Shown here: piece by piece, positions 1-64,000 of the stretch
Position numbering within the stretch: the first letter of the stretch is position 1
Layout of the letters: each line of letters begins with the position of its first letter
From: Sipunculus nudus
Taxonomy: Eukaryota; Annelida; Sipuncula; Golfingiida; Sipunculidae
NCBI GenBank assembly: GCA_026874595.1
Contig: CM049306.1
Location: 81,370,142-81,434,141, forward strand
Direction of reading: 5' to 3'
DNA: 64,000 bases
The notes under the pieces: model-generated
What the model was told of the DNA's origin: nothing
What the model saw: the letters and a program-made list of their open reading frames with translations, nothing else
Databases searched by the model: none
Translations under genes and position numbers: made by a program

Positions 1-868
1 ATGCATAGATGTGGCATATGTGAAAGACTGAAGGTTTGGTTTGAACAGTTACACTTGAAATATGCTCACAAGCATTTAGAACAATTAAATATTGTGACCT
101 TGACCTTTGACTTTTTGACCTCAACATCAATAGGCTTCTTCCCTTATTGGTAGGTAAGCCATATATGACAGATGGAAGGTACAGATTGAAAAGTTTGCCT
201 GATAATGACTCCACGCAAGAAGTGGGTGCTGTGAACTTGACCTTTGACCTCAAAATCAACAGGTCTTTTCCCCTGTTGGCAGAGAAGTGATATCAGTGCT
301 GGAAGGTTTGGAATGAAAAGTCTAGCTTGAAATGTGTCCACTACCTTTTCAAAGAAGTGGATCCTGTGACCCTGACCTTTGACCTTGTGACTTCAAAATC
401 TATAGGATTCTTCTCCCACTTAGTAGGTGAGCTATATGTGAAAGATCAAAGAATTGGGATGAAAGGGTTGGCTTAAAATGCATCCACAGGCTTTTCAGAG
501 AAGAGGCTCCTGTGACCTTGACCTTTGACCTTTTGACCTAAAAAAATTATGGTTCTTCCCCTGTTGGTAGGTGAGCTGTATGTGAAAGATGGAAGGTTTG
601 GGATGAAAATTTTGTCTCAAAGAGTTATTTCTGGGGGGTGCAAACACACCCCATAACTTCGAGAATATAGGTCGCAGTGACCTAATTTCAGGTTTGCAAG
701 GAGATCTTTTTATAACCTCTAAGACTGCATAGGGTTCATGGCCCTAGCCCCTACCGTTATGATTTGTGTCCTGCTAACGGAAGGCCGGCCGGCCGGACGG
801 ACAGACGGAAGGACGCCGGACAAAGACCCATCGCTATAGCCCAGCATGACTGAAAGTCAGCTGAGCTA
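1..868 (+). repeat. Tandem ~140-bp core repeat with GGCC/ACGG tract and terminal hairpin (pearl/HINE-like)
   Basis: At least four diverged copies of a core about 135-145 bp long run from the window edge. The motif GTGACCTTGACCTTTGACC recurs near 95, 233, 366 and 511. The array is followed by a simple GGCC/ACGG/ACAG tract (about 782-815) and a hairpin at 837-868, whose arms are AGTCAGCTGAGCTA and a near-complement around a GAA loop. This order (core array, tetranucleotide tract, terminal hairpin) matches the published pearl/Helentron-associated elements of bivalves; that assignment is from architecture only. The left end is outside the window. Positions 869-1724 are AT-rich intron in which I see no exon. 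Confidence 0.6.
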
Positions 869-1724
869 TGTAACCTATTTCTATTTATTAATAGTCTAAT
901 AGTAGATATTTTTTCAAATTTGGTATAAATATATACGTTATTGTAAAAATAATCTGCCAACTATCACCACCAGTATCAACTGTCACCAGCATCATCTAGT
1001 GCCTGTATGCACTGCTGACACTTTGCAGCCAGTTTACATACAAAATCACCACAAGCCCAATCACTGTCAGTATTTCAGTTATGTTGATAATCTCGGGTTA
1101 CACATTTTTGCAAGCTGATTTGTACCAGATTCAGTTAAATATACTATTTAAGACCACTTGAAAGTAGAAGTAAGTGATATTCTTGGTGCTTTTTGGACCT
1201 TTTTGGTGCTTTACAGTCCTTTTTGCTTATTAGTCTGACATATTGTATGATATTTATCTGACTTATAAACCTGAAAAAAATTATGAATTCTTTAATTTTA
1301 TACTGGTGCATAATGTCAATGAATATGGCTGATAAATTAATGAAAATAGTCATAATGTGCATTCTGAACAGGGTCTAACATGCTCAGTTTGACCTAAAGA
1401 GCCTCAGGGCATGCCACATTTTGAGTATGTGTCATTTCAAACCTAAAAGATGTCCTTGTTTAGTCCCCAAATTTTCCCCAACTGACCATCTCAGTGATGT
1501 CAAGCAAAGATCCATCACCCAACATTACTAAATTTTAAATCCTGTATTCATGGTCTTCATTTATACAAATTTACATGTGTCTAATACGATCATTTAAGGC
1601 TGCTGACTTTGGATTGCTCGAAGTGAACAGTTTGTCCAGCAGCACAAAATCATAAAGGGATGCTTATAAGGGAAAGGGCATGAATTAGGAAGATTACAGT
1701 ATGTGGATTTTATCTGCTCTATAC

Positions 1725-1828
1725 CTTTTGTAAAGAGTCCAGTGTTCTTTAAGGCTGGCATGGTTGACTATGATTTCATCCAGTGTGATCAGCACTCCAA
1801 GCAGATCCCCCAGGTGTTCAAACACTGG
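1725..1828 (-). CDS. WASHC4: WASHC4 exon 6 (last in window)
   Basis: The acceptor TTTAACAG and the donor GTATAG bound a 104-bp exon. It encodes [19 protein letters not shown] followed by [12 protein letters not shown] and ends in phase 2. It matches the EHLGELLTVLLTLDEI region of WASHC4. The next exon was not found down to position 1. Confidence 0.9.
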
Positions 1829-4800
1829 CTGTTAAATAAAATAAACAATAAAATAACTCACCTTTATATACATTAAGTTGCAATAATCTGTTTACTAGTA
1901 AACAACAAAATATACAGGTATTGACTAATAAACAAGATTTAGATTTAGTAAAATAAAAGATTTAATTCACAGCACCTGGAAAACCAATCCTGCTAAATTG
2001 CCACCTATAGATATCTAAATCACAATCTATTACCAATTGTAATAACCCACAATCTAAACAAATTTTATTATTACCCCATTATCACTCTCTTATTTGTGTG
2101 CATCAGAGTCAGTTTGGAAAAATATTCTTACAAACAATGTGTAAAGGTTGGCAGTTGATGGTCATGTATGCCAGTTGGTCACTTGATCAAGATAAATTTT
2201 AACTGTAAAATCTATCTGTGCAAGGGAAAATGAAGTCAACGTTATGTGGTCCTTTGATCCAGGGTCTCTAAAACAATATTTGCTTATTTGCAATATTTTC
2301 TTGCTCTTAATATAATATTGACACTTATAATGTGAACACAACATTGATGATATCAAACACTATTGGATCACTAAACTACCTCAGATCTAAAACTCACCAA
2401 GAAATGTACATCAGTCACATCCATAATCTTTGGAGCTCCTCTGGAAAAGTCAAGGAAAACACTTCAAATTGTTGAAAGCACTCTGATTTATGGGAAATAG
2501 TCAATTCAATCATAGTTTCCATTGGCCATTAATTCTGAAATTATAATTTAACAGTAATAGGTGGACCTATAGTTCTGACTGGTGTTTAAATAGTTTCTAC
2601 AACTGAAAAAAAATACCTCTTGATATTATAAATGTAATAACTTTGGGCATAAAAATACCATGTTTTATCAAAACAACTTACCTAAAATTTATAAGTCAAA
2701 AGCAATAAGCAAACTGGTTATATTAATATTTCAGTGATGAAAACATTTTTCCATTTTGACATGTATTCCATCTACTGCCCCTGCTTAAAAAAAGTAAAAG
2801 AACAATATTCCACAGTTTTCAAGGATTTTAATTGTTTAGTTTATTCCAAATAATTTTCCATGATATAAAGGAGTCTTCTACAGAAACTGCATCAATAAAT
2901 GATCCTTGGGCTATGAATGGCTTTAACAATACATCCTTACTTGACTGAGAAGTACAGTGACGCCATCTGGTAGAGGATATTTTTAACAACTTCGTAGCAG
3001 CGGTTGACAAAACACGACAGCTCTTGAAGCATACTCATAATGCGACCAATATGCAGCTGGGCTTCACCATCAGCTAGTCCTCCCTCAGGTTCTGAACAGG
3101 AAACATCAGCAAAATATGAAGTATATAAATATTACACTGATAAAATTAGTACTGCATATATATATATGTATGACCCAAGTATAACTTTATACTGTGCACC
3201 TGTAACAGGCACCTAAAACCCCCTTTATGCCAAATGTATTGCATATTTATTTCAGTTCTAAAGATTAACATTAACATCATAAAGCAAATCAACTTTGTAA
3301 TACCAAATAAATAACCCAAATACCACTCTAAATATAATATAGCAAAAAAATATAGACCTAAATGTGAACAAACTCAAAAACAGTCCCCATCAAACAGTGG
3401 AGTATTACAGAACTTTTATTGGTCAAACTTACTGGTACCACCCTCTCCATAATACAGCAGAGCATTATAAACCTATAGTCTGTCCCTGTACCTGTGTTCG
3501 CATGTTTTTCCTGGGATAGTTCTGATACAAATAAAGCAGTGTGAATCTTTCTAGTCCAAAGGTTGCAGGAGCTATTCCACCAACTATCTGTGTAAAAAGT
3601 AATGCCTTACCTTGCTTTGATTTTGTATGAGACAAACAATCCAAAATATAACAAAACAAGTTACAGAGTTTACGACTTATTCCTTGCCTGAGAACTGATA
3701 ATAAGCAAGCCAGTCAAATTTTTGACATCAGTCAACTGATATTAGGTGACACGCGACTGATCACTGTGATGTCTTTGTGATGTCACTGTTGTCTAACAAA
3801 CACCAAACGCAGCCATAGACATGGAAAGTGTATCATGGAGGAATGTACTGCCGGGAAGATGCCATCCACACTATTTCAGCATAAATTACGCAAAAGAGTC
3901 GCAAAGTTAATGTTTTACATGATATATAACTTCTTTACACAAAATCAGCGGAATATCTGTTTATCTACTTCAGGCCAAATGGCATTTTTAAAGAATATTC
4001 TTAAAATAATCATTGCGAAAAAACATGCTGTAAAACGGGTACTGGGAAGGACTATAGTATGGAAAAACTTACCACCCTCCTCCTAAAACAGCAGAGCGTT
4101 ATAGAATTTGGTATGGACAAACTTACCATCCTCCCCTTCATACAGAAGGGATTTACAGAATCGGGCAGGGACAAAAATACCACCCTCCCCATAAAACAGC
4201 AGAGCATCACAGAACTTGGTATAGACAAACTTACCACCCTTCAAAATGCAGCAGAGCATTATAGAACTTGGTATGGACAAACCTAACACCCTCCCCATAA
4301 ACAGCAGAGCATTATAGAACTTGGTATGGGCAAACCTAACACCCTCCCTATAAACAGCAGAGCATTATAGAACTTGGTATGGACAAACTTTCTACCCTCT
4401 TCATAATTCAGCAGAGCATTATAGAACTCAATATGGACAAACTTGCCACCCTTCATTATACAGAAGAGCATTATAGAACTTGGTAAGGACAAACTTACCG
4501 CCCTCCCCATTATACAGCAGAGAATAATAGAATTTTGTATGTACAAACTTACCACCCTCCCCATAATACAGCAGAGTATTATAGAACTCGGTATGGACAA
4601 ACTTTTCCACCCTCCCCATATGAAAGCAGAGCATTATCGAATTTAGCAGGGACAAACTTATCACCCTCCCCATAATACAGCACAGCATTATACAAATTTG
4701 CATGGCCAAAACTTACCACCCTCCCCATAATACAACAAAGCATTATAGAACTTTGTCTGTGCTTCATGCTTCAATGCTGCAGTTTCTGAACACAGGGCTG

Positions 4801-7800
4801 CAAATACTGTGATGACCTTGTTGAAGACTTTGTTGTCTGTCTTTATCAGCTGTAGCAGGCTCGTCTGTTCATACGGTAGGCACTGTCAAGAAAGTAACAA
4901 AGCTTTAGCATTAGAGCAAATACTGAAATAAAATTTTTCATGTAATCACTGAAATGTGTTTTCCATAATATTGGTATTTTCACATTTCTTGAAAAATTTT
5001 CTCGTAATTTAAAAATATTTGCCTCATTTTACCTGTAACATTAATATACTCACATTTAAAGAAAAATCTGTTTTAGATCAAAGCTTAAAAGTACAGCATC
5101 ATTTTAAATTGTTCAAATGCATGCACATTTACAAGAGCCACCAAAACAATATTTTGTAACAATAGTCTACAGCTTATATACCTGAATGCAGTGAATGTTC
5201 ATGTACACAACTTAGCCTCCACCAAAATAATCAAAACAAATTCAACAAGGGCATCTGGCAGCAAGTCAGATAAGCCAGAGCTTTGCAAATGGCATTTGCA
5301 ACAAGTGACCTTTCTACCTCCGCATATATATGCAACCTACCACCTTAGGTTACATGTTTTTCCCTTTTGTCAACATTGCTGTGTTTACAAACAAGTTGTT
5401 GATAAACAAATTCACACATTTTTCACAAAGGCCTTATAAGAATTTTTCTAACCAAAATTACTCTTAGATAATTAATATATATACAGAGGAAGCCAGAAAT
5501 CACATTAATTCTTTTTTCAAAAGGTCGGTAATTGGGCACCTGTTAATGATTGAGTGCACCACTGCCATAGAAACAAACTAGATGTGTCGGAACGACACGA
5601 ATGCCCCCGCCTTGGGCAAATTAGAAACATTTGTAAAATTTTTTAAGTTCAGGAGGTGTCATATGCTCAAAAGTAGGTCAACAAGGGCAAAATGCAAACT
5701 CGATCTGTAACGGGTCATTATCAAGCAACACACCAAAAATCATGCCAGTATATGCAGGCATTGTGAAAAAAAGGACATACATGTGCATTTTCCATAAAAA
5801 TTTCTGTCTTTCATGAAATTTTCTATGTTTAGGATCCGTAAAACAATCAAAAGTAGGTCAACCAGGATGAAACGCAAACTCGATCTGTAACTGTCATTAT
5901 CTGCCCACACAAAAAAAATCAGGGTGGTATCTGCAGGCATTGAGGAAAAAAAGTCAGTACATATGCATTTGTTATGAAAATTTATATTTTTCATGAAACT
6001 TTCTATGTTCAGTAGCAGTCAAAGGGTCAAAAGTAGGTCAACTGAGACAAAACAGGAACTCGATCTGTAACTGGTCATTATCTGCCTACACACCAAAAAT
6101 CAGGCCCATATCTGCAGGCACTGCGAAAAAAAGTCCATACATGAGCACTTTTTTATGAAATTTTCTATGTGAGAGCACCGCCAAACAGTCAAAAATAGGT
6201 CAACTGGGGCAAAACGCGAACTCCATCTGTAACTGGTCATTGTCTGCCAACACACCAAAAATCAGGCCAATATCTGCAGGCACTGAGAAAAAAAAACCGT
6301 ACATGTGTATTTGTCATGAAATTTCATATTTTTCATGAAATTTTCTATGTTCAGGAGCCGTTGTCACAGAATTATCATGATATCCTTTATTATTATTAAT
6401 TTCACTCTATGTCAAATTCTGTGGCATGTTCTTCTGTGTTCATACCCTGGGGATCTTTAAAACGATTTGCACTCTGTGAACAGGGATTTCCGTGTATTGT
6501 TCTCGCGGGGGTGTTAATAGCGGTCCAGTCTGAATCCAATGCACACACATTTCAGGGAACCAGTGAACCATGCAATGTTGGGGTTGTGTAGCGTCATATG
6601 GTCTCTAGGTAACGATGCCGATATTTTACAGAGGCTACAGTAAATTTTGGCCAATAAGCGCCCGGTAGCGAATTCTGAACGAAAAGGCTCTGAACAAATA
6701 GTTCAGTTGGCAGAAAGACTCCAAGCAGGAAGCTGCAAGCTTCGTAATAGGACAATTTTTGTTATTGGGGCCCCCGAGCCGTGGAGTCGTGTTATTGAAG
6801 GCCAACTCATTTTTTTTTGCTGAATGAACATTGTTGTTGCATATATCAGCCGCATACGTACTCACGTCTGTGTTGTGATTTGTCGGGCCCGGAGACATGG
6901 TGTAGGGGACGAGTCGCTTGAAGTAGAGCCATGGAGACGTGATGCGGTAGACTCCAATGTGACTTGCTGGTGTATCGACACTACTGCCACCAGTCCAGAG
7001 GTCGAGGGACAACCCTGTGTTACTTACCTGTCTGAGGAGTCATAAACACCAACCCATATTGTTTTCGTACACGGTGAGCCTAAGTTCTATTCCTACTGTG
7101 GAAATTTGCCGTAGCCTGTATAATTCTTACAATGTCAAGAATATACTGTAGGCCTACCAATTTGCTGTCTTCTCTTAGTATTATTTTTACAGATATAATC
7201 TAGAGAGATAATTATTCTTCATATCTATTGTTAGTTGTATGACACGCTATGCTGTATTCAATAGTACTTTAGGCCCAATGGCCCAAAACTATCATTAAAT
7301 GGCCCATATGTTCCTACGGGTAAACATCCTATAAATAAAGGGATATTTCATGTAAGTGGCATTACGTCTGCTTTCCCAGTTAAGACCACATAAATAGTAA
7401 ATCCTATAGACATAAATAGGACCTACGAATATTCTTTTTATTTTAACTATAGAACTGAACTGGTCCATTCTACCCTGGTGTGTTGTGAGGGTTCAGACTG
7501 GAGCTGGGGAACGAGCCATAGAAGATTTATGGACGCTTTATAAGCCATCCAAATATCTATTTTCTGTATATATTGTAAATAAAATTTGTTGATGTTTAAA
7601 TGAGCTGTTTCATCTCTTTGTGCAAATGCTTCTGTCTATGCCGAACGAGTCTGGGCAGGGTCAGATTGGAAACTGACCTTGACAGCCCTAAAACGGTCAA
7701 AAGTAGGTCAACCAGGACGAAACGCGAACTCGATCTGTAACTGGTTTATATCTGCTCACACACCAAAAATAAGGCCAATATCTGCAGGCATTGTGAAAAA

Positions 7801-10800
7801 AAGTCCGTACATGTGTATCTGTCATGAATATTTCTATTTTTCATGAATTTTTCTTAGTTTAGGAGCCTTAAAACGGTCAAAAGTAGGTCAACCAGGACGA
7901 AACGCGAACTCGATCTGTAACTGGTCTATATCTGCTCACACACCAAAAATCAGGCCAATATCTGCAGGCATTGCGAAAAAAAGTCCGTACATGTGTATTT
8001 GTCATGAATATTTCTATTTTTCATGAAATTTTCTAAGTTTAGGAGCCGTAAAACGGTCAAAAGTAGGTCAACCAGGACGAAACGCAAACTCGATCTGTAA
8101 CTGGTCTATATCTGCTCACACACCAAAAATCAGGCCAATATCTGCAGGCATTGCGAAAAAAAGTCCGTACATGTGTATCTGTCATGAATATTTCTATTTT
8201 TCATGAAATTTTCTAAGTTTAGGAGCCGTAAAAACGGTCAAAAGTAGGTCAACCGGGACGAAACGCGAACTCGATCTGTAACTGGTCTATATCTGCCCAC
8301 ACACCAAAAATCAGGCCAATATCTGCAGGCATTGCGAAAAAAAGTCCGTACAACTGTTTCATTTCAGAATGACGGAAGGACGGAATGACAGAATGATGGA
8401 ATGACGGACATGGGTAAAACTATATGCCCCAGCCACTTTGTGGCGGGGGCATAAAAAGACAGTAATACACAGAGGGAGGGCTACATTACTTCACTTAATA
8501 AAATTAACTAAACATCCACTGTTGTAAAATATTTTGCTCTTATATAAAAGAAAGTATGAGGATTACTATTAAAGTAATATTGAATCAAGAATTGAACCTA
8601 AGGTAAACAAATGATAATCAAATCTGTTCTCAGCTGAATTTATTCTTCACCCAGCTGAAAATATTACCTTAAGTGCTACGGGATCCAGGGTCATATCCCA
8701 TGCATCACCGATGGACTCATCCAGGGCATCTTCTATCTCCTTCAGCTGACCAGCATACTCCTCCAGGAATTTACCAAACTTCTTCAACTGGACCTCACCC
8801 ACAAGCTCTGAAAATCAAAACACTGATCTGTGTTTGAAAAGAATTAATTGTGATTTCTGGCTTCCTCCGTGTATATATTAATTATCTAAGGGTAATTTGG
8901 TTGTGAAAAGTTCTTCTACGGCCTTTGTGAAGGATGTGTGAACTTGTTTATCAACAACATGTTTGTAAACACAGCAATGTTGACAAAAGGGAAAAACATG
9001 TAACCTAAGGTGATAGGTTGCATATATATGGGGAGGTAGAAAGGTCACTTGTTAAAGATTGTTGCAAACGCCATTTGCAAACTCTGGCTCATCTGACATG
9101 CTGCCACTGAACAACAGAGCTCTCAGCTACATAAATATCTCACAGACTAGACAGTGGAACTACACAGTTAGCTAATATTCTAAATATGCACAGTATTACT
9201 AAAAATATATGTAAATTTAAGCTGTATTTATTTGAATTATTATCAAATTATGAATACCATTTTGAACAATATACCGGTATATTCAGGGTTGTTATTTTTC
9301 CCGGGAAAAACCAGACAGTGGGAAAATCCCGGGATCAATTGGGAATAACTGGGGAAAACTGGTTAGTACCAGGAATTATTGGGGAAAATGTCTGATCAAA
9401 ATTTTTAAAAGAGTATAATTATGTATAGTTAATTAATTCTGTTTAATGTTGCATGTTGAAATTATATTATGTGTGTGTGTGTGTGTATATATATATACAC
9501 ATACATATATACATATATATGCATATATATATATCCACATCTGATGAATATATATATAAATATATATATGTGTACAATATTTCCACAACTCACACTAGTA
9601 CATTACTATTACTTAAGTACTAATTAACTGCAACATAAACTTTAGTAGGTGAGCTGACAAATGTAATCAAGCATGTTAACCTAATCAAGGCCGAGTTAAT
9701 CTTGGGGGTACAGAAGTGTGAAGAAGCCATGCTAGTCATGTAGGGCTCATACAACTAGTTAGCTAGGGTGAGAAGAAACCAACCACCCATTGTGGCATCA
9801 CTTGGGGAAACCCTGTCCAGCATGATGCAGGTAGAAAACCAAGCACTTCATTTCTATGCTAATGTGCCCAAAAGGATACCAGGTTTCATGGCTCTTCTCT
9901 ATATAAGTTGATGTTACTGACTGTCTGCCATAAGTTCTTGTTTTCTGAAGAAGTTAACAAGGCAATGTGAGAGGAGGCAGGCCTATAGATCCTGTGTGGC
10001 AATGTTTCACAAGAATAGAGTTAGCAATTCGCCTTCATCAACTGCCTTCCAGCATAGCATAAATTGAAAGAATTTTTTCAAACTTTGGGCTTGTGCAGTC
10101 CAAACTGCGAAACAGACTAGGACTTGAGAAAACTGCCAAGCTTGTGACATGTTACCGCACCCTGAGAGGTCCATCAGAGATGGATTGGTAAATATGTATC
10201 AATGAACCTTATTTCTTAGCCATCAGTGGACTTTTTCAGTGTAACTGATATATCTGATTATCTGTTTAACTATCACTATGTATATACATACAAACAAGCT
10301 GTTTTTAAGAAAAACAATATAAATCTTGGTTTTGTGATTTGAGTATGTTTGTTTAAATATATATATATTTGTGTGTGTGTGTGTGTGAGATGATATTTCC
10401 CTTTTAATTCAGTCAGATATCTGCTGGTCTCTCCTTTTATAAAATCAGAGGTTTTTCCCAGTTTTTCCCATTTTCCCACTTTGACAGGTTTTTCCAAAGG
10501 CGGTAAATATCTGTATTTACCAGCTGGTAAAAACCGCACTTGGAAAAACTTAACAACCCTGGGTATATTGTATATATTGTTAACCTTTTAGTTCCTTATA
10601 ATATATATATTCTATTAAATATCATAAATATACATGAATATATGTACAGAATAGAATACATAAAAATTTTATAATAAAATTACAACATATGGAAAAGTTA
10701 ATTTGTCAAATAAAAGAAACATGAAGTTGAAAAGTCATGAGGTTCCCATGTTTCTCACATAATAAATACCGTTGGTGTCCCATGTTGATGTTTAAGAAAA

Positions 10801-11134
10801 ATGAAAATTATAACTTTATTGTGGCTGCAAGTTTACTTAGACTTAGTGAAGAAGTGAATCCCGAGGGAGTCATAGTCATGAGGATCGAGGAAACCGAATG
10901 AGCTAATCTGCTAATGAGCAAGGCAAATGGGGCGGTGGGTTGTTTACATCTGTCATATGGGGAACACGTTAGCATTTGCCTGAAACAGACACAAAATCAT
11001 TGGTTTTACAAATAGTTAATGTTAATCATCGTATATTACTTAAATATAAGTCAAATTAAAATCGTACTCAGTGAGCTCTCGTCAAATCCTGGATCAAATT
11101 TGTCAAATTGCCACTCGCCCCCATCCGTAGCCAT
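1725..11134 (-). CDS. WASHC4: WASH complex subunit 4 (SWIP), 5' part of gene, six exons
   Basis: Coding exons on the minus strand are 11068-11134, 8668-8807, 4717-4882, 2941-3091, 2398-2440 and 1725-1828. All have GT/AG borders, and the phases join without a break into about 224 codons. The peptide matches the N-terminus of human WASHC4 from memory: [20 protein letters not shown] (exon 2), [18 protein letters not shown] (exon 3), [15 protein letters not shown] (exon 4) and [20 protein letters not shown] (exon 6). The family is about 1,170 residues long, so roughly four fifths of the protein lies left of position 1. WASHC4 is a scaffold subunit of the WASH complex, which drives Arp2/3-dependent actin assembly on endosomes; that role is family knowledge. 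Introns carry many insertions: a minisatellite after exon 3, inverted arms around exon 2, and a hAT relic in intron 1. Nothing in the exons suggests inactivation. Confidence 0.93.
2398..2440 (-). CDS. WASHC4: WASHC4 exon 5 (43 bp)
   Basis: A small exon between the acceptor TTTTCCAG and the donor GTGAGT. It encodes [14 protein letters not shown] after a split Lys codon, corresponding to the IAPKIIETTGVHF segment of the human protein. Phases on both sides fit the neighbours. Confidence 0.85.
2941..3091 (-). CDS. WASHC4: WASHC4 exon 4
   Basis: The acceptor CTGTTCAG and the donor GTAAGG (complement of 2935-2940) bound a 151-bp exon. It encodes [19 protein letters not shown] followed by [15 protein letters not shown], strongly matching WASHC4. 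Confidence 0.92.
3396..3480 (-). repeat. Outlying diverged unit of the WASHC4 exon-3 minisatellite
   Basis: One copy of the 54-bp unit, separated from the main array by about 550 bp. It keeps the [15 protein letters not shown] coding segment on the minus strand. It suggests the array was once larger or was broken by later insertion. Confidence 0.7.
4031..4755 (-). repeat. 54-bp minisatellite derived from the WASHC4 exon 3/intron 3 junction
   Basis: About 12-13 tandem copies of a 53-58 bp unit lie here. Read on the minus strand, each unit contains the end of exon 3 ([14 protein letters not shown]), then the splice donor GGTGGTAAGT, then short intronic sequence. The first copy in transcript order is the authentic exon end (4711-4760). 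Intact GTAAGT survives in the copies at 4711, 4546, 4492, 4229, 4121 and 4066; others are mutated (CCTAAC, ACTTTC, ACTTGC on the plus strand). The usual 54-bp length is 18 codons, but the first intronic spacing is 58 bp and read-through soon meets a TAA. Confidence 0.9.
4717..4882 (-). CDS. WASHC4: WASHC4 exon 3 (parent of the 54-bp minisatellite)
   Basis: The acceptor is CTTGACAG and the donor GTAAGT (complement of 4711-4716). The exon encodes [19 protein letters not shown], continues through [19 protein letters not shown], and ends [11 protein letters not shown] plus one base. That extra base pairs with the AA opening exon 4 to give Glu, which confirms the donor choice. The last ~40 coding bases plus the donor are repeated about a dozen times downstream. 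Confidence 0.93.
5256..5518 (+). repeat. Left arm of inverted repeat pair flanking WASHC4 exon 2
   Basis: This segment is the reverse complement of 8834-9106 with roughly 85-90% identity by eye, including small indels. It is probably one copy of a MITE-like repeat inserted in WASHC4 intron 2. I do not recognise the family. Confidence 0.8.
5584..8453 (+). repeat. 180-bp tandem-core element with hairpin ends (pearl/HINE-like)
   Basis: Core units begin with GTCAAAAGTAGGTCAAC at 5666, 5846, 6026, 6188, 7696, 7876, 8056 and 8237, a period of 180 bp. The left end has a hairpin (GTGTCG/GAA/CGACAC, 5584-5598). The right end has a GACGGAATGACGGA-type tract (about 8370-8410) and a hairpin at 8423-8453 (TATGCCCC..GCCAC and complement). 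ATGCCCCCGCC at 5601-5611 and GGCGGGGGCAT at 8442-8452 form an inverted pair. The array is interrupted between units 4 and 5 by a candidate solo LTR. It lies in WASHC4 intron 2. Confidence 0.8.
6362..7684. mobile_element. Candidate solo LTR (1,323 bp) inside the 180-bp array
   Basis: The insert begins TGTCA and ends TGACA, the TG..CA inverted ends of an LTR. It is flanked by GCCGT (6357-6361) and GCCCT (7685-7689), a 5-bp duplication with one mismatch. An AATAAA sits near 7579. The distance between neighbouring core units (6188 to 7696, 1,508 bp) equals 180 + 1,323 + 5 exactly. No internal coding region was recognised. Superfamily unknown. Confidence 0.6.
8668..8807 (-). CDS. WASHC4: WASHC4 exon 2
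   Basis: The acceptor TTTTCAG is the complement of 8808-8814 and the donor GTAATA that of 8662-8667. The exon encodes [19 protein letters not shown] and continues to LDPVALK, in close agreement with the WASHC4 family. It is bracketed by inverted repeat arms (8834-9106 and 5256-5518), the nearer one only 26 bp upstream of the acceptor. Confidence 0.93.
8834..9106 (-). repeat. Right arm of inverted repeat pair flanking WASHC4 exon 2
   Basis: Reverse complement of 5256-5518. Its edge is 26 bp from the exon 2 boundary, so in the pre-mRNA it covers the likely branch-point area of intron 1 and could pair with the intron 2 arm. Confidence 0.8.
9284..10561 (+). mobile_element. Degenerate hAT transposon with 8-bp target duplication
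   Basis: The ends are CAGGGTTGTTA and TAACAACCCTG, perfect 11-bp inverted repeats, flanked on both sides by GGTATATT (9276-9283 and 10562-10569). Near 10040-10190 the plus strand still encodes a hAT C-terminal dimerisation segment, [20 protein letters not shown], with a TAA just before it. The rest of the transposase is unreadable. It contains an AT microsatellite (about 9470-9560). It lies in WASHC4 intron 1. Confidence 0.88.
11068..11134 (-). CDS. WASHC4: WASHC4 coding exon 1 (start codon)
   Basis: The start ATG is the complement of 11132-11134. The exon gives 22 codons beginning [17 protein letters not shown] and ends in phase 1 before a GTACGA donor (complement of 11062-11067). Length, acidic/aromatic composition and position match the WASHC4 N-terminus. 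No closer upstream in-frame ATG was chosen because exon 2 joins cleanly from here. Confidence 0.85.
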
Positions 11135-11300
11135 GATTGGGAACTCCCCTTGCATTGTCACATGAGGGAATCCCGAGTTTTACATTAAAGTCGCCCGCGT
11201 TCGCAATCGGCCTTTCGGAGCGAAGCTGACTAGTGCCCTTCTATATTTCAGAGACATCAAATAGTTGGGTACAGGTCTACCAGGATCCCAGAAGGTGTTA
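11135..11300 (-). promoter_or_regulatory. Probable 5' UTR/promoter region of WASHC4
   Basis: Directly upstream of the start codon is a short CpG-bearing stretch (GTCGCCCGCGTTCGC around 11190) that stands out from the AT-rich surroundings. No TATA box at a convincing distance was seen. Transcript start unknown. Confidence 0.35.
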
Positions 11301-11654
11301 CGACGAGCACATTCTCACATATTAAATAGATCTCTATTTGTTACATGAAAGATTTTTTTTCTTTTATGGCAATATTACCGTTGATGCAGGTATAAAAAAA
11401 ATTGTAACGTCTTGACCGTTGAGATTGAAATGATAATAAATTAATATTATTTTTTTTCCACCATAGACCCACTGGTATAAATATTTACCATTCGATTAAT
11501 TAAGACGTTTATCCGTATTGCCCATGATTTTAAATAATTAACTAAACAGGCCTTCTTAAAACCAATAGAATGGGAAAATTTAAGAATATAAACTGAAGAC
11601 CACTGAGGATAGACTACGCTGTATTTGATTCGATAAAAGACTAACGTATTCTAT

Positions 11655-12720
11655 TTTAAAGCTAATTAACTGCCACCATCAATTCTGGAATTGATAATCA
11701 ACAGAAATTTTTATACTTTGTGCTTAAGGTTGATTCATGTTAGAAATCAAACTGATCAAGGGAGGTCACCATGCATTGTGCATTGGTAAGATATGACTTG
11801 TAAACAAGACGGTGGTCAACTGGTTTTATGATGGACTGAAGAAAAATCAGTTAAAGAATATGATATAAGCTTATACGTACAGAATTGCAATTAAGTATAA
11901 TTTGAAAACTTTTGTTGATAAATTAAAGTAGCCATCAACATCATTTTTTGATGAAATAAAGAAATTTTATTATGAAAACAGAAAACTATATGGTCAAAAA
12001 TTATATATAATGAAAAAAATAAATAACTGGCGAAAATGACCAGAATACATCACTCCTCTGCAGGAATAAAATAAAATTGACAAAATCTAGAATTGATTTC
12101 TTATTTTACATTGGCCTATGAATCACTTATACTATATGATAAATTATCACCTACAAAAAATATGGGGTCACCACAGATCTAGGCAGTCAAACACTAGTTT
12201 CTGTATTTCAAGAATACAAAAAAAATGCATAAAAATGATGCATATATCTATAAAAGTAGTTTCCCTTAGAATGATGAAATATGAAATCCTGAGATAAGTG
12301 ATTATGCAGGAGTGGTATCGAATACAGGGTTGTGTGGAGAGCTATTCATTAAGCAGCAGTCGGCAATTACTTATCCATCTGCTACCTCAATTTTTTTTCC
12401 TAATTTTAAGTAAAGTAGCGATTCTATGATATATAGTGCTACATTAATTTGTGGTCCTAACTAATAGCTAAAACATAAAATTTAGATTCATTTGAAGATT
12501 ATGGTTTAACCAGTTCCAATAAAAATTAAAACTTTGAACAGTAACTGGATAAACCATTAGGGCTATTAAATCGGAACATGTTGAAAACTGGACCTCTGTA
12601 CCCCGTACAATGCATGATGATTTTGGTCCGGTCATGTTATACGGTACGTTCATTGGCCTTCTATGAGACCATTCCGAAAACCGCAATAAACGCTGGGAAT
12701 TGGGAATATTTTACGTTTTA
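11655..12720 (+). repeat. Dispersed repeat D, copy 1 (empty hAT site)
   Basis: Homologous to 49319-50980. It has a single GTGCTTAA near 11721-11728, where copy 2 carries a 1,012-bp insertion. About 430 bp (roughly 12155-12590) is present here but absent from copy 2. The right side runs into the hairpin-ended element at 12840-12918. No coding capacity was recognised. Confidence 0.75.
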
Positions 12721-12839
12721 AATCTAGTACACAGTTATAGTCGCAAAGACTCAGTTTTCGGCTTGGTAGATCTTGGGGACATCTAACATTATGCCAAATT
12801 TTGGATTCCTAGGTCTTACGGTTTCAAAACGTGCCACAT

Positions 12840-12918
12840 CTACGAACAGACGGACGGACGGACAGACGACGGACAATGGACCACGACTATAGCTCAGATA
12901 ACTAAGTCAGCTGAGCTA
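12840..12918 (+). repeat. ACGG/ACAG tract and terminal hairpin of a pearl/HINE-like element
   Basis: A GACGGACGGACGGACAGACG tract is followed by a hairpin at 12890-12918 (TAGCTCAG...CTGAGCTA), the same right-end structure as at 837-868 and 33987-34017. The core is a single divergent segment, about 12720-12840. Confidence 0.65.
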
Positions 12919-15900
12919 AAAATGGCTGGCTAAGAACAATGATGATGGCTTAGTGAACAATGTTGTGGCTGGCTAGCCGGCTGACCCGTAAATATGAGGC
13001 AAATATTTAATAGATAAAATGTTGTCTCAGTCTAATGCAATTATATTTATATGTACAATAATATAAACAAACTTAACGGATATTTTTACAAGGTAATTAC
13101 CCTTTGGATAAATTAATTTTATTCAATATCACGCCAGGCGTGTACAAGGACAGTGAGTGGTTACGTGAAGGATGGGCGTTCCCCCGTTGTATTTTCAGAT
13201 CTGAAAGTATAGCGTGTTTTGGTGAAGCTGAGCGCTTATTTGATCAAATAAAAATTGTAATGATTTTCCTCATTTCATTCACAGACGTTGGGTACACATG
13301 AATTACTTTATATCAACAGATATAACGTTACATTGCTAAAAGCATCTTGGAAAATCGAAGGTTTCAATTCAGCTATTGAGATATATAGATATCATTGTTT
13401 GCATCCGCTGAGCAACTTTTTTCGTGCGCTCACTTGCATGACAGATCAACCAAATAATCGTTTTTCGTGTGCCGAACTTAAAGTGCCATGGCTTGACGTA
13501 CTGTTTGCTTCTTTTTTTAACTGTTTCACATGGGGGTATGTGAAAGAGTAGGAAATTTTGTCAATATATATATATATATATAGTGTACAGAAAGTCACGC
13601 TTTACCCGCAAGTGTCTCTAAATAAATCAAAACATTTGGTTATAATCTGTCATTTGAGGAGGGAGTGAGGTGACATAATCGTACAAAATGGAACCCCAGT
13701 CAAAGAGTTTTTAAAATAATCATCAACATTTGATTTTACTTAAAACACATATTGTGAATGCTTCTTGATGTAATGTGAACAGACCAACTCAGCCACAACA
13801 ACGAAATCCCTGATTCCATTTTGCCTAGAGATCGACATGTTTTTTTCCTGCGCTGATCTTTCCCGGTAATTTGTCATGTGTCTCAATTGAAATAGGAATA
13901 CTCTCACGAATTTTCGCAGGTGTCAGCCTCAATCATCCTCGTGACCTCGGTGACCCTTGATATGTTCATGCGGCAACGTGTTTGTCTGTGGTTGAAGCAG
14001 CCTTACATATGTGACTAATGTACCTCCACCGATCCCTATCCGTCTTGACGGAGACGAAGTCTGGTGTGAGGTTGATTTAGAAGTGAAATAGAGTTGCTTG
14101 AAGTTCTTGTAAATTTAACAAATATTGTTAACATTTTTTAACAAATATAGTTCTGCATGTTGAATAATTGCAGAAGTTTATAGTAGAGCTATATTGCCAA
14201 ATCCTTGCAATCCGCTACAGATGTTGCTAGTGATGTCTCTGGCTGTGTACTGCTGGGCGAATTCAGGACAAATCATGACTTAGCTATTTGCATTGAAGAA
14301 TAAAAAGAAGCAAACCCAACAGGGATGGTGGTGCCTCTCCGTTAAATGCCATCCCACCGCTAAAAATGAAGTGGGCCGGTGATTTATTTCACAGAGATGA
14401 AAGTGATTGTGCTTTGACTCTTTGAAGCTTGGACTCCATCCGTGGAGGACTCTTCCAAATTCTAATTTCACAAAGGAGACAATAAAACCTGAAACAATTC
14501 TGAACAATAAAAATGTTCTTTTATCAGACATAGCGCTACATCACCCACGGATTAACGTGATCGTGATCAGCGGCAAAATATCGGCGATGAAACATGCTGC
14601 TTGTCGGTAGCTTCTCCTGACAAGTATCTCAATCTGCACTTATAATCTTGAGAATCTTGCTCTAAAAGGGATCTAACTAACTTAAGACACTTACATCCTA
14701 GATAAGCAGACATGTTTCGTACCTTTTTTTTTAAAACTGCATTTATTATCTAATTTGAATGCCACTTCCCGCAGTGACTAATCCCTTTGTCTGGTCTTTT
14801 TGAATACTGGATCAATGAAGATGGAAACCAAAGAATGTCCAAGCATGTAACCCTTCAGTACAGATGCAATGATCATTGAAGGATCAGAAGCCTATCAGCG
14901 ATAAAAATGTTGATGCTCTAACCAAGAAGTTAGCTTTACCGGCCGTGTAAGCAAATTTCCAGATACTTCTTCGGATCTCAGCTGAATAGGGGCCATTTTG
15001 TCAAATCCTGTAAAATACGTACTTCTCCGCCTTTTTCCAAAGGTGTCTCTTAATGTTTTAAAGCAGGTGGCGAAGAGCTCATCTGCTGAGGTTTAAATCA
15101 GTTCTTTTCACACATCATAAGATTGTGTTAGCAGCTCTGAACTCTTTTGTGTAGGCCTACTGCTGTTTACCCTTATTATTTTTACAAAAACTACAACATT
15201 TTAGGAGGATACAGGACTTGAATGTTCGCACTGCTTTCCTCTAACTCCGCTGCAATTTCTTGGGGGAAAATATGCTTATCAGTATGAAAATGGTGGAAGA
15301 TTTTTCTGATGTCTTTATTATAAATCTGCCAGGAGGTTTATTATTTGCTGCCGTTGTTTCGTCTGCATTAAGATTTATGTATAACGTTATGAATATATTT
15401 TGATGTAATTTATATAGGATTATGGTGAAACCCTTTGGACAACCTGGTAATCTGGATAATGACACCAGGTTTTTCTTTAAACAGTTGTTTGCTATAACGC
15501 GAGATTGTGAAATAGATTCGTCTTGGAGTTAGGTGAGACCGTTGTCATTCTCCAGAATTAGTGAAAACGTACCTCAGTTACAAATTACCGAACGTTTTCA
15601 TCCCTTGCAATGTGCAAAAGGTTTGACTTAATTGAAGCCGCCTTTTGCTCTGCGTTAAAAGCTGACCTGTGATGCAACAATAATTGGTGAACCTTAAAAA
15701 CATATTACTCTCGTGTTGATTCCATGTATTTCCTGCACTAACTTACCACAGGCCCTATCATTATCACGATGCTGGTAACTGCGGATCTGGTGATTCAGAA
15801 TGATGGTGGAGGTGTGCGGTCTCTAGATGGTTCCTGATCTTAATAATTTTGTAATGTGAGGTGGTAGTAAGCAATGCAGTTTGGTGAGTGGTCATTAGTA

Positions 15901-16848
15901 TTTTCATTCTTTGTATACTGGGCGATGATGCAAACTTGTAGTTTGAGTCATGACAGATTTCATATTTTTTTAATTAATACCTTTTAGTAATATTCTTTCA
16001 TAACGAAAATTATGATGCTGACATACTTCCATGATAAGATTTAACATTTCAATAAATGTGTGCATAATTAAAAGTTAATCTTCATGGGGGTCTGTAGCAA
16101 AATGTGTACAGATTTTGGCTTGTCATCAAAACCTTTCTGAAAGGACTTGATATATGCAACAATAAAATCACGAGTGACTTCGAACATTAAAGATGGTCAC
16201 GAACTCCCCTCTGGAGCATAAACTATTCACAAAATGTTCTAGATCTCTTCTCAGTTGATTTCAGACTTTAAGTTTAGTTTTAAAATTAAGTAACAAACGC
16301 CACTTTGCCCAAGATGCCAGATCAGCTAATGTTGATAATGCTCAGTTGCATTGAAAGCAGTGTACCTGGATTAAAGCGGCACCTACCCTCACCGAACGGA
16401 CTTAAAGTGGTGCTTCACGAGTTGATCAAAGCTTTGTTTCTGGTCCGCGCTGCCTCTTTCATGAACATTCTTTTCTTCAGATATCAAGGGTTCATTAATG
16501 TCTAATGTATTATGTTGTAGCTTTGTTCTAGAGGAACCCGTGATAGAGTTGTTGATCCATGACGAACATTAGCAGTGCTTATACAAGGGAAAGTTTAGAT
16601 ATAGGACCTAGTCGTGGTTATCAATGTAGCCTCCGACCACAGTATCTAGTTTGCAAAGTATTCCAACATGATTTCCCATAAAGTTGACTAACTGAGCCCT
16701 TTTTACAATGATCCAGTATGTATTCATGTTCTAAAATAAGATATAATATGACGCCCTCCACGCCTCCCTTCCATTCACCAATGTCCAGGTCGTCTCTGAT
16801 GCCATTATAGTATCGTGTTACTCAGAGACAAAAGAGAAACTGAGTTTT
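12919..16848. other. Intergenic sequence, no gene recognised
   Basis: About 3.9 kb upstream of WASHC4. Short open frames occur on both strands, but none shows splice structure or a recognisable motif. It contains a (TA)n tract at about 13563-13582 and a 162-bp segment (16133-16294) that recurs at 27147-27299. Confidence 0.5.
16133..16294 (+). repeat. Dispersed repeat, copy 1 (second copy 27147-27299)
   Basis: Both copies share CTGAAAGGACTTGATATA near the left and TGTTCTAGATCTCTTCTCAG near the right, with scattered differences. Same orientation. Family unknown. Confidence 0.7.
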
Positions 16849-19600
16849 TAGCTCAGCTGACTGAAAGTCATCTGAGCTATAGCGATCACTCTTTGTCCGT
16901 CGTCCGTCTATCCGTCTGTCCGTCTGTCCGTCTGTCCGTCCGTTAACCAGGCACAAATCGTAACCGCTGGACCTAGAACCTTGTAACTTGGGATTCTGAG
17001 AGGTCCATAAAAAATCTCCTTGGAAACCAGAAATTAGGTCTCTGTTACCCATATCCTTCGAGCTATGTGGCCCCAAAGTACCCCCCAGAAAAGTCAAAAA
17101 TTTCATACAAAAACTTCAATATCTCATTAACTACATGACTGATGGTCATGATTTTTGGCATACATATTGATCATGAGATGTTACATCACTTCCTGCAGAC
17201 TGGTGGCGCCACCTGTATTTTTCGATTTTTTACGAATTTTTTTCTCTATTTTTGAGACCTTTAAAAATGTGAACATCTGTTAACAAGGCACAAATCATAA
17301 AGACTGGACTTAGAATCTTAATTCTTGACACACTGAGAGGTCCATGAAAAATCTCCTAGGAAACCAGAAATTAGGTCTCTGTTACCCATATCCTTTGAGC
17401 TATCGGGCCCCAAAGTACCCCCCAGAATAGTAAAAAATTTCATACAAAAACTTCAATATCTCAATAACTACATCACTGATGGTCTTCATTTTTGGCATAC
17501 GTATTGATCATGAGATGTTCGATCAGTTCCTGCAGACTGGTGGCGCTACCTGTACCGTTTGATTTTTTACGTTTTTTTCCTCTATTTTTGAGACCTTTGA
17601 GGATGCTGTCATCTGTTAGCGTGGCACAAATCGTAACGACTGGACCTAGAATCTTCATTTTCGACACACTGAGAGACCTATGAAAAGTCTCCATGGAAAC
17701 CAGAAATTAGGTCTCTGTTACCCATATCCTTCGAGCTATGGGGCCCAAAATTACCCCCCAGAATAGTCAAAAATTTCATACAAAAACTTCAATATCTCAT
17801 TAACTACATCACTGATGGTCATGATTTTCGACATACATATTGATCATGAGATGTTTCATCAGTTTGTGCAGACTGGTGGCGCCACCTGTATTTTTCAATG
17901 TTCACGAATTGTTTTCTCCATTTTTGAGACCTTTAAGGATGTAGTTATCTGTCAACAGGGTACAAATCGTAACGACTGGACCTAGAATCTTCGTTCTTGA
18001 CACACAGGGAGACCCATGATAAGTCTCCATGGAAACCTGAAATTTGGTCTCTGTTACCCATATCCTTCGAGCTATGTGGCCCCAAAGTACCCCCCAGAAA
18101 AGTCAAAAATTTCATACAAAAACTTCAATATCTCATTAACTACTTGACTGATGGTCATTATTTTTGGCAGACATATTGATCATGAGATGTTACATCACTT
18201 CCTGCAGACTGGTGGCGCCACCTGTATTTTTCGATTTTTTACGAATTTTTTTCTCTATTTTTGAGACCTTTAAAAATGTGAACATCTGTTAACAAGGCAC
18301 AAATCATAAAGACTGGACTTAGAATCTTAATTCTTGACACACTGAGAGGTCCATGAAAAATCTCCTAGGAAACCAGAAATTAGGTCTCTGTTACCCATAT
18401 CCTTTGAGCTACGGGGCCCAAAATTACCCCCCAGAATAGTCAAAAATTTCATACAAAAAATTCAATATCTCATTAACTACATCACTGATGGTCATGATTT
18501 TCGACATACATATTGATCATGAGTTTTTTCATCAGTTTGTGCAGACTGGTGGCGCCACCTGTATTTTTCAATGTTCACGAATTGTTTTCTCCATTTTTGA
18601 GACCTTTAAGGATGTAGTTATCTGTCAACAGGGTACAAATCGTAACGACTGGACCTAGAATCTTCGTTCTTGACACACAGGGAGACCCATGATAAGTCTC
18701 CATGGAAACCTGAAATTTGGTCTCTGTTACCCATATCCTTTGAGCTATGGCACTCCAAAAGTACAGCTCAGAATAATGGAAAATTTGATACAAAAGCTAA
18801 AGTATCTGAACAACTAATGCAGAGATAACCATAATTGTTTGCATGGATATTGATCATGGAGTGTTTCATAAGTTTCTGCAGACTGGTGGCACCACCTGTA
18901 TTTGTTCGTTTTTTTTTTTTACGAAATTTTTCTGTATTTTTGAGACCTTTAAAGATATGAACATCTGTTAACAGGGCACAAATCATAAAAACTGGACCAA
19001 GAATCTTCATTCTTGACACACAGGGAGACCCATGAAAAGTCTCCATGGAAACTTGAAATTAGGTCTCTGTTACCCATATTCTTTAAGCTGTATGGGTCCA
19101 AAATACCCCCCCCCCCCCCTCCCATGAATAATGGAAAATTTGATACAAAAACTGCAGTATTTCAATAACTACAACACTGATGGTCATGATTTTCGGCATA
19201 CATATTGATCATGAGCTGTTCCATCAGTTTCTGCAGACTGGGTGTGCCACCTCTATTTTTTTTCAAATTTTTACGAATTTTTTTCTTTTTTTTGAGACCT
19301 TTAAAGATGTGGTTATCTGTCAACAGGATACAAATCGCAACAACTGGACCTAGAATCTTCATTCTTGTCATGCAAGGAGGCCCATGAAAGGTGCCTGTGG
19401 AAACTTGAAATTAGGTCTCTGTTACCCATAACCTTCAAGCTATAGGACTCCGAAGTATCCCTCAGAATAATGGACAATTTGATACAAAAACTGAAGTATC
19501 TGAACAACTAATGCAGAGATCACCATGATTTTTTGCATGGATATTGACCATTAAGTGTTTTTATTAGTTTCTGCAGACTGGTGGAGCCACCTGTATTTTT
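16849..19600 (-). repeat. 336-bp tandem array with terminal hairpin and GTCCGTCT tract
   Basis: A hairpin at 16849-16879 (TAGCTCAGCTGACT/GAA/complement) is followed by a CCGTCTGTCCGTC tract (about 16895-16942), then about eight core units. The GCACAAATC-type landmark lies at 16951, 17288, 17624, 17960, 18297, 18633, 18976 and 19327, spacings of 336-351 bp. Each unit ends with the palindrome GGTGGCGCCACC or a variant. A reverse-oriented relative is at 32640-34017. Short open frames here are repeat artefacts. The array is cut off at 19600, where a different element begins. Confidence 0.85.
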
Positions 19601-20660
19601 GTATCCGCCAAAACGAAGTTTTGCGGATACTATGTTTTTGACCGAGTTCCTCCGCCGTGGCGGCGTTCATTTCCAGAGAGCTCCTCAGAGACTAATGGAC
19701 CGATTTTTCCCAAACCTACACCTATTATCGGGTCACATGTGAACTGGTGCCTAACCAATTTGCATTGACCTCTGACCTTTCCTCTCTATCCAGTGTCCAT
19801 TTGTGGGTCTGTTTCCACTCATAAACCCTCATATCTTGGGAACCGTTTGACCGATCAGGAAATAAAATTGATACAAATGTAGCCCTTGGATTGCTTTATA
19901 ACATACACAAAAAATGGTGGCGCCACCTGTAACCATGTTTGCACAGTGTCCATCTGTTCATCTGCCTTGGGTTAAAATCACTCATATCTCTGCAGTGAAT
20001 TGACTAATTCACCTGAAATTCGTCATGTGTATACATCCAGGATAGCTTTCTTGATTTTATGACAGGTGGCGCCACCTATGTTCACGTTCATGCTGATGAC
20101 ATCCAAGCTTATATCTCGGGAACCGTTTGACCGATCAGGAAATAAAATTTATACAAATGTAGCCCTTTGATAGCTCTGTAACATACAAAAAAAATGGTGG
20201 CGCCACCTGTAACAATGTTTGCACAGCGTCTGTCTGTTAGTCTGCCGTGGCCTAAAATTACTCATTTCTCTGTAGTGGTTCGACATAACTGCCTAAAATT
20301 TTGCAGGTTTATACATCGTGGACAGCTTTCTTGATTTTATGACAGGTGGCGCCACCTACATTCTAGTTAACGCTGGACACATCCAACCTCATATCTCAGG
20401 AACCATTTGACCGATTGGGCCAAAATTGTGCATGTGTTTAGATCTCACATAGGTCTTTATCATACACAAAACTGGAGGGGTTACCTGCAAAGATTTTTGC
20501 ACGGTGTTTGTCTGTTTGTCTGCCATGGGCAAAAATCGCTCATATACATGTAGTGGTTTGACTTTTCTGCCTAAAATTTTGCAGGTGTATACAACCTGGA
20601 CAGATTTCTGGATTTGTGGTAGGTGGCACAACCTACATACACATTTAGGCTGCAGACATC
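19601..20660 (+). repeat. 280-bp tandem array with terminal hairpin
   Basis: It starts with a 30-bp hairpin (19601-19630, GTATCCGC..AAAAC/GAA/GTTTTGCGGATAC). The landmark ATATCTCGGGAACCGTTTGA recurs at 19831, 20111 and 20391, exactly 280 bp apart. Each unit carries two GGTGGCGCCACC-type palindromes. Sequence resembling the 336-bp core (TTTTTCTCTATTTTTGAGA) reappears near 20790, so this element may be nested in that array. Nothing else was recognised from 20661 to 20976. Confidence 0.75.
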
Positions 20661-20976
20661 CATGCTAATATGCAACATACCTCACTCTATTTCCCCTTGC
20701 CACTCAATCCATGCCTCACTATCCGATTTTGGCAGATACATGTAGTCACTTGTCGGTTACCCGTATTCTAGTTTTAAAAGTTTACACATTTTTCTCTATT
20801 TTTGAGATATATAAATACAGACTAAATCTTGGCCTGTTGGTTAATCTGTTTGATGCTTCAGTTGAATGGGTATATACTACCATTCTGGTGATAAAATTTC
20901 CTTTTGTGAATCTCTTCCCAGTCAGCTGAGCGTCATGACCCATGGGTCACTTGTTAGATATACCGTTCACCATATG

Positions 20977-21169
20977 TGATTTGTATTCGTATTAAGTAAT
21001 GTGTCGAGGTATCTAGTGGAACTATATTTCAGCGGACTTAGTAGTGGTGCGGCGGCTCGCCCTATGATATGTACGAGTGATATGGCTGGAATAAAGTTGT
21101 TCGGTTGTCCTCCATATTTGTGCGTGTTTTATTTGCAACGGCACCTCAAAATCCTCCAAATACCCGACA
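20977..21169 (+). repeat. 5' LTR
   Basis: A 193-bp LTR with TG..CA ends and an AATAAA at 21090-21095. Confidence 0.96.
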
Positions 21170-21172
21170 GTC

Positions 21173-21187
21173 TGGCGACGAAGATGG
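21173..21187 (+). other. Putative tRNA primer-binding site
   Basis: TGGCGACGAAGATGG begins three bases after the 5' LTR, where a tRNA 3' CCA end would pair. The tRNA species was not determined. Confidence 0.55.
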
Positions 21188-24100
21188 AGAATTCTGAACC
21201 AGAACAAACGGTAGGGACGCAATTGACGCCCGGGCCAGCTCAACAGCGCTTTTTGCAGCCGAGCCAAGGTATGGCACCGTGTTACTTTGACGAGTGGAGG
21301 ACTGGGATTGTTACGTAGAACGTTTTGAGCTATACCTCGTGGCGCAGGGGTTCACATTGGACAGTGAAAGCAATTCGCAGGTAATCGCCCTTTTCCTACA
21401 CTCCCTAGGTACGAAAAATTACGGAGTCATAAGAGACTTGGTCTCACCAGCTAAGCCAAATTCAAAGACTTTCGCAGAACTGAAAGCAATTATGAGGCGA
21501 CATTTGAAGGCGCCCCCTATTGTTGTTGCCGAAAGACGTAAATTCATAAAACGTGACCAAAAGGCAGGCGAGGGTATCGCGGACTACGTAGTAGCACTGA
21601 AACATTTGAGTTTAAACTGCGGGTATGAGGACAAACTTGATGAAAACCTTCGTGATCGTTTTATTAGTGGGCTTACAAGCGAAGCCACGTCTCTTAAACT
21701 GATGGAACGAACTAGAGACCTGCCATCGATGTCATTTCAGTCAGCGGTCGATTTTGCATTGGCCCGAGAAACCACCATAACAGAAACGAAAGAAATAAGG
21801 ACGGGTGAAGCTGAAGATGCAGCAAATGTGAACTATGTTAAGGAGAGAAATCCACATCGGAAAACGGCCAATAGTGGTAATATTAAATGCTACAGGTGTG
21901 GACGTAGCTCGCATACACCAGAGCAGTGCTGGGTTAAGAGTGTGACCTGTAACAGCTGTAAGAAAGTAGGACATATCGCCCGGAAATGCCAGAGCCGTTT
22001 TAACCAGAGGCAGAGTTCGACACGTGGTCGTGGCAGGGGTCGAAAAACACAGGAGCACCAAAAAAGGACACCAAGACCAGTACATCAAGTGGTGGACCTT
22101 GATGATAATACCAGTGACTCTGTTGATAATACCAGTGACTCTGTTGATAATATCAGTGACTCTTGTGATGATAATAGTGCCATTGATTCAAATGATGAAT
22201 GTACTCCATATTCCATTCTAAAGGTTGTGTCAAAAGAGAATGGAAATGCATGTGCTGATGCTATATATGTTACTATGGGTATTGAGCAGGTACAGGTTAA
22301 GATGGAGCTTGATACTGGGTCATCAGTATCAATGATACCTTATGAGATGTATAAAGACAAGTTTTCACATTTGACATTGCATGAGACAAGTAAAATGTTC
22401 TCTAGTTTTACAGGAGAGAAAGTCAAACCTGTAGGTAAATTGGCTGTAAAGGTTAAATACAACAAACAACACAAGAATTTGTGTCTGTATGTGGTTAAAC
22501 ACACTAAGCATGCCTTGCTAGGTAGGAAATGGCTATATGCCATCCGGCTCAACTGGAAACAGTTAGATTTCTCAGAGGTAAGTTCAGATAGCTCGTCAGA
22601 GGTTGTAAACAAGATTGAGATGACGAGGAAACTTGATAGAATATTGGATAAGCATGCAGCCTTGTTTGATGGCAAGCTGGGTAAATTGAAAGGTATCAAG
22701 GCAAGCATCTCTATTGTGGAGGATGCTCAGCCAGTAACAACCAGACCATACAGGGTTCCTTATTCAATGAGGACTCCGGTAGAACAGGAATTAACTAGAT
22801 TGGAAAATTGTGGGGTGTTGACTCCTATAACACACAGTGAATGGAGCACAGGAGTGTTAGCTGTGCCGAAAAAGGATGGTACAGTCAGGCTATGTGGCAA
22901 TTATAAAACTACAGTAAACCCGGTAATTGTACCAGTGGCGCCCCCTAGCATAAACGTGGAAGACATCCTGGCTAATTTAGCCGGTGGTGTCTCCTTTTCT
23001 AAACTAGATCTAGCTCATGCATATAACCAGATGGAGTTAGACGAAGAGTCCAAGAGGTACCTTGTTCTCTCAACGCATAAAGGGCTATTCCAACAAAACA
23101 GATTAGTGTTCGGCATAACCACAGCACCTGCTATCTGGCAGAAGACTATCGAGCAGGTACTGCAGGGTCTACCTGGTGTACAGGTATATTTGGATGACAT
23201 ACTAGTTACAGGTTGTTCAGAGGAGGAACACGTGTCAAATTTAGACATAGTTTTACAGAGGTTAGGTGAATATGGATTGAAGCTCAAGAGGAGCAAGTGT
23301 GACTTCATGTGCCAATCGGTTGAGTACCTTGGTCATGTGATAGATAGACATGGTGTACACAAGTCTCCCTCAAAGGTAGAAGAGATTAGTAATATGCCTC
23401 CCCCTAAAGACTTGTCTGGTCTCAGGTCTTACCTGGGTATGCTGAATTACTATAGGCGGTTTGTGCCAAACCTAGCCAGTGTAATCAAACCTCTCACAGC
23501 AATGCTGGAGAAGGGACAAGCATTTAAATGGTCAGATATTGCTGAGAAGGCTTTTATAGAGTCTAAGCAGATGTTAAAGGACTCTGGGTTTTTAATGCAC
23601 TTCAATCCAGATTTGCCCATTGCTATAGCAACGGATGGTAGTCCAGTAGGTGTAGGCGCCGTCCTTTCACATATCTTACCGAATGGCGAAGAAAGACCGA
23701 TCCAGTTCGCCTCGCGATCTTTGACGAAACCCGAAAGAAATTATCCGCAAATCGAGCGAGAGGCATAAGCCATTCATTTCGCATTGAAGAAGTTTTATAT
23801 GTATATTTATGGGCGGAAATTCACTCTGATTACAGACAACAAACCCTTGACTGTTCTGTTTGGCCCTAGATCAGGTATGCCTACTTTAGCAGCTGAGCGT
23901 ATACAGCGTTGGGCCATGTTCTTAGCCGGTTTTGATTATGAAATTAAATACCGGAAAGCGGAACTTAATGCAAACGCCGATTGCATGTCCAGGCTGCCCG
24001 GTCCAGTCGTGGACATGGCAACTGAACCGTCAATCGCGCACGTTTTTCACATCGATGTTCTGCCATGTTCTCATGACCGTATCCGCAAGACGACTAGGAC

Positions 24101-25505
24101 CGATCCGGTCTTATCTAAAGTTTCCCGATATGTCATAGAAGGTTGGCCAAGAAAACTCACGGATTCTGAGGCAGTTCTTCAGCCTTACTTCCAGCGTAGG
24201 AATGAAATTACGATTGAAAACGGCATTCTGTTGTGGGGTCTGCGCGTAATCGTTCCCCCGAAATGTCGGTCGGCAGTTTTAGACGAACTGCATGAGGGTC
24301 ACATTGGGATCGTTAAAATGAAATCCGTAGCCAGAAGTTACGTTTGGTGGCTCCAGATCGATAGCCATATTGAGAGCAAGTCCAAATGTTGTGAACTATG
24401 CCAGGTTAACCAGAATAACCCTTCACTGGCACCACTTCACCCATGGGTACCAGCATCCAAGCCATGGGAGCGAATACATGTTGATTTTGCGGGTCCCATG
24501 GATAGCCAGGTTTATTTAGTGATTGTAGATGCGTTCTCCAAATGGCCGGAAGTATATTTTATGTCATCAACAACTTCGGATAAGACAATTGAAATTTTGC
24601 GGGAAGTGTTCAGCCGAAATGGCCTACCTCAAATTTTAGTATCTGACAACGGAAGTCAGTTTACATCGGCCGAATTCAAGAAATTTATGGATGGTAATGG
24701 CATAACACACAAATTTAGCGCCCCCTATCATCCAAGTACCAATGGCCAAGCTGAGCGTTTTGTCCAAAGCCTGAAACGTGCATTGAAAGCAGCATCTCGA
24801 GATCATGGTTCCTTGCAAACAAAATTGAGCAGGTTCTTATTGGCTTATAGAAATGCTCCACACTCTGTAACAGGCGAGTCCCCGGCGATGTTGTTTCTAA
24901 AGAGGCCGTTAAGGAATCGTCTAAATAATCTGCGTCCAAACACGGAAAGACGAATGAAAAATCAGTTGCATGAACAAATAGAACATCGAGAGAAATATTC
25001 GAAACACGGGGAGTTCCGTGTGAATGAAACCGTGTGGGTTAGGACTTACAGCGGTAAACAAAAATGGGTACCAGGGGCGGTACTGTCTAAGGATGGTCCT
25101 GTAAACTATACAGTACAAATAGGAGAAAATGTGTGGTGTAGACACATTGAACAGATTATCCCTAGGTGGTGTGATAGTTCTCATCCGTCTGATAAGGAAA
25201 ATGATATTCTCACACAGTTTTCACCGGAATTGACAGAGGTTTTGAGTTATCCAGCATCTGCAGGTCAGACTGATAATTCTCAACCCAAATGTGAAACCGA
25301 TAGTCATTGTCAAGTCAGTGATTTAGGTCAGTTAAATGTCCAAAGTTCTAGTGTTACTGAAAAAGAGGCTGAAGGAAATGGAAATACATGTATATCCTCT
25401 ACTTTTCATGACACACAGAAACCTTCAAGCCCAAGTAAAGTTCAACCAGTGTCAGTTCGGCGTTCTATAAGAATACGGAAGCCACCAGAGAGGCTTAATA
25501 TCTAA
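21184..25505 (+). pseudogene. Broken gag-pol polyprotein gene of the Ty3/gypsy element
   Basis: An ATG at 21184 opens a short frame that ends at 21318. The gag-pol frame proper is open from about 21294, one base out of register, to a TAA at 23766-23768, and continues in the same frame to 25505. Residues below are counted from 21294: two CX2CX4HX4C zinc knuckles (199-212 and 219-232), the protease DTGSS at 340-344, reverse transcriptase with YLDD at 632-635, and RNase H starting with ATDGS near 781. The TAA falls inside RNase H. After it (counting from 23784) come the end of RNase H, an HHCC zinc finger, integrase D234, D288 and E324 with 35 residues between the last two, and a C-terminal GPY-like module. 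All catalytic residues seen are intact; only the two breaks disable it. In the intact family this polyprotein copies and integrates the element. Confidence 0.93.
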
Positions 25506-25746
25506 TGTTATAATGCTTTATGTATATTTTTTTAGTTCCGTTGTGTCTTGTTTCCAGATATCTCTCTCAGGATCTATCATCTATTTTATGTCATAGAAGG
25601 CTTATCAGTGTTATATGTCACATGTCAGGGAAACCTATGATTTCTTAATGCAGTATAGTTTATACCGGTCAGACATACCACACCTTGTACGTCCTGCAAT
25701 AGTGTCTGTGTTGGTCGTATATGTATTTTCCCCCAGGTTTTTGTTT

Positions 25747-25760
25747 AAGGAGGGGAGAGA
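25747..25760 (+). other. Polypurine tract
   Basis: AAGGAGGGGAGAGA immediately precedes the 3' LTR. This is the usual plus-strand priming site of LTR retroelements. Confidence 0.85.
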
Positions 25761-25953
25761 TGATGTGTATTCGTATTAAGTAATGTGTCGAGGTATCTAG
25801 TGGAACTATATTTCAGCGGACTTAGTAGTGGTGCGGCGGCTCGCCCTATGATATGTACGAGTGATATGGCTGGAATAAAGTTGTTCGGTTGTCCTCCATA
25901 TTTGTGCGTGTTTTATTTGCAACGGCACCTCAAAATCCTCCAAATACCCGACA
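25761..25953 (+). repeat. 3' LTR
   Basis: Same length as the 5' LTR and identical except for one base. AATAAA at 25874-25879. Confidence 0.96.
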
Positions 25954-26914
25954 ATATGTAAACATGGGAATATGCTTGAAGAAAATAAAAATGATCAAAT
26001 ATGGCTTAAATGTTTATTGGTTTAATTCATTTGATTAATTCGTCTAATTTATGCCATAAATATTTCGATGATGCCAACCATTCGAAAATTCCCTTGTTGT
26101 TTTTGTTTTATTTTGGCGGGCCCCAACATATTATGAACACATTGATATAAACAATACATGTAGCCTGTGTGCGGTGATATCAATGTTTTCAGGTCTATTT
26201 TTATGAAAACTCCAAATAATTACCTTTAGTTTATTAAGGTCGGATAGCTGATGGGGCCTCTTAAACATGGTATATTTTGGATATATAACACGTGAATGGC
26301 CATGTCATTTGTCGCAGGGATCGAGGAAGGGAGTTAGTTGGCAGTTACAGTAGATGAATTTAGGTAACCAGCAAAGGTATGAGATCATACATTTATCACT
26401 CTGGTATAACAAGACATAACATGATACAGGCTGATACATGTATTCATTATATTGGTTACACATAAGCCGACAGGCGAGCGGTGCCATGATTGGCACAAGC
26501 CAAGCAAACCTCACGGCTTGCATTATATTTCATTGGGCTATAACTGATTTGTCCCAAATGCCCCGCCTCCTGGTCGAAGGTCATAGACTCTTACACAGAC
26601 ACACGATGGCGCACTGCAAACTGTTGTCCTTTTTTTTGTCAAGCACCGCGTGAACTCGCTCTATCCTCAGAGCAGGTATCCAGGGAGGTTGAGTGACTAT
26701 GCTAATGAGAATTAACTAGTTCTTTGCCTTATTTGACCTGACATGACCTGATATGACCCTGTGATGCAAGTAGATTTGAACGCACAGCTAATTAGAAAAA
26801 ATAAAAATACGCCACATGTGGGACAATAAACAGTTAAAAAAAATAATTTACGAAACATTAATTTTAAAATTGATTATGCTCACATGCAATTAATACTTGG
26901 GAAAATTGAGTTAA

Positions 26915-27720
26915 CAGAATCCATGCAATAAACTTGAAGACGGCTGTTCCGGAGTCGAATGAATGTCTCATTATGAAACATATCAAACATATAAAACTCG
27001 ACACCTACATCGACCATTGCATATATGTGCAAATATATGCAAATATGGGTCGTATAACAACCTCGGAGTATTATATTTTTGTGGGACAGGTCTTTCTGCT
27101 CATTCGTCCTACCGCCAGAGGCCGTCTCAACACAACCTACCCAAAACTTTTCTGAAAGGACTTGATATATACAACTATAAAATCATGGGTGGCTTCGTAC
27201 ATTTGAATCACACGAATTTCCCTCTAGACTAGTCACAAAATGTTCTAGATCTCTTCTCAGTTGATTTCAGACATAAAGTTTAGTTTAAAATTATGTAACT
27301 ACCGAATTAAAATTAATTAATATAAATGATTAATATTAAATTGATTATCCTAAACGATACATGCACATGAAAATAATGCATGGGAAAATTAAGGTAATAT
27401 AACCCATGCAATAAATTGGAAGACCTCAGTTCTGCAGTCGAATGAATGTCTGATTATAAAACATATCATATGTACAAATATATGCAAATATGGGTTGTAT
27501 AACAACCACGGTGTGTTATTTATTTATGGGACAGGTCATTTCTACTCATTCATCTTACCGACAGATGAAAAAAATACCGCTACAGGTCGTTTCTATTCAA
27601 CACAACCTATCGCCAGAGGTCATTTCTACTCAAAACAAACTACCGCCAAAAAGATGTCGTATCAATTCAAAACAAATTATTACCGCCAGAGATCGTTTCG
27701 ACTTAAAACGAACTACCTTA
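26915..27720 (+). repeat. Two-copy tandem duplication (~480-bp period) ending in ~30-bp microrepeats
   Basis: CCATGCAATAAA.TTG, GTCGAATGAATGTCT, TGCAAATATATGCAAATATG and GGGACAGGTC..TTCT occur in the same order from about 26920 and about 27403. The second copy ends in several short repeats of the form CTACCGCCAGAGGTCGTTTC (about 27570-27710). Confidence 0.7.
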
Positions 27721-28261
27721 AGAGGAAATGTCTAGTGAAAGAGACCACTTCGATTTATTCGATTTATGGATTGTGGGTCTCAGCTGAAAACTTCATGATA
27801 TAAACTCGCCACTATCCAAGAAAAAGCCCGTCTTTTGTTTACAGATTAGGTAGGTATATGCTTACCAATGTTACCTATTTCATCAAGTCAATGTGCATAT
27901 GTAGTTTGGCCTGAAAGATTCTAATCAAAAATATTTAATTAACTGCATCTGCTCCCTTAAGCACATGTATACCTACGCCTTAGGTGTGTTTTGTATTAAA
28001 GTGCATTAAATGGGGAATTTATTCCATTACCCACAATCCATTACCAGCAGAGATGTAATCTTGTGCATATACAATTTGTCGCAGAGCATCATTGCTTCAC
28101 TTAAAACGATATCATTCAGTGACATATATTACCAAGGTTAAAAAAAAACTCTACTAATGTGACGTTAACTAAACAGATTTAAATCATATATGTGTTTTCG
28201 TACCAATCCTTCAATTAAGAAGCATACAGGGATCTCGCTTGACAATTAAAACCTTGTTGTG

Positions 28262-28400
28262 TCAATGGCCTCTTTTACTTTTTCCTTTTTCGCTTCTTTT
28301 TCTTTTTTCTTTTGCGCTTCTTTCTCTTTTTTCTTTTCCTTTTGCGCTTCTTTCTCTTTTTTCTTTTCCTTTTGCGCTTCTTTCTCTTTTGTCTGTTCCT
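28262..28400 (+). repeat. Pyrimidine-rich tandem repeat, ~30-bp unit
   Basis: TTCTTTCTCTTTTTTCTTTT followed by CCTTTTGCGC is repeated about three to four times. Its Lys/Arg-rich and Phe/Ser-rich open frames are composition artefacts. Confidence 0.8.
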
Positions 28401-29087
28401 TTGTTTTCTTCCTGCACAGGAACAAGACAAATAAATCAACACAGCCAAGTTGAAATGCAAGTCACTGCAATAGAGGTTTTACCATAAGTACAGCCTAAAT
28501 TTTTTACCAGGTTATCTTTTAAACTAGCCACCGACAGCGACGCAACAGGTTTTTTTTAAATATGTTGCACAATGCGTCAATCACTGAATAAACAGCAATT
28601 GAGGAGTCCTTTCTTATGGGCTATTTTACAATTAGAGTGCATCATGCAGCAGAGGGCATTACTCCGCAAAAGCAAAAAAAAAAAATATTACTGGATCCGT
28701 CTCGTCATCGCATAAAAATTTGGCAGTATAATATGCAAGATTGTTACTGTTACATCTATATGGACAGACATAAATCATCCTGCCTTATTATCTGGATTGG
28801 TTCCTGTTCAGTTTTAAATAACAAATACTAATTGTTTGAAAAGCAAATAATACAATTTGATCAAGAAAAAGTAGGTCAACGGTGTATCAATAGTACTTCA
28901 AAATGACGAAATGGTATTAAGAAAGTCAATAGTAAGTCAATATGGATTCAGACACGAAATCGCCATAGTTATGCATGTATCAGGACCCTCATCAGTGGAA
29001 TCAGTGTATGGTTTCGCAATATTTACTCTCAAAAGCCAAGCTCAGTATTTCCATGAGTTTATGATAATTCGTAAGGACAAGAAAAAT

Positions 29088-29376
29088 AAAAGGTATGGTT
29101 CTAAAGCACCGCCCGCGTAAAATTTAATCCCCCCCCCCCCAATCATCAAAAATTAATATTTTTATTTTATCTTTTAAGAAGATAAATTATACAATTTTGA
29201 TAAGATTTCCTTTTGTTTTAGTGCCTTTGTCTGTTTAGCAAAACAATTCTGTTATTTTCATGCTTTTCCCTGATCATATAACATTTTTATCGAAACATAC
29301 AAAAAAAGGTAAAATAAAATATCGCCCACCCGCATTGGTTTCTGAAAAAATGTGCCTGAGAACAATACCTTTTTTG
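29088..29376 (+). mobile_element. MITE family M, copy 1
   Basis: A ~290-bp repeat with inverted ends AAAAGGTATGGTTCT and its complement, followed on the right by GCCTAA. The same family is at 36975, 40087 and 45365. Confidence 0.7.
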
Positions 29377-29744
29377 CCTAATAGAGTTCATTTTGATTGA
29401 GGGATATGAATTTGGGTTCCCAGAAAGACGGATGTTACAAAATGGCTAGTTGGACATAGACCTCACATTAACGTTGAACCCCCAGATGAACTGTCCAAAT
29501 TACAATACCATGTGGAAACATATTATACCAGTTGCTCTCAACTGAAAAACTTTCCCACGATAATACAAGAACGGCACCACCGTCAATATCCCAAAAGTTG
29601 ACACTTTTCTTTGAAAAAATAGTTGGACCCCCAGGGTTTTCGTATGTACATAGAGTAAATTTACTTATTGCGAAAATTAAGCTAGTGAGTAATCTTTATA
29701 AATATACCAAATGCCCATGTTGTACACATGTGTTTTTTTCACGC

Positions 29745-29891
29745 TTATACGCACCGTCCTAGGTGCTCGCCCTCTTCAAGAGTCTCTGGCAGTATGATAC
29801 CCTTGGTCTCTGGTAGTTTGTACGACAGGATGCCGGCAAGTAAAGGGAATATGCCGAACACAAGAAAGGGTAATGGAGCCCACAGCTGCGA
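29745..29891 (-). CDS. SLC22-like exon 9 (stop)
   Basis: Encodes the last membrane segment and the YKLPETKGIILPETLEEGE tail, then TAA. Acceptor TTGTTGCAG. Confidence 0.88.
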   Translation of the reverse strand, partial: SQLWAPLPFLVFGIFPLLAGILSYKLPETKGIILPETLEEGEHLGRCV

Positions 29892-32800
29892 CTGCAACAA
29901 AATGAAGATATACTTTACAATCCTTTGTTATAATGACTAAACTGGCTTAGTCGGTATATGCTTTACTGCATGTCGCAGTGTGGCATCCTATAACACAGTC
30001 GTAGGTTCTGCCATCTGGTAACAAATATGTCATTAATCAAACTCCCGGGAGCACCGTGCAGCAGCCAGCACATAATCAATTTCCCAAATGTGTACTATCA
30101 ATCAATAAATAGAGCTGCGTGTTTTTTTATAGTTTTCTACTCGTTGTTTGGCAGGTTTATATCGTAATTTGCTGTAATCCGTTTTCACGAAGGCCCATTG
30201 AATATTTCGTAATACCTACATAAAGTTTGTATACCTAAAACCCCGCAAAAGTCTGATAGTGATATTGATATTTCAAACGGCACTTTTATTGATGCAGTAA
30301 ATGATGTCATATTGTTCATTCATTTAATACATAATGCATTGAATGTTTGAAGGAGAACAAACTTCAGCATATTGAAAATGTGTCAAAAACCTACAGCGAG
30401 TTTCAGCTGTGGTGATATCATACTTCCAGCTCGAGCTGACATGGAGCAAAGACCGACACCGTTGGCGCGGACGATGGTGGGGTAGATCTCTCCTGCGTAC
30501 AGATATACCATGGCAAAGGACGCTGTGACGAACATCTTCCCGAGCAAAGCCATGGCTGTTATGATCCATTGAGGGAGGTCTGAAAAAAGAAAACTGGCAT
30601 ATGCTGCAATGTATATATGATAACATTATATCTTCAAGATATCTACAATATATAAAAACCCTAACGGAAAATTGTAAAATGGTTAATAATTATTAAATGC
30701 TTGTCATGTATAAGAAGATTTAAATAATAAATATAAAGGTGATCTTTACAGTTTTCACGCAGACAGTTTAAAACGAATGTACGAGGCCCTTGAAGGCTTA
30801 TTTCACATGCTGTTTCTACGCTTTGACAATCCGCTTTTTGATATTTCTTTAGTTCAAGGTATATACTGGGATAATTTTCGTAACCGTTAGAAAAAATATT
30901 TGGAAACATGAACACAATGTTGCTATATGCATCTGTTAATTACTTAATCCATACTCCAAAAGAGAATCAGCGAGCACGCATAATTAATATTACGAAAAAA
31001 TATAAGCAAATATATTAATGATATTTATGATAAAAGATATTGTCTGTCAGATGGTTACGCAACAAAGTGTCCTTCTGAAATAGATATGTTAACGAAAATG
31101 CATGGAGAGATAGGACAAGGTCCAATAGAGACCCCACTTAGTTCCGGATTCGGATCCAGGTATTTATGACATAGCTTGACATTCGTGAAGAGAAGAAATA
31201 TGACCATGTAATAACTACTTACTTGGGTTTAACACAAAAGGAATAGCAGCCAAACAAAATAATCCTCCACCAATGAGAGAAACCATTTGGGAGGGTCTGC
31301 GCCCAAATCGGAACACAAAATAGATGATGACCACGTTGACTGGAAACTGGAACACGGCCATGATGAATGAGTTGAGGAAAACATTGCCGGGAAGAACACC
31401 CGCACTCAGAGATAGCCCATAATATCCCATACTGGTGGCGAACCTGGTAGGAAGAAACAAGGTGATTATATCGTTCAATTATTTGTGATATATTTCTAAT
31501 TTACATTTGTGTATGTTGAGCAATGGAGACGTTAAAGATTTCAAGGTAATTTCGGTTAACTTTGTTTATAACATTTGCACTTTGTGACAAGATGGGTGGT
31601 TTATTAAAGTAGTTCCCGCGAGTGTGAGACGTGCATTAAGATGTTATTGATATATTTGTTATTGCGGAATCCAAAACTGTGATAAAGGCAGAAGCAGAGG
31701 GAAACGGAATAATGCGTCTTGGGACACGACAAATATATTGGTAATCACAGGCACTCGTTTCCAGCACTACAATGTCCTAGAAACGATAAACACATTGAGT
31801 ATGGGCGATATACCCATTATAAGAGAACAAGGTAATGAACTCCACCGCTACGCGGGAAAGACAACTTTTTTTCACAAGTCCGAATTCAGGAGAATTATCC
31901 GCTTTACAAGCATGATCGCGCGCCTTTTTGTTGAAAACATCTTTATTTACAAGATGAAACTTCCAAAAATAAAGGTTCTCTACACTTACCGCGAATTCCA
32001 GAACGTTTATTCCAGCTGCGACACCGTCATTTGTCATGTATACATTTACTAGTTGCGGAAGTTGACGTTATCCCGGGCTTAATGTATGTTATGATTATAG
32101 AACAGACGTTAATGTATACAAAACAAGTGACATAATGGTCCTGGTTGTGTTTGCATGCAATGCCCACTGATTTTCAACTTCATTGACCATTTGACAGTTG
32201 TTTGAATTGTGCGCCTAAAAGAGATGTGGAAAACGACTGATACCATGCAGCCAATCACAGACACCAGCTCAGGGGGAAATCCATTCAGCCCGGGGTGACT
32301 TTCCCGCGTAGCGGTGGAGTTCATTACCTTGTTCTCTTATAATGGGTATATCGCCCATACTCAATGTGTTTATCGTTTCTAGGACATTGTAGTGCTGGAA
32401 ACGAGTGCCTGTGTTGGTAATTACACTTATGAAAAGGCACGTGCCAGACATGGCGCCGACTAGGTGGGGTGTTACTCCTGGTAGAGAGATCTGTCAGCTA
32501 AAGTTAGGCGATATCATGTATCACTGGAGAGTTTAATATACTTTGGCGTAGGTCAGTATGAATTGTTGACCCGTCCGGATTAGTTAGTAATTGAATAGAG
32601 TAAGGTTTCAAAAATAAGGATAAAAAGGCGTAAAAATTCGAAAAAGCTAGTTGGCGTCACCAGTCTGCAGGAACTGATGAAACACTCCATGATGCATATG
32701 CATGCAAAATATCATGCCGATCAATGCACTATTTATTAAGATACTAGAACTTTTGTATCAAATTTTTAGTTATTCTGGGGCGTACTTCTGAGCCTCATAG

Positions 32801-35800
32801 CTGAAACAAAATGGATTACAGAGACCTTATTTTAGGTATCCAAGGAGACTTTTCATGGGCCTCCCAGCATGTAAAGAAAGAATATTCTAGATCCAGTTGT
32901 TACGATTTGTGCCTTGTTAACAATTGACCTTACTTTTAAGGTCTCAAAAATAGATTTTAAAAAATCGTAAAAATCGAAAAAATATAGGTAGCGCCACCAG
33001 TCTGCAGAAGCTGATGAAACACTCCATGATCAATATCCATGAAAAGAATCATGGTGATTATCGCAATAGTTGTTCAGATACTTGGGGGATTTGTATCTAA
33101 TATTCTATTATTCTAGGGGTTACTTAGGAGCCCCATAGCTCGGACAGTATGGGTGACAGAGACCTAATTTCAGGTTTCCAAGGAGACTTTTTCATGGGCC
33201 TTCCAGCATGTTAGGATACTTGATTCTAGGTTCAGTCATTGCAATTTGTGCCCTGTTAACAGATAACCACATCTTTAAAGGTCAAAAACAGAAAAAAATA
33301 GTAATAAATCGAAAAGAATACACGTGGCGCCACCAGTCTGCAAAAACTGATATAAAACTCTATGATCAATATCCATGCAAAAAAATCATGGTGATCAATG
33401 CATTAGTTGTTTAGATACTTTAACTTTTGTATCAACATTTTCATTATCCTGTGTGGTACTTCGGAGCCCCATAACTTGAAGAATATGGATAACAGAAACC
33501 TAATTCAAGGTTTCCAAGGAGATTTTCTTGGACCTCTCTGGCTGTAAGGTTAGAAGATTCCAGGTCCAGCGGTTACAATTTGTGCCCTGTAAACAGATGA
33601 CCGCATCTTTCAAGGTCTCAAAAATAGAGAAAGAAAATTGTGAAAATTGGAAAAAAATACAGGTGGCGCCACCAGTCTGCAGAAACTGATGAAACACTCC
33701 ATGATCAATATCCATGCAAAGAATCATGTGTGACCAATGCATTAGTTGTTTAAATACTTGAGCCTTTGAATCAAATCTTCATTATTCTGGGGGATACTTC
33801 GGAGCCCCATAGCTTGAAGAATATGGGTAACAGAGACCTAATTCAAGGTTTCCAAAGAGCTTTCTCATTGACCTCTCTGGAAGTAGAGTAAGAAGATTTC
33901 AGGTCCTGTGGTTACGATTTGTGCCCTGTTAACGGACAGACGGCCGGATGGCCGGACGGACGACGAACAAAGAGTGATCGCTATTATAGCTCAGATGACT
34001 TACAGTCACCTGAGCTAAAAACTGTTTAGTCGAGTCACGTCATAACGTGTATGCATGACAACGACGTGACCCAGGTCACTACCGCTACGCTATTTAAGGC
34101 TACAAAGCTATACTTCCACCAGGTTGTAAATAAAGACACATGGAATAGGAAAGACAATAATAAAGTGTGCACTGAATATCTGTTTAAAATTTCGTGTTAG
34201 GAATATAATTTGCCATGGTTGTGTCGAATCTGTCTTACAGCTGCTTTCATATTTACTTTCCCTTTTGTTCGTGACTTCAAATATTTTTTTTTTCCCAATC
34301 CATGTGGGCCATGATGCCAACATATGAGGGAGTAGTGACCAGGGGTCAGGACCGTAATAGAAGGAGATATTCCGTACCCCTTTAAAAAGAGATGATATTA
34401 GTGTAGCGATAGTAACCTCCAGTGGAGATTGGTCCAGAAGCACAGTCACCAAACTATCACAACCACGTCTCTGACCGCGTGAGTACGTCGGTCATATGAT
34501 CTTCTCGGGCTAAATCACATGGTGTAGAGAAAGACAATATTCTATTACATTAGCCCAGCACTGTGCGCGCATTATAGTATATATGCATCGGATTCCGGTT
34601 CCGTCGTCATGGCGGTCAGAGGTCTCCACCTTCCGTGAAAACGAATTCCTATAAAATCACCAGTCCCGGATGACTGGAAGAATGCCAACGTGGCTCCATT
34701 ATTCAAGAAGGGTCAGCGCTATGACAAGACTTATTACCGACCGAGCGGTCTCGCCTGTGTTGTGTCGAATAAAATGGAGCACATCATAGTCAGTAACATC
34801 ATGACCTCTGCAATCAAGTACCATCTGCTGTAAACCCTGCAACATGGATTCCGCGTGTCCAGGTCAGGTGAAACCCAACCGCTTGAGTTTGTCCATGATG
34901 TCACATGCAACATATATAACAAAATCCATACCGATGGCTGTGTCCTTGACTTTCCCAAGGCCTTTGACAAGGTGGGACAACGGGGACTAGTCCAAGATGA
35001 CACAAACAAGTCCGGACTAGTGCTTTTAGGTGTACCACAGGGTTCGGTGCTAAGTCACTGCTTCTTCCTGTTTTACATCAATGACATCGCACAGGACCTA
35101 CACCCCAGAGCTAGAATCTTTGCAGACGACACAATAATCTACCTGGCATTTAAAAATGAATGCGACGCCAAGCTTCCCCAAGAAGTTCTGGACACACTGG
35201 CTCGTTGGGAGAAAACCTGGATGATAGAATATACCCCGAAAAATGTGAGGCATCAGACGTTAATGTTAACCTACTATCTACCAATATTACCTGCACGGCC
35301 AACAGCTAAAACATGTGATACCTTCAAAAACATTGGCGTAAAATTCAATAAAGACGTTAGATGGGACCAACATATCAATATGTTAACCAAAAAGGCCACT
35401 TAGTCACTGAACTTCATCAGACGAAACACCCATATCAGCTAGAATGACAGACTATCGTGGAAGACGAAGGACAGTCCGGCTCATCATGTTTTACAAGGTT
35501 CAAATGGGGTTTAGTCGCTTTTAAGATGCTACTATAATCCAAGGAACTACCAGCTCCTACTAGGACTGAGAACAGCCAGACATACAACATCCCTGCCTCG
35601 ATGACAGACTACCATCTGATGTCATTCTTTGAACCACCTTCCTGAATCTGCAGTCTCGGCTCGCACCCCTGAAACCTTCAGGAGTACATGCACTCACCCG
35701 CACCATCTATATACTTTAAGGTACCTAGACGCCCAGTGGACGTACCAGGGAGAGAGGCCCCCCATGCCTCGAGGAGCCGGAGTCGCCATTTTTGTTAAAC

Positions 35801-38800
35801 ATGTACCTTAGCACATAAATTTATATGTTTTTTATTAGCACTTTATAACTACACCCAGCGGTTTTTAACGTTGAACACCGGAATCACCCCAGTGCCTGAG
35901 CCTTAAACCTATTGAAGTTGGTACTTGAAACGGAAGAAGAAGATGAATACATCTGTATGGTGCAATGGCATAAAAATATCAGTATGCTACATGTTCTTGA
36001 ATCTAAATATATATTATATATAACAGGAAATTGAATAACATTTTTTAAACTTCAAATATATAAAACATAAACTGTTCAGCTATGGGATAGGGAAAAATTA
36101 ATGGGTGAAATACAGATATATACATGTATACTGATAAAAAGCCTATGAAATGACATGTATCAATGACTGATTTCATATGACACTAGCTTGTCTGCATTTT
36201 TCATTGATTTGAATGTACCGCCTCGGCCGTTGGTCCAGTTGAGTTGATTCGGGTCGTTATATGTATTCATCCAGGTTGTCGTCAGTCCGCAGGGTAAAAA
36301 ACTGGGAAAACTGTGTAAAACTTGAGGAAACCTATCAAGTCAGGCCATGTTAAGTTGATTCGGATCATGTAACATTTATGCCGGGCTTAAGAACATTTTC
36401 GGTGCAAAAAAATAGTTATAAAATATTGTGAGTTGAACCACTGATGTCTGTGTTTCTGGCAGTGGCATGAGTTACCTTAAGACTAACTAGTAGGTCTGAC
36501 GATGTTTGAATAAAACTAATGAACTGTGAAGTTTAATGACGTTGAATGGTTTACCTCCATGCTGACCTCTGATATACAATCGTCCTCGTAGATGCGAAAC
36601 AATGGAACCACTGTTTTGTTATTGTTGCTCACGGGACATTACAGCAGAGGTGTCCTGATCATTTAGCGGTATGTATACCATGCAAGCTTAATTTCCATTG
36701 CTTGTAGTGGCATATTCATACCTTCACTCCAGTGTACAATTTCAGAAATTAGTTCTTACTTTTAAGTTGATAGCTTGGTATCTTTTATCTGGACGATGCT
36801 TGCATAAAAAAGCATTTTTTATTTGTTTTCTGAAACCACCTGAGTTCTCACACCCAGCCTATGGTCTGATCAAATATGGCTGCTTGCATGACATCTGCCA
36901 CTAGAGGTGCCTCAAAATTAAGTCTTGAGATAATTAAATTTTGTACTTGGTATATCCTACATGATTGGTTACGTAAAAAAGGAATGGTTCTAAGGCACTT
37001 TTTTCATAAATCAGTGCGGGCGGGCGATATTTGATTTCTGACCTTTTATGTAAGTTTCGAAAAAAATGTCATCTGATCAAAGTAAAAGAAAGAAAATAAT
37101 AGGATTTTATGACTTAACAGGTGAAAGTACTTCATAACAAATGAAATCTTATCAAAATTGTATTATTTTATTTTCTTGGAACATAAAAATCACAACAAGA
37201 GGACCAGAGGTCACCCGCTTGCCGGAAATGGAATAAAATACAGACAGATAGGGAGACATACAGAGGGCACCTGTAGAAACAGTCATATAAATGAGCAATG
37301 TTTTGGGGGAGCAGAAATGAATAATACGATTATGTATGCATGCTGAAATTGAATAGCTGCAGACCTGCCTAGTGTAAGAGTGACCAAGTTCAAACATTTC
37401 CATTAAATCCCGTTAATGTTGTTTGCCAAGAAAGGCAAGAATTAGTGTGAAATAGTCAGTTTATCATTTCAAGCTGGCCAAATACCGAAAACTAGACCTG
37501 TGTAGCTTTAAATGTCGCCGAGTTATAAGCATTTATGTGAAATCTCGTTTTATCTCGTTTGACGAGATATGGTGCGAGATTGGCCAGTCTTGCAATTGTA
37601 TTGTATCATGTGAAACTGGTCAAATGTTACGAAATGCCGAAAACTAGACTGTATAGCTTAGTACCCGAATTATAAGCATTTCCGTGAAATCTTGTTTTTG
37701 ACAGTCATCAAATGGACAAACAAAAAACGTGACAAACAGACAGACAAATGGACATACGCAACTGACGAATATGTTTGCCGAAATGCTGAGAACCATACCA
37801 TTTATATATGTTTTGGGGGCCTTAGTTCATGCTTATATTTTCCAGATTTCCATACCATGCATATTATATATTTTTTATAATAAACCTACAACTGGGACTA
37901 AGCCGCTGCAGAATTCTACGTGGGTGAATGCAAGGGAAGTGCAATCGGTGCAGTAAAAATGGCAAAAAATTGCGCCTACCAGTTGAGACACTGAATGAGG
38001 GTGCGTTTACGTAAGCCGGGTGTGCGGAACAGGTCCACGAGCGAGCCTTTCCTTGTATGTCCATCCTCGGCCATTTGCGGCATCTGTAGATACAGAGTAC
38101 TATTACTCTATAAATTAACACGAAATGAAACGGACTAAACAAACAAAATACGAAATGTACTGGTTTGAAGCTGATTGTCCTTTAAAAAAACATTATTTAA
38201 AAGACAACGTGAACAGAATATGCAGCAGACTTTACAAATGCAAAGTATCCTAAACATACACTTGTTTTGTGTATAAGTTCCAGATCAAGATCCTCCGGCA
38301 ATTTGGTACCGTTTAGCTTAGCCATACGTTCCAAATTCGCCTTGGCCTCATCGTATCTGCCCTGAGACATTAACCACCTGGGAGACTCCATTAGAAATCT
38401 GTAATAAATACAATTAACATATACAGTAGTACCTTGAAAATATGACCACCACAGAAACCTCGATAAAATGGTCGCATTTACAAGGTGGTTTTCAAAGTCA
38501 GGTCTTATATAAAGAACAAAAAAGAATCGGGGCCTTGAAGAAGTGGTTAAAAGAGGTGGTCCTATGGCAAGATTTTACTGTTCTTATATAGTCATGTATT
38601 TGCATTGGTATCGTTATATTTCCCACTGTCAATGCGTTTATGAAATCCGACCACATGCACAATGAACAGGAACTTCTGGCATTCAACAGTGCATATTGCA
38701 TGTAAGGTGAAGAGTTATTGGTTGGAAAAGAGTTTAAAAGCCTTTGATTGCCTAATCCCAGCACAGTAAATCAATGAAATGGGTTGTTTCCTGCACATTA

Positions 38801-39449
38801 CTATTTATTCTAGCATACATGCTAGGGCATGGAGGACACTGAAGCATTTCCAGGATATTTGAATGGAATATGATATACTAAACTCTTTAAAAACTACCTT
38901 ATACGTATTGTATCATGTATGGCATCTTGCGATAATTTATTGTTGCTGCTCTAGTTGTTGCAAGTATCTCCTATTACATTTCAAAGTAGAAAGCAGTAAG
39001 ATACCTCATTTATACTTTCGCCAATATCCTGAATTATCAGATTCGGAATAAAACAGATTTCTGCTGAAACATGCTATGTAAACACAGGCCTTGTAGGAAA
39101 CCCAGCCGAGAGAAATTGGTATCATGATTCATCAACTAAATGGTGGCATCACATATTAACTCTGCTCCCCAGATTTAAGACGCCTATTAATACCAGTGAA
39201 TAGTGACAGTCTCGCCCTGGGTCTAGACAAGTACATTTCTCACAAGCTCACAACGGCAAAGTATCCGTTGTAAAAAAATGTTATAGTGATTTGGATTACC
39301 TAAAAAAACTAATGGACTGTTCCCTGGGGTTACTGTAACCCTAAAAAAATTAGTTAAAAATAATTTGATTAGCTGTTAAACAGACAATCCATCCAACCAA
39401 TTAAAGAAGATACAATCATAATACATATGTTTCTTGGAGGATATATATA

Positions 39450-39498
<49 letters not shown>

Positions 39499-42400
39499 TA
39501 CATATATATATATATACACATACGTGTATATATCTGAAAAGATATGTCAAAATATATTTCCGGCTTATTTTCCTGTACTTACAAGATCAATATGAAGTAG
39601 ACGACTGCGGGTGCGGCCATGACAAGTTGTAACTTAAAGGAATCGCGGATCAGATACGACACACCAGGCAGGACGGCAAACCCCAGCGCAAACCAGTTGT
39701 GAAAGATCATCGACAACGCAAGACGATAGCGTGGTCCAACTGTCTCCATCACTGTAATTAATGTTAGTAATATCATCATTCCCCGTACAAATACTGCCTC
39801 AACTATGTAAATGTGAACTTTCAAAAATGTGTACATGGTCTTCTTTTAGCAAGTTTTATGCTTTTGTATATAATGTGTATTGTCTCGTTGTTACTTAAAT
39901 ATTCCACTTTTGGGTATAAACCATTTTCTCTACTACATGCATATCTCCAAAGATAATGCACAGATACACGTTTGTGTGTGTGTCCTTATATGCGTCTATC
40001 AATGCCGTTTGCTTCTTTCACCTCTACAAAATGGCAACCAGTACACCGTTATTACAACTTTTGCACCATCAGGAAGTGATCGTTATAAGGCCAAAAAAAG
40101 GTAAGGCCCTCAGGCACCGCCAGCGTCAATTTTAATCCCCCGCATCGAACATTTTTATTTCGATTTTCAATAGAAACTTACCAATTTAGAGCTCCAGCCG
40201 CTCGGACATTTCTTTCAATAAGATAAAATAATATATTTTTGGTAACATTTCCTTTTTCATGCAGTGCTTTTACCTGTTCAGCCAATAAATTATATTTTTA
40301 TCATGCTCTCCCCAGATCATATGACATTTTAATCGAACATACAAAGAAACAGTAAAAAAAAAAACCCGCACGGATTTCTGTAAAAAATGTGCCTGAGAAC
40401 CAAACCTTTTTTTTTTTTTGCCTAACTCATGTAGTTTACACTGGGACAAAAATTTTAAAAGAAGCTTGAAAATAGAAAACACCAGTGATGGGTGCATGGC
40501 ATTTATAGGAGAAGACATCAGCAAGGAAGATACCACAATCTCAAACAGCAATTGCAATATGATGGAGAAACCTTCATATGGGCAAAGCCTTTTTTGTTTA
40601 CAAGCGGAGCCAATCGGATTTCGTTTAATGAGCTGCGCATGGGCGCAGTCATCGTTGTTTACACGCTGAGCCAATCAGATTCTATCTTACCCAGCGTTAA
40701 ATTGCTGGGTGTTTGGCAGCTTGCCAAACCAGAAGAATTCTTCCATTTCTCGCAGCGTGTGAATGGAAGGTTCCCGGGAAGTCACGCGCTGTGTTCAGAA
40801 CGCAGATGTGAATGTGTGGATACGTTTTTTGTCAACCGGATCATGTAGCGGTATGTATATAAACGCATGCAGATACAAATGATAACAGAACCTTACTTGC
40901 CGTGTGTATGTTCCCCCCTGATAACGTTAGCTTACCCAATTGATGTCATAATTTTATGGGAAAGCACGTATGCATGTAGTTATTTGCATCATGGACGCAC
41001 TCAAGTCTTTCTTAATTCTTCGTGCTCGATTTTAGCCCCGTGTGTATCCTCATACGTGGACACGCGTCTTTTATTGCTTTAGGATTTTAACCACTTTGTA
41101 CATTTATATCGTGTTACACGATGGCAGTTATTCTATCTTTATCGATAACTGACAATACAGTGACAAGTGATCCGTGTAATTCAATTATAATATCTGAGCG
41201 GCACATATAAATGCAAGTTATAACGTTCCTATTTGTAAACACAGCAACTTAGTTATCACGCATTGCAACCAATTTCGCACACTCTATATTTAAAATAATT
41301 TTAAAAATAATGCCACCGAGGTCACATACAGTTTCATAGTTATTTGAGTGCTCATGCAATGAAAGCACTAGAAATTCGAAGGAATGCAAGCCTATGCCAT
41401 GGGGGTTTCCTATTGTGGGAGGCTCCTCAACCCGTGTTTGTATTCACTTCTATCCTTAGGTGCATTCGTGCATCGGTGACTCTACATTTGTGAATATTCC
41501 TTGATGCCCTTCCTGAATACGGATCAAATACCAGATCCAACATCAAATCGATTCTTCATTGGCCCATATGTGAAAATGCCCAGAAAATTTTTTGAAATGT
41601 ACGTTCGTGAATGCTTGAGTTGTGTTGTGAACAAACACACAAACACACACACAAACGAGGATGAACGCATACCCTCCTATCGGAGGCAGCTATAATTTAT
41701 CTGACCAAGGTTAACTTACTGATTACGAAACTGGTCTGGACGCATCCCATGGCACAAGCCCCGCATATCAGACGAAGAGAGACAAATATCCCGTAGTTCG
41801 GTGCAAAAGATGCAGATATCGCTGCGCAAAAACCAACAAACAGAAGGCCAAGCAAAGTCCTCTTCCGACCAAATCTGGAATAGAAGTTTTTGGCTTGGAA
41901 TTCGCTTTCATGGAAACTTATAAATTTCCTTTAAAAAAAATTACAATACAAGATGTGAATGAAATATATACATCTTTGATTTAGATCTCTAAACATATGG
42001 ATCAGTATAAACGTTCTGTTTTAACAGTGCTGAAGATCGAGGATCCGATTTGTGATTAGTTAGGATGGATGTTGGATATTTACTCAAAGCCAACAGTTTT
42101 GCGATTCCTACCACAACGGGACTGGGAATGGATGCTTAAACATTGGCAGAATCCAAGGCAGGATGTAACAGTAGTGAGGATTGTGTATTGACAGGATGCA
42201 CATTTATATAATGCCAGGTGTGGAACTGGAGGTTGATGTCATGTAAGAAGTCAGGGTGGAGGTGCAAGAAATGATAGGAGTGGAGAATATGAATTTTGGT
42301 AATGACAGGAGTGAGAATATTACTTTCAGTAATGACAGGAGTAGGAATATTACTCATGGTAATGACAGAAGTGAGAATATAACTTTGGTGACGACAGGAG

Positions 42401-43899
42401 TGATAACTTCCCTAAATGACAGAAGCGAGAATATTTCTTTCGGTAATGCCAGGAGTGAAAATATAATTTCGGTAATAAAAGGCGTGAGAATATAAACTTT
42501 GGTAATGACAGGAGTTAGAATAAAACTTCCCTAAATGACAGAAATGAGAATACAACTTTCGGTAATGATTTGAGTGAGAATTTGAACTTTGGTAATGGCA
42601 GAAGTGAAAATATAAATTTCAGTAATGATAGGAGTGAGATTTTAACTCTCGGTATTGAAAGGATTGAGAATAGAACTTCCCTTAATGACAGGAATGATAA
42701 TGTAGGTTTACGTATTTACAGGAATGGAGGTTAACATTTTGATAAAATTGTATAGAGGATGATAAGTAATGATAGGAGTGAGAATGAGCGGAGGCTTAAT
42801 CTATGACATTAGAATTAAACAACGAGACGAGAAAGAATGGAGGTTTAGGCTTAATTTATGTAACGGCAGGGGTGAGAGAGAATAGACAATTACTACTCGG
42901 GAGTTAGAATTTATGTAGTTTTGTGTAAAAAAGGACAGAGAAAGAAGATTAACTTCATGATAGAATGAAAAGGGAATATAGGACCAATGTTTGACAAACA
43001 ACAAAAGTTATGACAGGAACGCGATGGATTAATTTTTCGGGCAGGTTTTAATCACAATAGCGGCCGTCATGACAACCTTGAGACAAGAGCGCTCCAGATA
43101 ATTTGTGTAAATGTTTAGTAGGTAAGCCTAGATATATACAAACTTTACCTGTCTGATACAGAGCCGGCGGAAACAGCTCCTATAAGGTGACCCAGTAGAT
43201 AAACGGTTGAGACCAAAGGGACCATCCAAGAACGCCCACACACTAAACCATACTGTCCAAGCATGAATAAAACCCAACAATGTTATGTAGTTTATAAATA
43301 CAATCAAAGCACGGCCATATACTAATAAAAACCCTACTGTCCTGCAGGAAACAACCAACAATGTCATGTACAAAGGTATGGACCATACAAGAACAACAGA
43401 AACAGCGCGACATTCAACAGCCAGTATAACTCATTTTCATAATTACTTTACCGAGGTTCAAAAGTTTTATGTACTTTTTAATTTACATAAACGGATAAAG
43501 AGTACTTGCCTGTTCTTTTATGGTATAAGTGAAGACACTGCGATCATAAACGTAAGATGAGCAGTCCTTATCACCAACTCCTGAAGACAACACTGTCGTC
43601 CTGTTCCAATTCAAAATGGCGTCATCGGTCACGTTGTTGAAGTCGATGTCGAATACCTTACACTTGCTGTAACTACTGCCATCTGGAGGGATGGCCACGT
43701 ACTTCTGCTGTTCGTGGCTAAGATTCTGCAGTCGGGGTACCTTGCACCAGTGATCAATTTCCGGGGCCATAAAATTGTTCATGAAATTCTGATATCCTGC
43801 GAAGGTGACCGCCATGCCAGAAAAAATTACGCAGATCATTTGATAGAATTTCAGTTGTCCGAGGTCTTTGAATATATCGTCGAAATATAGCGGAGCCAT
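29745..43899 (-). CDS. SLC22-family organic ion transporter (MFS), nine exons
   Basis: The minus-strand exons are 43510-43899, 43149-43252, 41720-41874, 39583-39751, 38260-38398, 37980-38083, 31223-31443, 30395-30579 and 29745-29891. They join in phase to 1,614 bp (537 residues plus stop), the usual SLC22 length. Residues 1-130 hold a cytoplasmic start, one membrane segment and a large extracellular loop with Cys and N-glycosylation sites (NLS, NVT, NRT). The MFS loop motif GSVSDRFGRKR is at 160-170, ESPRW at 277-281 and FGRRPS at about 400. About 12 membrane segments are expected. The family moves organic cations, anions or carnitine-like zwitterions across the plasma membrane; the substrate here cannot be told. 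Intron 1 starts with GC rather than GT. The CDS may end at the TAA at 29745-29747, but a possible GT donor just before it leaves another 3' exon open. Confidence 0.93.
30395..30579 (-). CDS. SLC22-like exon 8
   Basis: Encodes LLGKMFVTASFAMVYLYAGE followed by PTIVRANGVG, a hallmark SLC22 stretch. Acceptor TTTTCAG, donor GTAGGT. Confidence 0.93.
31223..31443 (-). CDS. SLC22-like exon 7
   Basis: Encodes FATSMGYYGLSLSAG and continues through FRFGRRPSQMVSL. Acceptor CTACCAG, donor GTAAGT. It follows the longest intron (6.5 kb), which is filled with repeats. Confidence 0.93.
31746..32413. mobile_element. 668-bp element with perfect 115-bp terminal inverted repeats and 8-bp target duplication
   Basis: 31746-31860 and 32299-32413 are exact reverse complements by eye. 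They are flanked by TTGGTAAT (31738-31745 and 32414-32421). The outer ends are CACAGGCACTCG and its complement. The duplication fits the hAT pattern nTnnnnAn, but the TIR start is not a standard hAT one. The 438-bp centre shows no convincing transposase. It lies in SLC22 intron 6. Confidence 0.88.
32640..34017 (+). repeat. 337-bp tandem array with ACGG tract and terminal hairpin
   Basis: Four core units with the landmark CAGTCTGCAG at 32661, 32998, 33334 and 33673. They are followed by a GGACAGACGGCCGGATGGCC tract and a hairpin at 33987-34017. It is the same family as 16849-19600 in the opposite orientation. Confidence 0.82.
34018..34659. other. Intronic sequence, no exon recognised
   Basis: The minus strand has one 114-codon open frame (34108-34452) without splice structure or a family I recognise. 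I treat it as part of a dispersed repeat. Confidence 0.4.
34660..35945 (+). pseudogene. LINE (CR1/jockey-like) reverse transcriptase relic
   Basis: Reading from 34672 gives DWKNANVAPLFKKGQRYDKT, a stop near 34830, then HGFR, LDFPKAFDKV, GVPQGSVL, INDI, FADDTIIYL and a stop at 35401, with recognisable sequence beyond (NFIRRNTHIS; LPESAVSARTPETFR). About 100 bp between AFDKV and GVPQG is missing. The 3' end carries GAAACGGAAGAAGAAGA near 35930-35945, a typical tail for these LINEs. 5'-truncated and inactive; inserted in SLC22 intron 6. Confidence 0.88.
36975..37190 (-). mobile_element. MITE family M, copy 2 (truncated, reverse)
   Basis: The left inverted end AAAAAGGAATGGTTCT and a GCGGGCGGGCGATATTT interior match family M in reverse. 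The other end is missing. From 35946 to 36974 no feature was recognised. Confidence 0.6.
37470..37770 (+). repeat. Two ~150-bp units with a (GACA)n-like tract
   Basis: CCGAAAACTAGAC and TATAAGCATTT..GTGAAATC occur twice about 150 bp apart. They are followed by GACAAACAGACAGACAAATGG. The layout is again like pearl/HINE elements, but no hairpin was found. Confidence 0.45.
37980..38083 (-). CDS. SLC22-like exon 6
   Basis: Encodes GSLVDLFRTPGLRKRTLIQC, matching the family's loop before membrane segment 7. Acceptor CTACAG, donor GTAGGC. Confidence 0.92.
38260..38398 (-). CDS. SLC22-like exon 5
   Basis: Encodes FLMESPRWLMSQGRYDEA, the conserved cytoplasmic loop of SLC22 proteins. Acceptor TTACAG, donor GTATGT. 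Confidence 0.93.
39441..39535. repeat. (TA)n microsatellite
   Basis: Almost pure AT dinucleotide repeat just downstream of SLC22 exon 4 in transcript direction. Confidence 0.95.
39583..39751 (-). CDS. SLC22-like exon 4
   Basis: Encodes METVGPRYRLALSMIFHNWF followed by two hydrophobic segments. Acceptor TTACAG, donor GTAAGT. Confidence 0.92.
40087..40435 (+). mobile_element. MITE family M, copy 3
   Basis: Inverted ends AGGCC..AAAAAAAGGT and AACC(T)nGCCT, with internal CTCAGGCACCGCC and GTGCCTGAGAACC. Confidence 0.7.
40605..40865 (+). repeat. Dispersed repeat with CCAAT motifs, copy 1
   Basis: Shares GTTTACACGC..GAGCCAATCAGATT, CAGCGTGTGA.TGGAAGG and GTCACGCGCTGTGTTCAGA with 53300-53530. The distal part (ATCATGTAGCGGTATGTAT) also matches about 36656-36680. 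Confidence 0.6.
41720..41874 (-). CDS. SLC22-like exon 3
   Basis: Encodes FGRKRTLLGLLFVGF followed by APNYGIFVSLRLICG. Acceptor ATTCCAG, donor GTAAGT. Confidence 0.93.
42255..42730 (+). repeat. ~30-bp minisatellite
   Basis: About 15 imperfect copies of a GGTAATGACAGGAGTGAGAA-type unit, in SLC22 intron 2. The Asn/Asp-rich open frame through it is a repeat artefact. Confidence 0.85.
43149..43252 (-). CDS. SLC22-like exon 2
   Basis: Encodes YGLVCGRSWMVPLVSTVYLL and continues to GSVSDR, the segment before the MFS loop. Donor GTAAAG. Confidence 0.92.
43510..43899 (-). CDS. SLC22-like exon 1
   Basis: Starts MAPLYFDDIFKDLGQLKFYQ, a typical SLC22 N-terminus, and ends at YTIKEQ. The donor is GCAAGT (complement of 43504-43509), which keeps phase with exon 2; the nearby GT would not. 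Confidence 0.92.
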
Positions 43900-45364
43900 T
43901 GTTGTCTTTTGTCTGAAGTATATTCCGTATCAATTCATAACAACACCTGCACCTGTAATTGACACATACATTTGAACTTCCATTTAACTGAAGGTTCACA
44001 TAATGCAGTGCCCATATCAAGATTTAGATACCTTTAAATTACTAAGATTAGACTCATTTTAGAAACCTTTATATCACACTTGCCGGTACTCCTACGAAGA
44101 CCTTAATAATAAGTATTTAAATCACATTGATGACGTCACAACCCTTTAGTTCAGAAAAGTAAATTTCTGATTCAGATTATTAGATCATTCCGAGCACACC
44201 TTGCTCTCAAGTCAAGTCTAGGATGCTCTTGACACCACCTTTTAGATCAGACCGTGGAGGATCCATCCAGGCCTCTTTGGATAATACTGAAGAGGTTCAT
44301 CTCAGAGGCCTTATGATCAGACCGAGCTAGTTCCTGCCACAATCTTTTTGTTTTAATCCAGGGGCGGATCCAGGACTTATGACAAAGCCTAAAAAAGGTC
44401 CCCAGGTCCGGGAAAGAAGGGGGTCCAGCCGTCCAGGCCGCGAAAATTGGCCTGAAACCCTTAAGAAAGGTTGCGGCGGCTGAAAAAGAGGGGTCCGGAC
44501 CCCCTTGACCGCCCCCCCCCCCCCCCCCCGATCAGCTTGTCTTACCGGAGATAATTCTGCCAGTCCTCTTAATTTAATAAGATCGTGTAAGTTCCTATCA
44601 CAACCGTTCTGGTCTGACCGAGGGAATTTTCTAAAACCTCTATTAAATAGACCGTGCAAGTTCCTACCAAAACATTCCGGAACTAATGAAGATTAATCCT
44701 CTCATACCTCTTGAGACCAGCCTAATTAAGTCCCTGACAACCCTTTATTTTTTTTTGTCCTGGGAGGTTACTCTAAGATCTCTTCTTGAAATTTAGCTCA
44801 CACAGGAGAGTACGTTTTATAGTCCATTCCACCAATGAGCGCAAACTGTATTTTTTGTTATGAAATGTTCTTGTGCGAGACACAGACAATAATATTTATC
44901 GCGAGCGCTTGGGGAGATTATTTCGAGAGCACGCGATAAGTACTACCTGCGACCTCGTTTACGTGTCATGTTAGATAAATCCCTATTTAGGTAAAGGACT
45001 ACTGTTTTGTGTAAAATTCAAAGGAGAATCAACTTAAATTTATTATTGTTTTCCTTACTATAGTCCCCTCATGTCAACTTGTCTTTTGCTATGAAAATTT
45101 TTATTTGTTACATTTCAAGAGAAACAATTATAGTGTAGAGCAGAGGATTAAAGGACCTTATTTTCAACCAGGTTAATAAATACCTACCTTACACTTTATT
45201 TCAGAAATAGAAATATTTGAAACCATGAGAAATCAGTTTACTTTTTACAACATATCAGACCCACGTAAGCCGGTCAAGGTCATTGGTCACATGCAAAAAC
45301 TGCTTCAGTTGACAGCTTCTGATTGGATGATGTCATGTAAACACTCCAAAAAACATAATAAGCT
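43900..45364. other. Upstream flank of the SLC22-like gene
   Basis: No exon recognised. 44343-44530 holds CCAGGGGCGGATCCAGGACTT and a poly-C run, one end of a common hAT-like repeat without a matching other end. Confidence 0.45.
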
Positions 45365-45708
45365 AAGGCCCCCCAAAAAAATAAAAGGTATGGTTCTCAG
45401 GCACCGCCCGCATCAATTTTAAACCCCCGCATCAAAACTTTTTATTTTGATTTTCAATAGAAACTTACCAATTTTGAGCTTCAGCCGCACAGACATTTCT
45501 TTCAAGAAGATAAAATCATACAATATCCTTTATAATGTAGTGCTCTTACTCGTTTAGCAAAATAAATCTGTTTTATCATGCTTTTCCCTAAAAAATTGAA
45601 ATTTTTATCAAAGCATACCAAGAAATTAAAAATAAAAAAACCGCCCGCCGGCACTGATTTCTGATAAAAAGTGCCTGAGAACCATACCTTTTTTTTATTT
45701 TGGCCTAA
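45365..45708 (+). mobile_element. MITE family M, copy 4 (best preserved)
   Basis: Ends AAAAGGTATGGTTCTCAGGCAC and the exact complement near 45671-45692, extended by AAAATAAAA and GGCC on both sides. About 340 bp, no coding capacity. Confidence 0.8.
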
Positions 45709-46379
45709 ATCAAAGATGGCTACTCATGCAGGGACACATAAATGTTGTGAAACATAAACTGGAGATTTTGTTTTAAAATTCTTAACTGCTGTGTTAGGTT
45801 GTCTCCTCCATATGTAGTTTTCCAGGGAATAATTGAAACATATAAATTTTTAAGAAAATTATCTGCAAAAACAGGTGGACAGCAGGGGGTGAAATGGACT
45901 ATATATGCTTTTTGATAAATTTCACTCTGTTTTGTGTACAGATATAATCATGATATACCGCATGTCTCCTGATACCACCTTCTTGCCTATTCTTTCGGGA
46001 ATACCTTACACATTTTAGGGTTAGAATTAGGCTAAAGTGTAAGTGTAAGGGGTGCATAATTCCATGTATACCAGACATGCATAGCAACCCTGCCCGTTTG
46101 TCTAAATCAAAAGAGACCCTGAAGTTTTTTTTTTTTTTTTTTTTTTTGGTGGAGGTAACCGCTTTTTTTATCATTCTGACTTATCTAATTCTTAACCTAA
46201 ATATTTACATCTGCAGAGTTCAATTTGGTTTTGGACTACACTTCCTGTCATTTTTGTATTTATATCCTGGTGTCACCGCACCTGCAGGTCCTAGGTGTAT
46301 AATCATCCCCATTGCTGGGTCATAACACCGAGGAACACCCCAAAGACGCACTCGTTTGTGAATGATACACGGTAGTGGG

Positions 46380-46510
46380 GTACAGCTTTGCCATTAGGCC
46401 TGCAGAGCGCTCACCGCTCACCGACCGTGCAAATCTCACAGTCCTCGGCTGAGATTTGAACTCACGACCTCCTAGCTTTTAGTTCTGATCCACAGAAGCC
46501 GCATATTCAC
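46380..46510 (-). repeat. Possible tRNA-derived SINE fragment
   Basis: The minus strand has GTGAGTTCAAATCTCAG, which resembles an RNA polymerase III B box, inside a segment rich in GGAGGTCGTGAG. No clear A box at the correct spacing. Confidence 0.35.
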
Positions 46511-46853
46511 ACAGACACTGAACTTGAGCTATAAGCTGTAAGCTATAATGAAACCATGCGTACAAGCATCTAGGGACATGACGCCATTTATATGTAGATA
46601 TATATTCAGAGTGATACCAGATGTATTTACTGACCGCACATGCGTCATAGAGGCTTTCCTCAAGATCACGGTGTTTTATTCAAATGAACCCGTCAAACAT
46701 TAACAGCTGTTAGGGTTGCTATTGTATTGTTTCAGGTCTAGAGGTATTTAGTCCGCTCCAGATTCATGCTAATAAATCTAAATCCATCGCAGAAAAACAT
46801 GCCTTAAGGATTAAAAAAAGTAGGTTTAAATGAATTGTCTGTCTATATTTATT

Positions 46854-47045
46854 ATGAGATAAGATGTATGGGCACCAGATAATATAGTATGGGCACGAGA
46901 TAATATCATATGGGCAAGAGATAACATCGTATGCGCACGAGATAATAACGTATGGGCACGAGATAATATCGTATGGGCAGGAGATGATATCGCATGCGCA
47001 CGAGATAATTGTATGGGTACCTGAAAATATCGCTTGGCCATGAGG
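46854..47045 (+). repeat. 21-bp minisatellite
   Basis: About nine copies of GTATGGGCACGAGATAATATC with point changes. Confidence 0.9.
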
Positions 47046-48949
47046 TAATTAGCGCATTAAGTGTTTTTCTATTTAATTTTACACTAATGTTCTGTGATGT
47101 GTATACGAATCACTCATTAGCGAAATATTTTTGTTACAAAGTGAAATTTCCCCATGCCGTCCTTTACGGTGTATTGTTATCATATATACTGGCATTGTTA
47201 AATAACGCCGTTACTTGTCAACATGTCGCGAGTGAAACATCAAATCGTTTTTCTCAGTTTTTTCAAGGTACGGAAGACGACTGCTTTCTGAATAGTTGCC
47301 CGCGTACATGGTCAAATATTAGCAAACTTTATATAAATTAACTCTCCATATACCGGTGAGCGCTCAAACGCTAACCCATTTCTATTACAGTTTACAGAAG
47401 CATGGTATTTTATTTTTAAAAACAATTTAAAAGAAATACACTATACCTCTGTCTGTTTCACAGAATATTTGACTCCTACCGCGCTTCCTTCACCGGCCCT
47501 TGGTGTGTGTAGAAATGTTACAGGTTGTACGGAATGAAACACCCGCTGGGGATAAATTCATGCACACGTGGAGGACATGTCACTGATATCTGTAATGGTC
47601 CTTACATTTCAAGATGAGCGGTCGGGGGTCAGAAACAACTACAGGATTTCGATCATCAATTTCGCTTTGCATTGTTACTGGATCTCACGATGTGTTTATT
47701 ATAAAGAGCTCACGTGGCACACATTAAGGATAAGTTATTACTTTGAAGAGTAAAGGTAATTTAAGTGGGTGAACCCCGGTGGGGTGTGGGACTAAGTATG
47801 GCACTTAATACGTATTGTTCCTGCGCGTTCATTTAAAGTTACATGTTAGAATAGCTTAAATCAATATAGATTTGGGTCTTATATAGACAAAATAGGCGAA
47901 TCATGATGTATCACACTTTCTTATCTGTAAAGGTATTCGGGTGCAAAGAACTGTGAGGTCAAACACAGATATGATGAGTCAGAGCCTGGTCCGGGTGCCT
48001 GGTAGATGCCCTCTAAAATGATAAGATTACTGGGTTAAACACAACTTTGAATTAGATAATATTAAAATATTACACATTTCTAAAATAAAGTTTTTCTTCG
48101 CAATTTGTCAGACAAAGGTTTTTTTCCTTTGTATTTACCATTTTCATGTATAATACTAAAATAAATATTACTGCTGCGATTTGTTGAAATATTTAGCTCT
48201 AGTCTTGCATTATATACGCTAGCATTATTATCCTTTAATTATTTCCCCGTTGAAGCTCAGTTTCATACCAAATACGATAGATGGCGCTGCAATGTACCTA
48301 CTGGATACACTCTCTTAGTTTCTGACAGATGGCACCCTTAGGACATACTTTAGTATGCGGCATCGTTCACGACATTTCAAGACCAAAAACGAGTATATCT
48401 GACTCCTGGCCACAGATGTGTTGCGGGATAATGGTTGAGTGCCATCACAACCAATTATAATATAGGTGGCAACAGATGTTTCATTAAAAAATTAAATATA
48501 ATAAATATAAAAATAAAATTATGTTACATAATTTGTGTGCACCAGTGGTGTACCATCTTGAGATCATCAGGGTCAACTCGATCTTCCATGAAGGCCACAA
48601 ATTATATTGAAAACTTGTTGTAGAAATCTTGCACAAAGAAGGTCAAGCAAGCATTTGAAGCACCCCCCTCCATCATAAGTGTTTTAAATTATAAGCCTGC
48701 TCAATGTGAAAATCAGTATGACATTAAAGCTATCACCGATGCCTTTCATTAAGAAGAGGGAAGGTCACCGATAAGTAGAGCATCCCCTTGTAAGAAAAGC
48801 ACGTTTGTCTGAATAAGAGGTCAGCTCTGTTCAGGAAATATCAGTAGGACAATAACGACTTGTGGTTAATGCTTTGCAATTTGCCTAAAAATCAAAGGGA
48901 TTCTTTTTCTTCATGTGGGGAAAGATTTGGTAAACGAAGAAAGGTTAAG
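47046..48949. other. Intergenic, no gene recognised
   Basis: Short open frames only. No splice-supported exon or known repeat was seen. Confidence 0.4.
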
Positions 48950-49135
48950 GAAAATATGTTTGAATGCGTCCACAAGCTTTTTCTTGAAAAAGTGGGTCCT
49001 GTGACCTTGACCTTTGACCTTGTGACCAAAAATAACAGGGTTCTATTCCTGTTGGTAGGTCAGCAATATGTGTAAGATGGAACGTTTGAGATAAAATGTT
49101 CGGCTTAATAAAAGTCCACAAGCATACCGGAAATA
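48950..49135 (+). repeat. Single core unit related to the 1-620 repeat
   Basis: Shares CCACAAGC, GTGACCTTGACCTTTGACCT and CCTGTTGGTAGGT..GCTATATGTG-like blocks with the array at the left edge of the window. It includes a perfect TGACCTTTGACCT. Confidence 0.7.
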
Positions 49136-49318
49136 TGAATCCCGTTAATCACGTTTTGACAGGACAGGTATAAGTTCATCTAAAAAATTGATACACCCCT
49201 ACTACACTATAAGTGGACATACCTATCAATCACTGAATTACTTATCTAGATAGGGGGCCTAGGGTGAAGGGCAAGTTACTTAGTAGCCAGGGTCTCCCGC
49301 GTATAAGTAGAAGAGGTA

Positions 49319-49742
49319 GTTAAAGCTAAGTGCCACTATCATTTCTGGAATTGATAATGAACTGAAACGTTTATACTTTGTGCTTAATAGGGCTGTATCA
49401 ATATATCGATATATCGATACGAATCGATACACGGCGTCGATACGATAACCGAAATGCGTTGCATGCTGTATTGGTCGTATCGATTGATTGCAAAAGAATA
49501 GGGATATAACTCTTTTACTTTTATATAACCATGACGATTTATAAATCTAAATGCATTGTTTATTTGTTGCTTTGGCCTTTAAGACCTGCCAATAAATGTA
49601 TATACGCATGCACGTCAGTACTTCCATAACAAACAGGCGCATGTGAGCGATAAAAAAAGGATGATGAAATATATTAATGAAATTGATATTCATATCACAT
49701 AAATTTTATTAATAATAAGGTACATTCACGTATATATCCTCT

Positions 49743-49800
<58 letters not shown>

Positions 49801-51546
49801 TTTATATATATATATATATTAATTCTATGACCCCAGCAGGGTACTTATTCGCTTATGATAAATCATTTTATCTCTTACTATTTTTTATTTACGCAGGCGG
49901 TCAAAGGTTACTCGGAACTCCCGCGTTCGACAATAGATGTAAAATTAATGGTTAAGGCCTGGGGACAAATCCTGTACAAACATGAGAGTGACTAATGGGA
50001 TTCATATTCACAGAACAAAACAGTGTAATTACATGACATAAAAAATACAGCCTATGAACCTCCCCACCAAATGCAATGAAACAGTGTTTGTGCATATTTG
50101 AGGGGGGAGGGGATAAAAAAAAAGGCTTTTTGTTAGTCTTGATAAGATAGATTTTGATAATTAAAATCAACTGGTCTGTTTATTTATTCAACATCAAGCT
50201 TAAGCTGCTAAAGATCATAGCATACTAAATACGTAGTATGTTAAAATAAAATAAAAACATATAAAAACAAGATAAAGAAATTTTATCTAGAAATGATATA
50301 CAAAGAAAAATGAAACGTATCGTCAATACGTATCGGTATCGAATTAACTGTATCGCAATACGTATTGTATCGGAAGAGGCGGACCGATACACAGCCCTAG
50401 TGCTTAAAGTTGATTCATGTTGGAAATCAAACTGATCAAGGGTGGTCACCATGCATTTTGGTTAGATATGACCAGTAAACAGGACGGTGGTCAACTGGAT
50501 TTTATGATGGACTGAAGAAAAATCAGTAAAAGAATATGATCAGCTACACAATTGCAGTAAAGTGTAATTTGAAACATTTTATTAATAAAAGAAGCCAGCA
50601 ACATAATTTTTTTTTAAATAAAGAAATTAAATTATGAAAACAGAAAATATAATGTCAAAATTCATATATAATAAAAATAAATACATGTACCTGGAAATGA
50701 CCAGAAAACATCACTTCTCTGTAGGAATAAAATAAAATTTACAAAAACTAGAATTGATTTTTTTTTTTATTTTACTTTGACCTATGAATCCTTTATACTA
50801 TATTATAAATTATCACCCACAAAAGACCTCTGTACCCCGTATAATGCATGACGATTTAGGCCCGGTCATGGTATACGGTACGTTCATTAGCCTTTTATGA
50901 GAGAATCCCAAAAACCGTAATAAACGCAGGAATTTCGGAAAGTTTTACGTTTTAAATCGTGTACACAGTTATATGATTGTCGAATCTAACGTAACCAGTC
51001 ATAAACTGAGAAATATATTATTATAAATGGAGTGTAAATGGATATTGATTTGATTTGGGCCCGGGAGACGTATTTCGGGAAAATTAACCGACTGTCGGAA
51101 CATTTGTTTTAGTTAGGAATTGGCTTGATTTTCCGAATTTTAGTTACCGTTCTGGTGTCTATGAGTTAGAGTACTGTCAAATATATTATAATCAACTGGA
51201 GAAAGTGTAAAATACGCAAAAATAAGTATGGCACGGCTGTTTTCTGTGGGCCCGGGTTTTCTGACGGCCCAAATTAAAGGCTTTTTAACCATTATTAAGA
51301 GTAATAAATTACTACTTAAAATAGGAATTATCAGCTAAATGTTTATTTAAAAGGGAAGGGATAGACCCAATCTTCATGATTAACTAAGTTTCAAGATCGT
51401 TTCTATTAGGGAAGGGTCTTTTTTATGTGTTTAATTGGACCCGGGTTTCTCAGTCTGGACCCGGATTTCAGTGTGTCCCAATAGCAAGTGCACCAGTAAC
51501 GGCGCGTCCGCGATACCCAGTAGCCATAGTGGCACTTAGTTTTAAC
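49319..51546. mobile_element. Repeat D, copy 2: 21-bp inverted-end element carrying a nested hAT insertion
   Basis: GTTAAAGCTAAGTGCCACTAT (49319-49339) and its complement at 51526-51546 match at 20 of 21 positions. Without the nested insertion the element is about 1.2 kb. Part is homologous to 11655-12720. No target duplication or transposase was recognised. Confidence 0.6.
49388..50399. mobile_element. Non-autonomous hAT-type insertion (1,012 bp)
   Basis: Ends TAGGGCTGTATC and GATACACAGCCCTA, flanked by GTGCTTAA at 49380-49387 and 50400-50407. The paralogue at 11721 has one GTGCTTAA and no insert. The interior has CGATAC-rich ends, a long (TA)n run (49746-49819) and no transposase. Confidence 0.92.
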
Positions 51547-51739
51547 CACTCGCAAAGTTGAGTATTCCGCAGCCCTTTATATCTTTAGTAAAGCACATAG
51601 CCCATAGGCTGGCAGTATGATTATGTTTTGCATAAATGTAAATAATAATTATTCTGAATTCGGGGAGACCTTTCGAACATTTAATGATCTAAAACTCACA
51701 TTGCTGTGTTGTTGTATATATCCGTAGGAGAAGTCTTAC

Positions 51740-52075
51740 ACTTCTCCTATTTGGGCATTGTTGGACGGCCGGAAATATTGTATTAACTGTCAAACTTCAA
51801 AATCAGAATTTGTTACATTTCAGGGAAACACCTGTTTACATTTCACATGCGTATGCGTACAAAATATTACGTATTCCGTAATATCCTTAACAAAATCACC
51901 CATGTTTATGTTAGTTGCCTTGAAACAATTCCTATCCAACACACTTGAACAGACTTCACTGTTTCCTTCCCTACATTTATACCTACAGCGTCGGTGTGTT
52001 TAGAAGCCCGGTGCATTCTGGGTGTGGAATCCCTAAACAGCAGAGTCGTATTCCTGTTAGTCCTAGTCTACAGAG
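51740..52075 (+). repeat. Dispersed repeat E, copy 1
   Basis: Shares blocks such as ACAAAATATTA, ATCCATGTT/CCATGTTTATG, CAATTCCTATCCAAC, TACCTACA.CG and AGCAGAGTCG with 54750-55235. A more diverged piece is near 27930-28065. Family unknown. Confidence 0.6.
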
Positions 52076-53299
52076 CATGGCGAACCTTTAGCAATATTCC
52101 TGTTTGTCATGAAAGCCCCGACATGGATTCAAACATACGCTGATTATATACGGAATTTCATTTAACCTTATTTTAGTCTAAAAAGACAAAAGAACACTTT
52201 ATAAGATAGAACACTAAATCAGATAGTACAGGTTTTATTCAAGTATGATTAGTTCTATCCATATATCTATTAGTTGTCTGTGACACTCCACAGTACATCA
52301 TACTTGGCATGTCGCTAACCGTATCGACATAGCGTACCTATTCGTATCGATATGTTGATCCACATTTAGAAAGAGCATATCCAACATCTTTCATTGATTT
52401 CCGTGTATCGCAAATTCATTCGACTGGTACTTTTCTATGATGATTTGTTTTAACTGTCATTGCGAGTTTTGCGGGGGCTTGATTTACATGACCAGTCGAA
52501 TATGGCTAATACAAAACGAATTACATAACTCTTTTCCATATTACAGCCGTTGGTTTGACATTTACCTTCAGCAGAAAAAGATGCTTTGAATTCTCCTGCT
52601 GATATTGCTTTGAAACAATAACCGTAATTTGTTTATAGTTTAAACCACTTTTTGAAGCAAACAAAGTTTGAAGTGCGTACATGACTTTTTGGTTTCTAAA
52701 AATCTAACAAAAAAAAACTTAAATTTGCTTCGATATCATGAATCAAATTTCGATAATAACAAATGAAGAATCCCCTGTGCTGCCATCTGTCTTTATTTGT
52801 TTAAATGTTTGCAACGGAAAATCATCTTTTTATACCCCAATGTCTGGTACAATTAAACTGAACTTTTGGTCATGTGCTTCATTTAAGACTAGATGGAATT
52901 CTCAATAAAACTTACTTTGTTCACGATGTCTGCGTGTGGTTTAGGTGCTACGCTCCATTAGCAGCGGCTACGCTACGCTCAACTATTCGCTACACTAACC
53001 GCTGCATTAAATCGCGGTTGCCGGTCAGGTTTGGCCACTAGGCGGTGCTGTCTCTGTGGAATTCCCCCAGCGTTATATCTAACCAAGCACATTGCAGGTA
53101 TCACCAGCACAAACGGATGGTCTTCGAGGTACCGGTCACTTTACACTGCTGTGGAAAGCGCTTGGTAACACAGACTTACTTTTTTCACCCCCATTGGAAT
53201 ACACACGATGCAATCGTCAGCTTTCAACACAGTCTTTATACTGATTTGCCTGAGGTAAGTTACCCCCCACTGCCTGCTGTTTCGTGTATTGCGTGCCGC
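52076..53299. other. Intergenic, nothing recognised
   Basis: AT-rich, no splice-supported exon and no clear repeat structure. Confidence 0.4.
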
Positions 53300-53530
53300 A
53301 CGAGCTTGCCCCGCGTAACTATGTTTGTTTACACGCGCGCTAAGCCAATCAGATTTCATCTACCAGTTCTGCAGATTTTTTTAAACGCAGAGCCAATCAG
53401 ATATTACCTTATCCAGCGCAAACTGACTTGGTGTTGCCAAACCTTAAAAATCCTGCTATTTCCCACAGCGTGTGAGTGGAAGGACAATGGGCCGGAAGGT
53501 CACGCGCTGTGTTCAGAGCGTATTTAGGCG
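53300..53530 (+). repeat. Dispersed repeat with CCAAT motifs, copy 2
   Basis: Second copy of the segment at 40605-40865. It has two AGCCAATCAGAT motifs about 55 bp apart. Confidence 0.6.
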
Positions 53531-54749
53531 CATGCCAAACATGTGCTTTGGCAAACTGTATGTGCTAACAGAATATCTGCCTGGTACCTCAACATGTGTT
53601 CTTCGACAATCTGAAACAGTTTGAAAACGCCCGGTACAGATAAGTTACCAGGGTAAGATACGGAATCTTGGAAAACGGGGCTCAGTACCCTGCAAGTGGT
53701 AAATAAGTGTGACGGGAAAGGTAGTATAGACTTTGTACAGAGCACTCGCGTGCATATTTACAGAAAGAAAACGGCACCAGATGCCACAGTCGACACTGAT
53801 TTTCGGTATTAAGCGGATACATATATTATTCTATTTCCCAGGTTAAATAATTGGTCGCCAAGGATGGGGTGCGCACCCAATTCGCTCCCTCTAAATCCGC
53901 CCCTGGAACTTGTGTAAAGTTGCAGAGGGTTTCGTGTTGGTCTCAGGGACAGCGAAAGTGTCATTAACAAGCCAATGAGGTCTCAAGCGATCATGCAGCG
54001 CCATTCTCCATTGTACCTTGCCGCCAAGTTAAACAAGGTAATCCGACTCGAGACAACTCTTGCAGACTCGAGAGACATTAAATATTTGCACTGTGACAAG
54101 GAGTGGACAATGTCACCTTTGTCCAGCGACAAAAGGATCCACCTACAGAGGGGCGGCTTGTCGCATATAGCGGTGTGCTCCTACGGTAATGTTGATCTGA
54201 AAACCAGCCGGAATATCCCCCCCCCCCCACCCTTGCACACACTGAACACAATCTGTGTAAAATAGGTGAAATCAGACTCATTGGTAGAGTAACATGAAAA
54301 AACATATACATGATATTCATTATAATGTGTTTATAAGCGCTTGCGTCCCTTTATATTCATAATATTATTATACAGTTTTGAAATATACATCTCAATATAC
54401 ATTTCCGTATCCTTTATTTGGCGCTGTCTTTTCCTTGTGCCTGGGCTCTCTCTGAGCATTCCCGACAAACATAACACAAGCATAATATAACGCTGGAAAA
54501 CAGATCTAGGGCCCATATATGCGCCAGCTGTTCTATCAGTCCCTTCATCCAGAAGCCTGCCACCGAGCAGACTCGGACACGCAGGTCGGCTGTTACGGCC
54601 AAATTTAAATGACCGGCCAATATTGTAATAACGGCCATAATAAAATCGTGATAATAAAACTGCAATTCATCTAACGTGCCAATGTTGTAATAAATCTAGA
54701 CAATTTTGTGTAATAATCCATTCAAAATTAACCTTCCCCAGTTAGGAAT

Positions 54750-55235
54750 TGTGGGACGGACGGAACTACTTTTCTCAACTTTCAAATTTAAAATTTGTCA
54801 CAGATCAAGGAAACATCTTCTGTTTTCATTGCACATGTGCATGCTTACAAAATATTATTTGTTCCATTAGGTTCTCTTCGGGAAAAAAATATCCATGTTC
54901 ATGTATTTGCTATAATTGATACAATTCTTATCCAACGAACTCCATAATCATCTTCACTACTTTTTTACCTACACCGCTGTAGTGTCCAAGAGTGTCAGAA
55001 TATGTAAAGATCGGCAACGCATAAACTGAACGAACTTTCATTGACCGCCATCACACTGTAGCTCTGGCGAGAAAATGTGAGACTTGAGTGTAAAACAAAA
55101 ACCGTGAACACGGAAGCGGAGCTAGCTCCCGACATTTCAACAGCTAGTGTATTAAGAAGCCCCAGAGCATTATGGGGAACGGATTTCTTTACCCATAATC
55201 CATAACCAGCAGAGTCGCGGATTCTTATCAGTGGG
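54750..55235 (+). repeat. Dispersed repeat E, copy 2
   Basis: See 51740-52075. This copy contains extra sequence before the shared AACCAGCAGAGTCG end. Confidence 0.6.
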
Positions 55236-56549
55236 ATTCAGCCTAGCGTCCGAGTGCTTTACTTGACCATAAGCCCTATTTCTGATCCCGATTGATTGTC
55301 ATTCCTGTTAACAACATATGACCCTCAATAGTTATATATACCTAGGTTCTCCCTTGTTATGTCTTCATATCATAATTGTCGATCCCCCTTTTCAGTCCGA
55401 TCTTCCTGTGACATTACGTTAATGAATATGGCCCAAAGAACTATGACTGCGCGATTATGTTGCATAAAGCTTCAACAAAGCGCAAAGCATTGCATCACGA
55501 AATGGACTTTATTGATGCATAATTTGTATTTGTTCTATTCAGTAAATTTCACCGACGATTAAACAACAGGTGCTCCTTTTCATTCTGCGATCTGCTGCGT
55601 TAGGTTCTAAAATATAAAAATAAAATATATGTTATCTTTGTCTCCGCTATGGCCCATGAAAAAACTCAGTGTAAATACATTGATACTATGAAATATAATA
55701 TGGATATCTAACGAATTTAAAAAAGATATGAAACATTCCTAAAAAAATGTGATTTTCAGTGGGCGAATAGTTTAACTCATCTTGCAAATATTTCACGAAA
55801 CAGTTTAATCTGCATTCGAATGTCACATATAACCGTGACATTTGATAATCACATGCATATAACTCATATAAAAATCACAAAACAGTAAAATTCGAATAAA
55901 ATAATAATTTTCAAATCTTAGTTTTGTTTTATTCACTTCAGAACATACATTTAACATATATCACATCTCAATGACATTATTTAGACTTGGCGTTTCAGAT
56001 ATTATGACCTTGCGCCGAAAATCTACCTGCTCTGTTAATCATTTCTTATTTAGTATCCAGGGCTATAAATAATTTATAATATTTCCAAATATTTAACGAG
56101 ATAAAAATACAAAGAGTTTTTAAAAAAATCATTTTCCCTATACGTGGACTAACGATATAGTTCTAATAGTGAACATTTATCTTTGAGTGCAGGTGTCCTC
56201 TGTTAGGCAGATGTCATTTACAACTGCACAAAAAGAGGTCACCTGCACTTTAAGATATACCCTGAATCCGTGCAAATATATTGGTCCTGTCAAATTCAAT
56301 CCTTACAGAAGAATAGCCCTACTTTATGAGGAAGCGCCGTACGTTTAAGGTCCTATCTTAACAAGATCTAAAGGGAATGTATTTTTAAAAAGAAAATGCA
56401 AGGTCTCAGGTGCCAGAAATTTTTGTCCATAGATAGTTTGTTCAGACGAGGCTAAGTTAAATATTATACTCATGAGTGTGACGTAATGATTACATTTAAA
56501 TATATCACTCAAACTCTGTTTACGTCTTCATTGTTATCAGCTTTGTAAT
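55236..56549. other. Intergenic, nothing recognised
   Basis: 3' flank of the SLC23-like pseudogene. No exon and no repeat structure was seen. Confidence 0.4.
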
Positions 56550-56704
56550 TCATTTCCATGTCGACTGATTATTTCCGGTTTCTTCCTGGGCAACAGGAGC
56601 GTCCTTGCTAAGACGGAAGAAAAGGAATATAGCTAAAAAAACAAAGAACTTCTGCAGCAATCCAGAAATAAAGGACAGATTGTAGTCTTTATTGTCCCTT
56701 TCGT
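56550..56704 (-). pseudogene. SLC23-like block D (C-terminal tail)
   Basis: The acceptor CTTCACAG is followed by ERDNKDYNLSFISGLLQKFF, a hydrophobic stretch and a polar tail ending in TGA at 56550-56552. Its assignment to SLC23 rests on position and the DYNL-F pattern, so it is weaker than blocks A-C. Confidence 0.6.
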
Positions 56705-58325
56705 CTGTGAAGTCACCAGTAGCTTTTGTTTATACCCCTTTAATTCTCTCTGTTCCTTTGTTCCTTTAATGTAAGGGAATTTATAGAAGGAAAACTTAAA
56801 GAGAGTTTAACATTTTACAAAATGTTCAGTTATCATACTTTTGCATAAAAAGTTTAAAAATACCAAATGCCCTTTCATCAGGAAAGAAATACTATTATCA
56901 CGATAGGCGGGAATATCTTTGAAATTTTGAAACGCCTGGTGTTGATATGTAAGGTATAAAAATGATGCAAGCATTAACAACCATTAATTTTAATAGACTT
57001 TGTTTTTTAAAATGGCTATGTACAGTTAACCAGGCGAAATATAGCAAGTCAAAAATGAATGAATACAAAGTTTTCTGTTGCGTGTAGCACAAAACATCCC
57101 CGAGTTCCACTCACACAACGAAGATGTTAAATGAAAAACTGACTCACAAATATAGTACAAAATATATATAATTATTTAAACAAACATTATTTACAATATA
57201 CACAATATATGAACATAAAGTCTCTAACACATAATAACTAAATCTTGGTGCGGTACAAATGAAGAAATACTTATCTGCTGTAAATCAAAGTCACTGGTGC
57301 TGGTTCGACGAAATAAAAAATGACTCCGGGGTTGCTCTGAGGAGTCATAACGAAAGTTCAGTTCATAACCCGTGCACAACCATAATAAAGTCCAAAACGT
57401 CCAAAATGTCTCCGCCTTAACACAAGGAGACTACATATCATCAGGCCTGGATATCCCTGGATATCAGTTCTTGTTTGCAACCCAATTCAAAATCACTAAA
57501 TGAAGGGTATTTATAGTGTCTGTGGACCTTAACGCAATATCGATTTATAGTGTCTGTGGACCTTAACGCAATATCGATCGATCCACTTTTAAATTCCAGT
57601 TCAGGTTGTTTAACCGCTGTTAATGAATGAATGAAAACGTTCTCTTTGTCCGTTTATTTGTTGTTGCCGGAGTTCAATAGATGACTGTAAGCGACACGGG
57701 TCAACGCGTTCCTCTTGTTCCTGGGTCAATGGTTCTAAGGTCCTTCCGTGAGTGCCCTGCCATCGCGTACGGACATACATCACAAGACTTTAAGCCATGA
57801 CAGCTTTAATTCGATTTGGATTAAGTCGATAAAAAGATATTTAATTTTATCCTATAAGAGATTGTGTCGATAACGTAATTGTTTAAGTGATTATCATATC
57901 TCCTCTATTCTCTCGACCATTAAAAAAATACCATTTTAAGTGGTCGAGAAATTTTTATAATAATAAAACGTAAATTGTCTGAACAAAAAAATGCTATAAA
58001 TCCGCCGACAAACTTTTATTCCTCGGGGAACATTCTTATTTAGTTTTGCGGTTACCTATTTATTCTCCCATTCTGTTACAGTTCCTGTGCCATGGTTTGC
58101 AGGCTTGCCCACGTGCACTATATGTAATACCATGATACAGACTTAAGTTTTCTGATCAGCACTAACTTTTTTTAAACTCTGTTTATTCTTCATTGAGCGT
58201 ACAAAAAGTTATAATAATTAATGCAAGGTACTCTTCAAGGTCCAGATTGTAGCGTTTTGTTGTCTCAAAACAGGAGAAAACCAGAGAAAATCATATATAT
58301 ACATAGAACGGGTCACTACAATAAA

Positions 58326-58405
58326 CCCTCTCTAATACCAGAGAATCGAACCCTGGTCCTAAGCTTAGAAAGTCGGGCTTATTACCACTCGACTGTCTAG
58401 ACCCG
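58326..58405 (-). repeat. tRNA-like SINE head or tRNA pseudogene
   Basis: The minus strand has GACAGTCGAGTGG (A-box-like) and, about 38 bp on, GGTTCGATTCT (B box) within a CCAGGGTTCGATTCTCTGG T-arm. The acceptor stem is poor, so a functional tRNA is unlikely. Confidence 0.55.
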
Positions 58406-59306
58406 TCATCAATCTGTCGTATACGAATGCATATCAAAACATTACTCAAGCCTTACTGACATTACATTTTTTATCACTTTAAGTCTTTAACGTTGCTGGA
58501 TGTTTATACATTTTACATTTTCTTCATTTTCTAAGGCTAAATGTTAATAGCTGAAAACAGTTCTTTGCAAAAGAACAGCGGTGCATGGTGTTATGTTAGC
58601 GTCATATTGACCCTCTGGCATTACGACTAGATTACTGGCGCCAGAGTGTCATGACATCTACGTCTGAGGATCGCATTATAAGGCCTTATGAAGATGCAAA
58701 TATTTTGGTCAATTCTGACAACGCTTTATGGGCTACAGGTGCACTGTCAATCAACATAAACCAGACAATCCGTTAGCATTTTTGTGTACTTTCTAATAAT
58801 ACCAAATATGAGCGAGAAAAGTTCCTGTTTAACCCAGCATTTTGGTAAACCCCTGGGCTTGTTTGTTGATTTTATGACCGCATGGACACAAGCATGGCTA
58901 GCACGGGTTACAGGACGCAGGCAACTTGCAGGCTACACAGGAAATGGCCCGTGTCCATGGAGACGGTGTTTCAGTTTGGGTTGCGAGCTCACATATATAC
59001 TCTTGTGTTTATTCACCATTCTAAGCATAATATTGAGATTATGGGCCGTTTACCACAATATGTATGGAACCAGATGCAAGAACACTGCGATACATTCCTC
59101 CATATTACTAGTATCACGACTCGAGTAGGCTTACCAGCCCAATTATCCGATTGCCTACTGAGTCGGGTTGTCACGGCTAGGTGATATGTATGATATTTTG
59201 TTACATACTGGACTTGGTGATCTGTACCCCATACATAACTGAGTTCTACAATCAGTAAAATGAAACAATTAAGTCAGCGGGACAGAACTACTGAAAGAGG
59301 ATTTAC

Positions 59307-59563
59307 CCATTCAGATTACATCTCCGTTATCTTTCTTCCATTCTGGCAAAGAAAGCCCGAGAATGATAGCCAAGCCGAAGATCATGGCGTTTCTTGATGA
59401 CGTCATATCCACGTGTCATAAGTTGGATCCAGCGATGGAGGGGAGTACACCGAGCAAGACCATAGTTATGGCAGCTATCACTTGGTCAGGTATGATATTG
59501 AGGGCGGCGCCGAAATTACCACCGAAACGCAACAAGAAGACAGCAGCGTGCAAATATTCATGG
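59307..59563 (-). pseudogene. SLC23-like block C (two stops)
   Basis: Encodes SHEYLHAAVFLLRFGGNFG, AALNIIPDQVIAAITM, a TGA after GSNL, HVDMTSSRNAMIFGLAIILG, LSLPEWKKDNGDVI and a TGA. The left splice junction does not join block B in phase. Confidence 0.82.
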
Positions 59564-59707
59564 CTATAAATTCTGAAGATAAAACGTTATTCCATACTCA
59601 TATACTTATACAATACTTGACTGTTAAATTTAGGTAATTATGATGATTAATGTTAAGGTAACAGTCATCTATTCAATCTGATCGAGTTACAAGTCAAGCC
59701 CACGTAC

Positions 59708-59787
59708 CCCTGTTACAGCGATAATGCCGAGACCGCTGTATGTATTAGCACCCGCCGTCAAGCCCATGGCGCCGCCAAAGATATTAC
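59708..59787 (-). pseudogene. SLC23-like block B (NAT signature region)
   Basis: The acceptor TTAACAG is followed by NIFGGAMGLTAGANTYSGLG and IIAVTG, then a GTACGT donor. Open throughout. Confidence 0.75.
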
Positions 59788-60445
59788 CTGTTAATTAAAC
59801 ATTAAATTATAACAAACGCCCTGTGCCGGAGTAAAAAGAAAGAACCTCAAAAGATATAGGAATTATGGTCATGTAGCCATATTGCACAAAACGATGGACT
59901 CTTCAATAGCATTTTTAGTGACTGGCGCAATGTGGACTCCATATATTGCCCCTGCAGTTACCTTTGATTATATCACTCCATACAAAACTGTGCGATTTGA
60001 CATACTTCCATTGATTAATGGTCTGTGCATGTATGTACTTTGAATATTTGACCATTAAAACACATTACGTAGCTTGATTCGTCATTCGTGCAATTGTCCC
60101 AGTTAATTCTTTGGTTTGCTGACGACACAACAGACTTAATACAACAAAAACTGTTGGGTTGCCGTTAGCGGCTAGTAGCCATGATGTAAGATATAAGGTA
60201 TGCAATTATTACAATCGTACGTACAGTCAATGTTCTGTTTCCTTTATCATGATATACAGTATAGCCTTATTCATTTGCCATGGTTTATACGATCGTTATT
60301 TCAAAGAAAATTTAAACATTGCGGTCCCGTCTTCTCAGAAATATTGTGATTTCGAGAATAATATATAATTTCCATTATATGATTTTCTTATATTAATAAA
60401 CAAGCACACACAATATATTATCTGAACTAAAACAGATAAAAATAC

Positions 60446-60604
60446 CTTATCCTTTAAACATAATGCCTCTGTTCACCGCATGCCTCGGAGGGCTTGGCAC
60501 GCGGCATATCCGTGCACATGCATAGTGGTCGCCGAGAGATTCCACGACTTAGGCTATCATGGCGGTGATCATGCCCAGAACTACACCGGAACTAAGAGGA
60601 ATTC
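60446..60604 (-). pseudogene. SLC23-like block A (two stops)
   Basis: The acceptor GCTATAG is followed by SGVVLGMITAMIA, a [17 protein letters not shown] and [13 protein letters not shown], then FKG and another TAA before the GTATTT donor. The donor phase fits block B. Confidence 0.85.
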
Positions 60605-63336
60605 CTATAGCACAATATCAGCTTAAATTCATAAAGGAGGTTGTGCGACCCGTGTTTTTTTGTTAAACTTTGAAAAAAATTGTATAAGCCAAATATGTGG
60701 TGGTTTTTCAAGCACCGGCCCTTAATAATGACTTCAAGAGCGTTCAAAACCAAAAAAGAGCATTTCTTAGGTGTCGCCGCAGAGGAGTTGCGTGTGAACG
60801 ATTTATTGGCGCCACCAACAATCATAACACAGATAATAATGAATAAGACTCAATGGAACTATAGTTTATACAATATATTCTTTAGGACTTGTTTTTATTT
60901 ACCCTGGTATTATTTTTATGGCTATATATTAAATCCGTGCCGTGCAGCTATTTAAATATTTAAAAAGGTTAATAAATATTTTATATTAAGAACATTAGGC
61001 GCCAGAAAACAATTCCTTAAAAGTTTGGCTATTGTGGCTGCAAAGATGTTGATGGATATTCAAAAATTCTGAAAATATATTTCACTTAATCTTCTTTGAA
61101 TGTTTTATAAGCTTCTAAAATCATTGCTTCACGTATCACCTGACTGTACATTCAGACAAAAAATGTTTAAGTGTATCTGAAAACAAAAAAAAACAAAATG
61201 GTTCGAGCGAGCGATTTTTTTTGTCAATCTACCTGTCGAGACAAAATATGTGGTATTTCGGAAGTTAAAAAAAAAAAAAAAGAGAAAAATTAATTCAATT
61301 TTTTAGATATAATCAACATAAAATTTAAGAATTCTTTCGAAAAATCGAAGCAAGAGAAAAAATTAGCAACATTACCGAGGACCTGGTCATTATTAAAAAA
61401 TGATGCATGAAAAACGGGGAGCGGCGTATCCCTATAGGACAACCATTTTTTTAAGTGGCCTTTAAGAGGCCCAGTCACCTTGGAAGCATGTTGAGTTAAC
61501 ACGCAAAATAGCTTATTCCCTTTAAAATAAAGCAGTACCTGCCAAAATATTGCCTTGTAACCGTTTGCTTACTCCTGTAAACGAGTGTTAAAAACAGTGA
61601 ACCGGGCGCGACCGCAGGTGTCAACATAAACAAAGCGCGTAGGGTCTTGTGCATCGCGGAGCCACAACACGTGTCAATCAGGAGATTTCCTGACTGACTG
61701 GGCCCAAACAAAATGTAATACATGTTCCCGCAGGCTGAAAATCCGCGTGTTGCCCCTCTTAATCGGACCTCCGGTCACGCGACCTTGTTATGGTAAACAG
61801 ACTGTGTTTACCAACACGCAGGACTATAACAAGTTTGGTCAGGTAGCAAAATATGGAAACATTATGTGTTTTCAGTTGTGATGTAATGTTTGTTACCAAT
61901 TATCCAAGGAAGGGATCTGACTATCAGCACCAAATTCCCAATTCAGTATAAATCATGCGGGTCATGTGATTTTTAGCTGTAGGTGGCGCCACCTAGGTCG
62001 ACCTATATTCTGCGAGCTGAAGTATTCACTTATTTTCTGTTAATCTAGTAAAAGGTTAAACTTTAATATCATTGTAGCCGGTTCCTTTGAGTTAGGGGCA
62101 TGACAGAAGTATGAATTAAATTGTTTTCAAAATGACGTCTTTACGAAGATTAAAATTTGGCAATTGCAAATTTTGACAATTCAGTGTTTTTATAAATGAC
62201 TGCTACAAGTTATATAAAGAAAAACTGTAGTCATAAGTATCAAATGTCACAGGCATGTTGATAATGTGGTTATAATATCCAGGTGGCACCAGCTGTGGGG
62301 AAATATGTTCAACGAGCCAAAGTAATATAATCCATTCTTGTGATGGTATGCAATTCTGTAGCGAGCAAAAACAAATAAATAAGAATTGAGTTTCATTAAT
62401 TTTCAAATTAAGTGTTCGTGGAAATTTTAAAATTCAATTTCACTGTATAAATTATGCGATGACTGTCATCAAGTATTCAAGGAAGAGCTGAATCTAATGC
62501 TTGTTTGACTGGCAAAGTAGATGCTATAGAACGCAACACCTATATTGGACCTCTGCTGAAATTATTTTCACGTCCATTGTTATAATATTTTGATTGGCCA
62601 CTATTAAGCACTTTATGGCACCGAGTGAATATTAGATCCAAAGGTCTCTTCTTTCTGATCTTGCTGAATTCCATTGTTGAAGTGCAAATGTCCTTCCATG
62701 GTCTACAGGATTATATGGGCGAGTATTTGTAGTTGATTGCCAAGACCATTGCAGTGTATTAATGGCGCCGTGCAAAGCGTTTAAGACTTTGCTTACAAAC
62801 CAGAATGCCTCGCTCTTATTGGTCGGAATCAATGATCGAAGAAATTGGCACTGGGCCAACACCTGGTGGCGGTCTGTACCAACTGATCCCCATGCAAGCA
62901 GTGGTGAAATAAACTTTGTTACCCTATTTTACTTCAAATGGTCGAGTTACCTCTTTATTATTCAAATTCAGTATTAAAATTTAATTTAAAATTTATTATT
63001 CAAATAAGACCGGATGTAATTGCGTTAGTAACTTTTTTATTATTGTCGTTTCTTTTATTTTTATAATATGTCATGAAGGTTGTATTGTGTCAAAAAGACA
63101 TTGAGAGCACTGAAAAGCAAATTTGTTTTCTCAGATGTTTTACTTATTCACTTGAGGAATTCAAAGAACAAGTTCTATCTCGAACTTTGTTTAGAAAAAA
63201 AATCATAAGGAAAGACAGGGCCGATTACAATGCCCCGAGGGTTCTGCTAATTGATCTTGGTAGACGTACAGACCTCAGGGAACTTTTTTTTTTTTTAACA
63301 AAAGATGACAAAAGAACTCGGATTATTTCCATACAG
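60605..63336. other. Upstream of the SLC23-like pseudogene; no exon recognised
   Basis: N-terminal SLC23 exons were looked for and not found. 61979-61996 has an isolated AGGTGGCGCCACCT palindrome, as in the tandem arrays at 17-20 kb. Confidence 0.4.
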
Positions 63337-63599
63337 CAGGGGCGTCAATATAGGGGGGGGGGGGGATGGGGGGTATATATACCCCCCACTTTTTGGCAAG
63401 GGGGGGATGGTCAATGTTATCACCCCCCCCCCCCCCACTTTTCAGAGAATAATATTATAATATTGCAAATGAAATTAATTAATCAATAGAATTAAAGACT
63501 TTGGATCCATTTACTAAAAAAATGTTATATCTAAACCTTGCTTAGAATTCACGAATACACTTATTTTCTAAAACATTATAATTATCTGAAATATGACTG

Positions 63600-63652
<53 letters not shown>

Positions 63653-63746
63653 GAATATGTCACTCGGAGACGCTGAAAAAAGGATATATATATATACAAA
63701 CTCATCCCCCCCCCCCCCCACCCTGGGAGAAAAATTGACGCCACTG
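63337..63746. mobile_element. hAT-type MITE (410 bp)
   Basis: Ends CAGGGGCGTCAAT and ATTGACGCCACTG, flanked by CCATACAG (63329-63336 and 63747-63754). The interior is poly-G/poly-C runs and a (TA)n tract; no coding. Confidence 0.85.
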
Positions 63747-63824
63747 CCATACAGTGCCATACAGTGAGAGACGCACTGATATAAGAACACAAATAAAAAT
63801 CTTAAATTTAATTCTATAACTCAC

Positions 63825-63892
63825 GGACCTCCCATTGCTATCCATAGCCCTGCCAATACAGCTAAAGTCTTACTTCCATATCTTCGCCCCAT
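63825..63892 (-). CDS. Possible membrane-protein exon at window edge
   Basis: On the minus strand, MGRRYGSKTLAVLAGLWIAM and two further codons precede a GTGAGT donor. The G-R-R-Y-G pattern plus a hydrophobic run is reminiscent of an MFS loop and membrane segment, but the phase does not join the SLC23-like block A and the upstream border is unclear. It may be chance. Confidence 0.2.
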
Positions 63893-64000
63893 TTGCTAGT
63901 CTAATCTATTAAACAGAAGTTCGTGATTTGCTATGTTAATTATATGGCTAAGAGAATTAGCAGGTGAACGGGCGGTCGGGAATCGACGGGGAACGCAAGA

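Follow-up and report, generated by a model that had tools for sequence, protein, structure and literature searches.

The human gene 6-16 (G1P3/IFI6), which we take to be the gene behind the closest precedent for the locus described here, reportedly carries a minisatellite whose 12-bp unit consists mostly of the donor consensus itself; the repeat is said to touch the exon-intron border and to differ in copy number between individuals. To judge by its title, that precedent is the minisatellite of an interferon-induced transcript that supplies multiple splice donors (Turri 1995), a work that later papers, in the excerpts available, cite for an effect on splicing. According to the accessible parts of two further reports, intron 3 of an abalone TSSK1-like gene holds a minisatellite with a 27-bp unit that varies between individuals (PMC6905558), and earthworm metallothionein genes contain repeats together with exon-4 duplications that do not reach the transcript (PMC12783039).

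Here, we describe a minisatellite that starts at the edge of a coding exon of WASHC4 in the sipunculan Sipunculus nudus (Table 1); the window, i.e., the whole stretch of DNA analysed, spans 64 kb. Three WASHC4 exon ORFs cover consecutive positions of the Pfam WASH-4_N profile (1-37, 37-90, and 88-141), and the exon that founds the array, when joined to the next one, is read through in frame. The joined exons encode adjoining profile positions, and neither the Pfam profile nor in-frame joining revealed an extra intron. Searches for WASHC4 relatives yielded 10 pattern stretches in viral contigs and 89 stretches in bacterial and archaeal genomes, none of which was confirmed, whereas solved structures gave 0 matches at E up to 10 and Rfam, searched with the window at gathering scores, gave 0 matches.

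Table 1. Features of the WASHC4 locus, in positions of the window
Feature	Position	Strand	Remarks
WASHC4 exon ("exon 3" of the original prediction)	4882-4717	-	166 nt; phase 0 in, phase 1 out; Pfam WASH-4_N, E 6.6e-20
Next WASHC4 exon	2941-3091	-	Pfam WASH-4_N, E 5.7e-13
Preceding WASHC4 exon	8668-8807	-	Pfam WASH-4_N, E 5.4e-7
Exon-end source of the repeat	4717-4756	-	~36-40 nt; 4756 set by eye
Intronic units u1-u12	4696-4053	-	52-55 bp each; TRF and unit alignment
Authentic donor GTAAGT	4716-4711	-	Sole position of 13 examined that opens the frame into the next exon
Decoy donor GTAAGT, u3	4552-4547	-	U1 energy -9.1
Decoy donor GTAAGT, u4	4498-4493	-	U1 energy -9.3
Decoy donor GTAAGT, u9	4234-4229	-	U1 energy -9.1
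Decoy donor GTAAGT, u11	4126-4121	-	U1 energy -9.1
Decoy donor GTAAGT, u12	4072-4067	-	U1 energy -9.1
TAA met by all extended exons	4690-4688	-	Coordinates counted from codon 65
Dispersed inverted-repeat DNA element, MITE-like	3473-4057		~580 bp; splits the array
Units u13 and u14	3472-3358	-	Past the inserted element; u14 less secure than u13

TRF reports a 54-bp array at 4057-4753 (13.0 copies, 80% matches, score 816), each unit of which combines ~40 nt of the exon end with the first ~14 nt of the intron; the start of the repeat within the exon varies by method (4753 by TRF, 4752 by local alignment, and 4759 by blastn). The array consensus departs from the exon end at 2 of the 34 aligned coding columns, and by inspection both differences are synonymous. 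Agreement between the exon unit and the consensus is poorer in the intronic tail, after GTAAGTTT, than in the coding columns, and the alignment of the whole unit holds 10 differences (81.5% identity). The best local alignment between the exon end and the remaining intron reaches a score of 73, compared with a mean of 19.5 and a maximum of 32 in 1000 dinucleotide shuffles. The original prediction that the unit derives from the exon, with the authentic exon end leading the series in transcript order, is thus borne out by alignment, although the first spacing, which had been put at 58 bp, is 55 bp in register (4716 to 4661), and the array extends further than had been proposed, with u13 and u14 lying past the inserted element. 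The 14 units differ by 22.5% on average, u7 and u8 by just 2 positions of the unit alignment, and a tree of the units has low support at most nodes. No other copy of the array was found in the 1.43-Gb genome (one assembly), and the unit core had 0 matches in viral contigs.

The element that splits the array bears terminal inverted repeats (26-nt ends, 81% complementary) and has at least 46 matches in the genome, a count that includes its own copy and some partial neighbours and comes from 40 candidates scored among the 2036 of a first look. Eight full copies compared start with TATAG and end with CTATA, such that a TA duplication is indistinguishable from the repeat end. When the flanks of the element are rejoined in an empty-site test, the resulting sequence aligns with the consensus of the array along 57 bp, with a single gap; on one side, u12 and the element overlap by a few bases at their ends. 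Beyond it, blastn recovers 3469-3384 (E 1.3e-16) and 3412-3321 (E 3.4e-5), corresponding to u13 and u14, which are 85% and 70% identical to the consensus, respectively. GTAAGT is kept in u13 at 3432-3427 after a 6-nt insertion, with a U1 energy at 3432 of just -5.6. A further unit, sought from 3356 onward, gave an alignment score of 47, within the range of 300 shuffles (maximum 51), and none is claimed.

We consider it highly probable that the locus represents an exon-edge minisatellite that expanded, was split by the element, and is now decaying without visible constraint. A tandem duplication would have copied the terminal ~40 nt of the exon along with ~14 nt of the intron, and slippage or unequal exchange, the presumed mechanism, would have raised the number of intronic units to no fewer than 13 and probably 14. 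The insertion of the ~580-bp inverted-repeat element would have come later, leaving the units to decay inside the intron.

GTAAGT is intact in 5 of the 12 units, with a predicted U1 pairing of -9.1 to -9.3 kcal/mol against -9.1 kcal/mol for the authentic donor. Altogether, seven GT sites in the intron reach -9.1 kcal/mol or lower (the authentic donor, the five decoys, and 3610), compared with a mean of 0.97 and a maximum of 5 in 60 mononucleotide shuffles of the intron. The U1 5' end used for pairing is carried by the U1 genes of this genome at all six loci fetched, and these genes are multicopy (at least 42 matches). The original prediction of about a dozen decoys, at least five of them with GTAAGT, therefore holds; of the donor coordinates that came with it, 4229 and 4121 are right, and 4546, 4492, and 4066 are off by one. 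Equally, the anticipated truncation upon downstream donor use by a nearby TAA is what the frames predict: from 12 out of 12 downstream positions, the extended exon would be cut short within u1 by one common stop, its codon 65. Because all of these positions yield this one early stop, the first donor alone makes WASHC4 among the 13 positions examined, and since no other does, we infer that it is the one mainly used. The five intact copies would probably cause low-level downstream donor use at most, with the early stop leading to degradation of the message.

At the same time, five copies with undiminished U1 pairing beside a coding exon could also resemble a regulated site. In such a donor-competition rheostat, the spare donors would be used, the early stop would expose the message to degradation, and the number of intact units would set WASHC4 output. 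The match between decoys and authentic site in predicted U1 pairing, the U1 5' end of the genome's own genes, and the common stop are all consistent with this possibility, as is the near-copy of exonic sequence upstream of each decoy. There is also a precedent from human cells, where, in the part of the report available, SRSF1 binding immediately 5' of two competing donors represses use of the intron-distal one (PMC5585400), and the authentic donor here is the most intron-distal. Nevertheless, we regard the rheostat as unlikely. GTAAGT is kept no better than other hexamers: intact in 5 of 12 units, it falls short of the average of 6.16 across the 49 hexamers that a unit contains, and 18 of the 49 fare equally poorly or worse. 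Furthermore, donor-bearing arrays are not clearly enriched in the genome, GGTAAGT triplets being about as common as those of a reversed control (3770 versus 3421). Hexamer retention and these genome-wide counts led us to reject clear selection to keep the donors.

Other comparisons within the array agree that it decays without detectable constraint. Donor columns do not differ from the remaining columns (permutation values of 0.74 and 0.36 for the two tails), and codon-position bias is absent, with 17, 13, and 12 changes at positions 1, 2, and 3 (132 each). Of the coding changes, 8 are synonymous, 25 are nonsynonymous, and 3 create a stop, the possible ones being 23 synonymous and 76 other. 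However, divergence varies along the unit, at 0.105 for the main coding part, 0.139 for the donor, 0.073 for the intronic tail, and 0.236 for the last six columns, an unevenness that counts against a reading of neutral decay. We note that all these statistics are within-array and draw on 12 to 14 short, non-independent units with a shared history, such that they would miss weak selection acting on a small number of donors.

Sequestration or shielding, whereby U1 would be bound without splicing and would either starve the real donor or block premature polyadenylation, could draw on the excess of strong GT sites over shuffled introns. It is nonetheless highly improbable: given that the U1 genes are multicopy, a single intron is unlikely to deplete U1, and the decay looks neutral. 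Neither GTAAGT retention nor the triplet counts support the idea of the array being maintained as a sink for U1. Evidence for an assembly artefact or chance similarity was sought and none was found; an alignment score more than twice the shuffle maximum speaks against chance, the divergence among the 14 units makes an assembly error unlikely, and the array is interrupted by an inserted element that has itself diverged, so that we reject both, with only the slimmest of chances left to them. Finally, the consensus unit is, by inspection, an open frame of 18 codons, which would suit an array translated as an alternative extension of the protein by repeats of 18 residues. This has next to no probability, since the stop within u1 and the frameshifts from 6 of the 12 unit lengths not divisible by 3 rule it out for this allele, and codon-position bias is lacking.

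The genome is rich in arrays, with three such arrays in the 40 kb sampled and four in the window, the WASHC4 array included. For the three other GGTAAGT arrays on C1 among the matches listed, no exon is obvious among the ORFs listed for three of the four stretches that cover them, one of these three ending inside its array, short of the upstream border. Further exon-edge cases may exist in such a genome. The exon-edge minisatellite of WASHC4 offers a natural experiment on the choice of the spliceosome among 5' splice sites that are equally strong in predicted U1 pairing, in which any wrong choice would leave its own junction and lead to the common stop. It further indicates that a minisatellite can arise across the edge of a coding exon and last until it is split by a mobile element. 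Should the rheostat prove true, the number of intact units, possibly variable between individuals, would set the amount of WASHC4.

The abalone (PMC6905558) and earthworm (PMC12783039) genes share with WASHC4 the presence of intronic minisatellites in invertebrates, but the accessible parts of those reports mention no exon-derived unit with a donor. Closer in origin are novel intron positions in Drosophila (PMC2891723), where duplicated exonic sequence likewise turned intronic, although the portion available describes duplications with a proto-splice site and mentions no array. Intron gain by tandem duplication, as far as the source at hand describes it, also involves a duplicated segment that spans a splice border, signals included; there, duplication across the intron 1/exon 2 border made a new intron, whereas the WASHC4 array places many donor copies inside one intron and does not imply a further one. 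Compared with what is reported of 6-16, the WASHC4 unit is of a different make (54 bp, ~40 of them coding) and belongs to an unrelated gene, yet its first unit is the exon end, recalling the border that the human repeat is said to touch. As in the minisatellite named in the title of Turri 1995, the repeat units carry several splice donors, and in WASHC4, 5 out of 12 units bear one that is predicted to be as strong as the real donor.

The 54-bp minisatellite in this WASHC4 intron takes up the end of the preceding exon. In a profile search, three adjacent minus-strand ORF pieces match Pfam WASH-4_N at adjoining profile positions, with exon borders placed by eye at AG and GT; the middle one, called exon 3 in the numbering of the original prediction, is one of the three exons mapped here, and joining it to the next at the first GTAAGT gives a single in-frame protein. 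TRF delimits the array at 4057-4753 (period 54, 13.0 copies, score 816), and the exon end and the intronic units u1 to u12, in transcript order, measure 54, 55, 55, 54, 54, 52, 54, 53, 53, 52, 54, 54 and 54 bp, 6 of the 12 intronic lengths not being multiples of 3. Across 34 aligned coding columns the exon end and the array consensus disagree twice, each time synonymously; beyond GTAAGTTT, the exon's own intron start matches the consensus less well, and the whole unit has 10 differences. Because the coding part matches, the WASHC4 exon is likely the source of the array. The claim that the units copy the exon end together with its GTAAGT donor is borne out, the hexamer being carried by the exon unit and 5/12 intronic units, and chance similarity is ruled out by alignment of the exon end with the remaining intron (local score 73; 1000 dinucleotide shuffles, mean 19.5, maximum 32). 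A search of the genome (1.43 Gb, 153 contigs), which scores the best candidates only and passes over very common words, matched the array's own locus and a remnant at 3351-3469, with no further copies elsewhere among the best-scoring candidates.

Features of the WASHC4 locus (window positions)
Feature	Position	Strand	Evidence
WASHC4 exon	8807-8668	-	Pfam WASH-4_N positions 1-37, E 5.4e-7
WASHC4 exon, likely array source	4882-4717	-	Pfam WASH-4_N positions 37-90, E 6.6e-20
WASHC4 exon	3091-2941	-	Pfam WASH-4_N positions 88-141, E 5.7e-13
Inserted element	between u12 and u13		26-nt inverted ends 3473-3498 and 4032-4057, 81% complementary
Unit u13	within 3472-3358	-	clear; blastn 3469-3384, E 1.3e-16
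Unit u14	within 3472-3358	-	weaker; blastn 3412-3321, E 3.4e-5; 70% identity to consensus

The intron preceding the likely source exon also holds tandem repeats of period 162-180 bp at 5667-6324 and 7684-8352 (96% matches in the latter block). An inverted repeat pair (5300-5516 and 8837-9053, 217 nt, 90% complementary) lies on both sides of the most upstream mapped exon; such flanking pairs can promote circular RNA from the enclosed exon.

The original prediction underestimated the extent of the array, which continues past 4053 with two more units beyond an inserted element. When the element is removed and a single copy of a 7-bp direct repeat retained, the sequences on either side join into a 57-bp stretch that aligns to the array consensus with one gap. 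Judged by anatomy alone, the array predates the insertion. The element is dispersed in the genome (at least 46 matches, the window copy among them, from 40 candidates scored of 2036 in the initial pass), and the window copy differs by 9.8-10.5% from seven others, which differ by 0.7-6.3% among themselves, these seven being best matches and no random sample. Pairwise differences among the 14 array units average 22.5% (range 3.8-38.9%).

Predicted U1 duplex energies of the five decoy donors in u1 to u12 (-9.1 to -9.3 kcal/mol) are about the same as that of the authentic donor (-9.1). The U1 5' end used is present in 6/6 U1 loci retrieved from the S. nudus genome, of at least 42 matches. Seven GT sites in the intron reach -9.1 or better (the authentic donor, the five decoys and 3610 in the inserted element), against a mean of 0.97 and a maximum of 5 in 60 mononucleotide shuffles. 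The site at 3610, a lone AAG|GTAAGG on the minus strand, has an energy of -10.0, better than the authentic donor. Counting u13, GTAAGT occurs in 6/14 units, that of u13 being preceded by a 6-nt insertion and predicted to pair weakly (-5.6). The U1 genes themselves form two clusters on contig C6 of the assembly, at 50.26-50.37 Mb and 88.24-88.30 Mb, most neighbours lying ~2.8-2.9 kb apart and all of the at least 42 matches scoring 162 bits.

The proposal that the array sequesters U1 fares poorly, given that GTAAGT is intact in 5/12 units against a mean of 6.16 across the unit's 49 hexamers (18/49 are retained equally poorly or worse; 5/14 against 6.73 for 14 units in strict register) and that donor-bearing arrays show no clear genome excess: triplets of GGTAAGT at 30-60 base spacing number 3770 (1151 on the forward strand, 2619 on the reverse) and the reversed control pattern 3421 (1972 and 1449), counts that are not independent, as matches bunch in long arrays. 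Within the window, both strands together, the 29 GTAAGT matches do not exceed the 32.6 expected. Donor columns do not differ from other columns (permutation 0.74 and 0.36, two tails), changes at codon positions 1, 2 and 3 number 17, 13 and 12 (of 132 each), and 8 changes score as synonymous, 25 as nonsynonymous and 3 as stops, where 23 synonymous and 76 other changes would be possible. This pattern is what unconstrained decay would be expected to leave. Divergence is uneven along the unit (main coding part 0.105, donor 0.139, intronic tail 0.073, last six columns 0.236), and weak selection could go unnoticed, since the units are few and related.

With TRF (score >=100, period 20-100, >=4 copies), a 40-kb sample made up of eight 5-kb stretches, picked by their position, yielded 3 arrays and the 64-kb window 4, the WASHC4 array included. 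Roughly, random placement of ~60-75 arrays per Mb with a 54-bp unit would hit about 0.3-0.4% of exon ends, or several hundred exon-end arrays before selection if there are 150,000-200,000 exon ends, an estimate resting on a small sample and an assumed exon-end number. At such a density, an exon-edge array is therefore unsurprising. Two very long GTAAGT-bearing minisatellites lie on contig C1, at 1726500-1733500 (at least 95 copies of 61 bp, extending past the stretch) and 883000-889500 (61 copies of 45 bp); the part examined showed no connection to an exon. Elsewhere in the window, two adjacent long ORFs (21291-25505, plus strand; 825 and 578 aa, a stop between) look by eye like a Ty3/gypsy-type retrotransposon, and minus-strand ORFs at 38197-38574 and 43483-43929 resemble, likewise by eye, SLC22-type organic ion transporter exons.

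We consider it probable, as the best-supported reading, that the WASHC4 array is an exon-edge minisatellite, which would have arisen at the exon edge, been expanded by slippage or unequal exchange, been split by a mobile element and since been decaying. The most interesting rival is that the decoys compete with the authentic donor; the original prediction had likewise envisaged alternative donor use, along with differences between individuals. Downstream donor use is predicted to truncate the product, as originally proposed: at each of the 12/12 downstream positions considered, whether or not a GT is present, the extended exon runs into a stop at codon 65, and the normal junction lies within codon 56. 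Messages with such early stops are known to be degraded by nonsense-mediated decay, a fate that would be expected of the decoy products. The decoys do bring near-copies of the sequence upstream of the authentic donor, and in human cells, when two donors compete, use of the intron-distal one is suppressed by SRSF1 bound upstream of the pair (PMC5585400). In the WASHC4 row, the authentic donor is itself the most intron-distal. Because the three exons seen retain an intact WASHC4 frame, the sequence suggests that the first donor wins.

Intron gain by tandem duplication across splice borders has already been described (PMC4974935, PMC2891723). No exon-end donor array is described in the titles or abstract beginnings listed by searches of one open-access library, which is weak evidence of absence, and WASHC4 is absent from the best 8 of 443 matches to the sole query naming the gene. 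The WASHC4 array, as an exon-edge minisatellite, is a real feature, and a known kind of thing fits it better than a new mechanism. Its 54-bp unit differs in length from that of a minisatellite in gene 6-16/IFI6, reportedly 12 bp. That minisatellite, reported to provide an interferon-induced transcript with several splice donors (Turri et al. 1995), is the nearest precedent and is cited for effects on splicing in two later papers.
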